Source: Flavobacterium sp. 102
GTDB taxonomy: Bacteria; Bacteroidota; Bacteroidia; Flavobacteriales; Flavobacteriaceae
DNA: 64,000 nt
Direction: 5' to 3'
Assembly (NCBI RefSeq): GCF_003634615.1
Contig: NZ_RBKX01000001.1
Coordinates: forward strand, 620,001-684,000
Positions within the stretch are counted from its first letter, which is position 1; every line of letters begins with the position of its first letter. The notes beneath the pieces were generated by a model. It had not been told where the DNA came from. It did not search any database and saw nothing but the letters and a program-made list of their open reading frames with translations. Of this stretch, positions 1 through 64,000 are shown one piece after another. Both the position numbers and the translations under genes were made by a program.

Positions 1-18
1 GACTTTATCAGTTTTGAC

Positions 19-49
19 TTTGCCACTTTATGACTTATGCTTATCTTTG
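19..49 (+). promoter_or_regulatory. Bacteroidota-type promoter of the PfkB kinase gene
   Basis: TTTG at 19-22 and TATCTTTG at 42-49 are separated by 19 bp. This matches the established Bacteroidota housekeeping promoter (-33 TTTG, -7 TAnnTTTG) exactly. The start codon lies 24 bp downstream of the -7 box. Confidence 0.75.
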
Positions 50-73
50 CGCCTTTAATTTGAAACGCAAATA

Positions 74-1000
74 ATGAACAAACTTTTAATAGTAGGAACG
101 GTTGCTTTTGACGCTATCGAAACACCTTTTGGAAAAACGGATAAAATCTTAGGTGGCGCTGGAACTTTCATCGGTTTATCCGCTTCGCATTTTAACTTAC
201 AATCAGCTATTGTATCGGTGGTTGGTGATGATTTCCCACAAGAATATTTAGACTTATTAACTGATAGAAATATTGATATTTCAGGTTTAGAAATTGTAAA
301 AGGCGGCAAAACGTTCTTTTGGAGTGGTCGTTACCACAACGACATGAACTCAAGAGATACCTTAGCTACTGAATTAAATGTATTGGCTGATTTCAACCCA
401 ATTGTTCCGGAACATTTTAAAAATGCGGATGTAGTGATGTTAGGCAACTTACATCCTATTGTTCAAACCGGCGTTTTAAACCAAATGACACAAAAACCTA
501 AATTAGTGGTTTTAGACACTATGAATTTTTGGATGGATTGTGCGTTGCCTGAATTATTGGACGTTATTAAACGTGTGGACGTTATTACAATAAATGATGA
601 AGAAGCACGTCAATTATCCGGAGAATATTCTTTGGTAAAAGCGGCTGCGAAAATCCATACGATGGGACCAAAATATGTGGTAATCAAAAAAGGAGAACAT
701 GGCGCATTGATTTTCCACGATGAACACATCTTCTTTGCTCCTGCATTACCATTGGCCGATGTATTTGATCCAACCGGTGCAGGCGATACTTTCGCCGGAG
801 GATTTGCAGGATTCATTACTCAACAAGGAGATATTTCTTTTGAAACCATGAAAACTGCCATCATTCAAGGATCTAACTTGGCTTCTTTCTGTGTGGAGCA
901 ATTCGGAACCGAAAGAATGCTCTCACTGAAAAAAGAAGAAGTGAACAAGCGCTTGAAACAATTCAAAGCTTTAACACAATTTGAAATAGAATTACAATAA
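74..1000 (+). CDS. PfkB-family carbohydrate (ribokinase-like) kinase
   Basis: Soluble 308-residue kinase of the PfkB/ribokinase superfamily, which phosphorylates a sugar or nucleoside hydroxyl using ATP. The N-terminal segment LLIVGTVAFDAIETPFGK and the glycine pair in ILGGAGTF fit the sugar-binding first PfkB signature. The second signature DPTGAGDTFAGGF lies at residues 232-244, with the catalytic base at Asp238. The length is normal for the family. The substrate cannot be read from sequence; adenosine-kinase-like, ribokinase-like and fructokinase-like activities all remain possible. It has its own promoter and a terminator before purF, so it is probably monocistronic. Confidence 0.9.
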   Translation: MNKLLIVGTVAFDAIETPFGKTDKILGGAGTFIGLSASHFNLQSAIVSVVGDDFPQEYLDLLTDRNIDISGLEIVKGGKTFFWSGRYHNDMNSRDTLATELNVLADFNPIVPEHFKNADVVMLGNLHPIVQTGVLNQMTQKPKLVVLDTMNFWMDCALPELLDVIKRVDVITINDEEARQLSGEYSLVKAAAKIHTMGPKYVVIKKGEHGALIFHDEHIFFAPALPLADVFDPTGAGDTFAGGFAGFITQQGDISFETMKTAIIQGSNLASFCVEQFGTERMLSLKKEEVNKRLKQFKALTQFEIELQ

Positions 1001-1004
1001 CTTT

Positions 1005-1033
1005 ATGCCTCGAAACTTCGGGGCATTTTTTAT
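1005..1033 (+). terminator. Rho-independent terminator after the PfkB kinase
   Basis: The arms ATGCCTCGAA and TTCGGGGCAT (one G-T pair) form a 10-bp stem closed by a two-base loop and followed by a T tract. Confidence 0.85.
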
Positions 1034-1043
1034 TAAAAAATGA

Positions 1044-1091
1044 CCGCGAATTCGCAAATTTATTTTGAATTTTTAATTTGCGACTTTGCGG
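1044..1091. repeat. Imperfect inverted repeat of the TTTGCGACTTTGCGG family
   Basis: The arms at 1044-1060 and 1075-1091 match at 15 of 17 positions as inverted repeats (CCGCGAATTCGCAAATT and AATTTGCGACTTTGCGG). Similar TTTGCGaacTTTGCGG words recur near 15572 and 51960, so this is a dispersed intergenic repeat rather than a gene-specific operator. Confidence 0.6.
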
Positions 1092-1124
1092 AAAAAAACA
1101 AATTAACTACAAACTACAACTACA

Positions 1125-3023
1125 ATGAGTGACGCAATAAAACACGAATGTGGAATTGCCCTTTTAAGATTAAAAAAACCCTTAGAATTCTACAAAGAAA
1201 AATACGGAACCGCTTTTTACGGCATACAAAAAATGTATTTGCTGATGGAAAAGCAACACAACCGCGGTCAAGACGGCGCCGGATTTGCTTCGATTAAATT
1301 TGACGTTGAAGCGGGTGAAAGATACATCAGCCGCGTGCGCTCAAACAAAGCACAACCCATTCAGGATATTTTTGCGCAAATCAATGAAAGAATTAATGAA
1401 GAACTGACTTTGCATCCTGAATATAATGACAACGTACAATTGCAAAAAGACCACATTCCTTATATAGGCGAATTGTTTTTGGGACATGTTCGTTACGGAA
1501 CTTTCGGTAAAAACAGCATTGAAAGCGTTCATCCCTTTTTACGTCAGAACAATTGGATGCACCGAAACCTTATCGTGGCCGGAAATTTCAACATGACTAA
1601 TGTGACCGAACTTTTCAACAGTTTGGTAGAATTAGGCCAACATCCAAAAGAAATGGCGGATACCGTAACTGTGATGGAAAAAATAGGTCATTTTCTTGAT
1701 GATGAAGTGACCGACTTATATCAAGAATGTAAAAACAACGGCTTATCAAAAAGAGAAGCTTCCCCTATAATAGCTGAAAAATTAGACATTGCCAAAATCT
1801 TAAAACGGGCTTCTAAAGGTTGGGACGGCGGTTATGCGATGGCAGGATTATTAGGTCACGGCGATAGCTTTGTCTTCCGTGATCCGGCTGGCATTCGTCC
1901 GGCGTACTTTTATGAAGATGATGAAATTGTAGTCGTCGCTTCTGAAAGACCTGTGATTCAAACTTCCTTCAACGTCCCTTTCGAAAAGGTACAAGAATTA
2001 CAACCCGGACATGCTTTGATTGTAAAGAAAAACGGAACCGTTTCGCAACAAGAAATCATTACGCCAACAGTAAAAAAAGCTTGTTCCTTTGAACGCATTT
2101 ACTTTTCTCGTGGCAGCGATGCCGAAATCTATCAGGAAAGAAAAGAATTGGGTAAATTAATTTTACCGGCGGTTTTAGATTCAATTGAAAACGATACCGA
2201 CAATACTGTTTTCTCTTTTATACCAAATACGGCTGAAACTTCTTTTTACGGAATGGTAGAAGCAGCGAATGATTTTCTGAACCAAAGAAAGAACCAGTTT
2301 ATTTTGAATAACCGTAAAACGTTAACCAAAGAAAAACTCGAAGAAATTCTTTCGGTAAAAATCAGAACGGAAAAGATTGCTATAAAAGATGCTAAACTAA
2401 GAACCTTTATCACTGAAGATAGCAGTCGTGATGATTTGGTTGCGCACGTTTATGATGTGACTTATGGTGTAATCAAGCCAACAGATAATTTGGTAATTAT
2501 TGACGACAGTATTGTTCGCGGAACGACTTTGAAGAAAAGCATTCTTAAAATGATGGATCGATTGAATCCGAAAAGAATTGTTGTAGTTTCTTCGGCACCA
2601 CAAATTCGTTATCCGGATTGTTATGGGATTGATATGGCTAAATTAGAAGGGCTAGTTGCTTTTCAAGCTGCGATTGAATTGTTGAAAGAGAGAAATCTTT
2701 ATCACATCGTAGACGATGTATATAAAAAATGTAAATCACAAGAGAATTTAAAAGACGCTGATGTAGTGAATTTCGTAACCGAAATTTACGCACCATTTAG
2801 CGACACTGAAATATCGAATAAAATAGCCGAGTTATTGCATCCCGAAGACATTAAAGCTGAAGTAAAAATCATTTTCCAAACTGTTGACAATTTGCACATC
2901 GCTTGTCCGAAAAACCTAGGAGATTGGTACTTTACCGGCGACTATCCAACACCCGGAGGTAACCGTGTTGTAAACAAGGCATTTATGAATTTTTTCGAAG
3001 GTAAAGATGCACGTGCGTACTAA
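1125..3023 (+). CDS. purF: amidophosphoribosyltransferase
   Basis: This enzyme catalyses the first committed step of purine synthesis: glutamine plus PRPP gives phosphoribosylamine. The class-II glutamine amidotransferase domain comes first. Cys9 in HECGI is the likely N-terminal nucleophile after removal of an 8-residue propeptide, and the NRGQDGAG and GHVRYGT motifs follow. The C-terminal phosphoribosyltransferase domain carries the PRPP loop VIIDDSIVRGTT at about residues 456-468. At 632 residues it is longer than typical bacterial PurF (about 470-510). The extra length lies between the two domains and in a C-terminal extension, so it is a long lineage variant rather than a visible fusion. 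It stands alone, not in a pur operon. Confidence 0.92.
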   Translation: MSDAIKHECGIALLRLKKPLEFYKEKYGTAFYGIQKMYLLMEKQHNRGQDGAGFASIKFDVEAGERYISRVRSNKAQPIQDIFAQINERINEELTLHPEYNDNVQLQKDHIPYIGELFLGHVRYGTFGKNSIESVHPFLRQNNWMHRNLIVAGNFNMTNVTELFNSLVELGQHPKEMADTVTVMEKIGHFLDDEVTDLYQECKNNGLSKREASPIIAEKLDIAKILKRASKGWDGGYAMAGLLGHGDSFVFRDPAGIRPAYFYEDDEIVVVASERPVIQTSFNVPFEKVQELQPGHALIVKKNGTVSQQEIITPTVKKACSFERIYFSRGSDAEIYQERKELGKLILPAVLDSIENDTDNTVFSFIPNTAETSFYGMVEAANDFLNQRKNQFILNNRKTLTKEKLEEILSVKIRTEKIAIKDAKLRTFITEDSSRDDLVAHVYDVTYGVIKPTDNLVIIDDSIVRGTTLKKSILKMMDRLNPKRIVVVSSAPQIRYPDCYGIDMAKLEGLVAFQAAIELLKERNLYHIVDDVYKKCKSQENLKDADVVNFVTEIYAPFSDTEISNKIAELLHPEDIKAEVKIIFQTVDNLHIACPKNLGDWYFTGDYPTPGGNRVVNKAFMNFFEGKDARAY

Positions 3024-3080
3024 AATTTTAACATTTTTTGTCTTTAAACGATTTTTGATGCAGTTCGTCTAAATTTTTTG

Positions 3081-3109
3081 TTTGCAAAATGTTAAACCAC
3101 TTACATTTG
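3081..3109 (+). promoter_or_regulatory. Promoter of small RNA copy 1
   Basis: TTTG at 3081-3084, a 17-bp spacer and TACATTTG at 3102-3109 match the Bacteroidota consensus. The conserved RNA block begins about 5 bp after the -7 box. Confidence 0.75.
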
Positions 3110-3113
3110 ACCT

Positions 3114-3190
3114 TACCATAGCATTAGTAGGTTAAGTTTATGGTAGATTTGGGGCAAAAAGGGTGAAAAGAAATTTTCACCTTTTTTATT
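3114..3190 (+). ncRNA. Small RNA copy 1 of a three-copy array
   Basis: A non-coding block of about 77 nt. A 5' hairpin is formed by TACCATA (3114-3120) and TATGGTA (3139-3145). A linker AGATTTGGGGCAAA follows, and then an intrinsic terminator (3156-3187) with a 14-bp stem containing one G-T pair, a GAAA loop and six T residues. It is identical over 78 nt to copy 2. No ORF of useful length lies inside, and promoter, RNA and terminator are spaced as in a free-standing sRNA gene. I cannot assign it to a known RNA family; Rfam Flavo-1 and similar motifs should be tested. Confidence 0.72.
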
Positions 3191-3258
3191 TTCTACAAGC
3201 CTTAGAATCAGCAGAAAAAATTTCAACGATTATACTTGCCGTTCATCTGTTTTATTTT

Positions 3259-3286
3259 TTTGAACACAGTAACTCCTATACTTTTG
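3259..3286 (+). promoter_or_regulatory. Promoter of small RNA copy 2
   Basis: TTTG at 3259-3262 and TACTTTTG at 3279-3286 are separated by 16 bp. The rest of the upstream flank is unrelated to that of copy 1, so the promoter elements are conserved individually. Confidence 0.7.
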
Positions 3287-3290
3287 ACGT

Positions 3291-3367
3291 CACCATAGCA
3301 TTAGTAGGTTAAGTTTATGGTAGATTTGGGGCAAAAAGGGTGAAAAGAAATTTTCACCTTTTTTATT
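3291..3367 (+). ncRNA. Small RNA copy 2 of a three-copy array
   Basis: Same layout as copy 1: the arms ACCATA (3292-3297) and TATGGT (3316-3321), the conserved linker, and a terminator at 3333-3364. Positions 3292-3369 are identical to 3115-3192, while the sequences on either side differ. That indicates recent duplication limited to the RNA unit, or gene conversion. Confidence 0.72.
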
Positions 3368-3469
3368 TTATAAAGGCTGAAAATCATAAAAAAGGCGATT
3401 TCTACTCTCATTTGCCTATCATTCCAATATAATTCAGTTAAAAAAGCACTTTTTCCTTTTTTATGTTGT

Positions 3470-3477
3470 TAAATTTG
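3470..3477 (+). promoter_or_regulatory. -7 box of small RNA copy 3
   Basis: TAAATTTG matches TAnnTTTG and ends 3 bp before the conserved RNA block. I see no good -33 TTTG at the expected distance, so this promoter may be weaker or activator-dependent. Confidence 0.55.
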
Positions 3478-3480
3478 CAC

Positions 3481-3557
3481 TACCATAGTATTTAGTGTAG
3501 GTTAAGTTTATGGTAGATTTGGGGCAAACAGGTGGAAGCAATTCCGCCTGTTTATTT
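3481..3557 (+). ncRNA. Small RNA copy 3 (diverged) of the array
   Basis: The arms TACCATA (3481-3487) and TATGGTA (3509-3515) and the segment AGATTTGGGGCAAA are conserved. The first loop is 3 nt longer than in copies 1 and 2. The terminator stem (3526-3553) has a different sequence, AAACAGGTGGAA paired with TTCCGCCTGTTT, but forms an equivalent hairpin. Paired changes in the stem with a fixed linker indicate that RNA structure is under selection. Confidence 0.7.
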
Positions 3558-3574
3558 TTAACCCTATCCCAAAT

Positions 3575-3604
3575 AAAAAAACCGACTGCTTTCACAATCG
3601 GTTT
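3575..3604 (-). terminator. Rho-independent terminator of sodA
   Basis: The inverted repeat AAACCGA (3579-3585) and TCGGTTT (3598-3604) is followed on the minus strand by a T run. Confidence 0.75.
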
Positions 3605-3628
3605 AAATCCTTAAAAAGAGTTTGTCTT

Positions 3629-4237
3629 TTATTTTTCTGTCGCGTATAATCTGGCAACTTCTGTCCAATTGATTACATTGAAGAACGCTTCAATATAATC
3701 GGGACGGCGGTTTTGATAGTTTAAGTAATAAGCGTGTTCCCAAACATCCATTCCTAAAATAGGGAAACCGCCACAAGCTGTATCCGGCATTAATGGACTG
3801 TCTTGATTGGGTGTAGAACAAACTTCCAACTTTCCGCCTTTATGAACACAAAGCCAAGCCCAGCCAGAACCAAAACGTGTTGCGCCAGCTTTGGCAAATT
3901 GCGCTTTGAATTCTTCGAATGATTTAAAATCTCTTTCAATTGCTTCAGCTAATTCGCCTGTTGGCAATCCGCCACCATTAGGCGCCATTACTCTCCAAAA
4001 CAAATTGTGGTTATAAAATCCGCCTCCGTTATTTCTAACTGCTGCGTTTTTCATATCCAAGTTGATTAGGATGTTTTCTATCGTTAAACCTTCCAAATCT
4101 GTTCCGGCAATCGCCGCATTAAGATTGGTTGTATAAGCATTATGATGTTTCGAATGGTGAATTTCCATTGTTTTAGCATCAATATATGGTTCTAATGCAT
4201 CGTATGCATAAGGTAATTGCGGTAATTCAAAAGCCAT
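3629..4237 (-). CDS. sodA: superoxide dismutase, Mn/Fe family
   Basis: Converts superoxide to oxygen and hydrogen peroxide in the cytoplasm. The four metal ligands are visible: His27, His77 (in [11 protein letters not shown]), Asp164 and His168 (in [11 protein letters not shown]). The Gly-Gly-Phe-Tyr context of His77 and Gln145 in [10 protein letters not shown] favour the Mn-type or cambialistic branch over the Fe-type, which carries its active-site Gln near residue 70. The 202-residue length is normal and there is no signal peptide. It is a single gene with its own terminator and upstream -7 box. Confidence 0.93.
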
Positions 4238-4270
4238 GGTTACTATATTTAAAGATTAATATTTGATGTT

Positions 4271-4278
4271 CAAATTTA
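4271..4278 (-). promoter_or_regulatory. -7 box of the sodA promoter
   Basis: On the minus strand this reads TAAATTTG, a full match to TAnnTTTG, placed 33 bp before the start codon. No clear -33 TTTG is visible. Confidence 0.55.
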
Positions 4279-4338
4279 TAAATTATAAATTGTTTTTACT
4301 TATAAAATTCACACAATCATTTATAACATTTCAAAAAA

Positions 4339-5580
4339 TTACACCTCAACATATTGCAGTTTTCGCTCTAATTGGTAAGATAACAAAACACACAATAAAA
4401 TCAAACTAATGCTTATGTAGCCTAAATAATTGTAATTATGGATAGCAAATTTGGTATCACTATAAGTAATCCAACCACTCATTAATGAGGCAAATCCTGT
4501 CCCAAGTGATTGCACACAAGAATTTAAACTCATAAAACTACCTCGAGTTTGACTGGTAACCGCTTGGGTAATCATCGCTTGACCAGGAACTGTTCTTCCT
4601 GTTGAAGAACTAAACCAAAATCCGAAGATACCTAACACAATGAAAAGTTGCCAATGAGGCATATTAGTTATCAAAACAACAAAGAAAGTTGAAATTAAAG
4701 CTGCCCAAACGAACACGGTTCTTTTGCCATAACTATCAGCTAATTTTCCAATGATTTGAGCGGAAATCAAAGAACAAATTCCACCGACTAAATAAATTAA
4801 AGGTGTGTATTCCTGCGGAACGCCAACATTGTAAACCAAATAAGGATTAATCAATGGCACGATTATAAAATGTCCGGTGATTAACAAGAAACTAAATAAC
4901 AAAGCCGTGATTTGCGCTTGGTTACTAAAGATGTCATAGAAATTGGATATGCGTTCTTTCAACTTTACAGGAGTAGATAAATGGGCATTGACATTGGGAA
5001 CAAATCGTATTAAGAACGGCAACAACAACACGCCAAAAATCGCAACGACTAAAAACGGATAATGCCAATCATATTTGTTAGCTAAAAACAACCCAAAAGG
5101 AACGCCAATCACCGAAGCCAAAGCAAATCCGCCCATCAACATTCCCATCGCTCTGCCGCGTCTTTCATACGGAATAACATCGGCAATAATACTTAAGATT
5201 TGTGCGCTGATTAAACCACCGAACAATCCGGTCAATGTTCTGGCCAATATCATCGAATAAGTTCCAAAAGCAAAAGCACAAGCAAAAGTGCCAATTAAAA
5301 ATCCGGAATATCCAAAAAGCAATAGTTTTTTTCGGTCGAATTTATCCGCAAAGAAAATGGCAAAAAAGCTACTCACAAAAGCAGCCAAAGAATAACTGGA
5401 AACAATAATTGAGAACTCAGAAGTAGTCAAATTCCATTTGGGCATCAAGATATTTCCCAAAGGCATTATAATCATAAAATCGAGTATGTGTGTGAAATTC
5501 AGTAACGCCATCAATGCTACCAAAATAACTTCATTTTTCTTCAAAACAATATTTTTTAATTCAGTTGCAAAATTACGCAT
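4339..5580 (-). CDS. MFS transporter
   Basis: A 413-residue inner-membrane protein of the major facilitator superfamily with about 12 hydrophobic helices. The loop FFADKFDRKKLLLFG is the family's A-like motif between helices 2 and 3 (usual GxLaDrxGrkrvl). A similar basic loop, GKLADSYGKRTVF, occurs at the equivalent position of the second half. RTLTGLFGG near helix 4 resembles the antiporter region of drug exporters of the Bcr/CflA or DHA1 type. The substrate is unknown. It is divergent from the GNAT gene and has no obvious partner. Confidence 0.85.
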   Translation of the reverse strand: MRNFATELKNIVLKKNEVILVALMALLNFTHILDFMIIMPLGNILMPKWNLTTSEFSIIVSSYSLAAFVSSFFAIFFADKFDRKKLLLFGYSGFLIGTFACAFAFGTYSMILARTLTGLFGGLISAQILSIIADVIPYERRGRAMGMLMGGFALASVIGVPFGLFLANKYDWHYPFLVVAIFGVLLLPFLIRFVPNVNAHLSTPVKLKERISNFYDIFSNQAQITALLFSFLLITGHFIIVPLINPYLVYNVGVPQEYTPLIYLVGGICSLISAQIIGKLADSYGKRTVFVWAALISTFFVVLITNMPHWQLFIVLGIFGFWFSSSTGRTVPGQAMITQAVTSQTRGSFMSLNSCVQSLGTGFASLMSGWITYSDTKFAIHNYNYLGYISISLILLCVLLSYQLERKLQYVEV

Positions 5581-5652
5581 TGAAAAATTCGTTTTTCTTA
5601 ATAAAGAATTAATTAATTACATTAGTAGCATAAATAAAAACTATAGTTTTCT

Positions 5653-6177
5653 ATGTTTGATTTGCAAACCAATAAACTTGAAAATGAGCTTATTAAACTA
5701 ATTCCTTTACAGGAAATAGATTTTGAAGAATTGTATGCCGTGGCTTCTGATCCTTTGGTTTGGGAACAACATCCAAACAAACTGCGATACCAACGCGATG
5801 TTTTTCAAAATTATTTTGAAGGTGCCATTTTGTCTAAAGGTGCTTTTATAATTCGCGATGTAAAAACAAATGAAGTAATCGGCAGCAGTCGTTTTTATGA
5901 TTATAACGAAAAAGAAAATTCGGTATTGATTGGCTATACCTTTATCGGACGGAAATTTTGGGGCAACGGCTACAACAAAGCTTTGAAAAAAATCATGCTC
6001 GATTATGCTTTCGCACATGTCAATAAAGTTTATTTTCATATTGGCGCGTTTAATCTTCGGTCACAAAAAGCTATTGAAAAAATCGGTGCTGTGAAAATTG
6101 ACGAATTTGAAGTGGAATATTATGGTGAAGACGCGAAGTTGAATTTTGTTTACCTGATCAATAAAAACCAATGGTAG
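5653..6177 (+). CDS. GNAT family N-acetyltransferase (RimJ/RimL-like)
   Basis: A 174-residue cytoplasmic acetyl-CoA-dependent acyltransferase. Conserved features are IGYTFIGRKFWGNGYNKALKKIMLDYAF, which holds the pyrophosphate-binding G-x-G segment, and RSQKAIEKIGAV, the usual N-x-x-S-x-K-A-I-E-K-x-G motif of the RimJ/RimL branch (here with Arg for the usual Asn). The acceptor is unknown; protein N-termini and small amines are both possible. It overlaps the next gene by 7 bp, so the two are translationally linked. Confidence 0.85.
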   Translation: MFDLQTNKLENELIKLIPLQEIDFEELYAVASDPLVWEQHPNKLRYQRDVFQNYFEGAILSKGAFIIRDVKTNEVIGSSRFYDYNEKENSVLIGYTFIGRKFWGNGYNKALKKIMLDYAFAHVNKVYFHIGAFNLRSQKAIEKIGAVKIDEFEVEYYGEDAKLNFVYLINKNQW

Positions 6178-6767
6178 CCGTTTTTGATTTCATATTGGAT
6201 TTCATCCGAGTTGACTTGATTATCGGTTTTGGCTGGTATTCCATTTTGTTTTTTATTTTACGATTATTCAAATACCAAAAAGAGTTTTTGGCTGAGTTTG
6301 ATAAACAGGCATGCAAAACGCTTGCTTTTTTAGGATTAGCCTATGGCATTGTTTGGATAATTGCGGTATTGTTAACTTATTTTAACGTAATGAATGAAGA
6401 AGAAAAAGCACAATTTATCCGCAGGCTAACCGGTCCGTATTCTTTTGGCTATTGGTTTCAACCTTTGTTTTGGGTAATGTTAACCCAATCATTAAGAATT
6501 CGTTTCATTAGAAGACTTTTGATTTTCAGGCTATTAATTTGTATTTCTTTTATTCTAACTTTTGAAAGATTTGTCATAATGATAACTTCCCTTCACAGAG
6601 ATTATCTTCCGAGCAGTTGGCGTATTTTCAGTTTGGATTTTGGAATCACTTGGTGGGTGTTCATACTTTCGTTAATAATTAAGACAATTGAATTTGCCAT
6701 TATAGTATTCGCTTATAAATATGCCAAACAATGGCTATTAAATTTAAAAACTACTAAAAGTAACTAA
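6171..6767 (+). CDS. hypothetical multi-spanning membrane protein
   Basis: A 198-residue protein I do not recognise. It has about five hydrophobic segments (near residues 20-35, 50-65, 95-110, 118-140 and 160-185) separated by short basic loops such as RIRFIRRLLIFR. There is no signal peptide or known motif. It overlaps the GNAT gene by 7 bp and the addA-like gene by 1 bp, so it is transcribed with the nuclease. Whether it has any role in DNA repair is unknown. Confidence 0.7.
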   Translation: MVAVFDFILDFIRVDLIIGFGWYSILFFILRLFKYQKEFLAEFDKQACKTLAFLGLAYGIVWIIAVLLTYFNVMNEEEKAQFIRRLTGPYSFGYWFQPLFWVMLTQSLRIRFIRRLLIFRLLICISFILTFERFVIMITSLHRDYLPSSWRIFSLDFGITWWVFILSLIIKTIEFAIIVFAYKYAKQWLLNLKTTKSN

Positions 6768-9700
6768 TGCAAAAAACCGCTTTCTCCATATACGACGCTT
6801 CCGCCGGTTCGGGCAAAACTTATACTTTGGTCAAAGAATACCTAAAGATTATTCTCTTGTCTAAAAAACCCGATGCCTATCGCAATATTTTAGCCATTAC
6901 GTTTACCAACAAAGCAGTACACGAAATGAAAAGTCGGGTGGTCGAAAGTCTGTCAGAATTTGCCAAAGAAAATCCTTCCGATAAAGCATTGCAATTGATG
7001 CAAGACATTCAAAGGGAAACAGGATTATCATTGGCCACGATTACCGAAAAAGCCAAAAGCATCATCAAAAACCTGATTCACAATTATGCTTCGTTTGATA
7101 TTTCTACCATTGACAAATTCACGCACAAAGTCATTCGCGCTTTTGCACACGATTTGAATTTGCCCATTACGTTTGAAGTGTCGTTGGATACCGAAAATTT
7201 ATTGACCGAAGCCGTCGACGCCATCATAGCCGAAGCCGGAAACGATGAAACGTTAACCAACTTGTTGGTCGATTTCACCATGGAAAAAACCGATGACGAC
7301 AAATCTTGGGACATTTCGCGCGAAATTATGGACACCGGAAAATTGATTTTAAACGAAAACAATCGGGAAGAAATCACGCATTTCCAAAACAAAACCATTA
7401 CGGAGTTTATTGAAATCAAAAACAAACTGACGGAACTTTGTGATGAATTAGAAACGAAAACGGTTGAATCAGCAAGCGAAATATTATTGTTAATTCAAAA
7501 CAAAGGCATTGATCTCAAATCGTTTTCAAGAGAAACTTTTCCAAATCATATAAAAAGCATTGTTGAAAAAAGATTCAATCCTATCAACAAGAGATATTAT
7601 CAGTTTGAAGATATTTCTATCAACAAAACCGCTTCCGACAGAGCGATAATTGAAAATATCATTCCCGATTTACTCGAAATGTTGGCTTCGATTTATGCAA
7701 CATTCGAGAAGAAAAATTTCTACGAAGCGTTTCTGAAAAACATTACACCGCTTTCTTTACTCAATACGGTTAGCAATGAATTGGGCAAAATCCAAAAAGA
7801 ACAAAACATCCTTTCTATAGCTGAATTTAATAAACTGATTAACGAACAAATCCAAAACCAACCTGCGCCATTTATTTATGAGCGTTTGGGCGAAAAGTAT
7901 AAAAACTTCTTTATCGATGAATTTCAAGACACTTCAGAAATGCAATGGCAGAATTTAATTCCGCTGATTGATAATGCCTTGTCGAGCGAAGATTTGAATG
8001 GTGAACAAGGTTCACTGATGATTGTAGGCGATCCAAAACAATCGATTTACCGTTGGCGCGGCGGAAAAGCCGAACAATTTATCGAATTAGTAAAAGGCAA
8101 AAATCCATTCGTGAATCCGGATTGGAAACCTTTTTCATTGGGAACCAATTACCGCAGTTACTCGGAAATTATTGATTTCAACAACAAACTCTTTGGCTTT
8201 TTATCGAATGAATTTGCGCATGCAGATTACAAAGATTTGTACCAAAACCACAGCCATCAAAAGTTCAATTCCAAAACTGGTGGTTATGTCAATATTTCTT
8301 TTGTACCAAAAATTGACAAAGAAACCTTTGACGATGAAGAAAATCTAGCCAAAAACGAATTGTATTTGCAAGCGACTTTAGCCACGATTGAAAAAGTCAA
8401 ACAAAACGGTTTCCGCTACAAAGACATCGTTATCCTAACCCGAAAAAAAGCTCACGGAACTGAAGTTGCCAATTATTTAACCGAAAACGGCATTCCGATT
8501 TTGTCTTCAGAAAGTTTGTTGCTCGGTGCTTCGTCGGAAGTTCAAGGCGTGATTCACATTTTGCGCTATCTGAAAAACAGCAACGATTTGCAATCGAAGG
8601 CGAATTTTTTGTATTATTTGGCTTCGCAACAAGAGCAATTAGCGATTCACGATTTCATTGCCCAAGGTATGGAACAAAAATCGGAACCCGAATTTCAAAA
8701 CTGGTTAACGACATTCAACATAGATTTTTCGTTTCAAAATATTCGAAAAAAATCATTGTACGAAGCCGCAGAAATTATCATTGCTAAAGTCATTCCGATG
8801 GCCAAGCGCAATGCTTACATCCAGTTTTTCCTGGATGAAGTTTTACAGCGAGATCTTAAAAATCAAGCCGGCATTTCGGATTTTCTTTCTTATTGGGACA
8901 ACAATTCGGAGAAACTCAGTATTCCGTCGCCTGAAGGAAACGATGCCGTTCGGATTATGACGATTCACAAATCGAAAGGTTTAGAATTTCCGGTGGTGAT
9001 TTTTCCTTTTGCCGAAGAAGATTACAGCAAAGGTCCGCGGGAAAAAATGTGGCTCAATGCCGATGAAGCCATTATCGGTTTGCCGAAAGCATTAGTCGAC
9101 AAAAGTAGTAAAGTCGAAGGTTATGGCGAAGAAGCCACTTTGGTGTACCAACAAAAAAAACAGGAAGAATTGCTCGACAATATTAATGTTTTGTATGTGG
9201 CGCTAACGCGTGCTGAAGAGCAATTGTATATCATTTCGGGGATGCAAGGCAGAAGCAAAACTTCGGGCGAATATCCAAATAACATGGCGACGTTTTTTAT
9301 CAAGTTTTTGGAAGACAAAGGTTTTGACGAAAGTAAATTTGAGTATTCATTTGGCGAAGCCAAAAAATTATCCGATACCAAAGACCTCATTGACGAAACC
9401 GAAACCATCCCTCAATTAGTAGCCACTTTGAACCCGAAAAACATCAAAATTGCCCAAAAAGAAAGTTTGATGTGGAACACGCAACAACAGAAAGCGATTG
9501 AATTCGGGAACATTTTACACGAAATTTTATCCTTCGTCAAAACCAAAGATGATATTGATTTGGCACTCACCAAAGCCATCGAAAACGGATTGATTATCGC
9601 ATCGCAAAAAGAAGAAGTCGAACAAACCATTCAACAAGTCGTCAACCATTCTGATTTGCTATCCTTTTTCGCCATTGGCAACAAAATTCTAAACGAAAAA

Positions 9701-9919
9701 ACCATCATTCAAAAAGAAGGCAACTTGGTCAAACCAGATAGAATGGTCATCAACACCAACCAAGAAATCTATTTGCTCGATTACAAAACCGGAGCGCACC
9801 AAACGAAATACACCTTGCAATTGGAAAATTATCAAAACGCAATCGAAAAAATGGGTTTTAAAGTGACTAAAAAAGCATTGGTTTATATTGGGGAAAGGTT
9901 GGAAATAGTAAATTTGTAA
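6767..9919 (+). CDS. addA: AddA/RecB-like UvrD-family helicase-nuclease
   Basis: A 1050-residue helicase-nuclease subunit for double-strand break processing. Helicase motif I (ASAGSGKTYTL) is near residues 11-21, motif II (IDEFQDTS) near 384-391, motif III (GDPKQSIYRWRGG) near 420, and motif V (MTIHKSKGLEFP) near 727. The C-terminal RecB-type PD-(D/E)XK nuclease shows the DYKTG signature near residue 1003. It is shorter than Bacillus AddA (about 1,230). The matching AddB-like subunit is encoded 2.9 kb downstream, separated by kbl and ompA. The RecB name is sometimes used for these proteins; AddA fits better because the partner also carries a nuclease motif. Confidence 0.88.
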   Translation: MQKTAFSIYDASAGSGKTYTLVKEYLKIILLSKKPDAYRNILAITFTNKAVHEMKSRVVESLSEFAKENPSDKALQLMQDIQRETGLSLATITEKAKSIIKNLIHNYASFDISTIDKFTHKVIRAFAHDLNLPITFEVSLDTENLLTEAVDAIIAEAGNDETLTNLLVDFTMEKTDDDKSWDISREIMDTGKLILNENNREEITHFQNKTITEFIEIKNKLTELCDELETKTVESASEILLLIQNKGIDLKSFSRETFPNHIKSIVEKRFNPINKRYYQFEDISINKTASDRAIIENIIPDLLEMLASIYATFEKKNFYEAFLKNITPLSLLNTVSNELGKIQKEQNILSIAEFNKLINEQIQNQPAPFIYERLGEKYKNFFIDEFQDTSEMQWQNLIPLIDNALSSEDLNGEQGSLMIVGDPKQSIYRWRGGKAEQFIELVKGKNPFVNPDWKPFSLGTNYRSYSEIIDFNNKLFGFLSNEFAHADYKDLYQNHSHQKFNSKTGGYVNISFVPKIDKETFDDEENLAKNELYLQATLATIEKVKQNGFRYKDIVILTRKKAHGTEVANYLTENGIPILSSESLLLGASSEVQGVIHILRYLKNSNDLQSKANFLYYLASQQEQLAIHDFIAQGMEQKSEPEFQNWLTTFNIDFSFQNIRKKSLYEAAEIIIAKVIPMAKRNAYIQFFLDEVLQRDLKNQAGISDFLSYWDNNSEKLSIPSPEGNDAVRIMTIHKSKGLEFPVVIFPFAEEDYSKGPREKMWLNADEAIIGLPKALVDKSSKVEGYGEEATLVYQQKKQEELLDNINVLYVALTRAEEQLYIISGMQGRSKTSGEYPNNMATFFIKFLEDKGFDESKFEYSFGEAKKLSDTKDLIDETETIPQLVATLNPKNIKIAQKESLMWNTQQQKAIEFGNILHEILSFVKTKDDIDLALTKAIENGLIIASQKEEVEQTIQQVVNHSDLLSFFAIGNKILNEKTIIQKEGNLVKPDRMVINTNQEIYLLDYKTGAHQTKYTLQLENYQNAIEKMGFKVTKKALVYIGERLEIVNL

Positions 9920-9927
9920 ACTCTAAA

Positions 9928-9969
9928 AAAAGGCAAAAGGCAAAAGGCAAAAGGCAAAAGGCAAAAGGC
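9928..9969 (+). repeat. Six tandem copies of the heptamer AAAAGGC
   Basis: Six perfect 7-bp units lie directly between addA and kbl. Such AAAAGGC runs resemble the GGCAA-type simple repeats near the four-helix-bundle gene at 23.5 kb. Confidence 0.9.
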
Positions 9970-10003
9970 AGAAAAAGAAACAACAAACAACAAACTAAAT
10001 AAC

Positions 10004-11194
10004 ATGTACGGAAAAATTCAACAACACTTACAAAACGAACTAAATACCATTGAGCAAAACGGTATTTTCAAAAGAGAACGCATCATCACTTCGCCTCAAG
10101 GCGCGGAAATCACCGTAAACGGCAAAACAGTTTTAAACTTCTGTGCTAATAATTATTTGGGGTTGTCTTCGCATCCGGAAGTAATTCAGGCAGCGAAAGA
10201 CGCTTTAGATTCTCACGGATTCGGTATGTCATCAGTACGTTTCATTTGCGGAACTCAGGATATTCACAAAACTTTAGAAAAAAAGATCGCCGATTTTTAC
10301 GGAACGGAAGATACTATTTTATATGCAGCAGCTTTTGATGCCAATGGTGGTGTTTTCGAACCACTTTTAGGCGAAGAAGATTGCATTATTTCAGACAGTT
10401 TAAACCATGCTTCTATTATTGACGGTGTGCGATTGTGTAAAGCCGCGCGTTACCGTTATGAAAATTCCAATATGGAAGATTTGGAAACCCAATTGAAAAA
10501 AGCGGTTGAAGCCGGACATCGATTCAAGTTAATCGTAACCGATGGTGTTTTCTCTATGGACGGATTGGTGGCACCATTAGATAAAATCTGTGACTTAGCC
10601 GACAAATACGATGCATTAGTAATGGTTGACGAATGTCACGCAGCAGGTTTTATCGGTGCAACAGGAAAAGGAACTATGGAAGCCAAAGGCGTTATGGGCA
10701 GAGTTGACATCATCACCGGAACTTTAGGAAAAGCTTTAGGCGGCGCTATGGGCGGATATACTACGGCTAAAAAAGAAGTGATTGAAATATTACGTCAACG
10801 TTCAAGACCTTATTTGTTTTCAAACTCCTTAGCTCCGGCCATTATTGGTGCTTCTATCAAAGTTTTCGAACTATTAGAAAAAGACACCAAGTTGAGAGAT
10901 CAATTAGAATGGAATACCAACTACTTCAAAGCAGGAATGAAAAAAGCAGGTTTGGATATCATTGATGGAGATTCAGCCATTGTTCCTGTGATGTTATATG
11001 ATGCCAAATTGTCTCAAGTCATGGCAGATGAATTATTGAAAAAAGGAATCTACGTGATTGGATTCTTTTTTCCAGTGGTTCCAAGAGACAAAGCTAGAAT
11101 CAGAGTACAATTATCAGCCGCACATACCAAAGAACATCTTGATCAGGCTATTAAAGCCTTTGAAGAAGTAGCCAAGATGTTAAATGTCATATAA
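10004..11194 (+). CDS. kbl: glycine C-acetyltransferase (2-amino-3-ketobutyrate CoA ligase)
   Basis: A PLP-dependent enzyme of the alpha-oxoamine synthase family. It splits 2-amino-3-oxobutyrate with CoA into glycine and acetyl-CoA, the second step of threonine degradation through Tdh. The PLP lysine is Lys243 in [15 protein letters not shown], and Asp209-Glu-Cys-His212 is the cofactor-contacting segment. The length (396) is that of Kbl, and [12 protein letters not shown] is typical of the family. The related enzymes BioF, serine palmitoyltransferase and HemA are less similar in these motifs. No tdh is adjacent. Confidence 0.9.
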
Positions 11195-11280
11195 AACGGT
11201 GTTAAATGTTGCGTAATTGTCATTGGAATTCCAAAATTTATCCAAAACATTACATAATTTCCACATTTTAACAATAAGAT

Positions 11281-11311
11281 TTTGATATTATATTAATACG
11301 TATTACTTTTG
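11281..11311 (+). promoter_or_regulatory. Consensus promoter of the OmpA-family gene
   Basis: TTTG at 11281-11284, a 19-bp spacer and TACTTTTG at 11304-11311 give a perfect Bacteroidota promoter, as expected for an abundant outer-membrane protein. It also shows that translation starts at 11348, not at the upstream in-frame codon at 11309, which lies inside the -7 box. Confidence 0.85.
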
Positions 11312-11347
11312 CTTCATTATAATTATTATAATCTAATCAAATTAAGT

Positions 11348-12742
11348 ATGAAACATCTTAACAAATTATTCGTTGCTATGCTAATGTTGGCTGGTTTCAG
11401 CTCTCAAGCTCAAGACAGCAACAACCCTTGGGCTATATCGTTTGGGGCTAACGCAGTAGATACAAGAGTAAGCGCTGCATCAAAATTAGAGGATCAGTTC
11501 TCTCAGTATTTTAATGCTAATGACAACTGGAACATTTTACCTTCAGTATCTTTTGTAAACGTATCTAAATACGTTGGCGGTAATTTCTCTTTCGGAATTA
11601 CAGGTTCCCTTAACAAAATTAACAGGTATGTATTGCCAAGAGTTGGCGATGGACCATACGAAGTTGTAAATCCTGGCGATTTGAACTATTACGCTGTTGA
11701 TGGTGTTATCAACTACAGTTTGATGAGTTTAATTGGATCTAAAAAAATTGACCCATCTATTCACGCTGGTGGAGGTTACACTTGGATTGGTGACGACATG
11801 AGTGCCGGTACTGTAAACGGAGGTTTAGGTTTAACTTATTGGTTTACTGAAAACATCGGTTTATCTGTTCGTTCTACTTACAAACATTCTTTCGAAGATT
11901 TACGTGAAGATATGCCAACGCACATGCAACATTTTGCAGGTCTTACTTTCAAATTTGGAGGTTCTGACAAAGATGGAGACGGAATTTATGATAAAGATGA
12001 TGCTTGTCCAGAAGAAGCTGGTTTAAAACAATTCAATGGTTGTCCTGATACTGATGGTGACGGAATTGAAGACAGCAAAGATGCTTGTAAAGATATCGCT
12101 GGTCCGGTTGAATTCAATGGTTGTCCTGATACTGACGGTGACGGAATTGCTGATAATGTTGATGCTTGTCCAGAAGTGGCTGGTTTAAAAGCTTTCGGTG
12201 GTTGTCCTGATACTGACGGTGACGGAGTTCAAGACAAAGAGGACAAATGTAAAGACGTTAAAGGTCCTAAAGAAAATGGTGGTTGTCCTTGGCCAGATAG
12301 AGATGGTGACAATGTATTAGACAAAGATGACAGATGTCCTGATGTTAAAGGTACTGTTGCTAACAATGGTTGTCCTGAAGTTACTGAAGAAGCTATCAAA
12401 AGATTAAATGACTATGCTAAAACTATCTTATTTGATAGCGGTAAAGCTTCATTCCAACAACAAACTTACCCAGTATTACAAGCAATTGTAGCTATCTTGA
12501 AAGAGTATCCAAACTCTAACTTCTCAATCGAAGGTCACACTGATAGCGATGGTAAAGATGCTGCTAACCAAACACTTTCTGAAAACAGAGCTGCAGCCGT
12601 TAAAAATTATTTAATTGAAAACGGTATTGCTTCTTCAAGATTGTCTTCAGCTGGTTTCGGTGAGGCTAAACCAATCGATACTAACAAAACTAAAGCTGGT
12701 AAAGCTAACAACAGAAGAGTTGAAGTGAAATTAGTAAAATAA
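11348..12742 (+). CDS. OmpA-family outer membrane protein with TSP3 repeats
   Basis: A 464-residue outer-membrane protein linking membrane and peptidoglycan. A signal peptide ends near SSQAQ. An N-terminal beta-barrel of about 180 residues follows, then five thrombospondin type-3 calcium repeats of the DTDGDGI..DACP kind at about residues 203-340. The C-terminal OmpA domain ([32 protein letters not shown]) is the peptidoglycan-binding part. The start at ATG 11348 is set by the promoter and signal peptide. It is monocistronic, with a strong promoter and terminator. Confidence 0.92.
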
Positions 12743-12762
12743 TTTCTTCTCAAAATATTTCT

Positions 12763-12794
12763 AAAAAACGCTCCGAAATTCGGGGCGTTTTTTT
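12763..12794 (+). terminator. Rho-independent terminator of the OmpA-family gene
   Basis: The arms ACGCTCCGAA and TTCGGGGCGT (one G-T pair) form a stem followed by seven T residues. Confidence 0.85.
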
Positions 12795-12805
12795 ATTTTT
12801 ATAGA

Positions 12806-15565
12806 ATGTCAAAGCCAACATTTCTTTACCAACTCACGCAAGAAATTCTGAAAACCCATTCCAACAATTTATTGGATTTGGTGGTAATTTTGCCCAACAA
12901 AAGAGCCAAAGTTTTTTTGCTTGCAGCACTAAAGGAATCAGTACCCAATAATGTCTTCGCTCCCGAAATCATCAGCATTGAAGATTTCATTCAAGATGTT
13001 GCAGGCATTCGCTCCATAGATAGTGTTGAACTGCTTTTCGAATTCTATGACGTCTATCTTTCTGTTACCGAAAAAGACAAACAAGAATCCTTCGAAACCT
13101 TTGCCAACTGGGCTAAAACACTATTACAAGATTTTAACGAAATTGACCGTTACCTACTTCAGCCCAACAAAGTTTTAAAGTATCTGGAAAACATCAAGGA
13201 AATTGAACATTGGGCTGTTGATATTGAAAAACGCACCGAACTCATTGAAAACTACTTAATCTTCTGGAAAAAACTTCCTGAATATTACCAATCTCTTTAT
13301 GATTATTTGCTCAACAAAGGCATTGGCTATCAAGGTTTAATTTATCGAGAAGCCGTTGAAAATTTAAATCATTTTTCAGAAAACAACACCAACCAATTTA
13401 TATTTGCAGGCTTTAATGCTTTGAACCAAGCCGAAGAAAAAATAATCCAACATTTATTGGCCTTAGACAAAGCCAAAATCTATTGGGATATTGACGAAAC
13501 ACTACTTTATGATTCTTTCCATGATGCGGGTTTGTTCCAAAGGAAATTTAAATCGGAATGGATTTACTACAAAACACATCCTTATGAGTGGATTGTAAAC
13601 GATTTTACCGAAGCGAAAAACATTCACGTCATTGCGACTTCCAAATCTATCGGTCAAGCCAAAATTGCCGGAAGCATAATCGATAAATATATTAGAGAAA
13701 ATGATTCAAATCTGCAAAACGTAGCCGTAGTTTTAGGAGAAGAAAATTTATTATTACCGATTTTGCATTCGTTACCAAATACCGTTAACGCCTTAAATGT
13801 CACGATGGGATTTTCGAGCAAAAACAATCCTGCGCAATTATTAATCGCCAAACTATTCAAACTGCATTCCAATGCTTTGTCAAGAAATCCGAGCAGTTAT
13901 GTGATGTATTACAAAGATGTACTCGATATTTTGACGCATCCGTTGATTGAACCTTATGTCTATGCCGGCGAATTGGTCAACCGAATCAACAAAAACAATT
14001 ACACTTTTATTACACATAAAAAACTCGAGGAATTATACCCTAATGACAATGCCTTATTCAAAATGTTGTTCCAAAAATGGGACACCAACTCGGTAGCGGT
14101 TTTAGAAAATCTATCTCAAATTTTACTCCAAATTAAAGCGAATCTGAGTTACGACAACGAAGAAGAGAAAATCACAAATGCCTTTGTCTATTCCGTATTC
14201 AAAGTAATTAACAAGATGATTTCTTATTTTGGCGAACACCAAAACATAGACGACATCAAAACATTACACGCCATTTACAAACAAGTGATTGAAGTTGCCG
14301 AAGTGTCTTTTGAAGGCGAACCATTAAACGGTTTGCAAATCATGGGCGTTTTGGAAAGTCGTGTGCTCGATTTTGAAACCGTAATCATCACCTCGGTCAA
14401 CGAAGGCAAATTTCCGGCAGGAAAAAGCACCAATTCGTTTATTCCTTATGATGTGAAACGCGAATTAGGGTTGCCAACTTACAAAGAAAAAGACGCGATT
14501 TACACGTATCACTTTTACCATTTATTACAACGCGCCAAAAACATTTACCTGATTTACAATGCCGATAGCGATGGTTTTGATGCCGGCGAAAAAAGCCGTT
14601 TCATTACCCAATTGGAAGTCGAAAAACAACCCAATCACAACTTAACCTTTCAATATTTCAATCCCGATGTGCCCAATATTGCACACCAACCCATTATAGT
14701 TCCAAAAACAGAAAGTGTTATAACACGCTTGCGCGAAATTGCTACCAATGGTTTTTCGCCTTCGTCCTTAACGACCTATATCCGAAATCCGATTCAATTT
14801 TATTTTCAACGAGTGTTGCGTATTTCGGAAACCGATGAAGTCGAAGAGAATATCGCAGTGAATACTTTAGGAACCATTATTCACGGTGCTTTAGAAGCTT
14901 TGTACAAACCGTTTATCGGAAGAATTTTAACCAAAATCGATATCGAAAGTTGCTTCAAAAAGATAGATGACGAAGTGTTGACCCAATTCAAAGAAGTGTA
15001 CAAAGAAGGCGAAATCAAAAAAGGCAGAAACTTGTTGGCTTTTGAAGTCGCAAAACGCAATGTGTTAAACTTTCTCAAACTCGAATTAGAAAATTTAGAA
15101 AAAGGTGATGAAGTGCAAATTATCGCTTTAGAAGAAACCTTTCAAAGAACTTTAGAAGACATGCGTTTGCCATTTCCGGTATTAATCAAAGGAAACGTGG
15201 ACCGAATTGAAATCCGCAACGGCAAAATCAGAATCATTGATTATAAAACGGGGAAAGTCGAGCAAAAAAGCGTCACTTTAAAAGACTGGAAAGGCTTAAC
15301 CGAAGATATCAAAAACGACAAGATCATTCAGATTTTGGCGTACGCTTTTATGTTTGAAGAACAAGCCAAAGGCAGAGAAATTGAAGCCGGAATCATTTCG
15401 TTTAAAAATTTAAAATCCGGATTTTTGCCTTTTAATTTCAAACAAGATAAAGAAGTAACCGAAGTCATTTCGCCTGAAATTATGGAAGCCTATTTAGAAC
15501 AGATTGTAGTTTTGCTTCAGGAAATTTTTGATTTGGAGATACCTTTTGAGGAGAAAATAAATTGA
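12806..15565 (+). CDS. addB: AddB-like PD-(D/E)XK exonuclease subunit
   Basis: A 919-residue partner of the AddA-like helicase. The N-terminal part is an inactive helicase-like fold; no intact Walker A is seen (VVILPNKRAKVFL stands at the expected place). The C-terminal RecB-family nuclease domain starts near FSPSSLTTYIRNPIQFYFQRVL (about residue 650) and holds the catalytic IIDYKTGK at about 810. The four-cysteine iron-sulfur staple of Bacillus AddB is not evident. Together with addA it should form the end-resection nuclease that loads RecA. It follows the ompA terminator by only 11 bp, so its promoter may lie in or before that terminator. Confidence 0.82.
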   Translation: MSKPTFLYQLTQEILKTHSNNLLDLVVILPNKRAKVFLLAALKESVPNNVFAPEIISIEDFIQDVAGIRSIDSVELLFEFYDVYLSVTEKDKQESFETFANWAKTLLQDFNEIDRYLLQPNKVLKYLENIKEIEHWAVDIEKRTELIENYLIFWKKLPEYYQSLYDYLLNKGIGYQGLIYREAVENLNHFSENNTNQFIFAGFNALNQAEEKIIQHLLALDKAKIYWDIDETLLYDSFHDAGLFQRKFKSEWIYYKTHPYEWIVNDFTEAKNIHVIATSKSIGQAKIAGSIIDKYIRENDSNLQNVAVVLGEENLLLPILHSLPNTVNALNVTMGFSSKNNPAQLLIAKLFKLHSNALSRNPSSYVMYYKDVLDILTHPLIEPYVYAGELVNRINKNNYTFITHKKLEELYPNDNALFKMLFQKWDTNSVAVLENLSQILLQIKANLSYDNEEEKITNAFVYSVFKVINKMISYFGEHQNIDDIKTLHAIYKQVIEVAEVSFEGEPLNGLQIMGVLESRVLDFETVIITSVNEGKFPAGKSTNSFIPYDVKRELGLPTYKEKDAIYTYHFYHLLQRAKNIYLIYNADSDGFDAGEKSRFITQLEVEKQPNHNLTFQYFNPDVPNIAHQPIIVPKTESVITRLREIATNGFSPSSLTTYIRNPIQFYFQRVLRISETDEVEENIAVNTLGTIIHGALEALYKPFIGRILTKIDIESCFKKIDDEVLTQFKEVYKEGEIKKGRNLLAFEVAKRNVLNFLKLELENLEKGDEVQIIALEETFQRTLEDMRLPFPVLIKGNVDRIEIRNGKIRIIDYKTGKVEQKSVTLKDWKGLTEDIKNDKIIQILAYAFMFEEQAKGREIEAGIISFKNLKSGFLPFNFKQDKEVTEVISPEIMEAYLEQIVVLLQEIFDLEIPFEEKIN

Positions 15566-15571
15566 TTTGAA

Positions 15572-15614
15572 CCGCAAAGGTCGCAAAGGCATTACGCCAA
15601 GAGCACTAAGGCGT
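15572..15614. repeat. CGCAAAGG-type dispersed repeat
   Basis: CCGCAAAGGTCGCAAAGGC is followed by GCC...CTAAGGCG. It resembles, in reverse orientation, the TTTGCG words near 1075 and 51960. It lies between the convergent addB and hydrolase genes. Confidence 0.5.
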
Positions 15615-16397
15615 TTATACCTTCTTCAAAAAACCCAACAACACTTTCATCAATGCCGCCTCGTTTTCAATGTGACTCATGTGTCCATCTGGAAAAGTGG
15701 TCAACTCGACTTTCGTTCCTTCAATTTGTTCCAAACTGTCTTCGTAGTGTAAAACACCATCTTTTTGACCTAAAACCAACTGCATCGGATAAGGCGCAAA
15801 ATGTAAAATTACTTCACGGTCTTTTCGGATTTTCATGCCTTCTAATGCAGCAACAATACCTTGCAAAGGTGTTTTCAAAGCTTGTTCTTTTACCTTTTCG
15901 ATTTCGTCGGCTAAGCGTTCGTGATTGTCTTCACTAAACAAATTGGCAATCGACATGCTCACAAAAGCACCATAATTCTGCTTAACACAAACGATTGCCC
16001 TATCGCGATTCAATTTGCGTTCGTCACTATCCGCACGAGAAGTTGAATTCAGCAAAAACAAACCTTTCATAAAATCGGGGTACAATTCGGCGAAAGCCAA
16101 AGCCACATAACCGCCCATAGAATGCCCAACGAGAACTACTTTCCGAACTTTAAGATGCATAAATAAGGCAAACAACATATCGGCTTGGTCTTCCATCGCA
16201 TGCACATAACCGAGACATTCGGTTTCACCATGACCCAATAAATCAACGGTAATGACGCGGTGTTTCTTCGAAAGTTCGGGCACAAAAGCCTTCCACATCG
16301 TTTTGTTTTCGAGAAAACCGTGTAATAAAACCACAGCTGTACCTTTACCTTCGTCGGTAAATGAAATTTTGGTGTTTTTATAGGTGATGGTTTTCAT
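15615..16397 (-). CDS. alpha/beta-fold hydrolase
   Basis: A 260-residue cytoplasmic esterase-like enzyme. HGFLENKTMW supplies the oxyanion-hole region and GHSMGG the nucleophile Ser93. The catalytic Asp is probably in LGQKDGVL (near 213), and the His is His239 or His242 in PDGHMSHIE. It resembles the MhpC/BioH-like branch. The substrate cannot be inferred. It is convergent with addB and downstream of pepP on the same strand, but separated from it by a palindromic repeat and a likely terminator. Confidence 0.85.
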   Translation of the reverse strand: MKTITYKNTKISFTDEGKGTAVVLLHGFLENKTMWKAFVPELSKKHRVITVDLLGHGETECLGYVHAMEDQADMLFALFMHLKVRKVVLVGHSMGGYVALAFAELYPDFMKGLFLLNSTSRADSDERKLNRDRAIVCVKQNYGAFVSMSIANLFSEDNHERLADEIEKVKEQALKTPLQGIVAALEGMKIRKDREVILHFAPYPMQLVLGQKDGVLHYEDSLEQIEGTKVELTTFPDGHMSHIENEAALMKVLLGFLKKV

Positions 16398-16418
16398 AGA
16401 TGCAAAAATAGTTTTTTA

Positions 16419-16480
16419 ACCATATAAGACATTTAAGTTCCATATAAAAAACTTAAATTAACTTAAATGACTTATATGGT
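16419..16480. repeat. Palindromic repeat with CCATATAAGTCATTTAAG arms
   Basis: The outer arms at 16419-16439 and 16460-16480 are inverted 21-mers with one mismatch. An extra half-copy lies inside. The same arms occur at 45670-45708 next to lepA, so this is a dispersed element, possibly a very small REP- or MITE-like unit. Confidence 0.75.
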
Positions 16481-16485
16481 AAAGA

Positions 16486-16513
16486 AAGACGACCCACCAA
16501 CGTGAGTCGTCTT
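16486..16513 (-). terminator. Likely terminator of pepP
   Basis: AAGACGAC and GTCGTCTT form an 8-bp stem downstream of pepP on its strand. The T tail is short and interrupted (TTTCTTT), so the assignment is moderate. Confidence 0.5.
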
Positions 16514-16543
16514 ATCCCTTTTTACTAATCCCTTTTCCCTTAA

Positions 16544-17836
16544 CTAAGCATTCATCAAACTCTCAATTTCCTCCACCTCAATCGGAATATTTCGCATCAA
16601 GTTAAACGGTTCTCCGGTTGACTGAATCACGACATCATCTTCCAATCGGATGCCGAAACCTTCTGCCGGAATATAAATTCCAGGTTCTACGGTGAACACC
16701 ATATTGGCTTGCATAGCTTCGTGCAACAATCCGTAATCGTGCGTGTCTAATCCCATGTGGTGTGACGTTCCGTGCATGAAATATTTTTTATATGCCGGCC
16801 AATCCGGATTTTCGTTTTGTACATCGGCTTTGTCGATTAGACCTAACCCAAGCAATTCCGAAGTCATGATTTTGCCAACCTCAACGTGGTATTGTTTCCA
16901 ATAATTGCCGGTCACCAACATTTTAGTCGCTTCGTTTTTTACTCGTAACACCGCATTGTAAACTGCTTTTTGTCGGTCACTGAATTTCCCCGAAACCGGA
17001 ATCGTTCTGGTCATATCGCTGGAGTAATTGGCGTATTCCGCACCAACGTCCAACAGCAATAAATCGCCTGCTTTACATTGTTGGTTGTTTTCAATATAAT
17101 GCAATACATTGGCATTGTTTCCCGAAGCGATGATTGGCGTATAGGCGAATCCTTTGGAACGATTTCTGAGGAACTCGTGAGCGAATTCGGCTTCGATTTC
17201 GTATTCCATTACGTTAGGTTTGGTAAAGTTTAGCACTCTACGGAACCCTTTCTCAGTAATGTCACAAGCGGTTTGGATTAAATCCAATTCTTCGCTTTCT
17301 TTTACCGAACGCAATCTTTGTAAAATTGGGTTTGATTTTTCGACTTTGTGCGCCGGATAGTTTTCTTTCCACCATTTGACAAAACGCGCTTCACGAGTTT
17401 CAGTTTCAATACTCGCACGGTAATGCTCATTGGTGTTGATGTACATCGTTTCGGCATAGGTCATCACTTCTTTCAGAGTCTTGTGAAAATCCTGTAACCA
17501 AATCACCGATTTGATTCCGGACACTTCAAATGCTCTGTCTTTCGTCAACTTCTCGCCTTCCCAAATCGCAATGTGTTCATTGGTTTCTTTTAGAAATAAA
17601 ATTTGTTTCAAATGTTCGTAAGGCGCATCCGGAAAAAGCAATAAGATGCTTTCTTCTTGGTCAACACCCGACAAGTAAAAAATATCTCTGTGCTGTGCAA
17701 AAGGTAAAGAACTATCGGCAGAAACCGGATAGATGTCATTTGAATTAAAAACAGCCACGCTGTTCGGTTTCATTTGTGCCGTGAATTTGGCCCTGTTTTT
17801 TACAAACAAATCGCGGTCTATTTGATGGTATTTCAT
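16544..17836 (-). CDS. pepP: Xaa-Pro aminopeptidase (aminopeptidase P)
   Basis: A dinuclear-metal M24 peptidase that removes N-terminal residues preceding proline. The N-terminal creatinase-like domain is followed by the pita-bread domain. All five metal ligands are visible: Asp263 and Asp274 (LLLDVGAEYANYSSDMTRT), His359 or His360 (HGTSHHMGLDTHD), Glu384 (TVEPGIY) and Glu399 (IRLEDD). The 430-residue length is typical. There is no signal peptide, so it is cytoplasmic. Confidence 0.92.
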   Translation of the reverse strand: MKYHQIDRDLFVKNRAKFTAQMKPNSVAVFNSNDIYPVSADSSLPFAQHRDIFYLSGVDQEESILLLFPDAPYEHLKQILFLKETNEHIAIWEGEKLTKDRAFEVSGIKSVIWLQDFHKTLKEVMTYAETMYINTNEHYRASIETETREARFVKWWKENYPAHKVEKSNPILQRLRSVKESEELDLIQTACDITEKGFRRVLNFTKPNVMEYEIEAEFAHEFLRNRSKGFAYTPIIASGNNANVLHYIENNQQCKAGDLLLLDVGAEYANYSSDMTRTIPVSGKFSDRQKAVYNAVLRVKNEATKMLVTGNYWKQYHVEVGKIMTSELLGLGLIDKADVQNENPDWPAYKKYFMHGTSHHMGLDTHDYGLLHEAMQANMVFTVEPGIYIPAEGFGIRLEDDVVIQSTGEPFNLMRNIPIEVEEIESLMNA

Positions 17837-17837
17837 G

Positions 17838-17880
17838 TCTAGATTATTGGATTATTGGATTGTTAGACTTCTTAGATTTA
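17838..17880. repeat. AGATTATTGGATT-type short tandem repeat
   Basis: Degenerate units AGATTATTGG, ATTATTGG and ATTGTTAGAC stand directly upstream of pepP. A related run occurs at 57255-57290 between accB and accC, so this is another dispersed low-complexity family. Confidence 0.5.
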
Positions 17881-17929
17881 GTTTACCAAAATTACGGATT
17901 CCTCTAAAGCGATAAGTAGCCAAATGGCG

Positions 17930-18535
17930 TTATTTTTTGTTAACCGATGTTTTTCGAATGCGACTCATGTGGCGATTGGAAATACCGAGGAAAGAAGCCA
18001 AATAATGCAGCGGCACTTCTTGCAAAAGTTTGGGTTCAGTGACTAATAATTTTTTGTAGCGTTCTTCCGGCGTTAACGTCAGTAAATCGATGCGATAATC
18101 GTCAATCAAAATGATCTGTCTTTCGATTAAATTGTAATAAAATTGATGAAACGCTTGGTTATTGGCTAACAAATAGTTGAAAGACTCTAAATCAATTACC
18201 CAAAGTTGGCAATCGACTAGTGCTTTAATGCTTTTTCTGGACGGAATTGTATTGAGGAAACTATTTAAAGACGATGTAACCGAATTTCGCATGGCTAAAT
18301 AGGTGGTTTTCTCTTCATCATCAACTAAAATGGCGTGTTGCAAAATGCCACTTTCAACATAACAGAAATAAGGGCAAACTTGGTTTTCATCGACTAAAAA
18401 TTGGTTCTTTTTTAAAGACAAAATCTTGAAGTGATTGGCAATTTCGGTCAGTGATTGTTCCAAATGCTTATCTGAATCATTCATAAAATGACGCAAATAA
18501 TCTAAAAAAGCCGAATTATTGTTTTGAGTTTTCAT
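17930..18535 (-). CDS. Crp/Fnr-family transcriptional regulator
   Basis: About 201 residues from ATG 18535. An upstream in-frame ATG at 18571 would add 12 hydrophobic residues and is less likely. The N-terminal cyclic-nucleotide-binding fold is recognisable (KKNQFLVDENQVCPYFCYVESGIL). The C-terminal winged helix ends in VPLHYLASFLGISNRHMSRIRK, the usual recognition helix of the Bacteroidota Crp-like proteins, which generally do not bind cAMP. No Fnr-type cysteine cluster is seen. It is divergent from the ChaN-like gene; an inverted repeat TTATTC-N10-GAATAA at 18578-18599 between them could be its site. Confidence 0.85.
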   Translation of the reverse strand: MKTQNNNSAFLDYLRHFMNDSDKHLEQSLTEIANHFKILSLKKNQFLVDENQVCPYFCYVESGILQHAILVDDEEKTTYLAMRNSVTSSLNSFLNTIPSRKSIKALVDCQLWVIDLESFNYLLANNQAFHQFYYNLIERQIILIDDYRIDLLTLTPEERYKKLLVTEPKLLQEVPLHYLASFLGISNRHMSRIRKTSVNKK

Positions 18536-18619
18536 AAGTATTGAGAACAAAAATATTCTTTTTTGGGACACATTTTTTTATTCAACGATTAATGAATAAT
18601 TTTAAGCAAAATTAATACC

Positions 18620-19471
18620 ATGAAAAAGGTTACGTTATTCATCGCATTTTTGATATGTTTTGGACTTAATGCTCAGGACAAAAAGGCTTATCAGTTATTT
18701 GACAAGAAAGGCAAAAAGACGACTTATGCCAAACTTCTGAAGGCTGCCGAAAAATCGCAAGTGGTTTTGTTTGGCGAATACCATAATAATTCAGTGGTGC
18801 ATTGGTTACAATTGGAACTAACGAAAGATTTAGCTGTAAAAAAGCCGCTAGTTCTTGGTGCAGAAATGATTGAAGCCGACAATCAGGCGCCATTAGACCA
18901 ATATTTGAAAGGAGAAATTAACCAAAAGCAATTGGATACGACTGCCCGACTTTGGCCCAATTATAAAACTGATTATAAACCTTTGGTTGATTTTGCTAAG
19001 GAAAACAAATTGCCTTTTATCGCCACAAATATTCCCCGAAGATATGCGGCTGCGGTTTCTAAAAAAGGATTTGACGCTTTAGAAACATTGACTGCTGAAG
19101 AAAAAGCATGGATTGCACCTTTGCCAATCGCTTATGATGAAAATTTGCCGGGTTATGTCAACATGATGAAAATGATGGGCGATCATGCGAGTCCGAATAT
19201 GCCGAAAGCGCAAGCCAGTAAAGATGCGACGATGGCTTATTTTATCGAAAAGAATTTAAAAGACGGAAGTATTTTCATTCACTACAACGGCACTTATCAT
19301 TCCGACAATTTTGAAGGCATCAATTGGTATCTGAAAAAAAACACGCCAAATCTGCAAATAATCACCATTGCTACATTGGAACAAAAAGATTTAGAAAAAA
19401 TAATGCCCGAAGATTATAATAAAGCAGACTATATTCTCGTTATAGATGAAGATGTAACAAAAACACATTAA
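18620..19471 (+). CDS. ChaN-like haem-binding/iron-regulated protein
   Basis: A 283-residue exported protein of the ChaN (Cofac_haem_bdg) family, whose members bind haem at the membrane and are tied to iron uptake. A signal peptide ends at GLNAQ. The family motif VVLFGEYHNNSVVHWLQLEL lies at about residues 49-68, and GAEMIEADNQ follows. IFIHYNGTYHSDNFEGINWYL is the conserved C-terminal part. No lipobox Cys is present, so it is periplasmic rather than a lipoprotein here. The iron or haem role is known for the family but inferred for this gene. Confidence 0.82.
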   Translation: MKKVTLFIAFLICFGLNAQDKKAYQLFDKKGKKTTYAKLLKAAEKSQVVLFGEYHNNSVVHWLQLELTKDLAVKKPLVLGAEMIEADNQAPLDQYLKGEINQKQLDTTARLWPNYKTDYKPLVDFAKENKLPFIATNIPRRYAAAVSKKGFDALETLTAEEKAWIAPLPIAYDENLPGYVNMMKMMGDHASPNMPKAQASKDATMAYFIEKNLKDGSIFIHYNGTYHSDNFEGINWYLKKNTPNLQIITIATLEQKDLEKIMPEDYNKADYILVIDEDVTKTH

Positions 19472-19556
19472 CATCGTCTTAACATAATCAATCAAAAATC
19501 AATCATCCAAAGCGCAGCCAAATTGTTTGCAGTGTAGCGGAAAAAATCAAAACCCA

Positions 19557-20426
19557 ATGAAAAAAGCATATATCCTTTTACTCTTCCTGATCGCCGCGCT
19601 GCCGTTCTTTTCGTGCAGCAGTGATAATGCACCTGAAGAACCGATGTTGATTATCAAATTCCAATTTGATGAAAATCAGGCTCGATTGAATAATTTAGGG
19701 CAACCTTCAACCGTTGCAGCAGGAAATGCCGCTCAATCACCAATTTTCAATACTATTTCGGCTCATTACATGGAATTGGCTCCAAATGCTTTCACACAAA
19801 TTGGTCAAGGAACGATTATTTATCATGCGCCTGAAACCAATTTAGGAGGTGCTTCGGCCATCGATTTTGATCAATCTAAAATAGTAGCCGAAGGTGAAAC
19901 TTTCCTAAAAATCCCTTTGAGTGAAATCGCTTCCGGCAGTTATGAATGGATGCGTGTTTCTTTGTCTTATCAGAATTACCAAATCAATATACGACACCAA
20001 AATATTGATTATACCGGAACTTTAGCCAGTTTTGTTGGATACAATACTTACATAAGCGAATTTAATATTGGCAATAACATTTTTCAAGTCGATGGCAACA
20101 GAACTCAGGGTTACTGGGCATTTGGCTTAAACAACCAACCTTATTCTTCGTCTGGCCAAGCACCCGCTAATGCCACTACAGTTCCAAATCCTATTGCAAC
20201 AACTTCGCCTATTCCACAAGGTTCTTGTGTGGTTACCGGAAGATTTGCTTCCAATTTGGTTATCAATGGAAACGAAACAGATGATATTGTGATTACTCTT
20301 TCGTTGTCAATTAACAACAGTTTTGAGTGGCACGAAGTTACCGCTGACGGAAAATTTGAACCTTCTATTGGCGAAAATGTTGTCGACATGGGATTAAGAG
20401 GTTTGATTCCGAGTTATGTTAGATAG
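19557..20426 (+). CDS. hypothetical lipoprotein
   Basis: A 289-residue protein from ATG 19557 with a clear lipoprotein signal: MKKAYILLLF and a lipobox at LPFFSCSS (Cys19). The mature part is rich in beta-prone, Asn/Gln-containing segments. It has no motif I recognise, and nothing resembling a catalytic site. It follows the ChaN-like gene by 85 bp with no terminator between them and may be co-transcribed. It is likely displayed in the outer membrane or periplasm. Confidence 0.7.
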   Translation: MKKAYILLLFLIAALPFFSCSSDNAPEEPMLIIKFQFDENQARLNNLGQPSTVAAGNAAQSPIFNTISAHYMELAPNAFTQIGQGTIIYHAPETNLGGASAIDFDQSKIVAEGETFLKIPLSEIASGSYEWMRVSLSYQNYQINIRHQNIDYTGTLASFVGYNTYISEFNIGNNIFQVDGNRTQGYWAFGLNNQPYSSSGQAPANATTVPNPIATTSPIPQGSCVVTGRFASNLVINGNETDDIVITLSLSINNSFEWHEVTADGKFEPSIGENVVDMGLRGLIPSYVR

Positions 20427-20525
20427 TTTTGTTTAATTTTTTTGACCAAAAAAAGCCATTTAAACAATTGAAAATCAACAAGTGTTAATCTCACTTTAAA
20501 TTCATTATAAATTAGAGCGAAAAGG

Positions 20526-20556
20526 TTGTAGTTAATACCAAATAGGTGTATTTTTG
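20526..20556 (+). promoter_or_regulatory. Promoter of the sdhCAB operon
   Basis: TTG at 20526-20528, a 20-bp spacer and TATTTTTG at 20549-20556 stand 32 bp before the sdhC start. The promoter position supports the start at 20588 over the upstream in-frame codon at 20546. Confidence 0.7.
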
Positions 20557-20587
20557 TGTGATTTTTTTAAACAAATTATACACAATT

Positions 20588-21427
20588 ATGGCAAAATCTG
20601 CACTTTTAAAGTCATCCTTAGCAAAAAAATATTGGATGGCTCTTACAGGTTTATTTTTATGCTTGTTTTTAGCAGGTCACTTAGCAGGAAATCTTCAATT
20701 AATTTTTAGCGATGCTTCAGCGTTCAACAAGTATGCGTTGTTCATGACCTCTAATCCGGCAGTAAAACTTCTTTCTTATCTAACCTACATTTCAATTCTT
20801 TTCCATGCAGTCGATGGATTTTTATTGACTTATCAAAATGTAAAAGCAAGACCTATTGGCTATGCCAAAAACAATCCTTCCAAAAACAGTAGTTTTTCTT
20901 CAAGAAACATGGCCGTTTTGGGAACCTTGATTTTGGTTTTTATTGTAACACACATGGTTAACTTTTGGGCGGTGATGCATTTTGATGAAAAAATGCCATT
21001 GCAAACCGTCACTGTGGATCAAATGGGTCAAAAGATGGATTACTACATCACTACTGATAACGGAAAGTTTTTTCCAACAGATTCAATTCAATTGAAACAA
21101 ATGGGATTAGAAATCAGAAACAGAACAGAATTTTATAATACCCAAGCTGGTGTAAAAATGGGTGAAGGTTATAAAGATTTACATAAAATCACGGTGGCTT
21201 TCTTCAAAGACGCTAAAACCGGTTTAATCGCAACAATACTTTATGTTTTGGCGATGTTTGTTTTGGCTTTCCACTTACTTCACGGTTTCCAAAGTGCTTT
21301 TCAATCACTAGGTTTAAACAATCCAAAGTACACACCGGTCATCAAAGGTTTCGGAGCTGCTTTCGCGATTATTGTTCCGCTTTTATTTGCTACAATTCCG
21401 GTTTACATTCACTTTTTTCTAAAATAA
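20588..21427 (+). CDS. sdhC: succinate dehydrogenase cytochrome b subunit
   Basis: A 279-residue membrane anchor of the B-type succinate:quinone oxidoreductase, a single-polypeptide diheme cytochrome b of about five helices. Helix 1 is KKYWMALTGLFLCLFLAGHLAGN, with a haem-ligand type His. Further His residues sit in helices ending ILFHAVDGF, IVTHMVNFW and FHLLHGFQSAF. The order C-A-B matches Bacteroidota and epsilonproteobacterial operons. It passes electrons between SdhB and menaquinone. Confidence 0.93.
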   Translation: MAKSALLKSSLAKKYWMALTGLFLCLFLAGHLAGNLQLIFSDASAFNKYALFMTSNPAVKLLSYLTYISILFHAVDGFLLTYQNVKARPIGYAKNNPSKNSSFSSRNMAVLGTLILVFIVTHMVNFWAVMHFDEKMPLQTVTVDQMGQKMDYYITTDNGKFFPTDSIQLKQMGLEIRNRTEFYNTQAGVKMGEGYKDLHKITVAFFKDAKTGLIATILYVLAMFVLAFHLLHGFQSAFQSLGLNNPKYTPVIKGFGAAFAIIVPLLFATIPVYIHFFLK

Positions 21428-21445
21428 TCAACATCAGTATAAATC

Positions 21446-23455
21446 ATGAAGTTAGATTCTAAAATACCAGAAGGTTCTATTTCAGAGAAATGGACTAACC
21501 ATAAAAACCACTTAAAATTAGTTGCTCCAAATAACCGTCCGAAAATCGATGTAATCGTTGTTGGAACCGGATTAGCCGGTGCTTCTGCCGCAGCTTCTTT
21601 AGGAGAAATGGGATACAATGTAAAAGCATTTTGTTTCCAAGATTCCCCAAGAAGAGCACACTCAATCGCTGCTCAAGGAGGAATCAATGCTGCCAAAAAT
21701 TACCAAAACGACGGCGACAGTACTTACCGATTATTTTACGACACGATTAAAGGTGGTGATTACAGAGCTCGTGAAGCCAATGTTCACCGTTTGGCGGAAG
21801 TTTCTGCCAATATCATTGACCAATGTGTAGCACAAGGTGTTCCTTTTGCCCGTGATTACGGCGGAATGTTGGACAACCGTTCCTTTGGCGGAACACAAGT
21901 TCAACGTACGTTTTATGCTGCAGGACAAACCGGACAACAACTATTGTTAGGTGCTTATTCTGCTTTGTCTAGACAAATTGGCGTTGGTAATGTTGAAATG
22001 TTCAACCGTCACGAAATGTTAGACTTGGTAAAAGTTGACGGAAAAGCACGCGGCATCATCGCTCGTAACTTGGTTACCGGAGAATTAGAAAGACATTCGG
22101 CACACGCCGTAATTATAGCAACCGGCGGTTATGGAAATGTATATTTCCTTTCTACCAATGCGATGGGTTCAAACGTAACAGCGGGTTGGAAAATTCACAA
22201 AAGAGGTGCGTTATTCGCGAATCCTTGTTTTGTGCAAATTCACCCAACTTGTATTCCGGTTCATGGTGTAAACCAATCAAAACTGACTTTGATGTCGGAA
22301 TCGTTGCGTAACTCCGGTAGAATTTGGGTACCAAAGAAAAAAGAAGATGCAGAAGCGATTCGTGCCGGAAAACTAAAACCAACCCAACTTAAAGAAGAAG
22401 ACAGAGACTATTTCTTAGAAAGACGTTATCCGGCGTTTGGTAATTTGGTTCCTCGTGACGTAGCTTCTAGAGCTGCCAAAGAGCGTTGTGATGAAGGTCA
22501 CGGCATTGAAGCTAACGACACTAACGAAGGTGTTTACTTAGATTTCTCTACCGAGATTCAAACCAAAGGTCGCCAAGCGGCTTATTCTCAAGGAAATCAC
22601 AATCCGTCAGCAGAAGAAGTGACTAAATTGGGTAAAAAATGGTTGGAAGAAAAATATGGTAACCTTTTCGCGATGTATGAAAAAATCACAGACGAGAATC
22701 CATACGAAACGCCAATGAAAATTTATCCGGCAGTTCACTATACTATGGGTGGCGTTTGGGTAGATTATAATTTACAATCAACAATCCCTGGTTGTTTCGT
22801 TGCCGGTGAGGCTAATTTCTCTGACCACGGAGCAAACAGACTAGGAGCTTCAGCTTTGATGCAAGGCTTAGCTGATGGTTATTTTGTATTGCCTTACACC
22901 GTTTCGAATTATTTAACAGACGAAATCAGAACCGGAAAAATTTCAACTGATTCTCCTGAATTCATTGAAGCGGAAAACAGCGTAAAAGATACAATCGATA
23001 AATTCTTAAACAATAATGGTTCTAAATCGGTAGACCATTTCCACAAACGTTTAGGTTTGATCATGTGGAATAAAGTCGGAATGGCCCGCAACGAAAAAGG
23101 TTTGCAAGAAGCTATCCGAGAAATCGCCGCCTTGAAAGAAGAATTCTATAGAGACGTTTATGTTCCGGGAAGTTCTGACGAATTAAACCCAGAATTAGAG
23201 AAAGCACTTCGCGTAGCCGACTTTATTGATTTAGGTCAATTAATGGCGATGGACGCCTTACAACGCAAAGAATCTTGTGGTGGTCACTTCCGTGAAGAAT
23301 ACCAAGATTCAGAAGGAGAAACGCTTCGTGATGATGAAAATTTTGCGTTTGTTGGTGCCTGGGAATACATGGGTTATGACATCAGCCAAGAAATTCTGAA
23401 CAAAGAAGAATTGAAATACGAGTTTATCAAAATTGCAGCTAGAAATTATAAGTAA
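21446..23455 (+). CDS. sdhA: succinate dehydrogenase/fumarate reductase flavoprotein subunit
   Basis: A 669-residue catalytic subunit that oxidises succinate to fumarate in the TCA cycle. The FAD dinucleotide fold is [22 protein letters not shown]. The His in [16 protein letters not shown] is the covalent FAD site. HPTCIPVHG and [21 protein letters not shown] are typical active-site and C-terminal flavin segments. It lies 18 bp after sdhC. Downstream, a four-helix-bundle gene separates it from sdhB. Confidence 0.95.
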
Positions 23456-23458
23456 TTA

Positions 23459-23473
23459 GGCATCAGGCAATAG
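23459..23473. repeat. GGCA(A/T)(T/C)AG repeat on the left flank of the four-helix gene
   Basis: GGCATCAGGCAATAG consists of two tandem octamers. The octamer GGCAATAG is inverted as CTATTGCC at 23862-23869 on the other side of the gene. Confidence 0.6.
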
Positions 23474-23476
23474 TTG

Positions 23477-23851
23477 ATGAGTGAAATAAAATCATATAAA
23501 GATTTAATAATTTGGCAAAAAGGAATTGATATTGCCATTAATTTATATGAATTAGTTGAAGATTTTCCAAAAGAAGAACTTTACGCTTTAACAAGCCAAG
23601 TAAAAAGAGCTTGTATTTCAATTTCTTCAAATATAGCTGAAGGATATGGTAGAAGTTCAACTCAAAGTTATATTCATTTTGTAAGTATTTCAAGAGGTTC
23701 TTTGTTTGAGTTAGAAACCCAACTGATAGTTGCCAAAAGATTAAAATTCATTAAAAATGAAACTTTATTTTCTGAATTAATGAATCAAATTACAGAAGAA
23801 AGTAAAATGCTAAATTCTTTTATAAACAAATTAGAGTCAAGTAAACAATAA
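23477..23851 (+). CDS. four helix bundle protein (S23-like)
   Basis: A 124-residue protein from ATG 23477, of the family first named for ORFs inside 23S rRNA intervening sequences. Diagnostic segments are SYKDLIIWQKGIDIAINLYELVEDFPKEELYALTSQVKRACISISSNIAEGYGR and RGSLFELETQLIVAKRL. Members fold as pentameric four-helix bundles of unknown function. Here it interrupts sdhA and sdhB and is bracketed by short inverted GGCAATAG/CTATTGCC repeats, suggesting insertion into the operon. The frame is intact and should be co-transcribed with sdh. Confidence 0.9.
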   Translation: MSEIKSYKDLIIWQKGIDIAINLYELVEDFPKEELYALTSQVKRACISISSNIAEGYGRSSTQSYIHFVSISRGSLFELETQLIVAKRLKFIKNETLFSELMNQITEESKMLNSFINKLESSKQ

Positions 23852-23855
23852 CTAC

Positions 23856-23884
23856 TAATGCCTATTGCCTTTTGGCTAATGGCT
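23856..23884. repeat. CTAATGCCTATTGCC repeat on the right flank of the four-helix gene
   Basis: Reverse complements of the GGCA-NN-AG octamers on the left flank (CTATTGCC exact, CTAATGCC 7/8), followed by TTTTGGCTAATGGC. Together they frame the inserted gene. Confidence 0.6.
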
Positions 23885-23896
23885 AAAATAAACATT

Positions 23897-24658
23897 ATGA
23901 GTGCAGCAAAAAACATCAATATAACCCTTAAAATTTGGCGTCAAAAAAACGCTAAAGCCAAAGGTCAAATAGAAACTTATAAATTAGATAATGTTTCTAC
24001 TGCAAGTTCATTTTTGGAAATGTTAGACCAATTGAACGAGCAATTAATCAACACCAAAAAAGAACCGGTGGCTTTTGACCACGATTGTCGCGAAGGAATT
24101 TGCGGGATGTGTTCGTTATACATCAACGGTAGAGCGCACGGTCCGGATACCGGAACAACAACTTGTCAGTTGCACATGCGTAAATTCAACGACGGCGATA
24201 CCATTTACATCGAGCCATGGAGAAGTAAAGCTTTCCCTGTAGTAAAAGATTTAGTAGTGGACAGAAGTTCTTTTGACAGAATCCAACAAGCCGGTGGTTT
24301 CGTTTCGGTAAATACTTCCGGAAGAACGATTGATGCTAATGCCACTCCGGTTCCAAAACACGACGCCGACAGGGCTTTTGAAGCCGCTGCTTGTATTGGT
24401 TGTGGCGCTTGTGTCGCAACTTGTAAAAACGGCTCGGCTATGTTATTTGTGGGTGCCAAAGTATCGCAATATGCTTTGTTACCACAAGGAAAAGTAGAAG
24501 CAACCCAACGTGTATTAAATATGGTGCGTCAAATGGACGAAGAAGGATTTGGAAACTGTACCAATACGGGTGCTTGCGAAGTAGAATGTCCGAAAGGCAT
24601 TTCGTTAGAAAACATCGCTCGCATGAACAGAGAATATTTAAAAGCGAGTATAATATAA
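23897..24658 (+). CDS. sdhB: succinate dehydrogenase iron-sulfur subunit
   Basis: A 253-residue electron-transfer subunit. The [2Fe-2S] ligands are Cys64, Cys69, Cys72 and Cys90. The [4Fe-4S] and [3Fe-4S] clusters are served by Cys166, 169, 172 and 176 and by Cys221, 227 and 231. The start is taken at ATG 23897 ([15 protein letters not shown]). The in-frame codon at 23858 would translate the flanking repeat and is rejected. It is separated from sdhA by about 440 bp containing the four-helix-bundle gene, and is followed by a dispersed repeat and a terminator. Confidence 0.94.
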
Positions 24659-24668
24659 TTTCATATTG

Positions 24669-24716
24669 TCACCCTGAGCAGCTTATGCTGAGCGTAGACG
24701 AAGTACAGTCGAAGGG
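24669..24716. repeat. CCCTGAGC...GTCGAAGGG dispersed intergenic repeat
   Basis: CCCTGAGCAGCTTATGCTGAGC can fold on itself and is followed by AGACGAAGTACAGTCGAAGGG. From general experience, elements of this wording (CCCTGAGC...GTCGAAGGG) are common in intergenic regions of Bacteroidota. Confidence 0.6.
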
Positions 24717-24719
24717 CAA

Positions 24720-24751
24720 AACGCATTCAAATCAATGAATGCGTTTTTTTT
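24720..24751 (+). terminator. Rho-independent terminator of the sdh operon
   Basis: AACGCATTC and GAATGCGTT form a 9-bp stem followed by eight T residues. Confidence 0.88.
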
Positions 24752-24807
24752 ATACCATAAAATCAAATCAAGTATATTTACAGTAACAAACTTTGACTTT
24801 AATTCGC

Positions 24808-25644
24808 ATGAAAAAATTTCTCTTTTCATTGTTACTGCTTTTGGTTTTTGGAAATCCAATTTTGGCCCAAAAACTAAAGTTAATGACTTACAATATAAGA
24901 TTAGATGTCGCTTCTGATGGTGAAAATGCATGGCCGAATCGCAAAGATTATTGGGCTTCACAAGTTACTTTTAACGAACCGGATATTTTCGGAATTCAAG
25001 AAGCTTTACCTCATCAAGTGACAGATATTGCAACTCTGCTACCAAATTACAGTTATGTCGGCATTGGCAGAGATGGTGTTGGTAAAGGAGAATCATCCAA
25101 TGTTTTTTATAAAAAAGACCGTTTCAAAGTCTTGCAAGAAAACACTTTTTGGCTTTCAGAAACGCCTGATAAAATTTCCAAAGGTTGGGATGCTGCACTC
25201 AATCGTGTTTGCACTTATGCTTTGTTAAAAGACAGCAAAACCAAACAAACTTTTTGGATTTTCAATACCCATCTAGACCACATGGGTGAATTGGCAAGAA
25301 CCAATTCTATCCTTTTGATTCTTTCTAAAATGAAGGAACTTAATACCGAAAATTACCCTATCTTTTTCATGGGCGATTTCAATTCGGAACCAACAGAAGA
25401 ACGAATTGTCAACCTGAAAAAAGAAATGCTTGACAGCCGAGATATTTCAGAAGAAAAACCTTTTGGACCAATCGGAACGTTCAATGGTTTTAAATACAAC
25501 GAAAACGTAACCAAACGCATTGACTATATCTTTTTATCCAAAGAGAATCCGTTTAAAGTAAAAAAGTATGCCGTTTTAAGTGATTCCAAAGACTTAAAAT
25601 ATCCGTCAGATCATTTACCGGTTTATATCGAACTCAAGATTTAA
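24808..25644 (+). CDS. exported endonuclease/exonuclease/phosphatase family protein
   Basis: A 278-residue protein from ATG 24808 with a signal peptide ending PILAQ. The EEP fold is clear: MTYNIRLD, FGIQEAL with the metal Glu, NTHLDHMGELAR, MGDFNSEP, and the catalytic pair in RIDYIFLS and YPSDHLPVYIEL. Exported members next to glycan enzymes are usually phosphodiesterases or phosphatases rather than DNases. The next gene is a secreted GH92 mannosidase, so a phosphorylated glycan substrate is possible, but that is inference. Confidence 0.87.
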   Translation: MKKFLFSLLLLLVFGNPILAQKLKLMTYNIRLDVASDGENAWPNRKDYWASQVTFNEPDIFGIQEALPHQVTDIATLLPNYSYVGIGRDGVGKGESSNVFYKKDRFKVLQENTFWLSETPDKISKGWDAALNRVCTYALLKDSKTKQTFWIFNTHLDHMGELARTNSILLILSKMKELNTENYPIFFMGDFNSEPTEERIVNLKKEMLDSRDISEEKPFGPIGTFNGFKYNENVTKRIDYIFLSKENPFKVKKYAVLSDSKDLKYPSDHLPVYIELKI

Positions 25645-25684
25645 TTAAAAGCATTTTTATATATTTCGCATAACAAACAACGCA

Positions 25685-28510
25685 ATGAAATTTCAACTTA
25701 CCTCTTTATTTTTACTGATTTCCATTTCAACTTATGGTCAAAATCTCCTCCAACATGTCAATCCTATGATTGGAACCGGTGGTCACGGACATACCTATCC
25801 AGGAGCAACTGTGCCTTTCGGAATGGTACAATTGTCTCCCGATACTAGAATTGACGGCAGTTGGGATGGCTGTTCGGGCTATCATTACGACGATAATACT
25901 ATTTATGGCTTTTCTCACACACACTTAAACGGAACCGGTTGTACTGATTATGGCGATATTATGTTGATGCCAACCATGGGCGAACCAACATTAAACCCTA
26001 AAGAATACAGCTCAACCTTTTCTCATGCGAAAGAAAAAGCAACAGCCGGATTTTATTCGGTTAAGCTCGATAAACACAACATTGACGTAGCTTTGACTTC
26101 TTCTACTCGTGTTGGTTTTCACCAATATACTTTTAATAATTCGGGCAAAGCCAACATCATTTTGGATTTAAACCACCGCGATAAATTGTTACAAGGTGAA
26201 GTGCGAATTGTGAATTCTAAAACCATTGAAATACTCCGAAGAAGCGAAGCTTGGGCTAAGGATCAATACGTTTTTGCCCGAATTGAGTTCAGCCAACCGA
26301 TGCAAATCAACAAAATCAGAAACAACAATGCAGCGCAAGCCACTTCGACTGATAAACTATTTACAGGAACACAATTGGCTTTAAGTTTTTCTAAATCCGT
26401 AAGCAAAGGCGATAAAATTTGGGTTAAAGTAGCGTTATCTCCAACTGGTCATGAAGGTGCCAAACTAAACATGGGCGAAATCTCGGGTTGGAATTTTAAC
26501 AAAGTCAAAGAAGATGCCGAAAAACTTTGGGACCAACAATTGGCTAAAATCCAAATCACAGAAACTAATACGGATAAATTAGCCATTTTCTACACCGCTT
26601 TATACCATACGATGGTGCAACCTAATATTGCCCAAGACATCGATGGCAAATACCGCGGTCGCGACAACAAAATCCACAAAGCCGAAGGTTTTGATTATTA
26701 CTCTGTATTCTCGCTTTGGGATACGTTTCGTGGTGCGCATCCTTTATATACTTTAATCGAAAAGAAACGGACCACCGATTTTATCAATACCTTTTTAAAA
26801 CAATACGAACAAGGCGGAAGATTACCGGTTTGGGAATTGGCGTCGAATGAAACCGATTGTATGATTGGTTACCATTCGGTTTCTGTCATGGCCGATGCAA
26901 TGGCTAAAGGCATCAAAGGTTTTGATTACGAAAAAGCTTTTGAAGCCGCAAAACATTCTGCGATGTTGGATCATTTAGGGTTGGAAGCCTATAAAAGACA
27001 AGGTTTTATTTCGATGGATGATGAACACGAAAGCGTTTCCAAAACGGTGGAATATGCTTATGACGATTGGTGTATTGCGCAAATGGCTTTGATTTTAAAC
27101 AAAAAAGACGATTACGATTATTTCATGAAACGCTCGCAAAGCTGGAAAAATGTCTTCGATTGGAACACCGGTTTTATGCGACCAAAGAAAAACGGCGGTT
27201 GGGACAAACCTTTTGACCCAAGAGAAGTCAATAACAACTTTACTGAAGGCAATTCATGGCATTATTCTTTTTTTGTGCCGCAAGACATTCCCGGGATGAT
27301 TGAAGCATACGGCGGAGCCGAAAAATTTGAAGCCAAATTAGACGAAATGTTCAACAGCGAAAGCAAAACCACAGGACGCGAGCAAGTTGACGTTACCGGT
27401 TTGATTGGACAATATGCGCACGGCAACGAACCGAGTCATCACATGACTTATTTGTACAACTACATTGGCAAACCAGAAAAAACAGCCAACAGAATCAATT
27501 ATATTCTAAACGAATTCTACAAAAACACACCAGACGGATTAATTGGCAATGAAGACTGCGGGCAAATGAGCGCTTGGTATGTGTTGAGTTCAATGGGAAT
27601 TTATGCGGTTACACCGGGGAAAGCAGGCTGGAGTACTACTGAACCTTACTTTAAAACCATTAAAGTACAATTGAATGAAAATAAAGTTGATTACATAGAT
27701 AAAACCAGAACTGGAGATTATTTGCAGTATTTCGGATTAGAGGAATTTCAAAAAAAACCACATCAAGATTCATGGCAACCTATAATTCCTGTTCCGGTTA
27801 TTGAAGCCAAAAGTAAGTCGTTTAAAGAAAAGATTGAAATTAGCATTCTCTACAATAAACTTGATTTTTTGGATGATCAAAAAAGCCTTAAAGCGTATTA
27901 CAGAATGGACAATAATAAAACATTTCAACTTTATGAAAAACCATTCATCATAGACGAAACCTCAAAAATTGAGGCCTATCTCGCACCTGATTTTATGGCA
28001 ACCAGCGACACAATTTCTGCAACTTTCTTCAAAAAACCCAACAATTACTCCATCGACATCAAATCAAAATACAACCCGCAATACCATGCCGGCGGTGCGG
28101 AAGGTTTGTTAGACGGAATCAACGGAACTACCAACTGGAGAAAGGGCGATTGGCAAGGATATCAAGGTCAAGATTTTGAAGCGACTGTAGATTTGCAATC
28201 TGAAAAAACCATTACCGAATGCAACAGCACTTTTCTTCAAGATTCGCGCTCTTGGATTTTGATGCCTACAAAAGTAGAATATTATGTGTCTACTGATAAT
28301 GTGAACTTTACTTTAGCCGGAACCATTGACAATACACTTGATCCAGCAGAAACTGAAAATACGGTGACCAATTTTGGTGTCAAATTAAACTCAGCCATCA
28401 AAGCCAAATATGTAAAAATTAAAGCCTATAATTACGGTAAATTACCAGAATGGCATCAAGGAGCCGGTGGCGATGCCTTTATTTTTATTGACGAAATAAC
28501 CATTAAATAA
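25685..28510 (+). CDS. GH92 family alpha-mannosidase
   Basis: A 941-residue secreted glycoside hydrolase of family 92, calcium-dependent exo-alpha-mannosidases acting on N-glycans and yeast mannan. The signal peptide ends TYGQN. The family start NPMIGTGGHGHTYPGATVPFGMVQLSPDTR and the catalytic-domain motifs FTEGNSWHYSFFVPQD and GNEDCGQMSAWYVLSSMG are intact. A chitobiase-C-like segment (about 715-775) and a C-terminal F5/8 type C-like domain (about 790-941), probably carbohydrate-binding, follow. The linkage specificity (1,2, 1,3 or 1,6) cannot be told. No SusC/SusD pair is adjacent, so this is not a full polysaccharide-utilisation locus. Confidence 0.93.
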   Translation: MKFQLTSLFLLISISTYGQNLLQHVNPMIGTGGHGHTYPGATVPFGMVQLSPDTRIDGSWDGCSGYHYDDNTIYGFSHTHLNGTGCTDYGDIMLMPTMGEPTLNPKEYSSTFSHAKEKATAGFYSVKLDKHNIDVALTSSTRVGFHQYTFNNSGKANIILDLNHRDKLLQGEVRIVNSKTIEILRRSEAWAKDQYVFARIEFSQPMQINKIRNNNAAQATSTDKLFTGTQLALSFSKSVSKGDKIWVKVALSPTGHEGAKLNMGEISGWNFNKVKEDAEKLWDQQLAKIQITETNTDKLAIFYTALYHTMVQPNIAQDIDGKYRGRDNKIHKAEGFDYYSVFSLWDTFRGAHPLYTLIEKKRTTDFINTFLKQYEQGGRLPVWELASNETDCMIGYHSVSVMADAMAKGIKGFDYEKAFEAAKHSAMLDHLGLEAYKRQGFISMDDEHESVSKTVEYAYDDWCIAQMALILNKKDDYDYFMKRSQSWKNVFDWNTGFMRPKKNGGWDKPFDPREVNNNFTEGNSWHYSFFVPQDIPGMIEAYGGAEKFEAKLDEMFNSESKTTGREQVDVTGLIGQYAHGNEPSHHMTYLYNYIGKPEKTANRINYILNEFYKNTPDGLIGNEDCGQMSAWYVLSSMGIYAVTPGKAGWSTTEPYFKTIKVQLNENKVDYIDKTRTGDYLQYFGLEEFQKKPHQDSWQPIIPVPVIEAKSKSFKEKIEISILYNKLDFLDDQKSLKAYYRMDNNKTFQLYEKPFIIDETSKIEAYLAPDFMATSDTISATFFKKPNNYSIDIKSKYNPQYHAGGAEGLLDGINGTTNWRKGDWQGYQGQDFEATVDLQSEKTITECNSTFLQDSRSWILMPTKVEYYVSTDNVNFTLAGTIDNTLDPAETENTVTNFGVKLNSAIKAKYVKIKAYNYGKLPEWHQGAGGDAFIFIDEITIK

Positions 28511-28548
28511 ACTTATCCCTTATTTCTTTTCCCTTATCCCTTAAAAAA

Positions 28549-29313
28549 ATGAAAATAGCCTTAATCCAAACCACATTATCTTGGGAAAATCCAACCGAAA
28601 ACCGAAGTCATTTGGCCCAAAAAATAACGGGTTTTATGGAAGACGTCGATTTGATTGTCCTTCCCGAAATGTTTTCCTCAGGCTTTACCATGAATCCGAG
28701 AAATGTTGCTGAAACTATGCAAGGCGAAACCATTTCTTGGCTCCAACATTTGGCGAAAGCCAAAAACTGCGCCATTACAGGAAGTTTGGTAATTGAAGAA
28801 AACGGTAATTTTTACAACCGTTTGGTGTTTGTTTTTCCGAATGGCGACCTCAAAACTTACGACAAACGACATTTGTTTACGTTGACAGGAGAAGACAAAG
28901 TATATACAGCCGGAACCGAAAAATTAATCATTGATTACAAAGGATTCAAGATTTGTCCGTTGATTTGTTATGATTTGCGTTTCCCGGTTTTTTCGCGAAA
29001 TGTGGAAAATTATGACCTATTAATTTATGTTGCCAATTGGCCAAAACCACGCATCAATGCTTGGGATATTTTGCTAAAAGCGCGCGCCGTAGAAAATATG
29101 AGTTATGCGATTGGCGTCAACAGAATTGGAACTGACAGTAATAGTTTAGAATACGTCGGTCATTCGCAAGCCGTTGATTTTCTAGGGAATTATGTATTGG
29201 AACCACAAGAAACAGATGGCGTTTTTATAATCGAATTAAACAAAGAAAAAATATTAGAAACGAGAAGTAAATTGGCTTTTTTGGAAGACAAAGACGATTT
29301 TAAAATACAATAA
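28549..29313 (+). CDS. nitrilase-superfamily omega-amidase (YafV-like)
   Basis: A 254-residue cytoplasmic C-N hydrolase with the catalytic triad Glu40 (LIVLPEMFSSGF), Lys106 (YDKRHLF) and Cys140 (PLICYDLRFP). The spacing and the text around the Lys and Cys match YafV/Nit2-type omega-amidases, which hydrolyse alpha-ketoglutaramate and related amides in metabolite repair. The upstream gap holds CCCTTATCCCTT-type repeats. Function follows from the family; substrate preference is not tested. Confidence 0.87.
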   Translation: MKIALIQTTLSWENPTENRSHLAQKITGFMEDVDLIVLPEMFSSGFTMNPRNVAETMQGETISWLQHLAKAKNCAITGSLVIEENGNFYNRLVFVFPNGDLKTYDKRHLFTLTGEDKVYTAGTEKLIIDYKGFKICPLICYDLRFPVFSRNVENYDLLIYVANWPKPRINAWDILLKARAVENMSYAIGVNRIGTDSNSLEYVGHSQAVDFLGNYVLEPQETDGVFIIELNKEKILETRSKLAFLEDKDDFKIQ

Positions 29314-29344
29314 TTCGGCAATCAAAAATAGTTAATCTTCAATC

Positions 29345-30937
29345 TTATTTCAAACTAAAAGGCTGTATCCAATCCCAATTCGGGCGAACATCAATCTCAC
29401 CGGGTAGATAAATGACCTCTTCCGTTTGACGTTTTTCTAAGAAGCTTCCCGTGTCCCAAACCTTGTTTTTATTGTTATCGTAGATGATTCTCAAAGTATA
29501 TTTTGAGGGTTCAATTGCGTCAAAATTAATAGTCGTAGCGCTTTCAGTATATTCTGTGTATTTGACTTTTCCATCTTTATCTGTAAGTTCTACAATCAAC
29601 GGAAATGTCTTGACATTTTCCAGAACAACCCTTAAATTGGCATAATCTGATAAATTCTTGGTGCTTACTTTAAAGTTAAGTGTGTCATTTTCCTTTTCAA
29701 AGAAATCAGTCATAGCACCCGGCATTACTTGAATACTGTAGCTTTCCAGTGGTTCTTTTTTGAAATCCAGATACATTTTTTGGTTAAAATCATCATACTC
29801 GGCAGTAAAATCAACTACCGTAGAATCTTTGCTTCTAATACTGATTTTAGATTTATCAAATTTCACTAAAGGCGTAACACTAGTCATTGAAAATCGTCCA
29901 CGAAGTGGTAAATTCCCACTAAAATCCGAACTAATATTAATAGTGTCTGCTTTTGCAGCTTTCATTTTAACAATGAAATCGGTTTTATACTTGTCTTTTT
30001 CAACAGTCACTTGGAGCGAATCTGCTTTTACAGGTTTGAACCAAATTTGCAACGAATCTTTTTTAGCCATTTGAGTGACCAATGACGGAATGATTTCAGA
30101 ACCATTTTTCACCATTACTTTAGTGTCTTTACCTTTGCCTTCATAACCCATCAACATTCGTGATTTTGCGGCCAATGTTGGTTTAAAAGCTTTAAACGGT
30201 AAAGTCTCTTTAAATAATTCTAATTCAAAAATAGTGTCGTTCGGAATGCTAATGTATTGTTTTTGAAAACCAATTTTATCCGACTTCGGGTTGTATAGAT
30301 TATTGCCGTTGTCCTTCAAAGCCACCAAAAGATATTTTCCTTCCTTTAGGTTTTCGAGTTTAACTACTTCCAAACTGTCTAAAGTATTGGTTATATATCT
30401 CGGCGTATTTTTATAAATCGTCGAGTCATTGAAATTCTCATTAATTTCATACAACATCACCGATACAAAATTGTCGGTCTTCTTTTCCAAAGCATCTTTG
30501 ACTCTTACATTCAACGATAAAGAATCAATATAACTTCCGGTAGAAAAAACGTATTTGAATTGGGAATACGGATTTCCTTCATTATTATCTTCAATACTTT
30601 GGCCAAAATTGAAACTATAAGTGGTATTCGGCAAAAGAGTATCTTTTATCTTGATAGTCACTATTTTGCTGGCATTATAAGGTAAAATCTCAGGTTGATT
30701 TTTCATAGGTGGTGAAATAATCAACTGCTTGTTAGCATTTTTCAGCTTTACATATTCATCAAAAACCAATTTGATTTCTTTTCCGGTAAAATTGGTCGAA
30801 AAATTTTTAGGCAAACTCGATTTTAAAACCGGAGCAATTGTATCTTTCGTACCACCGGTAATCGAGCCGCGCTTGGCACATCCAATGGTTAAAAGAATCA
30901 GCAGTAAAGAAAAATATTTGAAGTGAATTTTTGGCAT
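29345..30937 (-). CDS. lipoprotein with N-terminal Ig-like domain
   Basis: About 530 residues from ATG 30937 (an upstream in-frame ATG at 30967 is less likely). The lipobox is LLTIGCAKRG with the Cys near residue 20. APVLKSSLPKNFSTNFTGKEIKLVFDEYVKL is the start of an SbsA-type Ig-like domain (Ig_5) at about residues 35-135. The rest is beta-rich with repeated short sheets and ends in a starch-binding-like fold segment (YTLRIIYDNNKNKVWDTGSFLEKRQTEEVIYLPG). It is widespread in Flavobacteriaceae. It is probably an outer-membrane structural or assembly protein; the exact role is unknown. Confidence 0.8.
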   Translation of the reverse strand: MPKIHFKYFSLLLILLTIGCAKRGSITGGTKDTIAPVLKSSLPKNFSTNFTGKEIKLVFDEYVKLKNANKQLIISPPMKNQPEILPYNASKIVTIKIKDTLLPNTTYSFNFGQSIEDNNEGNPYSQFKYVFSTGSYIDSLSLNVRVKDALEKKTDNFVSVMLYEINENFNDSTIYKNTPRYITNTLDSLEVVKLENLKEGKYLLVALKDNGNNLYNPKSDKIGFQKQYISIPNDTIFELELFKETLPFKAFKPTLAAKSRMLMGYEGKGKDTKVMVKNGSEIIPSLVTQMAKKDSLQIWFKPVKADSLQVTVEKDKYKTDFIVKMKAAKADTINISSDFSGNLPLRGRFSMTSVTPLVKFDKSKISIRSKDSTVVDFTAEYDDFNQKMYLDFKKEPLESYSIQVMPGAMTDFFEKENDTLNFKVSTKNLSDYANLRVVLENVKTFPLIVELTDKDGKVKYTEYTESATTINFDAIEPSKYTLRIIYDNNKNKVWDTGSFLEKRQTEEVIYLPGEIDVRPNWDWIQPFSLK

Positions 30938-31058
30938 AAAGCATTTTTTCAAAGCACAAAATAACAATTATATTCAGTGCGAATGAAATGTTTTAGTCGA
31001 AAGTTAACAAATTGGTCATTAACCCATTATTTACAAAGTTTTTTTCCCTTTTTGAAGG

Positions 31059-31379
31059 TCAATTATATGATAGAGCAAAGAGTCCTACCAGACCGGTTAT
31101 TATGGACAAAGGTAGCGCTACAGTCTTGACTATGGAGAATTTCCTTTTTTTGATGTCTGTGATATCATTTATGGGAATTTGTTTTTCCTCAAAATCTTCT
31201 GAAACCAATATTGTGTTGTCTTTTACATCATGAAAGACTACTTTCGAATACTTATGATTTTGCTTAATCTTATATGTTTTACCCGTTTCCATCTTTGTTG
31301 GATCGTTGTCCATTGCTTTGTAACTAAAGCAACTTTGGCACAAAATAATAAGGGCAATTCCTAAAAATATTTTTTTCAT
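31059..31379 (-). CDS. small hypothetical lipoprotein
   Basis: A 106-residue protein with signal MKKIFLGIALIILCQSC (lipobox Cys17). The mature part contains a short beta-rich segment (GKTYKIKQNHKYSKVVFHDVKDNTILVSEDF) that ends IPINDITDIKKRKFSIVKT. A C-terminal hydrophobic helix follows (VALPLSIITGLVGLFALSY). The 'I..I..IKK+K' pattern followed by a helix is common in Bacteroidota bacteriocin-associated-like small proteins, but I do not assign a function. It stands as a single gene. Confidence 0.65.
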   Translation of the reverse strand: MKKIFLGIALIILCQSCFSYKAMDNDPTKMETGKTYKIKQNHKYSKVVFHDVKDNTILVSEDFEEKQIPINDITDIKKRKFSIVKTVALPLSIITGLVGLFALSYN

Positions 31380-31450
31380 AACTATAAATTTAAGGAGTTA
31401 ATTCATCACGAATATAAGAAAATATTTTCATTTACTCCTTTTCTATAAAA

Positions 31451-32134
31451 TTAACTGTGTGACATCGCCATGCAAACAATACTGATTTTCGCATCCGGAA
31501 TTTTGAGCAGTTCACGACTACAAGCCTCTAGTGTTGAACCGGTTGTAATTACATCATCAATCAGCAAAAAATGTTTTCCATGATGACTTTCTGAAAAAGT
31601 TACGTCAAAAATAGTCTTACTAATGTCAGCCCTACCTAAAAGTGATTTTTTGGTTTGGGTTTTGGTGTATAATCTTCGTTGCAAAATGGTTTCTTCATAA
31701 GGAATGGCTAAGTTTTGTGCCAAAGCTTGTCCAAATTTCGCGACCTGATTGTACCCGCGTTCACGAAGTCTACGTTTGTGCAACGGAACCGGAATGATGT
31801 AATCGATGGTTGTAATGGCTTCCAAATCTTTTAATTCTGCCGCATACCAATCGCCTACAATTTGGCCAATTTCCTGATTTCCTTTGTATTTCAATTGGTG
31901 CATCATTTCCTGAACAATCCCTTTTTTGTGGAAATAAAATAAGGCAGCGCCAAACTCTAACGGAATTCTGCCATAGAATTTTTGGAACACTTCATTTTCT
32001 TGAATCTTGTGGTGATTGGTCAGCGGAATTTCGTGCCGACATTGCGTACAAATCACCAATTCGTCATGCAATAAAAAGGAATGACAACCGGCACACGACT
32101 TTGGAAAAAATAAATTCAGCAGGTGATTCAACAT
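31451..32134 (-). CDS. comF: ComF family phosphoribosyltransferase-like protein
   Basis: A 227-residue protein. The N-terminal zinc-finger has Cys14, Cys17, Cys29 and Cys32. The C-terminal type-I phosphoribosyltransferase fold carries the PRPP loop HFLLIDDVITTGSTLEAC and the family motif VPLHKRRLRERGYNQV. ComF proteins act in uptake of single-stranded DNA during transformation in several bacteria. Whether this organism is competent is not known from the window. Confidence 0.88.
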   Translation of the reverse strand: MLNHLLNLFFPKSCAGCHSFLLHDELVICTQCRHEIPLTNHHKIQENEVFQKFYGRIPLEFGAALFYFHKKGIVQEMMHQLKYKGNQEIGQIVGDWYAAELKDLEAITTIDYIIPVPLHKRRLRERGYNQVAKFGQALAQNLAIPYEETILQRRLYTKTQTKKSLLGRADISKTIFDVTFSESHHGKHFLLIDDVITTGSTLEACSRELLKIPDAKISIVCMAMSHS

Positions 32135-32216
32135 AAAAAAGTAATTTTCTTACATAAAATTATAAAAAAATTCTATTCTAATTGATTTTTAGCCCTTTTT
32201 TTATCATCGCTTTTTA

Positions 32217-32224
32217 TATTTTTG
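32217..32224 (+). promoter_or_regulatory. -7 box upstream of glyQS
   Basis: TATTTTTG matches TAnnTTTG and ends 7 bp before the glyQS start. Transcription would begin almost at the start codon, giving a very short or absent leader. No clear -33 element is visible. Confidence 0.45.
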
Positions 32225-32231
32225 CAACATT

Positions 32232-33773
32232 ATGGCAAAACAAGAAGATTTATTTAAGAATGTAGTTTCGCATGCAAAAGAGTACGGATTTATTTTTCCG
32301 TCAAGCGAAATCTACGATGGTTTGAGCGCAGTCTATGATTATGCACAAAACGGAGTCGAATTAAAAAAGAACATTAGGGAATATTGGTGGAAAGCCATGG
32401 TGCAAATGCATGAAAATATTGTCGGTTTAGACGCCGCAATTTTGATGCATCCAACCACTTGGAAAGCTTCGGGTCACGTGGATGCGTTCAACGATCCGTT
32501 GATTGACAACAAAGACTCTAAAAAAAGATACAGAGCCGACGTTTTAATTGAGGATTATGCCGAAAAATTAAACCTGAAAGCCAAAAAAGAAATCGAAAAA
32601 GCCCGCGAGCGTTTTGGAGCATCGTTTGACGAAGAGCAATACAAAACCACCAACCCGCGTGTGATGGAATACTTGGCAAAAGAGCGTGAAATTCTGGAAA
32701 GAATGGGTCGTTCGCTTGGTGCCGGAGATTTAGAAGATGTAAAAGCGTTAATCGAAGAGTTAGAAATCGCCGATCCGGAAACCGGTTCAAGAAACTGGAC
32801 GGATGTGAAGCAATTCAACTTGATGTTTGGCACCAAACTCGGAGCTTCTGCTGAGAATGCGATGGATTTATACTTGCGCCCGGAAACGGCTCAAGGTATT
32901 TTCGTAAATTTCTTAAACGTTCAAAAAACCGGAAGAATGAAAATTCCGTTTGGAATTGCCCAAACCGGAAAAGCTTTCCGTAACGAAATTGTAGCGCGAC
33001 AATTCATTTTCCGTATGCGAGAATTTGAACAAATGGAAATGCAGTTTTTCGTAAAACCGGGTGAAGAAATGAAATGGTACGAATACTGGAAAGAAAACCG
33101 TTTGAAATGGCATTTATCGCTTGGTTTAGGCGCAGCAAATTACCGTTTCCACGACCATGAAAAATTAGCACACTACGCCAATGCGGCAGCGGATATCGAG
33201 TTTAATTTCCCTTTCGGATTCAAAGAACTAGAAGGAATTCACTCAAGAACCGATTTCGATTTAAAAGCACATGAACAATTCTCCGGCAAAAAACTGCAAT
33301 ATTTTGACACCGAAACCAATTCTAACTATGTTCCTTATGTAGTAGAAACCTCGGTTGGGTTGGATAGAATGTTCTTATCAGTTTTCGCCACATCTTTAAA
33401 AGAAGAAACTTTGGAAGACGGTTCAACCCGAACCGTTTTAAGTTTGCCATCGGTTTTGGCACCAACCAAAGCAGCGGTTTTACCATTAGTAAAAAAAGAC
33501 GGTTTGCCGGAAGTGGCTCAAAAAATCATCGAAGATTTAAAATGGGATTTCAACGTTGCTTATGACGAAAAAGATGCGGTGGGTCGTCGTTACCGAAGAC
33601 AAGATGCATTGGGAACACCATTCTGTATTACGGTTGATCACCAAACGTTAGAGGATGAAACCGTTACCATACGCCACAGAGATTCCATGGCACAGGACCG
33701 CGTTAAAATTTCAGCATTAAGAGACATAATTGGCAACGAAGTTTCAATGAGAAACTGGTTGATGAAAATGTAA
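32232..33773 (+). CDS. glyQS: glycine--tRNA ligase (alpha-2 type)
   Basis: A 513-residue class II aminoacyl-tRNA synthetase charging tRNA-Gly. Class II motifs are visible: the LRPETAQGIFVNFLN region (motif 1), FRNEIVARQFIFRMREFEQMEMQFF (motif 2) and VGLDRMF near residue 375 (motif 3). The C-terminal anticodon-binding domain holds LPLVKKDG, VGRRYRRQDALGTPFCITVDH and VTIRHRDSMAQDRV. It is the single-chain alpha-2 form, not the alpha2-beta2 GlyQ/GlyS pair. A terminator follows. Confidence 0.94.
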   Translation: MAKQEDLFKNVVSHAKEYGFIFPSSEIYDGLSAVYDYAQNGVELKKNIREYWWKAMVQMHENIVGLDAAILMHPTTWKASGHVDAFNDPLIDNKDSKKRYRADVLIEDYAEKLNLKAKKEIEKARERFGASFDEEQYKTTNPRVMEYLAKEREILERMGRSLGAGDLEDVKALIEELEIADPETGSRNWTDVKQFNLMFGTKLGASAENAMDLYLRPETAQGIFVNFLNVQKTGRMKIPFGIAQTGKAFRNEIVARQFIFRMREFEQMEMQFFVKPGEEMKWYEYWKENRLKWHLSLGLGAANYRFHDHEKLAHYANAAADIEFNFPFGFKELEGIHSRTDFDLKAHEQFSGKKLQYFDTETNSNYVPYVVETSVGLDRMFLSVFATSLKEETLEDGSTRTVLSLPSVLAPTKAAVLPLVKKDGLPEVAQKIIEDLKWDFNVAYDEKDAVGRRYRRQDALGTPFCITVDHQTLEDETVTIRHRDSMAQDRVKISALRDIIGNEVSMRNWLMKM

Positions 33774-33806
33774 TACCAACCTATTGTCATTACCTCGAAA
33801 GAGGAA

Positions 33807-33842
33807 AAAAGCCCAAATTCACTAAGAGTTTGGGCTTTTTGT
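33807..33842 (+). terminator. Rho-independent terminator of glyQS
   Basis: AAGCCCAAA (33809-33817) and TTTGGGCTT (33829-33837) form a 9-bp stem, followed by further T residues. Confidence 0.88.
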
Positions 33843-34081
33843 TTTTGTAAGGATTTATCCGAGTTAAAACACACATATTAACAGTATTAACGTTTCTGTC
33901 AACATTTACCAACATTGAGCAATCAAAATTATAATTTCGTTACAACGAAAATACGGACGTTTAATCGTTTTTATTTTTGGGATTAATTATAAAATGCAAT
34001 CTTAGCCCAACAATTAGTTTCCCCAAAACTACCTGTCAATTTAACTGATGATGCTTTCTCCTAAATCACGGAAAAGCGTTC
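33843..34081 (+). promoter_or_regulatory. Regulatory region of the LytTR gene
   Basis: With the glyQS terminator this makes a 308-bp gap without a gene. A perfect 16-bp inverted repeat TTTCGTT-AC-AACGAAA stands at 33935-33950. A TATTTTTG -7 box (33972-33979) follows 21 bp after it, so the palindrome sits just upstream of or over the -33 position and could be an operator. The leader is about 95 nt and I see nothing else in it. Confidence 0.5.
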
Positions 34082-34966
34082 ATGAGCCACACTTATATAA
34101 TTATTGATGACAATCAGGACGATGTCACGAAAACTCAGGCAATAGCTGAGCGCTTTCGTAACTTGTCATTTGTCGCATCAGCCAATAATTATGACGAAGG
34201 CGTAAATCTTATCTTAGAACACCAACCCCATTTAGTTTTTCTCGAAATTGATCCTTCTGATAAAAAGAGTAATCTTTCTTTGTCATTGATTAATGAATTG
34301 TATCGTTATCTAAGTGTTGTTCCTAAAATCATCATCACTACAGCCAAAAAAGATTTAGCTTACGACGCCTTGAAATATGAAGTAGTTGATTACTTACTAA
34401 AGCCTTTAGACATCAATGATTTTAGAAAAGCAATACTCAAATTTGACCGCGCCATCAAGTCCGATTTGCCACACATGGAAGTCAAAAATCCGGCAGCGAC
34501 TTTTGAAGTTTTGGATGAAACCCTAACCGAAGAGTTAGAAACAGCAGAGACAGACGTTGAAGTAAAAACAATTCCGGCAACGGTTGAAAATCCGATTCTA
34601 GTTCAAAAAGAACAATCATTGATAATTTGTGTCAAATCCTATGGTGATTACCGATATATTGATTCAAATGATATTCTATATTTTGAAGCCGATAACAACT
34701 CCACCGATATTCACTTGAATAATGGCGAAATGATTACGGCCTTCAAAACCTTAAAGCATTTTGAAACCGTTTTACCACAAACACAATTCCTTCGCATACA
34801 CAACAGTTACATTATTAATGTAGAGCAAGTTTCGAGAATTCATACCGGAAATACAGTTTGTTATATTAAAAATTCTACCACTAAATTACCATTCTCCAAA
34901 TCCTATAAAGACAATGTCGATTTAATCATCACCCGAATCGCCGGCGGAAATTATTTGGAGATATAG
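34082..34966 (+). CDS. LytTR-type regulator with an atypical receiver domain
   Basis: A 294-residue protein. The receiver domain (about 1-125) keeps the acidic pair Asp9-Asp10, the switch Thr in IIITTAKKD and Lys in YLLKPLD. The phospho-acceptor position, normally Asp in L-D-I-x-M-P, is Glu55 in HLVFLEIDPSD. A variable acidic linker (about 130-190) leads to the LytTR DNA-binding domain (YFEADNNSTDIHL, TLKHFETVLPQTQFLRIHNSYIINVEQV, LPFSKSYKD). It probably binds DNA in a phosphorylation-independent state. No cognate LytS/YpdA kinase is adjacent; a NarL-type regulator follows by 32 bp. Confidence 0.88.
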   Translation: MSHTYIIIDDNQDDVTKTQAIAERFRNLSFVASANNYDEGVNLILEHQPHLVFLEIDPSDKKSNLSLSLINELYRYLSVVPKIIITTAKKDLAYDALKYEVVDYLLKPLDINDFRKAILKFDRAIKSDLPHMEVKNPAATFEVLDETLTEELETAETDVEVKTIPATVENPILVQKEQSLIICVKSYGDYRYIDSNDILYFEADNNSTDIHLNNGEMITAFKTLKHFETVLPQTQFLRIHNSYIINVEQVSRIHTGNTVCYIKNSTTKLPFSKSYKDNVDLIITRIAGGNYLEI

Positions 34967-34998
34967 AAGAAAAATAATACATTTACTAAAACTTGAGT

Positions 34999-35655
34999 AT
35001 GGAAGTAACTGTATTAATGATTGACGATCATCCTCCGATTATTGAAGGCTATAAATCGATATTATCATATAATCCTTATGGTTATATTTTAGAGATACAA
35101 ACTGCATTTAGCTGTGAATCTGCTTATCATTTAATCTCAACTACCAAAACACCTTTTGATGTAGTGATGATAGATTACACCATGCCACCATTTATCGAGA
35201 AAAATATTCATTGTGGTGCTGATCTGGTTCCGATAATCAGACAATATTTACCGGAAACCAAAATCATGATGCTAACTTCACATTCGGAATCACTATTATT
35301 ACTTAAAGTTTTAAAAGAAGGCAATCCTGAAGGGCTTTTGGTGAAAAGTGATATTTTGGCCGATGAATTTTTGGTTGCTTTTGACACCATTGTAAAAGGT
35401 GAAAGTTATTTCAGCAGTACCATTATTAGTCTCAAGCAAGAATTAAAAGAATCAGACAAAGTGCTGGACAGCTATAACAGACAAATAATTATGTTATTGT
35501 CTCAAGGCATACAAACAAAAAATCTTCCCGACTATTTAAACCTATCCAAAAGTGCCATTGACAAAAGAAAAGTAATCATCAAAGAGTTTTTTGACATTGA
35601 AAAAGGCACAGACGAAGACATTCTAAGAGAAGCTAGAAAACAAGGTTTTATTTAA
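34999..35655 (+). CDS. NarL-type response regulator (paralogue 1)
   Basis: 218 residues from ATG 34999; the TTG six bases earlier is less likely. The receiver domain shows Asp9-Asp10 (MIDDHPPII) and the phospho-acceptor Asp59 in VVMIDYTMP. The C-terminal LuxR/NarL-like HTH, LDSYNRQIIMLLSQGIQTKNLPDYLNLSKSAIDKRKVIIKEFF, is followed by the ending DEDILREARKQGFI. It is clearly paralogous to the regulator at 41136: same length, the same DDHP motif, similar SAIxKRK helix and tail. Its likely partners are the HisKA_3-type kinases 0.7 and 3.4 kb downstream. Confidence 0.87.
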   Translation: MEVTVLMIDDHPPIIEGYKSILSYNPYGYILEIQTAFSCESAYHLISTTKTPFDVVMIDYTMPPFIEKNIHCGADLVPIIRQYLPETKIMMLTSHSESLLLLKVLKEGNPEGLLVKSDILADEFLVAFDTIVKGESYFSSTIISLKQELKESDKVLDSYNRQIIMLLSQGIQTKNLPDYLNLSKSAIDKRKVIIKEFFDIEKGTDEDILREARKQGFI

Positions 35656-35979
35656 GTTCTCCTAGATTTATTCCTTCATTCGCAAACTTTAACAAAATGT
35701 ACACTTTTAGTGTAACAGTAAGTCGTTTTTGTCTTTTAATTTTACTTCAATAAAAAATCTATTTTATTATTGGTAAAAAAGCAAGACTTACCATCTTGAG
35801 TATGTAGCTAAATTTGAGTGGTATCTTATTTGGTGAAAATTAATTGAAATTTTGTTCTGTTTATTTTGGGTTTGTTATTAAACAGGAGTATGCAAAAACC
35901 AACCAAAATGCAGCCTTGGCTTTGATGTTTGGACGACTTAAAGCTTGGGCTGTATTGTTTTAAAGTAGCGACTGTTTTT
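35656..35979 (+). promoter_or_regulatory. Upstream region of the small secreted protein with a leader hairpin
   Basis: TAAATTTG at 35809-35816 is a full -7 match with no clear -33 element. Downstream, CAGCC-TTG-GCTTT (35911-35923) and AAAGC-TTG-GGCTG (35940-35952) form a 10-bp stem with a symmetrical internal loop, followed by a U-rich stretch 27 nt before the start codon. An 11-codon ORF (35890-35925) behind AGGAG ends inside the hairpin. The hairpin may be a weak terminator or an attenuator. The region is 324 bp and nothing else is evident. Confidence 0.45.
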
Positions 35980-36351
35980 ATGAAAAAAATATTATTGATT
36001 TGTCTAACTTTTGTTTTGTTTTCCTCTTTGGGTATCGCCCAAGATAAAAACAAACACGAATCTGCCTATTTAAAAATTAAAACAGGTGATGAGACCATTA
36101 CTTATGAATTTGATTCCCTTACAGATTTTGATGAGAATTCAGAGAAAATTTTAAACGAAATTACCACGCCAAATTCTACCAATAAAAAAGAAAAAGACTC
36201 TAATCTAACCATTGAAATATCTATAACAACTACTTCCGACAATGTATCAACAACGATAACCGGTTCGGTTACCGCTTTTTATTCCTCAATAATCTCAGCA
36301 ATAAAAAAACTTCGAACACAATTAATCGCCATTGCAATAGGGATAATATGA
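35980..36351 (+). CDS. small secreted protein, unknown function
   Basis: 123 residues from ATG 35980, the upstream in-frame start at 35929 lying in the leader. A signal peptide ends SLGIAQ. The mature part is acidic and Thr/Ser-rich (YEFDSLTDFDENSEKIL, then LTIEISITTTSDNVSTTITGSV). It ends in a basic-hydrophobic helix (ISAIKKLRTQLIAIAIGII) able to insert in a membrane. I recognise no family. It ends 20 bp before the first TPR kinase gene and is almost certainly co-transcribed with it, which suggests an accessory sensing or ligand role (inference). Confidence 0.65.
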   Translation: MKKILLICLTFVLFSSLGIAQDKNKHESAYLKIKTGDETITYEFDSLTDFDENSEKILNEITTPNSTNKKEKDSNLTIEISITTTSDNVSTTITGSVTAFYSSIISAIKKLRTQLIAIAIGII

Positions 36352-36371
36352 TTTTTAATTAAATTGGCTAT

Positions 36372-38393
36372 ATGAACAAAAGAGCTGTCTTTTTATTAAT
36401 ACTTCTTGTTATATTCATCGGTTGCAACTCCAACTTAGCCGATAAAAAAACTACCGCTACCAATGACTCTATCCAAAAATACCTTGACTTAGCCGGAAAT
36501 GACACTTTGGATTTTGAAAAAAGGATAAAGTACAATGATAAAGCGCTTGGTTTTTTGGATTTGGAGAGGAACGATAGTTTGACTAGGGAGTATTTGAGTA
36601 AAATCAATTATTTATATTTAAAAGCAAATAATTTTAAAAGTTTCGAAAAAGTAATAAAATTATACAGCAACAAAGTTTTTGAAAAAAAAGATAGTTTAGG
36701 AATTGCAAGATATCATAAGTATAAAGGACATTTTTATCATTTAACAAAAGTTAAAGACTCTGCTTTTTATAATTATTCAAAAGCAGATAAGATTTATCAA
36801 TTTATGAACAATAAATATGAGATTGCCTTAATTAATCTTAACAAATCACTTATCCAAAACGACATAAATGACTATTTAGGCGCAGAACTTTCGGCTAAAA
36901 AGGCTTATAACTATTTTAAAGAAAATAAACTTTACAAGCATGAATTTAAAAGTTTAGTTTTAATTGGTAACATAAATCAATCAATAGGAGAAAATGTGCT
37001 TGCTATAAAATGTTATAAAGACGCGATGTTTTTAATTGACAAATTTGATGACAAAAAAAATAGCTGCCCAAAAGGATCTTGTTTGAATAACATTGGTAAT
37101 GTTTATAGAGAACAAAATAATTTCAAAGCAGCAATTTTTTATTTCAAATTAGCACTTAAAGAAAAGAACTTGTTTGAAAAAGATCCAGAATTATTAGGAT
37201 TTATATCAAATAACCTAGGCTATTGTTATTTAAAAACAAATCAATTACAAATTCCAACTTTATTTGAAAAATCAAAAAAAATATTTGATAGTTTAGAATT
37301 AAAAGATGAAAGTGCTATATGCGACATTAATTTATCAGAATATTTTTCTAAAAAGGGCAATTCCCTAAAAGCTAATTTACATGCTGAATCAGCGTTGAAA
37401 TTAGCTAAAGAATCAAAAGCGTCTTATTATTATCTAATCGCCTTAAGTCATGCCGGCAGTATAAACCCAAAGAAAGCTCCAATATACATTAAAGAATACC
37501 ACCGGATTAATGACAGTATCCTTTTTGCAGAAAGGACTTCTAGAAATCAATATTATAAAATCCAGTTAGAAACAGACGAGATAACACAACAAAAAGACAC
37601 TGCTGTTAAACATAGAACTTTTGTGATTATAGTCGCCATTTTTCTTCTTTTTATTTCCATTTTGGTTTTCATCATTGCTCGCCAAAGATTAAAACAAAAA
37701 GAGCTTCGCATAAAGCAAACAGAACAAAACACGAATGAGGAAATATACCAACTTATGTTAACACAAGAAAGCAAGGAGGAAGAAGCTCGACAAATAGAGA
37801 AAAAACGTATTGGGCTTGAGTTGCATGATGGAGTTATGAATAAACTGGTCAGCACCAGACTCAATCTTTCTATATTATCTATTAGTCGTGACGAGGCTAC
37901 TGTTAAAAAATGTTTGGACTATATCAAGGATATTCAAAATATTGAAAAAGAAATTCGGAATGTTGCACATAATCTAAATCAGGAAGTTTTTTCAGGCACT
38001 AATAGTTTCAATAAATTATTGAATAGCTATATAAAAGACCTCAATAGGGCTAGCAATACAATCTTTAAAATAGAAACTGATTCTTACATTGATTGGAACG
38101 CTATATCTAATAGCAAGAAAATGAATTTGTATCGAATTATCCAAGAAGCTAGTCACAATATTCTCAAACATGCAAAAGCAAAAAATGCAATAATAAATAT
38201 TGTAAAGGTTGGCGCAAATATTAATCTTTCAATTACAGATGACGGTATAGGATTAAATCATTCTTCATCAAAAAATGGAATCGGTTTACAAAACATGAAA
38301 TACCGAATTAAACTCTTAAAAGGCAAATTCAAGATTAGTTCTAAAACCAATTCAGGAACTACAATCAATATCACAATCCCCAAAAGAGACTAA
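36372..38393 (+). CDS. TPR-containing lipoprotein sensor histidine kinase (paralogue 1)
   Basis: A 673-residue kinase. The signal MNKRAVFLLILLVIFIGC has its lipobox Cys at 18, so the N-terminus is probably lipidated. TPR-like helical repeats fill about residues 30-400 in the periplasm. One transmembrane helix lies at about 413-437 (VIIVAIFLLFISILVFIIA). A coiled coil leads to a HisKA_3 domain with His485 in IGLELHDGVMNK. The HATPase_c domain has the N box (IIQEASHNILKHA), DDGIGL and GIGLQNMKYRIKLLKG. It partners NarL-type regulators. All catalytic motifs are intact. The kinase at 39091 is a paralogue with its phospho-His also at residue 485. Confidence 0.9.
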   Translation: MNKRAVFLLILLVIFIGCNSNLADKKTTATNDSIQKYLDLAGNDTLDFEKRIKYNDKALGFLDLERNDSLTREYLSKINYLYLKANNFKSFEKVIKLYSNKVFEKKDSLGIARYHKYKGHFYHLTKVKDSAFYNYSKADKIYQFMNNKYEIALINLNKSLIQNDINDYLGAELSAKKAYNYFKENKLYKHEFKSLVLIGNINQSIGENVLAIKCYKDAMFLIDKFDDKKNSCPKGSCLNNIGNVYREQNNFKAAIFYFKLALKEKNLFEKDPELLGFISNNLGYCYLKTNQLQIPTLFEKSKKIFDSLELKDESAICDINLSEYFSKKGNSLKANLHAESALKLAKESKASYYYLIALSHAGSINPKKAPIYIKEYHRINDSILFAERTSRNQYYKIQLETDEITQQKDTAVKHRTFVIIVAIFLLFISILVFIIARQRLKQKELRIKQTEQNTNEEIYQLMLTQESKEEEARQIEKKRIGLELHDGVMNKLVSTRLNLSILSISRDEATVKKCLDYIKDIQNIEKEIRNVAHNLNQEVFSGTNSFNKLLNSYIKDLNRASNTIFKIETDSYIDWNAISNSKKMNLYRIIQEASHNILKHAKAKNAIINIVKVGANINLSITDDGIGLNHSSSKNGIGLQNMKYRIKLLKGKFKISSKTNSGTTINITIPKRD

Positions 38394-38720
38394 TAAAAAT
38401 TAGTCCTGTTATCTTTTTATCCTCTTCCAAAAATATTTCTATTCTTGAGATCATTCAAATGACAACACTTTAAAAAAAGATTGTCAACAAATCCTTTTAA
38501 TTATCAACATTTTTAGAAAATCTTCAAAATCATTCACCCAGATTTGACTATCATTCACTCACAAACGAGGTCATTCTACCACAAACATCTTTATATATAG
38601 GGATTCACAGAGACATCCTTTTTAGTTTTACATCGTGAAAGTGTGAAAGCCCCAAAAGCAATATGAACAACACACTCTTTAAATTGAAACAAAAACATTA
38701 ACAATAAAAAGTCTCAAATT
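38394..38720 (+). promoter_or_regulatory. Upstream region of the repeat-peptide gene with phased TCATTC boxes
   Basis: Three boxes, TCATTCACC (38530), TCATTCACT (38551) and TCATTCTAC (38571), are spaced 21 and 20 bp apart, about two helical turns. A lone TCATTC is at 38451. A near-consensus -7 box TAGTTTTA lies at 38623-38630 without a -33 TTTG, as expected for an activator-dependent promoter. The boxes end about 40 bp upstream of the -7 box. A response regulator of the island could bind here (inference). The 327-bp gap holds no other feature that I see. Confidence 0.45.
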
Positions 38721-38960
38721 ATGAAAAAATTAGCAACAACATTTGGATTATTAGCTTTAATGCTTGTAGTTACTTCATTTACAACACCGACTGAAATTGG
38801 TGGAAGTAAAACCCCAGGTTTAGGAAATGGATTTACTATTGGAGGAAGTAAAACTCCAGATTTAGGAAATGGATTTACTATCGGAGGAAGCAAAACTCCA
38901 GGTTTAGGAAACGGATTTACTATCGGAGGAAGTAAAACCCCAGGTTTAGGAAATGGATAA
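38721..38960 (+). CDS. secreted repeat peptide precursor (4 x IGGSKTPGLGNGFT)
   Basis: A 79-residue protein. A signal peptide covers about residues 1-22 (MKKLATTFGLLALMLVVTSF). Four 14-residue units, IGGSKTPGLGNGFT, start at residues 26, 40, 54 and 68; unit 2 has Asp for Gly at position 8, and the last unit stops after GLGNG. There is no cysteine and no membrane anchor. Repetitive precursors of this kind can release several copies of one small peptide, or act as low-complexity adhesive or matrix protein. Flanked by two paralogous sensor kinases and followed by its own terminator, a peptide-signal or sensed-surface role is plausible but unproven. I recognise no family. Confidence 0.8.
   Translation: MKKLATTFGLLALMLVVTSFTTPTEIGGSKTPGLGNGFTIGGSKTPDLGNGFTIGGSKTPGLGNGFTIGGSKTPGLGNG
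38796..38957 (+). repeat. Four 42-bp tandem repeats inside the peptide gene
   Basis: The units start at 38796, 38838, 38880 and 38922, the last being 36 bp. They differ mainly at silent positions such as GGTGGAAGT, GGAGGAAGT and GGAGGAAGC. The single clear coding change is Gly to Asp in unit 2. The repeat number may vary between strains. Confidence 0.9.
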
Positions 38961-39021
38961 TAACTTGACGGTAAAAAAGCCTCAATGTTATATGAAAAAA
39001 TTATAAAAAATTTAAATTATA

Positions 39022-39050
39022 AAAAAACCACCTTTAAAGGTGGTTTTTTT
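39022..39050 (+). terminator. Rho-independent terminator of the repeat-peptide gene
   Basis: AACCACCTTT and AAAGGTGGTT form a 10-bp stem followed by T residues. It separates the peptide transcript from the second kinase gene, though read-through is possible. Confidence 0.88.
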
Positions 39051-39090
39051 TATTTGTTTACTATTTTTGAAAAATTAACATGAAAACAGT

Positions 39091-41139
39091 TTGAAAAAAA
39101 ATTTCCCTTTTTTCTTTATTCTTTGTTTATTAATAAGCTGTTCAAAAAATGAACAAAAAAAACCTGTTAACAAAACTGACTCAGACAGTACTGCTATTTA
39201 TATTAGATTGGCTAATGTAAATGAAATTTCTGTAGACAAAAAAAAACTTTATTTTGAAAAAGCTTTTGAAAAAGCTATAACACAATCAAATGACTCAATA
39301 ACTCGAAATCATTTACTTGATATTTCTATCGGATTCCTAAAAACAGGCAACTCTGAAGAGTTAAAAAAATCCTCCACTACATTAATTAATAATTCAATTA
39401 AAAGTCAAGATACCTTAAATTTAGCACAAGGATATAGATATCTTGCCGGCTATTACAGGATAACAGCTGTAAATGACAGTGCTTTCATTTATTTTTCTAA
39501 AGCTGAAAAATTATTTAAATCTTTAAACGATAAAAACAATGAAGGAGCCGTATTAAGCTCAAAAAGCGTCATTCAATATAATGTTGGAGACTTTGTTGGA
39601 TCTGACCGCTCATTGACACGAGCATACTCATTATTAAAAGACACTAATCAAAATGATAAATTATATGTCATTTTTACCATGATGGGAATAGTGGCTAATG
39701 AAACTAAAGATTATGAAAAGGCAATTAAATATTATACAAAAACCTTAGAAATAATCAAAGAAAATAATTTAACTGATAATTATCAAGAAGCAACTTGTCT
39801 AAACAATATAGGATATGTTTATCAAAACAAAGGCGACTATAAAGAGGCTATAAAGAATTATACTAAAGCATTAAAAGACAAGACAATCATTGATAACGAC
39901 CCAGAGCTATATAGTTTATTAACTGACAACTTGGCCTATTGTAAGTTTAAATTAAATGATTATGAGGGATTACCAAATTTATTTTATACTTCTTTAAAAG
40001 TTAGAGAACAAATTGATGCAAAAACCCTAATTGTGCTAAGCAAAATACATCTTTCTGAATACTATTTTGTTACAAAGCAAAATCAACTATCACAAAAATT
40101 TGCAACTGAAGCATTAATTCAGGCAAAAAGCACCGGAATTTCAAGAGACTTTTTAGCAGCATTAAAACAGGCTTCAGTTGTAGACAATGTAAATTCTTCC
40201 AAATACTCCAAAGATTATATTAGAATAAATGATAGTATTCAGGATGTAGAAAGATTATCCCAAGAAAAGTTTGCTCGTTTAGCGTTAGAAACCGACGAAA
40301 TCATCCAAGAAAACGAAGGTCTGGCAGAAAGCAACAGAAACCTGCTTTATGTTTTTGTAGTTTCTTTTATTTTAGTAGTATTATTATTTGTCGTAAGAGC
40401 TCAAAGAGCCAGAACTCGAGAGTTATTATACAAACAAGCCCAGCAAAAAGCGAACGAAGACATTTATAACCTGATGATGTCGCAACAAGCCATTATTGAT
40501 GAAAGTCGAAATAAAGAGAAAAAACGCTTGGCTCAAGATTTACATGATGGTGTTTTAGGCAGAATGTTTGGTTTGCGCTTAAACTTAGACAGCTTAAATT
40601 CAAGCACCGAAGAGGATGCGGTACAAAAACGTTTTGAATTGTTAAATGAACTCAAAACCATCGAACAAGACATTCGCGAAATATCCCACGACTTAAATAG
40701 AGAAAAACAAGTTTTAATTAATAACTTTGTTTCTATCGTTCATAATTTATTAGAAGAACAAAAAACTTCCTTTGAAGTCAATGTCAATTATACTATTGAT
40801 GAAAATGTGATCTGGGATAAAGTAAGCAATGCTATCAAAATCAACTTATACCGTATCCTACAGGAAGGCTTGCAAAACATTAATAAGTACGCCAACGCTA
40901 AAAACATCTTGGTAGAGATAAAAGGCAATGAAGAAAATGTATATTTGAAAATCCAAGACGACGGAATTGGATTCGATGTCAACAAGAAAAGCAAAGGAAT
41001 CGGCATGCAAAATATGATTTCCAGGACACATGATTGCAAAGGAATTATCGACATTGCTTCTAAAAAAGGCAACGGAACTAAAATTGTAATAACCATACCA
41101 ATAGAAACAAAACAACCTATAATTGTAGAACAAGAATGA
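39091..41139 (+). CDS. TPR-containing lipoprotein sensor histidine kinase (paralogue 2)
   Basis: A 682-residue kinase with the same plan as paralogue 1. A lipoprotein signal ends LLISC. Periplasmic TPRs include NNIGYVYQNKGDYKEAIKNYTKALKD (about residues 240-265). A transmembrane helix lies at about 416-438, HisKA_3 has His485 (LAQDLHDGVLGRM), and the HATPase has ILQEGLQNINKYA, DDGIGFD and GIGMQNM. The only in-frame start after the preceding stop codon is TTG at 39091; an ATG at 39080 is out of frame and stops after four codons. The stop overlaps the next regulator's ATG by 4 bp, so kinase and regulator are a cognate pair. Confidence 0.9.
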   Translation: MKKNFPFFFILCLLISCSKNEQKKPVNKTDSDSTAIYIRLANVNEISVDKKKLYFEKAFEKAITQSNDSITRNHLLDISIGFLKTGNSEELKKSSTTLINNSIKSQDTLNLAQGYRYLAGYYRITAVNDSAFIYFSKAEKLFKSLNDKNNEGAVLSSKSVIQYNVGDFVGSDRSLTRAYSLLKDTNQNDKLYVIFTMMGIVANETKDYEKAIKYYTKTLEIIKENNLTDNYQEATCLNNIGYVYQNKGDYKEAIKNYTKALKDKTIIDNDPELYSLLTDNLAYCKFKLNDYEGLPNLFYTSLKVREQIDAKTLIVLSKIHLSEYYFVTKQNQLSQKFATEALIQAKSTGISRDFLAALKQASVVDNVNSSKYSKDYIRINDSIQDVERLSQEKFARLALETDEIIQENEGLAESNRNLLYVFVVSFILVVLLFVVRAQRARTRELLYKQAQQKANEDIYNLMMSQQAIIDESRNKEKKRLAQDLHDGVLGRMFGLRLNLDSLNSSTEEDAVQKRFELLNELKTIEQDIREISHDLNREKQVLINNFVSIVHNLLEEQKTSFEVNVNYTIDENVIWDKVSNAIKINLYRILQEGLQNINKYANAKNILVEIKGNEENVYLKIQDDGIGFDVNKKSKGIGMQNMISRTHDCKGIIDIASKKGNGTKIVITIPIETKQPIIVEQE

Positions 41140-41801
41140 AAAGCCCTATCCAAATTTTAATCGTTGATGACCATCCCTTTATTATTGAAGCCTACAAAAA
41201 TGCAATTAATAAATATGGCCAAAAAGGCTTTGAATTTGTAGTAACACAAGCCAGCAACTGCAAAACAGGCTATGAAAACATCGTAGATTCGGCTAAAAAA
41301 TTCGACATCGCTTTTTTTGACATCAGTATGCCCGAATATGCTGAGAAAGGAATCTATTCCGGAGAAGACTTAGCCATGTTAATGAAAACCGAAATGCCGG
41401 AATGCAAAGTCATTCTTTTGACCATGCATACCGAGTTACTTAAAATTAACAATATCATCAAAAACATCAACCCAAGTGGTTTAATCATCAAAAACGATTT
41501 AACCTTTGATGAATTGCTATTTGCCTTTGACAAAATCATCAATGACGAAAGTTATTACAGCCAAACCGTGATAAAATTAGTAGGTCAAGCCCAATACAAC
41601 AACATTGAATTAGATGTTTTCGACAAACAAATTCTATTTCACTTATCAAAAGGCGTTAAGACTAAAGATTTGCCAACCTACATACCGCTTTCTCTGAGTG
41701 CTATCGAAAAAAGAAAACTAAATATTCGTGAAATACTTGAAGTTGCAGGCGGAACTGATGTAGATTTAATCAGAGAAGCCAAGAATAAAGGTGTCATTTA
41801 A
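41136..41801 (+). CDS. NarL-type response regulator (paralogue 2)
   Basis: 221 residues. The receiver domain has Asp11-Asp12 (VDDHPFII) and the phospho-acceptor Asp62 in FFDISMP. The C-terminal HTH, LDVFDKQILFHLSKGVKTKDLPTYIPLSLSAIEKRKLNIREIL, precedes a DVDLIREAKNKGVI tail. Its start overlaps the kinase stop (ATGA), strong evidence of cognate pairing. Its DNA target is unknown; the TCATTC boxes before the repeat-peptide gene and the CGGTAAACCG pair just downstream are candidates. Confidence 0.9.
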   Translation: MKSPIQILIVDDHPFIIEAYKNAINKYGQKGFEFVVTQASNCKTGYENIVDSAKKFDIAFFDISMPEYAEKGIYSGEDLAMLMKTEMPECKVILLTMHTELLKINNIIKNINPSGLIIKNDLTFDELLFAFDKIINDESYYSQTVIKLVGQAQYNNIELDVFDKQILFHLSKGVKTKDLPTYIPLSLSAIEKRKLNIREILEVAGGTDVDLIREAKNKGVI

Positions 41802-41806
41802 CGATA

Positions 41807-41844
41807 TTACGGTAAACCGTAACCAAATATGCGGTAAACCGTAA
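41807..41844. repeat. Two palindromes CGGTAAACCG spaced 22 bp apart
   Basis: TTACGGT-AA-ACCGTAA (41807-41822) and GCGGT-AA-ACCGTAA (41831-41844) are near-identical inverted repeats on the same face of the helix, just after the response-regulator stop codon. They could be an operator pair or a small structured element. No gene starts to the right on the plus strand. Confidence 0.65.
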
Positions 41845-41962
41845 TTAACCACATAACTACAATACCTAACTTAGCTGAATGATTTCAGGGTTAGTATTTG
41901 TAGAATTAATCAAGTAGTTATAAAACTTCAAACTGCTTCTTAATTTTTCAAGACTTAGGGGG

Positions 41963-41990
41963 AAAGCGATACTTCGGTATCGCTTTTTTT
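41963..41990 (+). terminator. Rho-independent terminator with UUCG tetraloop
   Basis: AAGCGATAC, a TTCG loop and GTATCGCTT are followed by T residues. It ends transcription of the signalling island about 160 bp after the last regulator. Confidence 0.88.
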
Positions 41991-43035
41991 ATGAATCCAT
42001 AGCGTCCCACCCACGAGCCTTCAAAGGGATTTTAGTGTTAGCTCTTGTGATTAAGTGTATGCCTTCGCTTTCCTGTGTTAAATGTCCAATAACGGTAAAA
42101 TTCGGATTGGCTTTTATTTTATCAAAATCATCTAAAGCTATGGTAAACAACAATTCATAATCTTCGCCACCATTGATAGCTACGGTTGTTGAATCAATGT
42201 TGAATTCTTCGCAAACATTGATAAACTGTGGATCTACCGGAATCTTTTCTTCGTATAAATTACAGCCGACTTTACTTTGCTTGCAAATATGAATAATCTC
42301 AGAAGACAAACCATCCGATATATCAATCATTGAAGTCGGTTTCACTTCCAGTTTTTGCAATAAATCTCTGATATCATGACGGGCTTCAGGTCTTAATTGG
42401 CGTTCAATTAAATAAGTATAAGCATCCAAATCGGGCTGGTTGTTCGGATTCACCTGAAATACTTGCTTCTCGCGCTCCAAAACCTGCAATCCCATATAAG
42501 CCGAACCTAAATCACCGGTTACCACTAACAAATCGCCATCTTTTGCTCCGTTTCTGTAAATAATATCTTCTGCATTCGCTTCTCCAATAGCCGTAATCGA
42601 AATAATCAATCCCTTTTGTGAAGAAGTAGTATCACCACCAATAACATCCACATTATAGAACTTCGCCGCTAAAGCAATACCGTCAAACAGTTCTTCCAAT
42701 GCTTCCAATGGAAAACGATTAGAAACTGCAACGGAAACCGTTATCTGTGTTGGTTTAGCATTCATAGCACAGATGTCGGAAACATTCACCACAACAGCTT
42801 TATAACCCAAATGACGTAAAGGCATATAAGACAAATCAAAATGAACTCCTTCAATCAGCAAATCGGTTGAAACGACGGCCTTTTTATCCTTAAAATCCAA
42901 AACAGCAGCGTCATCTCCTATGCTTTTCAAAGTCGAGGGTTGTTTTACATCAAAATTTTTGGTCAAATGGTCAATTAACCCAAATTCGCCTAATTGGGAT
43001 AGTGAAGTGCGTTGCGGAATTTTATCTTCTAACAT
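41989..43035 (-). CDS. thiL: thiamine-monophosphate kinase
   Basis: A 348-residue enzyme phosphorylating thiamine monophosphate to thiamine diphosphate, the last step of thiamine cofactor synthesis. The AIR synthase/PurM-like fold is shown by SIGDDAAVLD (Mg-ATP binding), STDLLIEGVHFD, VNVSDICAMNAKPT, GGDTTSS, VTGDLGSA and MIDISDGLSSEI, then GGEDYELLFT. The length is normal. It is a single gene with no other thi genes around it. Confidence 0.93.
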   Translation of the reverse strand: MLEDKIPQRTSLSQLGEFGLIDHLTKNFDVKQPSTLKSIGDDAAVLDFKDKKAVVSTDLLIEGVHFDLSYMPLRHLGYKAVVVNVSDICAMNAKPTQITVSVAVSNRFPLEALEELFDGIALAAKFYNVDVIGGDTTSSQKGLIISITAIGEANAEDIIYRNGAKDGDLLVVTGDLGSAYMGLQVLEREKQVFQVNPNNQPDLDAYTYLIERQLRPEARHDIRDLLQKLEVKPTSMIDISDGLSSEIIHICKQSKVGCNLYEEKIPVDPQFINVCEEFNIDSTTVAINGGEDYELLFTIALDDFDKIKANPNFTVIGHLTQESEGIHLITRANTKIPLKARGWDAMDS

Positions 43036-43055
43036 TGTTTCAAAGTTTAAGGTTG

Positions 43056-43063
43056 CAAAGGTA
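43056..43063 (-). promoter_or_regulatory. -7 box of thiL
   Basis: Reads TACCTTTG on the minus strand, 20 bp before the start codon. No clear -33 element is visible, and no TPP riboswitch is recognisable in the short leader. Confidence 0.5.
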
Positions 43064-43137
43064 CGAACAGTTTCTCTTTTTAAATAAAATTTAAACTTTC
43101 AAATTCCTACTGACATACTGTTGTCATTTCTGCCTTA

Positions 43138-43145
43138 TAAATTTG
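43138..43145 (+). promoter_or_regulatory. -7 box of the DinB gene
   Basis: TAAATTTG stands 25 bp before the start codon. The nearest TTG is only 14 bp upstream, shorter than usual. Confidence 0.45.
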
Positions 43146-43170
43146 TCTTATAAATAAAAAACATCAACTT

Positions 43171-43656
43171 ATGGAAACTATGAACACCTCATCAATCTTA
43201 TCAAAAGAACAGTTATTACGCCACTGGCAAGGCCATCGTTTTGTAACACGCCGCGTTATCGAAGCTTTTCCTGAAAAAGAATTTTTTGAATTTTCTGTTG
43301 GCGGTATGCGTCCTTTTTCGGGCTTGGCTTCTGAGTTACTTTCGATTGCCGTTCCGGCTTTGAAAGCCATTATTTCAAGAGATAGTCAACCTTACACCGA
43401 AGAAGGATTTGTATTAACCACCAAAGCGGAATATTTGCAAAAATGGGACGAAGCCACCGAAGAAATCAACCGCCTTTGGTTACAAATCCCCGAAGAAGAT
43501 TTCGAAAAAACGTTCAATTTGTTCGGGCAATATGAATTCCCTATTTACCAAAACATTTTTTATTTTATCGATAACGAAATTCACCACCGCGGACAAGGTT
43601 ATGTCTACTTAAGAGCTTTAGGCATTGAGCCACCGTTCTTTTGGGAACGTTGGTAA
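43171..43656 (+). CDS. DinB family protein
   Basis: A 161-residue four-helix-bundle protein of the DinB/YfiT metal-binding superfamily. Likely metal-binding histidines are in LLRHWQGHRF and DNEIHHRGQGYVYLRALGIEPP. Members include thiol transferases and putative hydrolases; the role in this organism is unknown. The gene is convergent with, and 6 bp from, a WYL-domain regulator. In many bacteria such YafY-type regulators sit beside DinB-like genes, so regulation by it is plausible. Confidence 0.83.
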   Translation: METMNTSSILSKEQLLRHWQGHRFVTRRVIEAFPEKEFFEFSVGGMRPFSGLASELLSIAVPALKAIISRDSQPYTEEGFVLTTKAEYLQKWDEATEEINRLWLQIPEEDFEKTFNLFGQYEFPIYQNIFYFIDNEIHHRGQGYVYLRALGIEPPFFWERW

Positions 43657-43662
43657 AAAAAT

Positions 43663-44658
43663 TTAGCCTCGATTAGTCGGGGCTTTTTTTTGCAATCGTT
43701 GGCGATAAATATTCATTAATTCTACAACTCGGTCTTTCAATGATAATGGCTCAATTATTTCGGCATAATCGGCATACATTAAAAACCAACGGGCAAAACC
43801 ATTTTCTAAATCCCGGGACAAAAAAGTCATCTCTACTGAATCGCCTACATTTTTTTGCGAAACAAATCCGTGGTAGTTTTTTTCATAAGAAAGGTATTTG
43901 CTGATTTTTTTATCAACTAAAAGTCGGACAGTTGTTGTTGGCGATTCCTTTTCTTTATCCAAAAAAGTTTCTAAAGCATCATGCTCTTTAGTAAATGAAA
44001 TTTCGGTTTTTTTAATTCCTTCCATTCGATCGACACGAAACTGACGATAATCATTTCTCAAATGACAAAACCCCAAAACATACCAACTGTTATTGTCGTG
44101 AAAAATTCCAACAGGCTCAATAGTTCGCAAGGAAGCATTTTCGGCTTCTATGGACTGATAGTTTAAAACAACTTGTGTTTTATCGGCTATACTTTTAAAA
44201 AGGATTGCCATGGCATTAGGAACATTCTCGTTGAATAAATCGCCGTTCGGCGGTTGAATCAGTATTTTTGATTCGATGTTCGAAACCCAATCTTTATCCG
44301 AACTTTGCATCACTGATTTAATTTTAAACATAGCCGATTGGTAATGCTGTCCCAATTCCTTATCAATAAATTTTTGCATTAGCTTTTCGGAAGCAATAAA
44401 ACTGCTGGCTTCTTCGCGGGTAAACATAACCGGTGGTAAACGATAGCCGTCAACCAATGAATATCCAATTCCGGCTTCGCCATATATAGGCACTCCTGAG
44501 GATTCTAACGTTCGAATGTCACGGTAAATGGTACGCAAACTCACTTCAAAACGTTCCGCTAATTCCTGAGCCTTTACAACCTTTTTCGATTGTAATTGAA
44601 TTAGAATGGCGATAATACGGTCAAACCGTTTGGGGGAATCATCTAACATAAAAGACAT
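43663..44658 (-). CDS. HTH and WYL domain transcriptional regulator (YafY-like)
   Basis: 331 residues. The N-terminal HTH_11 domain (RFDRIIAILIQLQSKKVVKAQELAERFEVSLRTIYRDIRTLESSGVPIYGEAGIGYSL) is followed by a WYL domain whose sensing strand is EPVGIFHDNNSWYVLGFCHLRNDYRQFRVDRM. Such regulators usually respond to ligands or nucleic acids through the WYL domain. Starts at 44658 and 44649 are both ATG; a TATCTTTG -7 box at 44664-44671 favours 44649. It is divergent from the hexose kinase gene. Confidence 0.85.
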   Translation of the reverse strand: MSFMLDDSPKRFDRIIAILIQLQSKKVVKAQELAERFEVSLRTIYRDIRTLESSGVPIYGEAGIGYSLVDGYRLPPVMFTREEASSFIASEKLMQKFIDKELGQHYQSAMFKIKSVMQSSDKDWVSNIESKILIQPPNGDLFNENVPNAMAILFKSIADKTQVVLNYQSIEAENASLRTIEPVGIFHDNNSWYVLGFCHLRNDYRQFRVDRMEGIKKTEISFTKEHDALETFLDKEKESPTTTVRLLVDKKISKYLSYEKNYHGFVSQKNVGDSVEMTFLSRDLENGFARWFLMYADYAEIIEPLSLKDRVVELMNIYRQRLQKKAPTNRG

Positions 44659-44663
44659 TTATC

Positions 44664-44671
44664 CAAAGATA
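44664..44671 (-). promoter_or_regulatory. -7 box of the WYL regulator
   Basis: Reads TATCTTTG on the minus strand, directly before the regulator start. The -33 element is not clear. Confidence 0.45.
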
Positions 44672-44737
44672 GTATTTTATAGTAAAAGGAGAAAAACAAT
44701 AAATTTTCGCACCTTTACTATAATTAATTTTTTTACA

Positions 44738-45663
44738 ATGAAAACATATCAAATCATTACCCTTACGGTCAACCCATCGTTAGATAAATCCGCCCATTTT
44801 TCAGAATTGGTTGCCGAAAAAAAAATTCGTTGTGAAAAACCAAGATACGATGCCGGCGGTGGCGGAATAAATGTTTCTAAAGCCATTTCTAAATTAGGAG
44901 GGAATTCTCTTTGTGTGTCAACTTCCGGTGGTTCAACAGGTGAAAAATTAGAAGAATTAATTGCCAATGAAGGTATAGAAAGTATCGTCATAAAAACCAA
45001 AAACTGGACCAGAGAAAATTTTATTGCTTTTGAAAACAGTACTAAAGCGCAATACCGATTTGGATTTCCGGGAGAAGAATTTTCAGCCGAAGAAATCAAA
45101 ACTATTTTAACAACAATAAAAGAACTAAAAACAACCTACTTAGTCCTTAGCGGAAGTTTAAATGACGGTTTACAACGGATTTCTACCAAACAATTGCTGA
45201 AACCGCAAAAGCTTCCGGAATAAAAGTAATTGTGGATACTTCAGGTGAAGCGGTACAAAAAGTACTGGAAAAAGGGGTTTATATGATTAAGCCAAACATA
45301 GGTGAATTGGCCAAATTAATTGGAGTAAAAAGGTTAGAATTACCCAAAGTAGAAAAAGCAGCCAAAACTTTAATCGAAAAAGGAAGCGCAGAAATTGTTG
45401 TTGTTTCCCTAGGAGAAAAAGGCGCAATTTTGGTTTCCAAAAACCAAACCGAATTGGTGAAAGCGCCCAAAGTCACAAAGAAAAGTACCGTAGGTGCCGG
45501 AGACAGCATGGTCGGCGGAATAATTTGGGCTTTGTCACAAAACAAAACTTTAAAAGAAGTCCTTCAATGGGGCGTTTCCTGCGGAACAGCGGCCACCATG
45601 AATGAAGGCACGCAACTTTTCAAAAAAGAAGATGCAGAACAATTGTTCGAAGGAATGCAGTGA
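44738..45663 (+). pseudogene. 1-phosphofructokinase-like PfkB hexose kinase, frameshifted
   Basis: Two reading frames together cover one kinase. The 5' part (44738-45223) has VNPSLDKSAHF, DAGGGGINVSKAISKLGG and LSGSLNDG. The 3' part, from about 45178, has KVIVDTSGEA, IKPNIGELAKLIG and the catalytic GAGDSMVGG. A one-base loss near 45165-45178 shifts the frame; restoring it joins LSGSLNDGLQ to DFYQTIAETAKASGIKVIVDTSGEA. All catalytic residues survive on the two pieces. As written, neither half is likely to be active, because the ATP site is on the second fragment. It is either a recent pseudogene or a sequencing error. Confidence 0.85.
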
Positions 45664-45669
45664 TTCTCT

Positions 45670-45708
45670 CCATATAAGTCATTTAAGAATCTTACATGAC
45701 TTATATGG
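45670..45708. repeat. Second copy of the CCATATAAGTCATTTAAG palindrome
   Basis: The arms CCATATAAGTCATTTAAG (45670-45687) and CTTACATGACTTATATGG (45691-45708) are inverted with one mismatch. This is the same family as 16419-16480. Confidence 0.75.
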
Positions 45709-45715
45709 TTTAAAC

Positions 45716-45746
45716 AAAAAACCCAACAACTTTCGCTATTGGGTTT
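45716..45746 (-). terminator. Rho-independent terminator of lepA
   Basis: AAACCCAA (45719-45726) and TTGGGTTT (45739-45746) form an 8-bp stem that continues into a T run on the minus strand. Confidence 0.8.
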
Positions 45747-45781
45747 CTCTATATGCTATTCTCAGTTACTCAGATATTCTT

Positions 45782-47578
45782 TTAATCGTTCAGTTTCAAA
45801 ACTGCCATAAACGCTTCTTGAGGAATTTCAACATTACCTACCAAACGCATTCTTTTCTTTCCTTTTTTCTGCTTTTCCAAGAGTTTACGTTTACGCGAAA
45901 TATCACCACCGTAACATTTGGCGGTAACGTCTTTACGCAATGCTTTTATCGTTTCACGCGCGATGATTTTGGCACCAATCGCCGCCTGAATCGGAATGTC
46001 AAATTGTTGTCTTGGGATTAATTCACGCAGTTTCTCACACATTTTTTTACCAATGTTGTAAGCGTTACTTTCATGAATCAAAGCGGAAAGCGCATCCACA
46101 GATTGCGCATTCAATAAAACATCCAATTTAACTAATTTAGACGCTCGCATTCCAATTGGAGAATAATCAAACGACGCATAACCTTTGGAAACGGTTTTCA
46201 ATCTATCATAAAAATCGAATACAATCTCTGCCAAAGGCATGTCGAAATTCAACTCTACTCTTTCAGTAGTTAGATAAGTTTGATTGGTAATCACACCGCG
46301 TTTTTCAATACACAAACTCATTACATTACCAACATAATCAGATTTGGTTATGATGGTCGCTTTGATAAACGGCTCTTCAACTCGGTCTAATTTCGATGGT
46401 TCCGGTAAATCAGATGGATTGTTCACGACAAAACCAACTTCCGGTTCTTTTTTGGTGTAAGCCAAATAGGAAACGTTGGGAACCGTAGTAATTACGGTCA
46501 TATCGTATTCGCGCTCCAAACGTTCTTGGATGATTTCCAAGTGTAACATGCCTAAGAATCCACAACGGAAACCAAAACCTAAAGCGGCCGAACTTTCCGG
46601 TGTAAACACCAAAGAAGCATCATTCAATTGCAGTTTCTCCATCGAAGCACGCAAATCTTCGTAATCATCAGTATCAACAGGATAAATTCCGGCGAAAACC
46701 ATTGGTTTTACATCTTCAAAACCTGTAATCATATTGGTCGTTGGCGTTTTGGCATCGGTTAAAGTGTCACCCACTTTTACTTCTTTGGCTTCCTTAATAC
46801 CGGAAATTAAATACCCAACATCGCCAGTAGAAATTACGTTTTTCGGAACCTGATTTAACTTCAACGTTCCTACTTCATCTGCAAAATATTCATTACCGGT
46901 GGCCATGAATTTAATTTTTTGCCCTTTTTTAATTTCACCGTTTTTGACACGGAAAATAACTTCAATACCGCGGAAAGGATTGTAATGGGAATCAAAAATC
47001 AAGGCTTGTAAAGGTTCGTCTTTGTTTCCTTTTGGAGCAGGAATTTTTTCAATAATAGCCGCTAAAATATTTTCCACACCAAAGCCGGTTTTACCCGAAG
47101 CGTGAATAATGTCTTCCATTTTGCAACCTAATAAATCGATAATGTCATCACTGACTTCTTCCGGATTAGCACTTGGCAAATCCACTTTATTTAATACGGG
47201 AATAATTTCCAAGTCGTTTTCTAAAGCCAAATACAAGTTGGAAATCGTCTGTGCTTGTATACTTTGAGCCGCATCTACAATCAAAAGCGCTCCTTCACAA
47301 GCAGCAATCGAACGCGAAACTTCATACGAAAAATCAACGTGTCCCGGAGTATCAATAAGGTTTAGGATATAATCTTCGCCTTTGTATTTGTATTCCATTT
47401 GGATGGCGTGACTCTTAATCGTAATCCCGCGCTCACGCTCCAAATCCATATTGTCAAGCAATTGGGCTTTCTCTTCACGAGCGGAAACGGTTTGTGTAGC
47501 GCCAAGAAGTCTGTCTGCAAGCGTACTTTTTCCGTGGTCAATGTGTGCAATAATGCAAAAATTTCTAATATGCTTCAT
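45782..47578 (-). CDS. lepA: elongation factor 4 (LepA) GTPase
   Basis: A 598-residue translational GTPase that back-translocates stalled ribosomes. The G1 motif is [10 protein letters not shown]3 is DTPGHVDF and G4 is NKVD. The C-terminal LepA-specific domain has [43 protein letters not shown], and the ending [44 protein letters not shown]. The length is normal (about 600). Confidence 0.95.
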
Positions 47579-47639
47579 GTAAACTTAATATTGTCTTATT
47601 GGAAACATCTAATGCTTCGCATGTCATCTTCGTAAATCT

Positions 47640-47712
47640 GTCAATTTTTAGCTTCGCTCCGTTCGGCCAATGTCCTCGGATGGGCAAAAACGCGCGTGCG
47701 TTTAATCGGCAA
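47640..47712. repeat. GC-richer intergenic repeat-like stretch upstream of lepA
   Basis: GCTTCGCTCCGTTCGGCC, TCGGATGGGC and ACGCGCGTGCGT are unlike the AT-rich surroundings and resemble short REP-type intergenic elements of Flavobacterium. No gene is present. Confidence 0.4.
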
Positions 47713-47764
47713 ATATAAGTCAAAGTTTTGGATTGATTAAATACTTATTTTGCAAAGGTTTTAA

Positions 47765-47795
47765 ATAAAAAATGCTCCTTATCGGAGCACTTTTT
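47765..47795 (-). terminator. Rho-independent terminator of the ThuA-like lipoprotein gene
   Basis: TGCTCC and GGAGCA form the stem around a TTATC loop; on the minus strand the stem is followed by a T run. Confidence 0.75.
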
Positions 47796-47796
47796 A

Positions 47797-48954
47797 TTAA
47801 AGATTTAAAATCACATGTTCGAGTATGAATTGAGAGTTTCCAATGTTTTGGTTGGCGTGATTGTGGAATGTAGTATAATAAATTGTCCCACTTGTTCCAA
47901 CCGCTGAACAAGAACCTAAAGTATCGCCATGATCCAAATGAGATTGTAAATCCGCCGCTTCTATAGTAATTGTTATTGGCTCACTTCCGTTTTCATCCGG
48001 AACGTGACAAATAGTAATCCAATCCGAATTTTGAGAATTTCCTACTCTGCTTCCAACCAAACTTTGATCAAAGAAATTATTGGTTTTTATCATCAATGCT
48101 TCGTTTGTGTTAGCATCTCTAACCAAAACTTCCCAAAAACTTTCATCTACAGTAACAATTTTTTGCCAAGAACCAAGATCATATTCAATATCTAACGTTG
48201 AAAGTCCGATAGCATTTGCTAATGCCGCATTAGTAATAGAAGCATTTAGTGTTCCTGAACCTCCATTATTAACTGAGCAAAGTGTTGTATCAGAAATAAA
48301 ACCACCTGTTTCATTACAAGAACTGGTATTGGTATCTCCTCCTATTAAATAGGCAACGGACCAATCTGAAGCATACAAACTTCCGCCATTGGTTACAAAT
48401 TGGCCTAAATTATTCGTAACGGTTGTATTAGTAGCTATATTTCCTGATATGGAACCACAGTTCAAAAAGATAATATCATACTGCGAAACAATACTGTAAT
48501 CGGATAATTGACTAAAAGTAATTTGCTCTGCTTCATATCCTAAAGAGGCAATAATATCTTCGATATTGTCAAAACTTCCGTTTACATAAGCTACTCTGGC
48601 TACTTGGTCTAATCTTAGCGATGCTTCTTCTAATTGTTGTGTTTGATTTTCCTGCACAACAAGATTAATGGTCGTTCTGAAATTTGATCCATCACCCGTT
48701 TGAATATGTACTACTCGATCACCAATTGGCGTATCTAATTCAAAATCACCCGTTGCATTGCTATAGGTGTAATAAATATTTTTTTCATCGTCAAAAGCAA
48801 ATACCAAAGCACCACCAACAGCCTTATGGGTATTAATAGTGGTTACTTTACCTCTTAACTTTCCTGTTTTTTGACCCGAAGAATTATTGCTGTCATCACT
48901 ACAGCTAACCAAAGTCAGCATTGAAAGCAGCAGAATTAGTAATTGTTTTTTCAT
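47797..48954 (-). CDS. lipoprotein with carboxypeptidase-regulatory-like domain
   Basis: 385 residues. The signal MKKQLLILLLSMLTLVSC has its lipobox Cys at 18. Residues about 30-115 are a carboxypeptidase-regulatory-like beta-sandwich (KLRGKVTTINTHKAVGGALVFAF, ATGDFELDTPIGDRVVHIQ). Residues about 125-305 resemble a ThuA- or class-I-glutamine-amidotransferase-like fold without a clear catalytic triad (AYVNGSFDNIEDIIASLGYE, YDIIFLNCGS, FVTNGGSLYASDWSVAYLI). It ends in a short His-containing part (ICHVPDENGSEPITITIEAADLQSHLDHGDTLGSC). It is probably surface-exposed; function is unknown. Confidence 0.75.
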   Translation of the reverse strand: MKKQLLILLLSMLTLVSCSDDSNNSSGQKTGKLRGKVTTINTHKAVGGALVFAFDDEKNIYYTYSNATGDFELDTPIGDRVVHIQTGDGSNFRTTINLVVQENQTQQLEEASLRLDQVARVAYVNGSFDNIEDIIASLGYEAEQITFSQLSDYSIVSQYDIIFLNCGSISGNIATNTTVTNNLGQFVTNGGSLYASDWSVAYLIGGDTNTSSCNETGGFISDTTLCSVNNGGSGTLNASITNAALANAIGLSTLDIEYDLGSWQKIVTVDESFWEVLVRDANTNEALMIKTNNFFDQSLVGSRVGNSQNSDWITICHVPDENGSEPITITIEAADLQSHLDHGDTLGSCSAVGTSGTIYYTTFHNHANQNIGNSQFILEHVILNL

Positions 48955-48995
48955 GATAAAATGTTTAATTGGTTGGTTTAAAGATGTATAGAATT

Positions 48996-49003
48996 CAAAT
49001 TTA
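48996..49003 (-). promoter_or_regulatory. -7 box of the ThuA-like lipoprotein gene
   Basis: Reads TAAATTTG on the minus strand, about 42 bp before the start. Confidence 0.45.
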
Positions 49004-49096
49004 ATGTTTTTCCTTATATAACATTACTTTGTTTCTAATTTTATTTCATCCACTCGAAGATTAATAATCATTTAAGGGTTATTAATAATAGATTTT

Positions 49097-49104
49097 TACC
49101 TTTG
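49097..49104 (+). promoter_or_regulatory. -7 box of dusB
   Basis: TACCTTTG stands 20 bp before the start codon, with no clear -33 element. Confidence 0.5.
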
Positions 49105-49124
49105 CAAAAAATTATATTGACACT

Positions 49125-50117
49125 ATGCCCAAAATAGGCAACATCCTTTTACCTGATTTCCCTTTGCTTCTTGCGCCTATGGAAGACGTGAGTGATCCTC
49201 CATTCCGCAGACTTTGCAAGTTACACGGCGCCGATTTAATGTACTCGGAATTTATCTCTTCTGAGGGATTAATTCGCGATGCGATGAAAAGCCGAATGAA
49301 GTTGGACATCTTTGATTATGAACGTCCTGTTGGGATTCAAATTTTTGGCGGTGATGAAGAAGCGATGGAAATGTCTTCAAGAATTGTTGATGCTGTCCAA
49401 CCGGATTTAGTCGATATTAATTTTGGTTGTCCTGTGAAAAAAGTCGTGTGCAAAGGCGCCGGCGCCGGTGTTTTAAAAGATGTCGATTTAATGGTACGTT
49501 TGACCAAAGCCGTTATTAAAGGGACTTCTCTTCCGGTTACGGTGAAAACGCGATTAGGCTGGGATGAAAATTCTATTAATATTGACGAAGTCGCCGAACG
49601 TTTACAAGATATTGGTGTACAAGCTTTAACGGTTCACGCCCGAACTCGTGCTCAGATGTACAAAGGTCATTCTGATTGGTCACACATTCAACGCATTAAA
49701 GAAAACCCAAGAATTAAGATGCCAATCTTTGGAAATGGTGATATTGATTCGCCTGAAAAAGCATTGGAATACAAAAATAAATACGGCCTTGACGGTATGA
49801 TGATTGGTCGCGCTGCGATTGGTTATCCTTGGATTTTTAACGAAATCAAGCACTATTTCAAAACCGGAGAACATTTGGCACAACCTACAATGGCAGACCG
49901 AATTGAAGCCGCGAGAAACCATCTCACTTGGTCTATGGACTGGAAAGGCGAACGCGTGGGAATTGTAGAAATGCGCCGTCACTACACCAATTACTTTAAA
50001 GGAATTCCCAACTTTAAGGAACACCGTTTAAAATTGGTTACGCTGGAATCTGCTGAATCTTTGTTCAAAACTTTGGATGAAATTCAAGACGTTTATTCCG
50101 GTTTTCAGTTTGTTTAA
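49125..50117 (+). CDS. dusB: tRNA-dihydrouridine synthase B
   Basis: A 330-residue FMN-dependent enzyme that reduces uridine to dihydrouridine in tRNA D-loops. The TIM-barrel motifs are APMEDVSDPPFRRLCKLHGADLMYSEFISSEGL, GCPVKKVVCKGAGAGVL (with the catalytic Cys), TVHARTRAQMYKGHSDW and GNGDIDSPEKALE, followed by MIGRAAIGYPWIF. It is convergent with the permease gene and overlaps its end by 4 bp. Confidence 0.93.
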   Translation: MPKIGNILLPDFPLLLAPMEDVSDPPFRRLCKLHGADLMYSEFISSEGLIRDAMKSRMKLDIFDYERPVGIQIFGGDEEAMEMSSRIVDAVQPDLVDINFGCPVKKVVCKGAGAGVLKDVDLMVRLTKAVIKGTSLPVTVKTRLGWDENSINIDEVAERLQDIGVQALTVHARTRAQMYKGHSDWSHIQRIKENPRIKMPIFGNGDIDSPEKALEYKNKYGLDGMMIGRAAIGYPWIFNEIKHYFKTGEHLAQPTMADRIEAARNHLTWSMDWKGERVGIVEMRRHYTNYFKGIPNFKEHRLKLVTLESAESLFKTLDEIQDVYSGFQFV

Positions 50118-51313
50118 TCCAACAACTTTTTACTTACTCTACTACTCGCAATCCAACTGGAAATAAAGCCTAAAGATACAATCGTCAAGAAGACTATCAC
50201 TACATTTTGAATACTAAAGACTACAGGATAAGCTAAGGTTTCGGTAATCATAACCAAATTAAATTGTTGCTGAATCACCACAATAATTACGCCCAAAAGT
50301 AATCCAATTATGCCACCAAAAAGACTCAGCAAACTGCCTTGCAACAAAAATATTTTCTTCAAATCTTTGATCTCGGAACCCAAATTGTAAAGCGTTTTTA
50401 AATTGCTTTTTTTATCCAAAACCATCATAATCAGTGCGCCAATTAAGTTAAAGAGCGCAATAATAATCACCAAAGTAAAAATCAAATACACGGCAATATT
50501 CTCGGTATTCAACATTTTATATAAAGTAGCATTTTGTTGCGCTCTGTTTTTGATATCGACTTTATTTTGAAACAAAGTATTCAGTTTTTCAATAACTATT
50601 TCTTCTTCTGCTTCAGGTTTCAGTTTAATTTCTACTCCCGAAATCTGATTGGCCTTCAATTCTAATAAATACTGCGCCAAAATCAAATCACAAAACACAT
50701 ATTTACTATCTAAATCCTCGCTGATGGCATAAATCCCAATCGGAATCAACTTCGCTTTGTTAAAGGCTTCGGCTTCACTTTCGATAACACCTTTGCCTTT
50801 TCTCGGTACGTAAACTTCAAAAGCATTATTAAAATCATAAAGTCCAAGAGATAACTTCTCCGAAATTCCATAACCAATCACTACTTGAACAGTATTGGGT
50901 TCCAACCATTTTCCGTTCACCAAATTTTGGTCAACCACGTTGGTTTTGGTAAAATTGACATCGACACCTTTTAAATAAGTGACTTGCTCTTTTCCGTCAA
51001 AAAAGAAAAGCACGCGGTCTTCCACGACTTTGCTGTAAGAAGCAACACCATCAATATTTTTAAGCTCTTTTTCCTGATTCGGACTAATAAAAAAAGATTT
51101 TCCGGAAATGGGATTGACTTTCAAATCGGGGTCAAAGTCATTGGAGAATGACAAACTAAAATCACGCAACCCGCTAAAAACAGAAAGCACCACAAACAAA
51201 GCCATGGCGCCAACAATAATGCCTACTGAAGCGATACCCGTAATAATATTAATAGCATTGTTTTTACTTTTGCTAAAAAGATAACGTTTGGCTATGTATA
51301 ACGAGAAATTCAA
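50114..51313 (-). CDS. FtsX-like ABC transporter permease (LolC/LolE type)
   Basis: A 399-residue inner-membrane protein. The N-terminal helix is NAINIITGIASVGIIVGAMALFVVLSVFSGL, then a large periplasmic MacB_PCD-like domain (about 50-260), then three helices (IFTLVIIIALFNLIGALIMMVL, LFGGIIGLLLGVIIVVIQQQ, VVIVFLTIVSLGFISSWIASSRVSK). This matches the permease of the lipoprotein-releasing system. The ATPase partner (LolD) is not in the window. Confidence 0.87.
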   Translation of the reverse strand: MNFSLYIAKRYLFSKSKNNAINIITGIASVGIIVGAMALFVVLSVFSGLRDFSLSFSNDFDPDLKVNPISGKSFFISPNQEKELKNIDGVASYSKVVEDRVLFFFDGKEQVTYLKGVDVNFTKTNVVDQNLVNGKWLEPNTVQVVIGYGISEKLSLGLYDFNNAFEVYVPRKGKGVIESEAEAFNKAKLIPIGIYAISEDLDSKYVFCDLILAQYLLELKANQISGVEIKLKPEAEEEIVIEKLNTLFQNKVDIKNRAQQNATLYKMLNTENIAVYLIFTLVIIIALFNLIGALIMMVLDKKSNLKTLYNLGSEIKDLKKIFLLQGSLLSLFGGIIGLLLGVIIVVIQQQFNLVMITETLAYPVVFSIQNVVIVFLTIVSLGFISSWIASSRVSKKLLD

Positions 51314-51339
51314 ATTATACTTATATTATTGGTTTTGGA

Positions 51340-51347
51340 CAAATTTA
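51340..51347 (-). promoter_or_regulatory. -7 box of the FtsX-like permease gene
   Basis: Reads TAAATTTG on the minus strand, 26 bp before the start. Confidence 0.4.
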
Positions 51348-51424
51348 TTATTTCTGGTATAATTTTGAATTAAAAAAAATAATTGGGCAATTAGATTGAA
51401 CAATTATTTTTTTAAATACGCCTT

Positions 51425-51817
51425 TTAAAATTTCTTGCGTTTGTCTAAAAGGTCACGATTTTCAATCGGATTCTCTTTTCCGGCCAAAGCATTGTCAATT
51501 TTTTCAATATAATCCAACGAATCGTCAATGTAGAAAGCCAAATTCGGAACTTTACGCAATTGTAGTTTTACCCTTTGCGACAAATCGTGTTTGATTAAAG
51601 GTGCATTGGTTTTAATGGCTTCCAATAAAGCTGCGGCCTTGTCTTGTGGAAAAACACTCAAATAAACTTTGGCAATAGACAAATCGGTAGTTACACTCAC
51701 TTTTGAAACTGAAATCACCAAGTTAGAAATGCCGTTTTTACGCACTTCTCCCTGAAGAATATCTACCAAATCCTTTTGCAATACACTGCCAATTTTTTTC
51801 TGTCTGTTCGTTTCCAT
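51425..51817 (-). CDS. rbfA: ribosome-binding factor A
   Basis: 130 residues from ATG 51817; the upstream in-frame start at 51832 adds only YFCA-type residues. RbfA binds the 30S subunit and aids 16S rRNA 5'-end maturation. Diagnostic features are RQKKIGSVLQKDLVDILQ at the start, VSVTTDLSIAKVYLSVFP and LRKVPNLAFYIDDSLDYIEKID. It is upstream of, and on the same strand as, the permease gene. Confidence 0.9.
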   Translation of the reverse strand: METNRQKKIGSVLQKDLVDILQGEVRKNGISNLVISVSKVSVTTDLSIAKVYLSVFPQDKAAALLEAIKTNAPLIKHDLSQRVKLQLRKVPNLAFYIDDSLDYIEKIDNALAGKENPIENRDLLDKRKKF

Positions 51818-51876
51818 AGCGCAAAAATACAATTTTAAATTTTTATAACGCCCAGAAGCGAAAGTTTTGGCATTTT

Positions 51877-51931
51877 CAGCCGGCCATTTTCCCGCTATCC
51901 GCTCTACTTCGTGCCGCTTCTATCGGGGCTA
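51877..51931. repeat. REP-like intergenic repeat
   Basis: CAGCCGGCCATTTTCCCGCT, ATCCGCTCTACTTCGTGCCG and CTTCTATCGGGGCT match the general form of a repeat I have seen widely in Flavobacteriaceae intergenic regions (GATAGAAGCGGC...GCGGATAGCGGG on the other strand). It is distinctly richer in GC than the surrounding DNA. Confidence 0.55.
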
Positions 51932-51947
51932 AATTAAAAACCACGGC

Positions 51948-51990
51948 ATCCTTGCGGACTTTGCAAAAACTTTGCGAACTTTGCGGTTAA
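51948..51990. repeat. TTTGCGAAC-type direct repeats before mce
   Basis: Four TTTGC words, including ACTTTGCGAACTTTGCGG, stand upstream of the methylmalonyl-CoA epimerase start. The same family occurs near 1075 and 15572. Confidence 0.5.
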
Positions 51991-52000
51991 AGTACAAACC

Positions 52001-52402
52001 ATGAGAAAAATAGAACATATAGGTATAGCGGTAAAAAGTTTAGAAACGTCAAACCTCCTTTTTGAAAAACTCTTCGGAAATCCGCCTTATAAAGAAGAAG
52101 AAGTCGCCAGCGAAGGCGTAAAAACTTCCTTTTTTATGAACGGCCCAAATAAAATAGAACTATTAGAAGCCACCAATCCCGAAAGCCCAATCGCTAAATT
52201 CCTGGAAAAGAAAGGCGAAGGCATTCACCACATTGCCTTTGATGTGGAAGATATTATTTCAGAAATGGAACGTTTAAAAAATGAAGGCTTCATTGTATTA
52301 AACGAAACACCTAAAAAAGGCGCTGATAACAAGCTGGTTGCATTCTTACATCCGAAAGGCACCAACGGTGTTTTGATTGAGCTTTGTCAAGAAATCCAAT
52401 AA
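52001..52402 (+). CDS. mce: methylmalonyl-CoA epimerase
   Basis: A 133-residue vicinal-oxygen-chelate enzyme that epimerises (2R)- and (2S)-methylmalonyl-CoA between propionyl-CoA carboxylase and methylmalonyl-CoA mutase. Metal-binding motifs are IEHIGIAVKSLE (His), FFMNGPNKIELLE (Glu), EGIHHIAFDVEDI (His) and GVLIELCQ (Glu). The mutase genes are not in the window. Confidence 0.9.
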   Translation: MRKIEHIGIAVKSLETSNLLFEKLFGNPPYKEEEVASEGVKTSFFMNGPNKIELLEATNPESPIAKFLEKKGEGIHHIAFDVEDIISEMERLKNEGFIVLNETPKKGADNKLVAFLHPKGTNGVLIELCQEIQ

Positions 52403-52408
52403 AAATAG

Positions 52409-52439
52409 TTGCAACGAAACAAAAATAGTAGTAATATTG
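52409..52439 (+). promoter_or_regulatory. Putative promoter of the tRNA gene
   Basis: TTG at 52409-52411, a 20-bp spacer and TAATATTG (7 of 8 match) at 52432-52439 stand about 72 bp upstream of the tRNA. Confidence 0.45.
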
Positions 52440-52510
52440 CAACCTCAAATAAAGCCCAGGCTTTATTCACTGAACACCAAAATAAATATGGAATAAGTGA
52501 AATATTAACC

Positions 52511-52584
52511 GGTCCTATAGCTCAGTTGGTTAGAGCACCTGACTCATAATCAGGTGGTCCTTGGTTCGAGCCCAAGTGGGACCA
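52511..52584 (+). tRNA. tRNA with CAT anticodon (Met or Ile2)
   Basis: A 74-nt cloverleaf. Acceptor arms GGTCCTA and TGGGACC (one G-T pair), D-arm GCTCAGTTGGTTAGAGC, anticodon stem CCTGA/TCAGG, anticodon CAT at 52545-52547, T-arm with GGTTCGAGCCC. The discriminator is A at 52584 and CCA is not encoded. CAT can mean elongator Met or, after lysidine modification, Ile2. C4-G69 and C5-G68 pairs, which favour TilS recognition in E. coli, are present, so Ile2 cannot be excluded. It is not an initiator: the anticodon stem lacks the three G-C pairs. Confidence 0.93.
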
Positions 52585-52590
52585 CAACAA

Positions 52591-52619
52591 AAAAAGATCT
52601 CTATTGAGGTCTTTTTTTT
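52591..52619 (+). terminator. Rho-independent terminator after the tRNA
   Basis: AAAAAGATCTC and GAGGTCTTTTT form an 11-bp stem (one G-T pair) with loop TATT. The 186 bp from here to the next gene hold only a possible promoter. Confidence 0.8.
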
Positions 52620-52770
52620 GTCTGATTAAAAACCTAAAAGAAAAAAAATTCGTTTATTTAGAATGTGCTTTTGTCATAATTTTTAGAAAAAAAACGACAA
52701 TCTGCCGTAGAATAAGTACTTTTAAACATTAAATTTCTATTAACATAACGGATTAAATAATTAATTTATT

Positions 52771-52799
52771 TTGGTGATTAGATTTTTTTTATACTTTTA
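52771..52799 (+). promoter_or_regulatory. Possible promoter of the PID-CTERM-like gene
   Basis: TTG at 52771-52773, an 18-bp spacer and TACTTTTA (7 of 8) at 52792-52799. It ends only 6 bp before the start codon, so the mRNA would be nearly leaderless if this is used. Confidence 0.35.
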
Positions 52800-52805
52800 C
52801 GCACT

Positions 52806-53021
52806 ATGAAAATTGTCCCGAATAGAATAATTGTCATTCTGGTTGTGTCGTTGTGTAGCTTAGCTACCTACGCGGCACCTATTGAACCACCGCAGCCTTC
52901 AACGCCGCCGCCGCCGCCAGGCTTGCCTTTGGACGGAGGCATATTACTATTGATGATTATTTCATTAGGTCTCGGACTATACAAAATTTACAAACTAAAC
53001 ATAAAAAAAGCATCCCATTAA
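52806..53021 (+). CDS. small proline-rich protein with PID-CTERM-like sorting tail
   Basis: 71 residues. A signal peptide ends at about residue 23 (TYAAP), followed by a Pro-rich spacer (PPQPSTPPPPPGLP). The sorting-type tail is LPLDGG plus a helix (ILLLMIISLGLGLYKIY) and a basic end (KLNIKKASH). This matches the Bacteroidota PID-CTERM pattern (P-x-D-G-G, helix, basic cluster), thought to be processed by an exosortase-like enzyme. No such enzyme lies in the window. The mature part is so short that it may be little more than the sorting signal. Confidence 0.65.
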   Translation: MKIVPNRIIVILVVSLCSLATYAAPIEPPQPSTPPPPPGLPLDGGILLLMIISLGLGLYKIYKLNIKKASH

Positions 53022-53062
53022 TTCGGATGCTTTTTTCTTTTTAAATGCATAAAAGTTAAAAG

Positions 53063-53653
53063 TTACTGTCTTAAAGAATGCAATCTCGCAACGTATTTTC
53101 CCACAACATCAAATTCTAAATTTATTTTTGAGCCGATTTTAAAAGTTTTAAAGTTAGTATGCTCAAAAGTATAAGGGATAATCGCCACACTAAATTCATT
53201 TCCTTTGGAATTAACAACAGTCAAACTAACTCCGTTAACCGTTATTGAACCTTTTTCGATCGTAATGTTGTTTAATTTGCTGTCGTATTCAAAAGTAAAA
53301 TACCAACTGCCGTTTGCCTCTTCTATCAGTTTACAAATTCCGATTTGGTCTACATGGCCTTGAACTATATGACCGTCAAGTCGGTCACCTAATTTCATGG
53401 CGCGTTCCAAATTGAGCAAATCTCCTGTTTTCCAATCGCCGAGATTCGTTTTTTCTATAGTTTCTCTAATAGCCGTTACCGTATATTCATCATTATTAAT
53501 GGCCACTACCGTAAGACAAACTCCATTGTGCGCGACACTTTGGTCGATTTTTAATTCATGGGTTATCGAAGAGGAAACCGTTACGTGAATATTGTCATTA
53601 TCTTTCCGTATTTCTTTGACTATTCCAAGGGTTTCAATTATTCCTGTAAACAT
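53063..53653 (-). CDS. ribE: riboflavin synthase, alpha chain
   Basis: A 196-residue enzyme that dismutates two 6,7-dimethyl-8-ribityllumazine molecules to riboflavin. It has two tandem lumazine-binding barrels. The N-terminus MFTGIIETLG, the motif VAHNGVCLTV of the first barrel and ITVNGVSLTVV of the second are diagnostic. The length is normal. It is divergent from pdxA, from a shared 60-bp promoter region. No FMN riboswitch is visible in it. Confidence 0.93.
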   Translation of the reverse strand: MFTGIIETLGIVKEIRKDNDNIHVTVSSSITHELKIDQSVAHNGVCLTVVAINNDEYTVTAIRETIEKTNLGDWKTGDLLNLERAMKLGDRLDGHIVQGHVDQIGICKLIEEANGSWYFTFEYDSKLNNITIEKGSITVNGVSLTVVNSKGNEFSVAIIPYTFEHTNFKTFKIGSKINLEFDVVGKYVARLHSLRQ

Positions 53654-53669
53654 TATGGTTTTATTTTAC

Positions 53670-53690
53670 TAAATTTGCACTTCAAAATTA
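53670..53690. promoter_or_regulatory. Overlapping divergent promoters of ribE and pdxA
   Basis: TAAATTTG at 53670-53677 (plus) serves pdxA, and TAATTTTG on the minus strand at 53683-53690 serves ribE. The predicted start sites are only a few bases apart and the two -7 boxes face each other. Confidence 0.5.
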
Positions 53691-53713
53691 GCAATAAATA
53701 ACTAGTCCTTCTT

Positions 53714-54760
53714 ATGAAAAAAGCAGAAAATATAATCGTTGGAATATCCATTGGAGATTTAAACGGTATTGGAAGCGAAGTAATCCTTAAGACTTTTGAA
53801 GACTCCAGAATGCTGGAGCTTTGCACACCGGTTATTTTTGCCAATGTAAAAGTGCTTTCATTTATCAAAAAAACACTGGAACTTACGGCTCCATTACATG
53901 GTATTGATAAAATAGAGCAACTAGTCGTTGGGAAAATCAATGTCTTGAACATTTGGCGTGACGGTGTTGATTTGAATTTTGGGCAAAATGACGAAAACAT
54001 CGGAAAATATGCTATAAAATCATTCGTCGCTGCTACCAAAGCCTTAAAAGAAAACCAAATTGACGTTTTAGTCACTGCACCAATTAATAAATACAATATC
54101 CAATCAGAAGAATTTAAATTTCCGGGTCATACCGATTATTTAGACAAAGAATTAGAAGGGAATGCTTTAATGCTAATGGTTCAAGATAATTTAAGAATTG
54201 GTTTATTAACAGATCACATTCCGGTAAACGAGGTAGCCAAACATTTGACTGAAAAATTAATCATTCAAAAAATTGAAACCATCAGAAAATCTTTGATTCA
54301 AGATTTCAATATAAACAAACCAAAAATTGCGGTTTTAGCTTTGAATCCACATGCCGGGGATAACGGTGTGATTGGAAAAGAAGACGATGAAATTTTGAAA
54401 CCTACATTAAAAAAATTGTTTGAAAAAGGCACTTTGGTTTTTGGGCCTTTTGCTGCCGATGGTTTTTTTGGCAGCAATCAATATGAAAAATATGATGCCG
54501 TTTTGGCCACTTATCACGACCAAGGGTTAATTCCGTTTAAAACTTTGTCTTTTGGAAATGGTGTTAATTACACGGCAGGTTTAAATAAAATAAGAACTTC
54601 TCCTGATCATGGAACGGCATATGAAATTGCCGGAAAAGGAGTTGCCGACTATAATTCGTTCAAGGAAGCGGTTTATACAGCGATTGACATTTATAATTCT
54701 AGATTTCAACACCTGGAAATCAGCAAGAACCCCTTGAAAACAAAAGAAAAACAGTTATAA
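53714..54760 (+). CDS. pdxA: 4-hydroxythreonine-4-phosphate dehydrogenase
   Basis: A 348-residue NAD-dependent enzyme of the deoxyxylulose-5-phosphate-dependent vitamin B6 pathway. Key segments are IGDLNGIGSEVILK, VTAPINKYNIQ, FPGHTDYLDKEL (metal His), LNPHAGDNGVIG (metal His), and TYHDQGLIPFKTLSF (third metal His), followed by RTSPDHGTAYEIAGKG. The length is normal. Confidence 0.93.
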   Translation: MKKAENIIVGISIGDLNGIGSEVILKTFEDSRMLELCTPVIFANVKVLSFIKKTLELTAPLHGIDKIEQLVVGKINVLNIWRDGVDLNFGQNDENIGKYAIKSFVAATKALKENQIDVLVTAPINKYNIQSEEFKFPGHTDYLDKELEGNALMLMVQDNLRIGLLTDHIPVNEVAKHLTEKLIIQKIETIRKSLIQDFNINKPKIAVLALNPHAGDNGVIGKEDDEILKPTLKKLFEKGTLVFGPFAADGFFGSNQYEKYDAVLATYHDQGLIPFKTLSFGNGVNYTAGLNKIRTSPDHGTAYEIAGKGVADYNSFKEAVYTAIDIYNSRFQHLEISKNPLKTKEKQL

Positions 54761-54783
54761 ACAAAAAAATGTTCATAAGGTTA

Positions 54784-54811
54784 TTGGAATTACAATAATT
54801 TTATATCTTTG
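54784..54811 (+). promoter_or_regulatory. Promoter of DUF177-rpmF
   Basis: TTG at 54784-54786, a 17-bp spacer and TATCTTTG at 54804-54811 are followed by the short hairpin CCCGA-AATG-TCGGG at 54817-54830 in the leader. Confidence 0.65.
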
Positions 54812-54845
54812 CACTCCCGAAATGTCGGGTCAAATTGTTGTTTAG

Positions 54846-55385
54846 ATGAAAAGTACAAATGAATATTTAATTCCTTTTGCAGGGTTAAAATTAGGAAAGC
54901 ATCAGTTTGAGTTTAAAATAAACAAAAAGTTCTTTGACGGATTTAGTTTTGATGAATTCGAAAGTTGTGATGTAGCAGTAAATGTTGTCTTGGAAAAAAA
55001 GTCAACCATGCTGGAAATCAACTTTAAACACAATGGAACTGTTAACGTTCCTTGTGACTTAACCGGAGAGCCATTTGATTTACCTATTAAAGGAAAAATT
55101 AAATTGGTTGTTCAGTTTGGGGACGAATTCAATAATGATAATGATGAATTATTGATCTTAACTCATGGCGAACATCAAATAGATTTATCACAATACATTT
55201 ATGAAATGATTGTATTGTCTGTGCCTCTCAAAAGGGTTCATCCTGGTGTAAAAGACGGAACATTACAGACAGAAGCATTAAAAAAACTAAACGAATTACA
55301 AGTAAAAGAAGCAAAAGAAGTAACAAAAGAAGATGATATTGACCCACGTTGGGACAAATTAAAACAACTATTAACGGATAAATAA
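54846..55385 (+). CDS. DUF177 (YceD) domain protein
   Basis: A 179-residue protein of the YceD/DUF177 family, usually encoded directly before rpmF and implicated in 23S rRNA accumulation. The conserved pattern is VPCDLTGEPFDLPIKGKIKLVVQFG followed by ILTHGEHQIDLSQYIYEMIVLSVPLKRVHP; family members usually have Cys residues in this region, and here one Cys remains. The C-terminal tail ends DPRWDKLKQLL, also typical. It sits 9 bp before rpmF. Confidence 0.85.
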   Translation: MKSTNEYLIPFAGLKLGKHQFEFKINKKFFDGFSFDEFESCDVAVNVVLEKKSTMLEINFKHNGTVNVPCDLTGEPFDLPIKGKIKLVVQFGDEFNNDNDELLILTHGEHQIDLSQYIYEMIVLSVPLKRVHPGVKDGTLQTEALKKLNELQVKEAKEVTKEDDIDPRWDKLKQLLTDK

Positions 55386-55394
55386 TATAGTACA

Positions 55395-55589
55395 ATGGCA
55401 CATCCTAAGAGAAAAATCTCCAAAACAAGAAGAGACAAAAGAAGAACTCATTATAAAGCAACTGTTGCTCAAATCGCTACTTGCCCGGTAACCGGTGAAG
55501 CGCATTTATACCACAGAGCTTATTGGCATGAAGGAAAAATGTATTACAGAGGACAAGTAGTTATTGATAAATCAGTAGCTGTTGCTTAA
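55395..55589 (+). CDS. rpmF: 50S ribosomal protein L32
   Basis: 64 residues. The start [22 protein letters not shown] is diagnostic for L32. [30 protein letters not shown] is the C-terminal part. Only one Cys remains, so this is the zinc-independent (C-minus) form. It is co-transcribed with the DUF177 gene and followed by a terminator, so it is separated from fabH. Confidence 0.95.
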
Positions 55590-55607
55590 TTAAGTTTTTT
55601 TTACAAA

Positions 55608-55635
55608 ACAAACTCCCACTTTATGGGAGTTTTTT
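55608..55635 (+). terminator. Rho-independent terminator after rpmF
   Basis: AACTCCCA (55611-55618) and TGGGAGTT (55624-55631) form an 8-bp stem followed by T residues. Confidence 0.85.
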
Positions 55636-55747
55636 GTTTTAATTAATTTTAGCAAATATCCAATCCTAATCACCTTAGGTATAATTTTTTTTTGTAATTT
55701 CCACAACTTTTCGATTTCAAAAAATCGACTGGAAAAATACCATTTTT

Positions 55748-56749
55748 ATGACTACAATTACAGCCGCAATAACCGCAGTTGGAGCTTATGTTCCGGAATT
55801 TGTACTCTCAAATCAAGTACTGGAAACCATGGTTGATACCAATGACGAATGGATTACCACTCGTACCGGAATCAAGGAAAGAAGACTTTTAAAAGAAAAA
55901 GGAAAAGGCACTTCTTATTTAGCCATCAAAGCCGCTCAAGATTTAATTTCTAAAGCCAATATCAATCCCGCAGAAATAGACTTGGTCATTATGGCAACCG
56001 CAACACCGGATATGCCCGTGGCTGCGACAGGTGTTTATGTGGCCAGTCAAATTGGTGCTGTTAATGCTTTTGCTTATGATTTACAAGCCGCTTGTTCAAG
56101 TTTCTTATTCGGAATGTCGAATGCTGCAGCTTACATAGAATCAGGTAGATACAAAAAAGTACTTTTAATTGGTGCCGATAAAATGTCTTCTATCATTGAC
56201 TATACCGATAGAGCAACTTGTATTATCTTCGGAGATGGTGCAGGAGCCGTTTTATTTGAACCCAATTACGAAGGGCTTGGTCTTCAAGACGAGTTTTTAA
56301 GAAGCGACGGAATCGGTAGAGAATACCTAAAAATTGATGCCGGCGGTTCCATTCTTCCTCCATCAGCCGAAACGGTTGCTAATGGACAACACTTTGTTTT
56401 TCAAGACGGAAAAACGGTTTTCAAATATGCTGTTTCAGGCATGGCCGATGTTAGTGAGAAAATCATGGAGCGCAATAACTTAACCAAAGAAGATGTAAAT
56501 TGGTTAATTGCACACCAAGCGAACAAAAGAATCATCGATGCTACTGCTAACAGAATGGGCTTAGAGGAAGAAAAAGTATTGGTAAATATTCAAAAATATG
56601 GCAATACTACTTCAGCAACATTACCTTTGTTGTTGAGTGATTTTGAAAATCAATTTAAAAAAGGCGATAATTTAATTTTTGCAGCATTTGGTGGTGGATT
56701 CACTTGGGGTTCTATCTATCTAAAATGGGCATACAACAAACAACAATAA
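55748..56749 (+). CDS. fabH: 3-oxoacyl-ACP synthase III
   Basis: A 333-residue ketoacyl-ACP synthase initiating fatty-acid elongation from acetyl- or branched acyl-CoA with malonyl-ACP. The Cys-His-Asn triad is visible: Cys in YDLQAACSSFLFGM, His in WLIAHQANKRI and Asn in VNIQKYGNTTSATLPL. ITTRTGIKERR is the usual N-terminal motif. It is the first gene of a fabH-accB-accC set. Confidence 0.94.
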   Translation: MTTITAAITAVGAYVPEFVLSNQVLETMVDTNDEWITTRTGIKERRLLKEKGKGTSYLAIKAAQDLISKANINPAEIDLVIMATATPDMPVAATGVYVASQIGAVNAFAYDLQAACSSFLFGMSNAAAYIESGRYKKVLLIGADKMSSIIDYTDRATCIIFGDGAGAVLFEPNYEGLGLQDEFLRSDGIGREYLKIDAGGSILPPSAETVANGQHFVFQDGKTVFKYAVSGMADVSEKIMERNNLTKEDVNWLIAHQANKRIIDATANRMGLEEEKVLVNIQKYGNTTSATLPLLLSDFENQFKKGDNLIFAAFGGGFTWGSIYLKWAYNKQQ

Positions 56750-56773
56750 AACTAATTCTAAAACTAACTAATT

Positions 56774-57250
56774 ATGGATTTAAAAGAAATTCAAAACCTA
56801 ATCAAATTTGTATCCAATTCCGGCGTAGCTGAAGTGAAGTTAGAGACAGGTGACATTAAAATTACAATCCGAACTACCTTAGAAGGAAACTCACCTGATA
56901 TTACTTACGTACAACAAGCGCCAATGCAACAAGCTATTGCTGCTCCGGTTGCTGCTGCTCCCGTGACTGCTGCTCCTGCTGCTGCTCCTGCTGCTGATGA
57001 GAATTCGAAATATGTTACTATAAAATCTCCAATGATTGGAACATTCTACCGCAAACCATCTCCGGACAAACCGGTTTTTGTGGAAGTTGGTAGCACCATC
57101 CAAAAAGGTGACGTACTTTGTGTAGTAGAAGCGATGAAGTTATTCAACGAAATCGAAGCAGAAATCACCGGAAAAATCGTGAAGATTTTAGTAGACGATA
57201 TGTCTCCGGTAGAATTTGACCAACCTTTATTCTTAGTAGACCCATCATAA
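56774..57250 (+). CDS. accB: acetyl-CoA carboxylase biotin carboxyl carrier protein
   Basis: A 158-residue carrier protein. The N-terminal helix (MDLKEIQNLIKFV) is followed by an Ala/Pro-rich flexible linker (residues about 48-75). The C-terminal biotinyl domain has the biotin site at Lys122 in VVEAMKLFNEI. The length and arrangement are typical. The next gene is accC. Confidence 0.94.
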   Translation: MDLKEIQNLIKFVSNSGVAEVKLETGDIKITIRTTLEGNSPDITYVQQAPMQQAIAAPVAAAPVTAAPAAAPAADENSKYVTIKSPMIGTFYRKPSPDKPVFVEVGSTIQKGDVLCVVEAMKLFNEIEAEITGKIVKILVDDMSPVEFDQPLFLVDPS

Positions 57251-57254
57251 TTTA

Positions 57255-57387
57255 GATTATTAGATTATTAGATTACTAGATTATTAGACTTTTAAACAAA
57301 TCTCTAATAATCCATGGGCGTCAGCGAAACTGGCGAAGCAATCTAAAAATCCAACAATCCAATTGTCTAACAATCTAATATAAAAAG
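57255..57387. repeat. TTAGATTATTAGATT low-complexity repeats between accB and accC
   Basis: Degenerate units of about 10 bp (TTAGATTA, TTAGATTACTAGATTATTAGAC) run to about 57290. A short GC-richer stretch TGGGCGTCAGCGAAACTGGC and a second AATCTAA-rich run follow. The same repeat type precedes pepP at 17838. It holds no gene and seems not to end the transcript. Confidence 0.55.
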
Positions 57388-58734
57388 ATGTTTAAAAAAA
57401 TATTAATTGCCAATAGAGGTGAAATTGCGCTTCGCGTCATCAGAACCTGTAAAGAAATGGGCATCAAGACCGTGGCAGTTTACTCAACAGCCGACGCGGA
57501 AAGTTTACACGTAAAGTTTGCAGACGAAGCCGTTTGTATTGGACCACCGCCAAGTAATTTATCTTACTTGAAAATGTCGAATATCATTGCGGCTGCAGAA
57601 ATCACTAATGCCGATGCGATTCATCCGGGTTATGGTTTCTTATCTGAAAACGCGAAATTCTCTAAAATTTGTCAGGAACACGGTATCAAATTTATTGGTG
57701 CTTCTCCTGAAATGATTGACCGTATGGGAGACAAAGCTTCGGCGAAAGCGACCATGAAAGCAGCTGGAGTTCCTTGTGTTCCCGGTTCTGAAGGTCTTTT
57801 AGAATCTTACGAACAAGCCTTAGAATTATCTAAAGGCATGGGCTTTCCGGTGATGTTGAAAGCTACTGCCGGTGGTGGTGGAAAAGGAATGCGTGCCGTT
57901 TGGAAAGAAGAAGATTTGTTGAAAGCATGGGAAAGTGCTCGACAAGAATCAGCGGCAGCGTTTGGTAATGACGGGATGTATTTGGAGAAATTAATCGAAG
58001 AACCACGTCATATCGAAATTCAAGTGGTAGGCGATTCTTATGGAAAAGCTTGTCACTTATCAGAAAGAGATTGTTCGGTTCAACGTCGTCACCAAAAGTT
58101 GACTGAGGAAACTCCGTCTCCATTCATGACTGACGAATTGCGAACCAATATGGGTGAAGCCGCTGTAAAAGCAGCAGAATTCATCAAATATGAAGGTGCA
58201 GGAACGGTAGAATTTTTGGTAGACAAACACCGAAATTTCTACTTTATGGAAATGAATACTCGTATCCAAGTAGAGCATCCAATCACAGAACAAGTTATCG
58301 ATTATGACTTGATTCGTGAGCAAATATTAGTAGCGGCCGGTGTGCCGATTTCGGGTAAAAATTATTTACCACAATTGCACTCTATAGAATGTCGTATCAA
58401 CGCTGAAGATCCTTATAATGACTTCCGTCCTTCGCCGGGTAAGATTACGGTTTTACATGCGCCGGGTGGACACGGAGTACGTTTAGACACTCACGTTTAC
58501 GCAGGTTATACGATTCCGCCAAATTATGACTCTATGATTGCTAAGTTGATTACAACGGCGCAAACCAGAGAAGAAGCCATCAACAAGATGAAACGCGCTT
58601 TGGACGAGTTTTACATTGAAGGTGTAAAAACCACGATTCCATTCCACAGACAGTTGATGGATGAGCCGGATTATGTGGCAGGAAATTATACTACGAAGTT
58701 TATGGAGAGTTTTAAAATGAACGATCCGGAATAA
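57388..58734 (+). CDS. accC: acetyl-CoA carboxylase biotin carboxylase subunit
   Basis: A 448-residue ATP-grasp enzyme that carboxylates AccB biotin with bicarbonate. It starts [26 protein letters not shown], has GGGGKGMR (the ATP-binding glycine loop), [13 protein letters not shown], and [15 protein letters not shown], the metal-binding and catalytic signature. The length is normal. It ends with a terminator. Confidence 0.95.
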
Positions 58735-58737
58735 ATA

Positions 58738-58768
58738 GAAAACCTCACTAATTAGTGGGGTTTTTTTA
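58738..58768 (+). terminator. Rho-independent terminator of accC
   Basis: AACCTCACTA and TAGTGGGGTT form a stem containing one G-T pair and are followed by seven T residues. Confidence 0.82.
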
Positions 58769-60055
58769 TAAATATCTATTAAAACCCATTTTCTTTAGCT
58801 GCAGCAAGACAACAATAATCATTAAAAATTCAAAAGGATAACTAAACCTTGAATTGGAGCCATAAGTTGTGAAAGCTTGCAAAATAGAGGCAGCAATTAT
58901 GATTGTAGTGATGATTATTTCGCTAGTCCATTTTCTATTTCTGATAAAATCAATAAATAACAAAACAACATTAGCGAGAAAAAGCAATTTAAATAGTTTC
59001 AGGAAATAATGTTGAAAATGCCATATTGTTTCAAAAACTGACCCTGGCTGTTTATTTGCAAATTCATCCAAATTCCAATAAATGGCTGTTCGCCAAAAAT
59101 CTGACCAAGAGACAAAAACTTGCTTCCAATAATCGGATGGATTTTGCTTAATTGTTGCCCAGCTGAATTCATTCAATAACGCTGACAAATCCGGAAAGGA
59201 TAATTGTGTCTGTGCTTTAAGCTCGGGATAAGAACTCCAAATTGCCATAGCAATGTCTTCCTCATTTGCTTTCATTTTTTCTCTATTCTTGACGTAAATA
59301 GCGGCAATGTCTTTGTATTTTTCAGGTGATTTCTCGGCAAAAGACACACAGTTTTGCGCTATGTTGAACCCATAAAATGTAGTTGGAACAAAATAACCCG
59401 TATTGATTCTGTTAACAGCTGACCAACCTAAAAAAACAGTCATTGGAAACAATAGCAGGATAATTTTTTGGCTGAAAAACAAAAGGAAAGGTTTCTTTTT
59501 CAGAATGTAAAACCCATAAATTATGAATGGAACAAAAATATAGAACGGTTTTATAAGTACTAAAAATGCTAAAAGAAAGCCCATTTTTAAATCGGTTCTA
59601 ACAGCTTTTTTTTCGAAATAATCATTTAGCAAGACCATAAAAATCAACAGGAAGACAAACAAAGTGATTGATTCGGTCAAAATGGCTATTTCATAAAAAA
59701 CCACCTGTAAAAAACTGTTCATTAAAATCGTCAAGAACAAGGCGCTTTTAACGTTAAATTTTAAAATCAATAGAATTTTATACAAAGCTACCATGCTGGC
59801 AATACCAATCAAAAGCTGAAAAAATACTGCTATCCAAAGTGTTCCGCCGGCAAAAGACAGCAACAACGGATAGCCCGGGCTTCGAGTGCCATCGTAACCT
59901 GATAAATTAAAATTTAGGAGTAATTCGGATAAATCTAAATAGCCTTGAGAGTCCGGAAAAATAGAAATGCTTTGGTAAAAAAACAGAACAATGATGCGTA
60001 ATAAAACGCCAAAGACAAGTAACGTCCTTATCGGATATTCACGCATCATATTCAT
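58766..60055 (-). CDS. GT39/ArnT-like membrane glycosyltransferase
   Basis: A 429-residue protein with about ten hydrophobic helices. The first periplasmic loop has the acidic residues DSQGYLDLSELLL and GYDGTRSPGYPLLLSF, the arrangement of the catalytic loop of GT-C enzymes that use polyprenyl-phosphate sugars. The C-terminal periplasmic part is about 100 residues. I cannot tell the acceptor. It follows the S9 peptidase by 6 bp and is probably in its operon. Confidence 0.75.
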   Translation of the reverse strand: MNMMREYPIRTLLVFGVLLRIIVLFFYQSISIFPDSQGYLDLSELLLNFNLSGYDGTRSPGYPLLLSFAGGTLWIAVFFQLLIGIASMVALYKILLILKFNVKSALFLTILMNSFLQVVFYEIAILTESITLFVFLLIFMVLLNDYFEKKAVRTDLKMGFLLAFLVLIKPFYIFVPFIIYGFYILKKKPFLLFFSQKIILLLFPMTVFLGWSAVNRINTGYFVPTTFYGFNIAQNCVSFAEKSPEKYKDIAAIYVKNREKMKANEEDIAMAIWSSYPELKAQTQLSFPDLSALLNEFSWATIKQNPSDYWKQVFVSWSDFWRTAIYWNLDEFANKQPGSVFETIWHFQHYFLKLFKLLFLANVVLLFIDFIRNRKWTSEIIITTIIIAASILQAFTTYGSNSRFSYPFEFLMIIVVLLQLKKMGFNRYL

Positions 60056-60061
60056 GTTACT

Positions 60062-61966
60062 TTACAAAGTTTCGTTCAACCATTTGTAAAACTCACGTTG
60101 CCAAACTAAAGCATTTTGTGGTTTTAAAACCCAGTGATTTTCTTCCGGGAAAAGCATAAATCTGCTTTTAATTCCACGAAGTTGTGCTGCTTGGAAAGCT
60201 TCTTGTCCTTGTCCTATTGGCACACGGTAATCTTTTCCGCCTTGGATAATTAAAATAGGTGTGTTCCATTTGTCCACCATTTTGATTGGGTTGAATTTGG
60301 TGTAAGCTTTTTGTGCATCAGCATTCTCTTTTTCCCAATAAGCGCCGCCATGATCCCAATTATTGAAGAACACTTCTTCGGTAGTGCCATACATACTTTC
60401 TAAATTGAAAACACCACAATGCGAAATAAACGTTTTAAAACGGTTGTTGTGAATTCCGGCAAGATAGAATACCGAATAACCACCATAACTCGCTCCAACA
60501 GCCCCTAAACGCGTTTTATCGATGTAAGTTTCTTTGGCCACATCATCAATCGCCGACAAATAGTCATCCATTACTTGTCCGCCCCAATCTTTAGAGATTT
60601 GTTCGTTCCAAGCTTGTCCGTGACCATACATTCCGCGACGGTTTGGCGCTACGACTACATAACCTTGAGAAGCCATTAAGGAGAAGTTCCAACGGAAAGA
60701 ATAGGTTTGTGTTAACGGGGATTGTGGTCCGCCTTGACAATATAAAAGTGTTGGGTATTTTTTGGTTTTATCAAAATTAGGTGGAAGAATTACCCAAACC
60801 AACATTTTTTTTCCGTCGGTTGTAGTTACGTATCGTCTTTCGTATTTTGGCAAAGCCAATTTAGCGTAGGATTCGTCATTGGTTTTGGTCAATTGAACCC
60901 AAGTTTTTTTCTTGAAGTTATACGAATAAATTTCGCTTGCGTGATTCATATCAGTTCTGGTCACGATAATGTTATCGCCTGAGAAACCAACTAAATCATT
61001 CACGTCAAAATCTCCGGAAGTGATTTGTCTAACGGTAACCGCAATTCGGGTTAAACCGGGAAAATTGACTTCGAATAAATGTTTGGCGCCATCAACAGCT
61101 GCTGTGAAATACACTTTTTTACCATCGGCACTCCAAAGGAAATTATCAACACTTCCATCCCAATTGGCGGTAAGATTCATGTCCATTCCTTTGAAACGCA
61201 CAATCAAATCGTTTTTATCGGCTTCATAACCGTCGCGTTTCATTTGCAGCCAAGTCAGATTTCCGGTTGGAGAAAAAATTGGATTGGTATCGTAACCGAG
61301 ATTGCTTTCGGTTAGATTTTTAGTGGTTTTGGTTTCAATATTATACTCGTATAAATCGGTATTGGTGGAAACAGCATAGTCAGTTCCTGATTTCTTTTTA
61401 CAAACATAGATGATGCTTTTGCTGTCGGGCGACCAAATGTAATCTTCATCGCCACCAAAAGGTTTTTGCGGACTGTCAAAAGGTTCGTTTGGCATGATAT
61501 CGATTGGCTTGGCTTTTGTTCCTTTATTCAAAGCATAAAAAACATGATTGTGTGTTCCGTTGTTCCAAGTATCCCAATGGCGGTAATCTAAACCGTTGTA
61601 TACTTGAGCATCAGCTTTGTTTAAATCGGAATAAATGTCTTTACCTAATACATTTTCAGTTTTTACCTCTTTACTCGAAAGAATGTATAAACCATCTGGA
61701 GAAACGTTTTTATCTGAAAGCAATTCTTGGGTGTCTTGTACTTCGGTTGGTGTTCCACCGGTTACCGGAATGGTGTAGAATTTAGTAATCGATTTGTTTT
61801 CGGCTACAGAAGGCGTTGCTACTTTGTAAACCACAGATTTGCCGTCTTTTGAAACACCCAAAGATGTTACTCTTCCTAATTTCCAAAGGGTTTCCGGGCT
61901 CAAAACTTCTTGGGCTGATGTTGTAAAACTCGTAATGCTAATCATTATATACAAAAGTTTCTTCAT
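60062..61966 (-). CDS. S9 family peptidase (prolyl oligopeptidase/DPP-like)
   Basis: 634 residues. The signal peptide ends TTSAQ. An N-terminal beta-propeller (about 25-370) is followed by an alpha/beta hydrolase domain (about 385-634). The nucleophile Ser is in VGASYGGYSV, the Asp in GGKDYRVP and the His in ENHWVLK. It is exported and probably removes dipeptides or cleaves after proline or acyl-amino acids. It resembles DPP-like peptidases of Bacteroidota. The GT-C gene lies downstream. Confidence 0.92.
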   Translation of the reverse strand: MKKLLYIMISITSFTTSAQEVLSPETLWKLGRVTSLGVSKDGKSVVYKVATPSVAENKSITKFYTIPVTGGTPTEVQDTQELLSDKNVSPDGLYILSSKEVKTENVLGKDIYSDLNKADAQVYNGLDYRHWDTWNNGTHNHVFYALNKGTKAKPIDIMPNEPFDSPQKPFGGDEDYIWSPDSKSIIYVCKKKSGTDYAVSTNTDLYEYNIETKTTKNLTESNLGYDTNPIFSPTGNLTWLQMKRDGYEADKNDLIVRFKGMDMNLTANWDGSVDNFLWSADGKKVYFTAAVDGAKHLFEVNFPGLTRIAVTVRQITSGDFDVNDLVGFSGDNIIVTRTDMNHASEIYSYNFKKKTWVQLTKTNDESYAKLALPKYERRYVTTTDGKKMLVWVILPPNFDKTKKYPTLLYCQGGPQSPLTQTYSFRWNFSLMASQGYVVVAPNRRGMYGHGQAWNEQISKDWGGQVMDDYLSAIDDVAKETYIDKTRLGAVGASYGGYSVFYLAGIHNNRFKTFISHCGVFNLESMYGTTEEVFFNNWDHGGAYWEKENADAQKAYTKFNPIKMVDKWNTPILIIQGGKDYRVPIGQGQEAFQAAQLRGIKSRFMLFPEENHWVLKPQNALVWQREFYKWLNETL

Positions 61967-62012
61967 GGATGAATGTGTTTTATTTTGGCCTAAAAATACT
62001 AAATTATACTCA

Positions 62013-62045
62013 TAAAAAAAGCCATCCTTTAAGAATGGCTTTTTA
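62013..62045 (-). terminator. Rho-independent terminator of the lipoprotein pair
   Basis: AAAAAGCCAT and ATGGCTTTTT form a 10-bp stem, followed by T residues on the minus strand. Confidence 0.85.
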
Positions 62046-62063
62046 TAAACAACTAAAATTTAA

Positions 62064-63437
62064 TTAGTTTATAACAATATCGTCAATCTGCATTGTTGTT
62101 GTTGGTCCGCTTGTACCGTTTCCAACATATTCAAACACAAAGAATCCGTTTCCTGTAACTCCTGCAGGGATATTGTAAACGCCACTAGAAGTGAACGTTG
62201 CTGCATAAGCCGAAGCTGGTCCTGATGGAATGGTAAAACTTGAGGTGATGTTAGTTAACGTTGCAGTTGTTATCTGTGTTCCAGGCGTATAATCGGTCGT
62301 ATAATATACTTTCAACACAGCGCCGTTATCAAATCCGGATAAAGTTTTAAATGAAAGAGTACTTGCCGCTGTCATGTCAACAGGAACCAAGAACAATGTT
62401 CTATTGGCTTCTGCTGTACCACCAAAAGAACTCATTTGGATATAACGGTTTCCGCCAAAAGATTTTATCTGCCAATATCTGCTTCCTGTAGCTGCATCGT
62501 TGATGTATTTAGGAAACACTTGTTGATTTGTTGTCGTATAAGTAGTAAAAGGCTCATTCAAAGTTCCACCATATACCAAAGCGGTTCCACCAATTGGCGG
62601 AGATAAATCAATAGCCAATCTGTCTCCAGAAACATTAACATCGTTAAGCGTTCTAATCATAAATTGGAAATCATTGTTGAATTTTGTCATTACACCACGG
62701 ATTTTACCATTTTTTGAAGGTACTGCCTCGCCAGCAAATTTGGCATATTCACTTACTCTAACAATTACTTTGTTCCCGAATTGGTCAGAGATTTCGTGAT
62801 TTGTTGCACCGCCGATACTGTTTAATGATGCGTCGTAGTATTTTTTGCCTAAAGAAGGATCCGTAAACTGAACTCCATCAAACTCAATCAACATGTTTAA
62901 ATATTGATTGCTTTTGGCTTGAGTAATAGTCAAGTTCTTTACAATCTCATTTTCACCTACTTTATCACATGATCTGAAAATCACATTTTTATATTCAACA
63001 CCTGAAACTCTTCCAACACCTCCACTATAAGTAGATCCGATAACGGTAGAACCATGTTGGGTATTGAAATACCTATTTTTATCCAATTTAATGGTAACCT
63101 TTCTACCCGGTTCAAACTCGTTAAACAGATTATAGTTGTCAACTGGCATACTAAATCCTTTCAATCCGTCTAATGACATCATAGAAATTGATTTATAAAA
63201 ATTACCTCCTTCATCACTTGAAGTAACGTAAGCTTCAATATAATCCGTTACCGTTTCGTCTGTCGTATAAGGAACGGCATTTGCTGTTGCAGCATTTGTA
63301 ATATCGACAACTTCCTTAGTTTTAGGAATGCTGACACATTCATTTGATAAATCCGGAGTATCGTATTTATCATCGTTCACACAACTTGTCAAAGAAGCTA
63401 GAACGACAGCTGTTAATAATAATTTTAAATTTTTCAT
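62064..63437 (-). CDS. DUF5689 domain lipoprotein with choice-of-anchor J-like C-terminus
   Basis: 457 residues. The signal MKNLKLLLTAVVLASLTSC has its lipobox Cys at 19. A DUF5689 region follows (about 35-285; typical text YIEAYVTSSDEGGNFYKSISMMSLDG, PGRKVTIKLDKNRYF). The C-terminal beta-sandwich (about 300-457) resembles choice-of-anchor J/cleaved-adhesin domains. It ends TTTMQIDDIVIN, matching the end TTTLQLDNIKISKN of the upstream gene. The two probably form one secreted, surface-attached unit; such proteins are common in Flavobacteria. Function is unknown. Confidence 0.82.
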   Translation of the reverse strand: MKNLKLLLTAVVLASLTSCVNDDKYDTPDLSNECVSIPKTKEVVDITNAATANAVPYTTDETVTDYIEAYVTSSDEGGNFYKSISMMSLDGLKGFSMPVDNYNLFNEFEPGRKVTIKLDKNRYFNTQHGSTVIGSTYSGGVGRVSGVEYKNVIFRSCDKVGENEIVKNLTITQAKSNQYLNMLIEFDGVQFTDPSLGKKYYDASLNSIGGATNHEISDQFGNKVIVRVSEYAKFAGEAVPSKNGKIRGVMTKFNNDFQFMIRTLNDVNVSGDRLAIDLSPPIGGTALVYGGTLNEPFTTYTTTNQQVFPKYINDAATGSRYWQIKSFGGNRYIQMSSFGGTAEANRTLFLVPVDMTAASTLSFKTLSGFDNGAVLKVYYTTDYTPGTQITTATLTNITSSFTIPSGPASAYAATFTSSGVYNIPAGVTGNGFFVFEYVGNGTSGPTTTMQIDDIVIN

Positions 63438-63442
63438 AGCTA

Positions 63443-64000
63443 TTAATTTTTAGAAATCTTAATGTTGTCTAATTGAAGAGTAGTGGTAACTCCAGATTTG
63501 CTTCCTGTATATTTGAATGCAATTCTAACGTTGTTACTATTATACGCGCTCAAATCAATATTTCCGCTATTTACGAACACATCTTCAACAGTAGGTGTAG
63601 TAAAAGTAATCGGTTCCCATGTAGCAGTGGCAATCCCTGCTGTTGTTCCGTCATAATCTGTAGAAACAAAAGCAGTTAATGGATATCCGTTAGCGAATCT
63701 TGTTTTTGTAACGAAAGATAAAATTTCGCCGGAAGTTGTTGTTAAATCTATAGCCGGAGTAATTAACCAAGCGGTATCATTAGTTCCTGCTGCTGAATAG
63801 AATGAAGAAAATTCTGCATAAGTATTATTTGAAAATGCTCTTGCATGCCACAAACGGGTTGCTGTTGCGTTGTAATTTACCCATCCTTCTAAAGCAATAG
63901 CCACTTCATTCGAACCACTACCAGTTGGCGATGAACCAAATCCTTCACTAAAATGATAGTCATATACAGTAGGAATAACATAATCATCATCACCTACACA
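63443..64000 (-). CDS. choice-of-anchor J domain lipoprotein (5' end beyond window)
   Basis: Partial: the frame is open to the window edge (186 codons present). The first codons read CVGDDDYVIP, so the Cys at the edge is probably the lipobox residue and only the signal peptide of about 18-20 residues is missing. The domain (EGFGSSPTGSGSNEVAIALEGWVNYNATATRLWHARAF, WLITPAIDLTTTSGEILSFVTKTRFANGYPLTAFVSTDYDG) is a choice-of-anchor J/cleaved-adhesin beta-sandwich. It lies 5 bp upstream of the DUF5689 gene and shares its C-terminal motif. Confidence 0.85.
   Translation of the reverse strand, partial: CVGDDDYVIPTVYDYHFSEGFGSSPTGSGSNEVAIALEGWVNYNATATRLWHARAFSNNTYAEFSSFYSAAGTNDTAWLITPAIDLTTTSGEILSFVTKTRFANGYPLTAFVSTDYDGTTAGIATATWEPITFTTPTVEDVFVNSGNIDLSAYNSNNVRIAFKYTGSKSGVTTTLQLDNIKISKN

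Follow-up and report, generated by a model that had tools for sequence, protein, structure and literature searches.

Tandem sibling small RNAs of Flavobacteriaceae are predicted to pair with the leaders of CAP-domain lipoprotein and small peptide genes and to share an operator with them

We describe three tandem small RNA (sRNA) genes of about 75 nt on the + strand of Flavobacterium sp. 102, in the interval between a purF-like and a sodA-like gene. From the sequence, we read this array as a set of co-regulated, trans-acting sibling sRNAs that would occlude the start codons of their targets, and we assign this reading a probability of about 0.8. The computational evidence for the pairing and for a shared operator is strong; transcription, the direction of repression, the role of the operator and the feed-forward behaviour are what we infer from it. 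The window, the whole stretch of DNA that was analysed, has 64,000 nucleotides, and the features of the array within it are as follows.

1125..3023, + strand: purF-like gene, the upstream neighbour (ORF; name recognised by eye)
3041..3080, + strand: putative direct-repeat operator of copy 1, TTTAAACGATTTT .. GTTCGTCTAAATT (score 32.3; exact half-site match)
3102..3109, + strand: -7 box of copy 1, TACATTTG (sequence)
3114..3188, + strand: sRNA copy 1, predicted transcript (fold z -3.9; covariance model 95.1 bits)
3127..3136, + strand: seed 1 of copy 1, GTAGGTTAAG, in the 5' hairpin loop (fold, conservation)
3145..3158, + strand: seed 2 of copy 1, AGATTTGGGGCAAA, in the interval between hairpin and terminator (conservation)
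3156..3187, + strand: terminator hairpin of copy 1 (fold)
3219..3258, + strand: putative direct-repeat operator of copy 2, TTTCAACGATTAT .. GTTCATCTGTTTT (score 31.9; exact half-site match)
3279..3286, + strand: -7 box of copy 2, TACTTTTG (sequence)
3291..3365, + strand: sRNA copy 2, predicted transcript (fold z -4.0; covariance model 94.7 bits)
3304..3313, + strand: seed 1 of copy 2
3322..3335, + strand: seed 2 of copy 2
3333..3364, + strand: terminator hairpin of copy 2 (fold)
3470..3477, + strand: -7 box of copy 3, TAAATTTG, without an upstream operator
3482..3557, + strand: sRNA copy 3, predicted transcript, a diverged sibling (fold z -5.6; covariance model 72.9 bits)
3497..3506, + strand: seed 1 of copy 3
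3515..3528, + strand: seed 2 of copy 3
3526..3553, + strand: terminator hairpin of copy 3 (fold)
3629..4237, - strand: sodA-like gene, the downstream neighbour (ORF; name recognised by eye)

The copies are spaced 177 and 193 nt apart. Each block opens with ACCATA (at 3115, 3292 and 3482), 4 or 5 nt past its TAnnTTTG box. The predicted starts, 3114, 3291 and 3482, were derived from the position of the sigma-A box of Flavobacterium psychrophilum, which lies at -12 to -5 according to PMC9723704. A preliminary description had proposed three blocks of about 77 nt at 3114, 3291 and 3481, all preceded by TAnnTTTG and closed by an intrinsic terminator. The array is borne out, with box and terminator seen in all three copies by sequence and fold. 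The claimed identity of copies 1 and 2 despite differing flanks also holds: they are identical from ACCATAG through into the T run of the terminator (98% over 85 nt), and their upstream flanks differ. Copy 3 is 88% identical to its siblings in the matched 5' core; it keeps both conserved segments and has another terminator stem. All three copies fold as a 5' hairpin followed by the terminator, and 0, 1 and 0 of 200 shuffles folded as well as copies 1, 2 and 3, respectively.

Searching the three blocks for ORFs of at least 60 aa, we found none, in agreement with the earlier claim that no ORF lies behind the conservation. A short in-frame stretch inside the sRNA, ATGGTAGATTTGGGGCAA (MVDLGQ), was considered and rejected as coding. 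Wobble positions in it vary no more than its other positions do, and its string ATGGTAGAT is intact in just 32 of 38 distinct cores; thus, coding is not the cause of the conservation. The Rfam scan of the window returned no family above cut-off at the array, where 17 weak matches with E up to 10 appear, FopS among them. This leaves the array unplaced, as the preliminary description had left it. The model of Flavo-1 (RF01705), a flavobacterial sRNA of similar length, has no match over the array; its sole match in the window lies at 51884-51934 on the - strand, scoring 45.3 bits where the cut-off is 42. The window also has a tRNA at 52511-52584 on the + strand. Literature searches by sequence string matched solely unrelated papers, two on cotton miRNA and one on moths. 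Searches by words found no description of the array sRNA in the titles, abstracts and passages covered, among them passages of PMC5395568 and PMC5069720 on sRNAs of F. psychrophilum and F. columnare.

The sRNA is conserved throughout the family. BLAST finds it at E <= 0.01 in 47 of the 61 Flavobacterium genomes, mostly with one to four copies near one another, a degree of conservation that chance could not give. We built a covariance model, R1, from 57 copies that came mainly from a set selected by the seed-2 pattern. At E <= 0.05, R1 matches 216 of 249 Flavobacteriaceae genomes. Among good genomes the figure is 214 of 246, and 177 of 202 genera are represented. A matching genome has one to seven matches; in 5 of the 216 the best E-value is 1e-4 or weaker. 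Across 296 genomes of the phylum, 27 match, namely 26 of the 30 listed Flavobacteriaceae and one genome elsewhere (G077). This sole match beyond the family sits within a coding frame and was rejected. The -7 box is present in 350 of 372 distinct sRNA copies. The neighbourhood recurs as well: a purF-like homologue stands at 100 and a sodA-like homologue at 92 of 118 named loci, and at 46 and 40, respectively, of the 50 whose two flanks each reach 2.5 kb or more.

Profiling 38 distinct cores from loci found by BLAST or R1, we find that GTAGGTTAAG and AGATTTGGGGCAAA are nearly unchanged, the invariance in GGTAGATNTGGGGCAAA being partly by construction within the set selected by the seed-2 pattern. 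RNAalifold returned four pairs only on alignment A2, in which the terminators are out of register. Some related sequences were also noted. One sRNA copy (L121) comes from beyond the Flavobacteriaceae, from a metagenome bin with the title Lentimicrobium, by binning error or transfer. Two divergent sRNA-like genes in two other genera (L376, L391) keep ACATAAGTAGGTT, AAATTTGGGGC and the terminator and differ in the middle. Short units in two genera (L375, L388) have TTGGGGAAAA and then a terminator-like hairpin, and perhaps represent another related RNA. The suggestion of a multi-copy, trans-acting sRNA family is thus supported by the family-wide conservation, the neighbourhood, the -7 boxes and the antisense leaders at other loci, to which we now turn.

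On the opposite strand of the Flavobacterium sp. 102 genome, weaker matches to the sRNA fall within the leaders of a near-identical gene pair (97.6% across 838 bp). The product is in both cases a lipoprotein of 164 aa whose CAP domain matches PF00188 at 54.8 bits, and the two leader sites lie far apart (L004, C1:2624917-2625014; L005, C1:2491508-2491605). Each leader has TTTGCCCCACATCTAC twice and then CTTAACCTACTACTATG, so that the leader hairpin with GCCCC occurs twice in tandem. The duplex of the sRNA with this leader is predicted at -47.4 kcal/mol. Antisense CAP leaders of like kind occur in other Flavobacterium, where the CAP protein is present in 69 of 101 genomes. We gathered 90 distinct CAP leaders by homology of the protein and not by complementarity, leaving out the partial genes of one genome (G655). 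A site complementary to the sRNA is found in 66 of them. The 65 picked by motif pair with the core of copy 1 at a median energy of -43.2 kcal/mol and a median z of -7.9; for all 65, 0 of 100 shuffles pair as well. The 66th (L302) was missed by the motif and pairs equally well (-44.6). The site is bipartite: GCCCC in a leader hairpin stands opposite the GGGG of the sRNA, and CUUAACCUACU..AUG opposite the sRNA loop. The remaining 24 CAP genes have no site, some of them in genomes that bear the sRNA; their leaders are mostly near random pairing, except L280 (z -4.2) and L341 (z -3.4).

The sRNA and the CAP gene occur together. Among 59 Flavobacterium genomes, both are present in 41, the sRNA alone in 5, the CAP gene alone in 0 and neither in 13 (Fisher p 2e-9, phylogeny ignored). 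In this table, a genome counts as lacking the sRNA if BLAST with copy 3 gave no match, and two genomes (G034, G050) were dropped on account of their completeness. Searching the Flavobacterium sp. 102 genome for the seed-1 complement before ATGAAA gave no enrichment (3 matches, where the reversed control had 4). Across 299 family genomes, the strict bipartite pattern has 21 matches and the reversed pattern 2. Two of the 21 are the CAP genes of Flavobacterium sp. 102, thirteen are the sRNA matched in reverse complement, and six are other places. The CAP target seems to be confined to Flavobacterium and gives no account of the invariance of the sRNA elsewhere.

We also checked the fold of the leaders. 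Counting as a hairpin any outer helix with 4 or more consecutive pairs, we find the motif's CCC unpaired within one in 62 of 64 distinct CAP leaders, compared with 628 of 1920 flank-shuffled versions. This criterion was adopted after a first result of 3 of 64, below the shuffles (377 of 1280), under an earlier criterion that an inner 2-bp pair defeats. The stems of these leader hairpins vary (TTAAAG/CTTTAA, AAGATA/TATCTT, GTTTACG/TGTAAAC, AATTTAAG/CTTAAATT). Since the seed-2 complement sits in the leader hairpin and seed 1 in the sRNA loop, sRNA and leader are, in the folding model, mirror images of each other: seed 1 is looped and its complement open, and seed 2 is open and its complement looped.

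A second kind of partner appears beyond Flavobacterium. Of 15 places taken from the opposite-strand search, six are CAP leaders, two belong to a small protein, one to a 120-aa secreted-looking protein, one to the leader of a transporter-like ORF and one to a peptide gene; four are unexplained or due to chance. A laxer search covered 38 genomes of other genera, chosen for already having the sRNA, and 20 places taken from it comprise seven peptide genes, one other short ORF, the two divergent sRNA-like genes and ten that are unexplained or due to chance. The pairing energies of these 20 are not independent, because the places were picked by likeness to the antisense strand. The peptide gene thus stands as a partner at eight loci of other genera (L205, L374, L377, L378, L381, L387, L389, L390). 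Its ORF is unannotated, has 30 to 68 codons as printed (40-42 in five of the eight) and ends in LT(K/R)K(I/V)FML. Most of the peptide genes adjoin frames that we take to be a CoA-transferase subunit and an ABC ATPase. Pfam and NCBIfam models gave no match to the three peptides compared with them, and a protein search with the peptide returned 19 relatives, two with a source note, neither of which names a function.

The leaders of five peptide genes (L205, L374, L378, L387, L389) are near AGATTTCCCCAAATCTACCATAAACTTAA..ATG and fold with CCCC in the loop. The NLPEQPT-like coding sequence of the same five carries AATCTACC and then mostly CAACCTAC or a variant of it, complementary to the sRNA. The L377 and L390 genes have three tandem sRNA-complementary sites, the last within the coding sequence. 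A small conserved protein (L207) was considered as a family-wide target and rejected, its leader pairing well in some Flavobacterium only; 30 of 117 places were read for this, together with others in those loci and two earlier loci.

The sRNA and its partners have an operator in common. Aligning 350 of the 372 sRNA copies on the -7 box, we find two half-sites 20 nt apart, one near TTnATCGAWTTT at -57 and the other near TTCATCTAAAA at -37, which give a direct repeat of TTTCATCGATTTT. The half-site model was trained solely on 173 non-redundant sRNA promoters. The training promoters have a median operator score of 25.1 and a 5th percentile of -15.1, some of them being without the operator. For the scores of copies 1 and 2, 0 of 200 shuffles were as high in each case. 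Upstream of copy 3 (3411-3477) no operator is found (score -6.4, with 136 of 200 shuffles as high). Therefore, the copies are probably not expressed alike, and the sequence suggests that the sibling copy 3 is regulated differently from copies 1 and 2.

We then scored the promoters of the candidate targets with the same model, dropping those shorter than 100 nt. The half-site beats all 30 shuffles in 51 of 64 promoters of CAP genes with a site (about 2.1 expected by chance), in 6 of 8 peptide promoters (about 0.3), in 13 of 24 promoters of CAP genes without a site (about 0.8) and in 6 of 34 small-protein promoters (about 1.1). Since 13 of the 24 site-less CAP promoters hold it, the link between operator and sRNA site is not strict. 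Throughout the Flavobacterium sp. 102 genome, TTTMAWCGATTWTNNNTG matches 27 times when up to one mismatch is allowed, and the reversed control 11 times. Eight of the matches are exact: two at sRNA copies 1 and 2, two at the CAP genes, three at genes whose products look secreted (one of these has leucine-rich repeats) and one in a long frame. The secreted-looking protein genes preceded by a half-site are L394, L400 and L401 (exact) and L403 and L406 (one mismatch); because of them, the regulon may exceed the sRNA targets. At L401, CCCCCAAATC directly before the likely ATG matches seed 2 by eye.

Since copies 1 and 2 have the direct-repeat operator in common with the partner genes, one regulator probably controls both sRNA and targets. 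From the tandem repeats, we guess that it may be a LytTR-type response regulator. Each sRNA would consist of a 5' hairpin (ACCAU/AUGGU) that presents seed 1, GUAGGUUAAG, in its loop, a single-stranded seed 2, AGAUUUGGGGCAAA, and the terminator. The mRNA partner would offer a hairpin with unpaired GCCCC and then, towards the AUG, the open seed-1 complement CUUAACCUACU. In the mechanism that we propose, the GGGG of the sRNA docks on the CCCC of the leader, and the duplex would then spread across the leader and the start codon and block initiation. The partner would mainly be the CAP-domain lipoprotein gene in Flavobacterium, and a peptide gene of about 40 codons in several other genera. With one common regulator acting on the sRNA and its targets, the circuit would form a feed-forward loop.

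Could the CAP and peptide mRNAs instead be sponges, that is, decoys that draw the sRNA off other targets? The doubled seed-2 complement of the Flavobacterium sp. 102 CAP leaders and the three tandem sites of L377 and L390 would suit such a role, as would the constancy of the sRNA core in genera with few detected targets. A decoy, however, has no need of sites that reach or cross the start codon, as those of the CAP and peptide genes do, and the operator common to targets and sRNA also speaks against this reading, which we hold to be unlikely. The multi-copy array and a core invariant across the family beyond the needs of the few detected targets would equally fit a protein-titrating RNA, the invariant AGATTTGGGGCAAA binding an RNA-binding protein that the copies sequester. 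This accounts less well than trans-acting pairing for the matching leaders, since the antisense match is bipartite, in the right order, near start codons and present in two unrelated gene families; we give protein titration very little credence.

The direction of the effect could also be the reverse. Pairing of seed 2 would open the leader hairpin, by which the sRNA might activate its targets, and co-regulation of sRNA and target fits activation and repression alike. But the predicted duplex also extends over the start codon or the bases immediately before it, which normally blocks initiation, and activation appears highly improbable to us. It is harder still to believe that the complementarity has no regulatory meaning, the leaders having arisen by inversion and decay of sRNA gene copies or being conserved elements of unrelated origin. 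The peptide leaders do resemble a near-complete reverse complement of the sRNA core; the CAP leaders, however, retain just the two seed complements, the rest being a varying hairpin stem of their own, the sRNA and the CAP gene co-occur, and the operator is held in common.

Trans-acting sibling sRNAs that occlude start codons thus remain our preferred reading, and the targets found explain the invariance of the core across genera only partly. A broader proposal, for which we see roughly even odds, is that this is a core sRNA of the Flavobacteriaceae that makes a reciprocal two-part contact, each RNA holding one seed in a hairpin and one single-stranded, and that the common direct-repeat operator ties it into an ancient feed-forward regulon comprising a surface CAP lipoprotein, other secreted proteins and an unannotated peptide of about 40 aa. 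To our knowledge, few trans-acting sRNAs with known targets have been described in Bacteroidota. The array sRNA occurs in most genera of a large environmental family, its partners can be read from the sequence and it shares an operator with them; therefore, control by the sRNA, its docking on a leader hairpin and the regulator are all directly testable in a harmless laboratory Flavobacterium. It would also give Rfam an added RNA family and put a name to a new peptide gene.

Among known systems, the sibling sRNAs Qrr, OmrA/OmrB and those of Neisseria are related copies with a common function, as PMC11697453 has it; they belong to other phyla. The general traits of such siblings are seen here in the sequence, namely an own promoter and terminator for each copy and a conserved seed with complementary sites at other loci. 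Rfp18 of F. psychrophilum is a trans-acting sRNA that is conserved in Flavobacterium and has a strong secondary structure; it is reported to pair via its third stem-loop and to affect metalloprotease mRNAs (PMC9723704). Compared with that description, the array RNA differs in having two stem-loops. It may be identical with, or a homologue of, one of the 85 Rfp RNAs newly described in F. psychrophilum (PMC9723704).

The closest comparison is with FopS (RF04319) and GibS of Bacteroides thetaiotaomicron. The FopS model scores copy 1 at 18.7 bits against a gathering cut-off of 56. In 99 phylum genomes including Flavobacterium sp. 102, RF04319 has no match above cut-off, the control Bacteroides ihuae being above it, and two matches below threshold (L372, L373). 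L372 was set aside, looking by eye like the antisense of a coding start. L373 (36.4 bits), with TTTTTCATAGGATAAGGTTTAAGGGTTA and a terminator, is a FopS-like RNA of another family of the class and is unlike the array sRNA. FopS is characterised by susC-like transporter mRNA targets and by being bound and antagonised by RbpB (PMC11697453). The FopS query printed there, CATAGTATTAG..AAGGTTAA, has a short 5' resemblance to CATAGCATTAGTAGGTTAAG of the array sRNA. Both are multi-copy paralogous sRNAs, FopS of about 65-70 nt and the array with three copies of about 75 nt, but the array copies are arranged in tandem at one locus. The seed of FopS is described as lying in a mainly single-stranded 5' end, while seed 1 of the array lies in a hairpin loop. 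Unlike FopS, the array sRNA has a second seed, GGGG, and the targets found for it are CAP lipoprotein and peptide genes. FopS and GibS pair around start codons (PMC11697453, PMC7366714), and the array sRNA would likewise do so at the CAP and peptide leaders, as predicted from sequence. Thus, the array sRNA is not a member of FopS, yet it would work in the manner of FopS and GibS.
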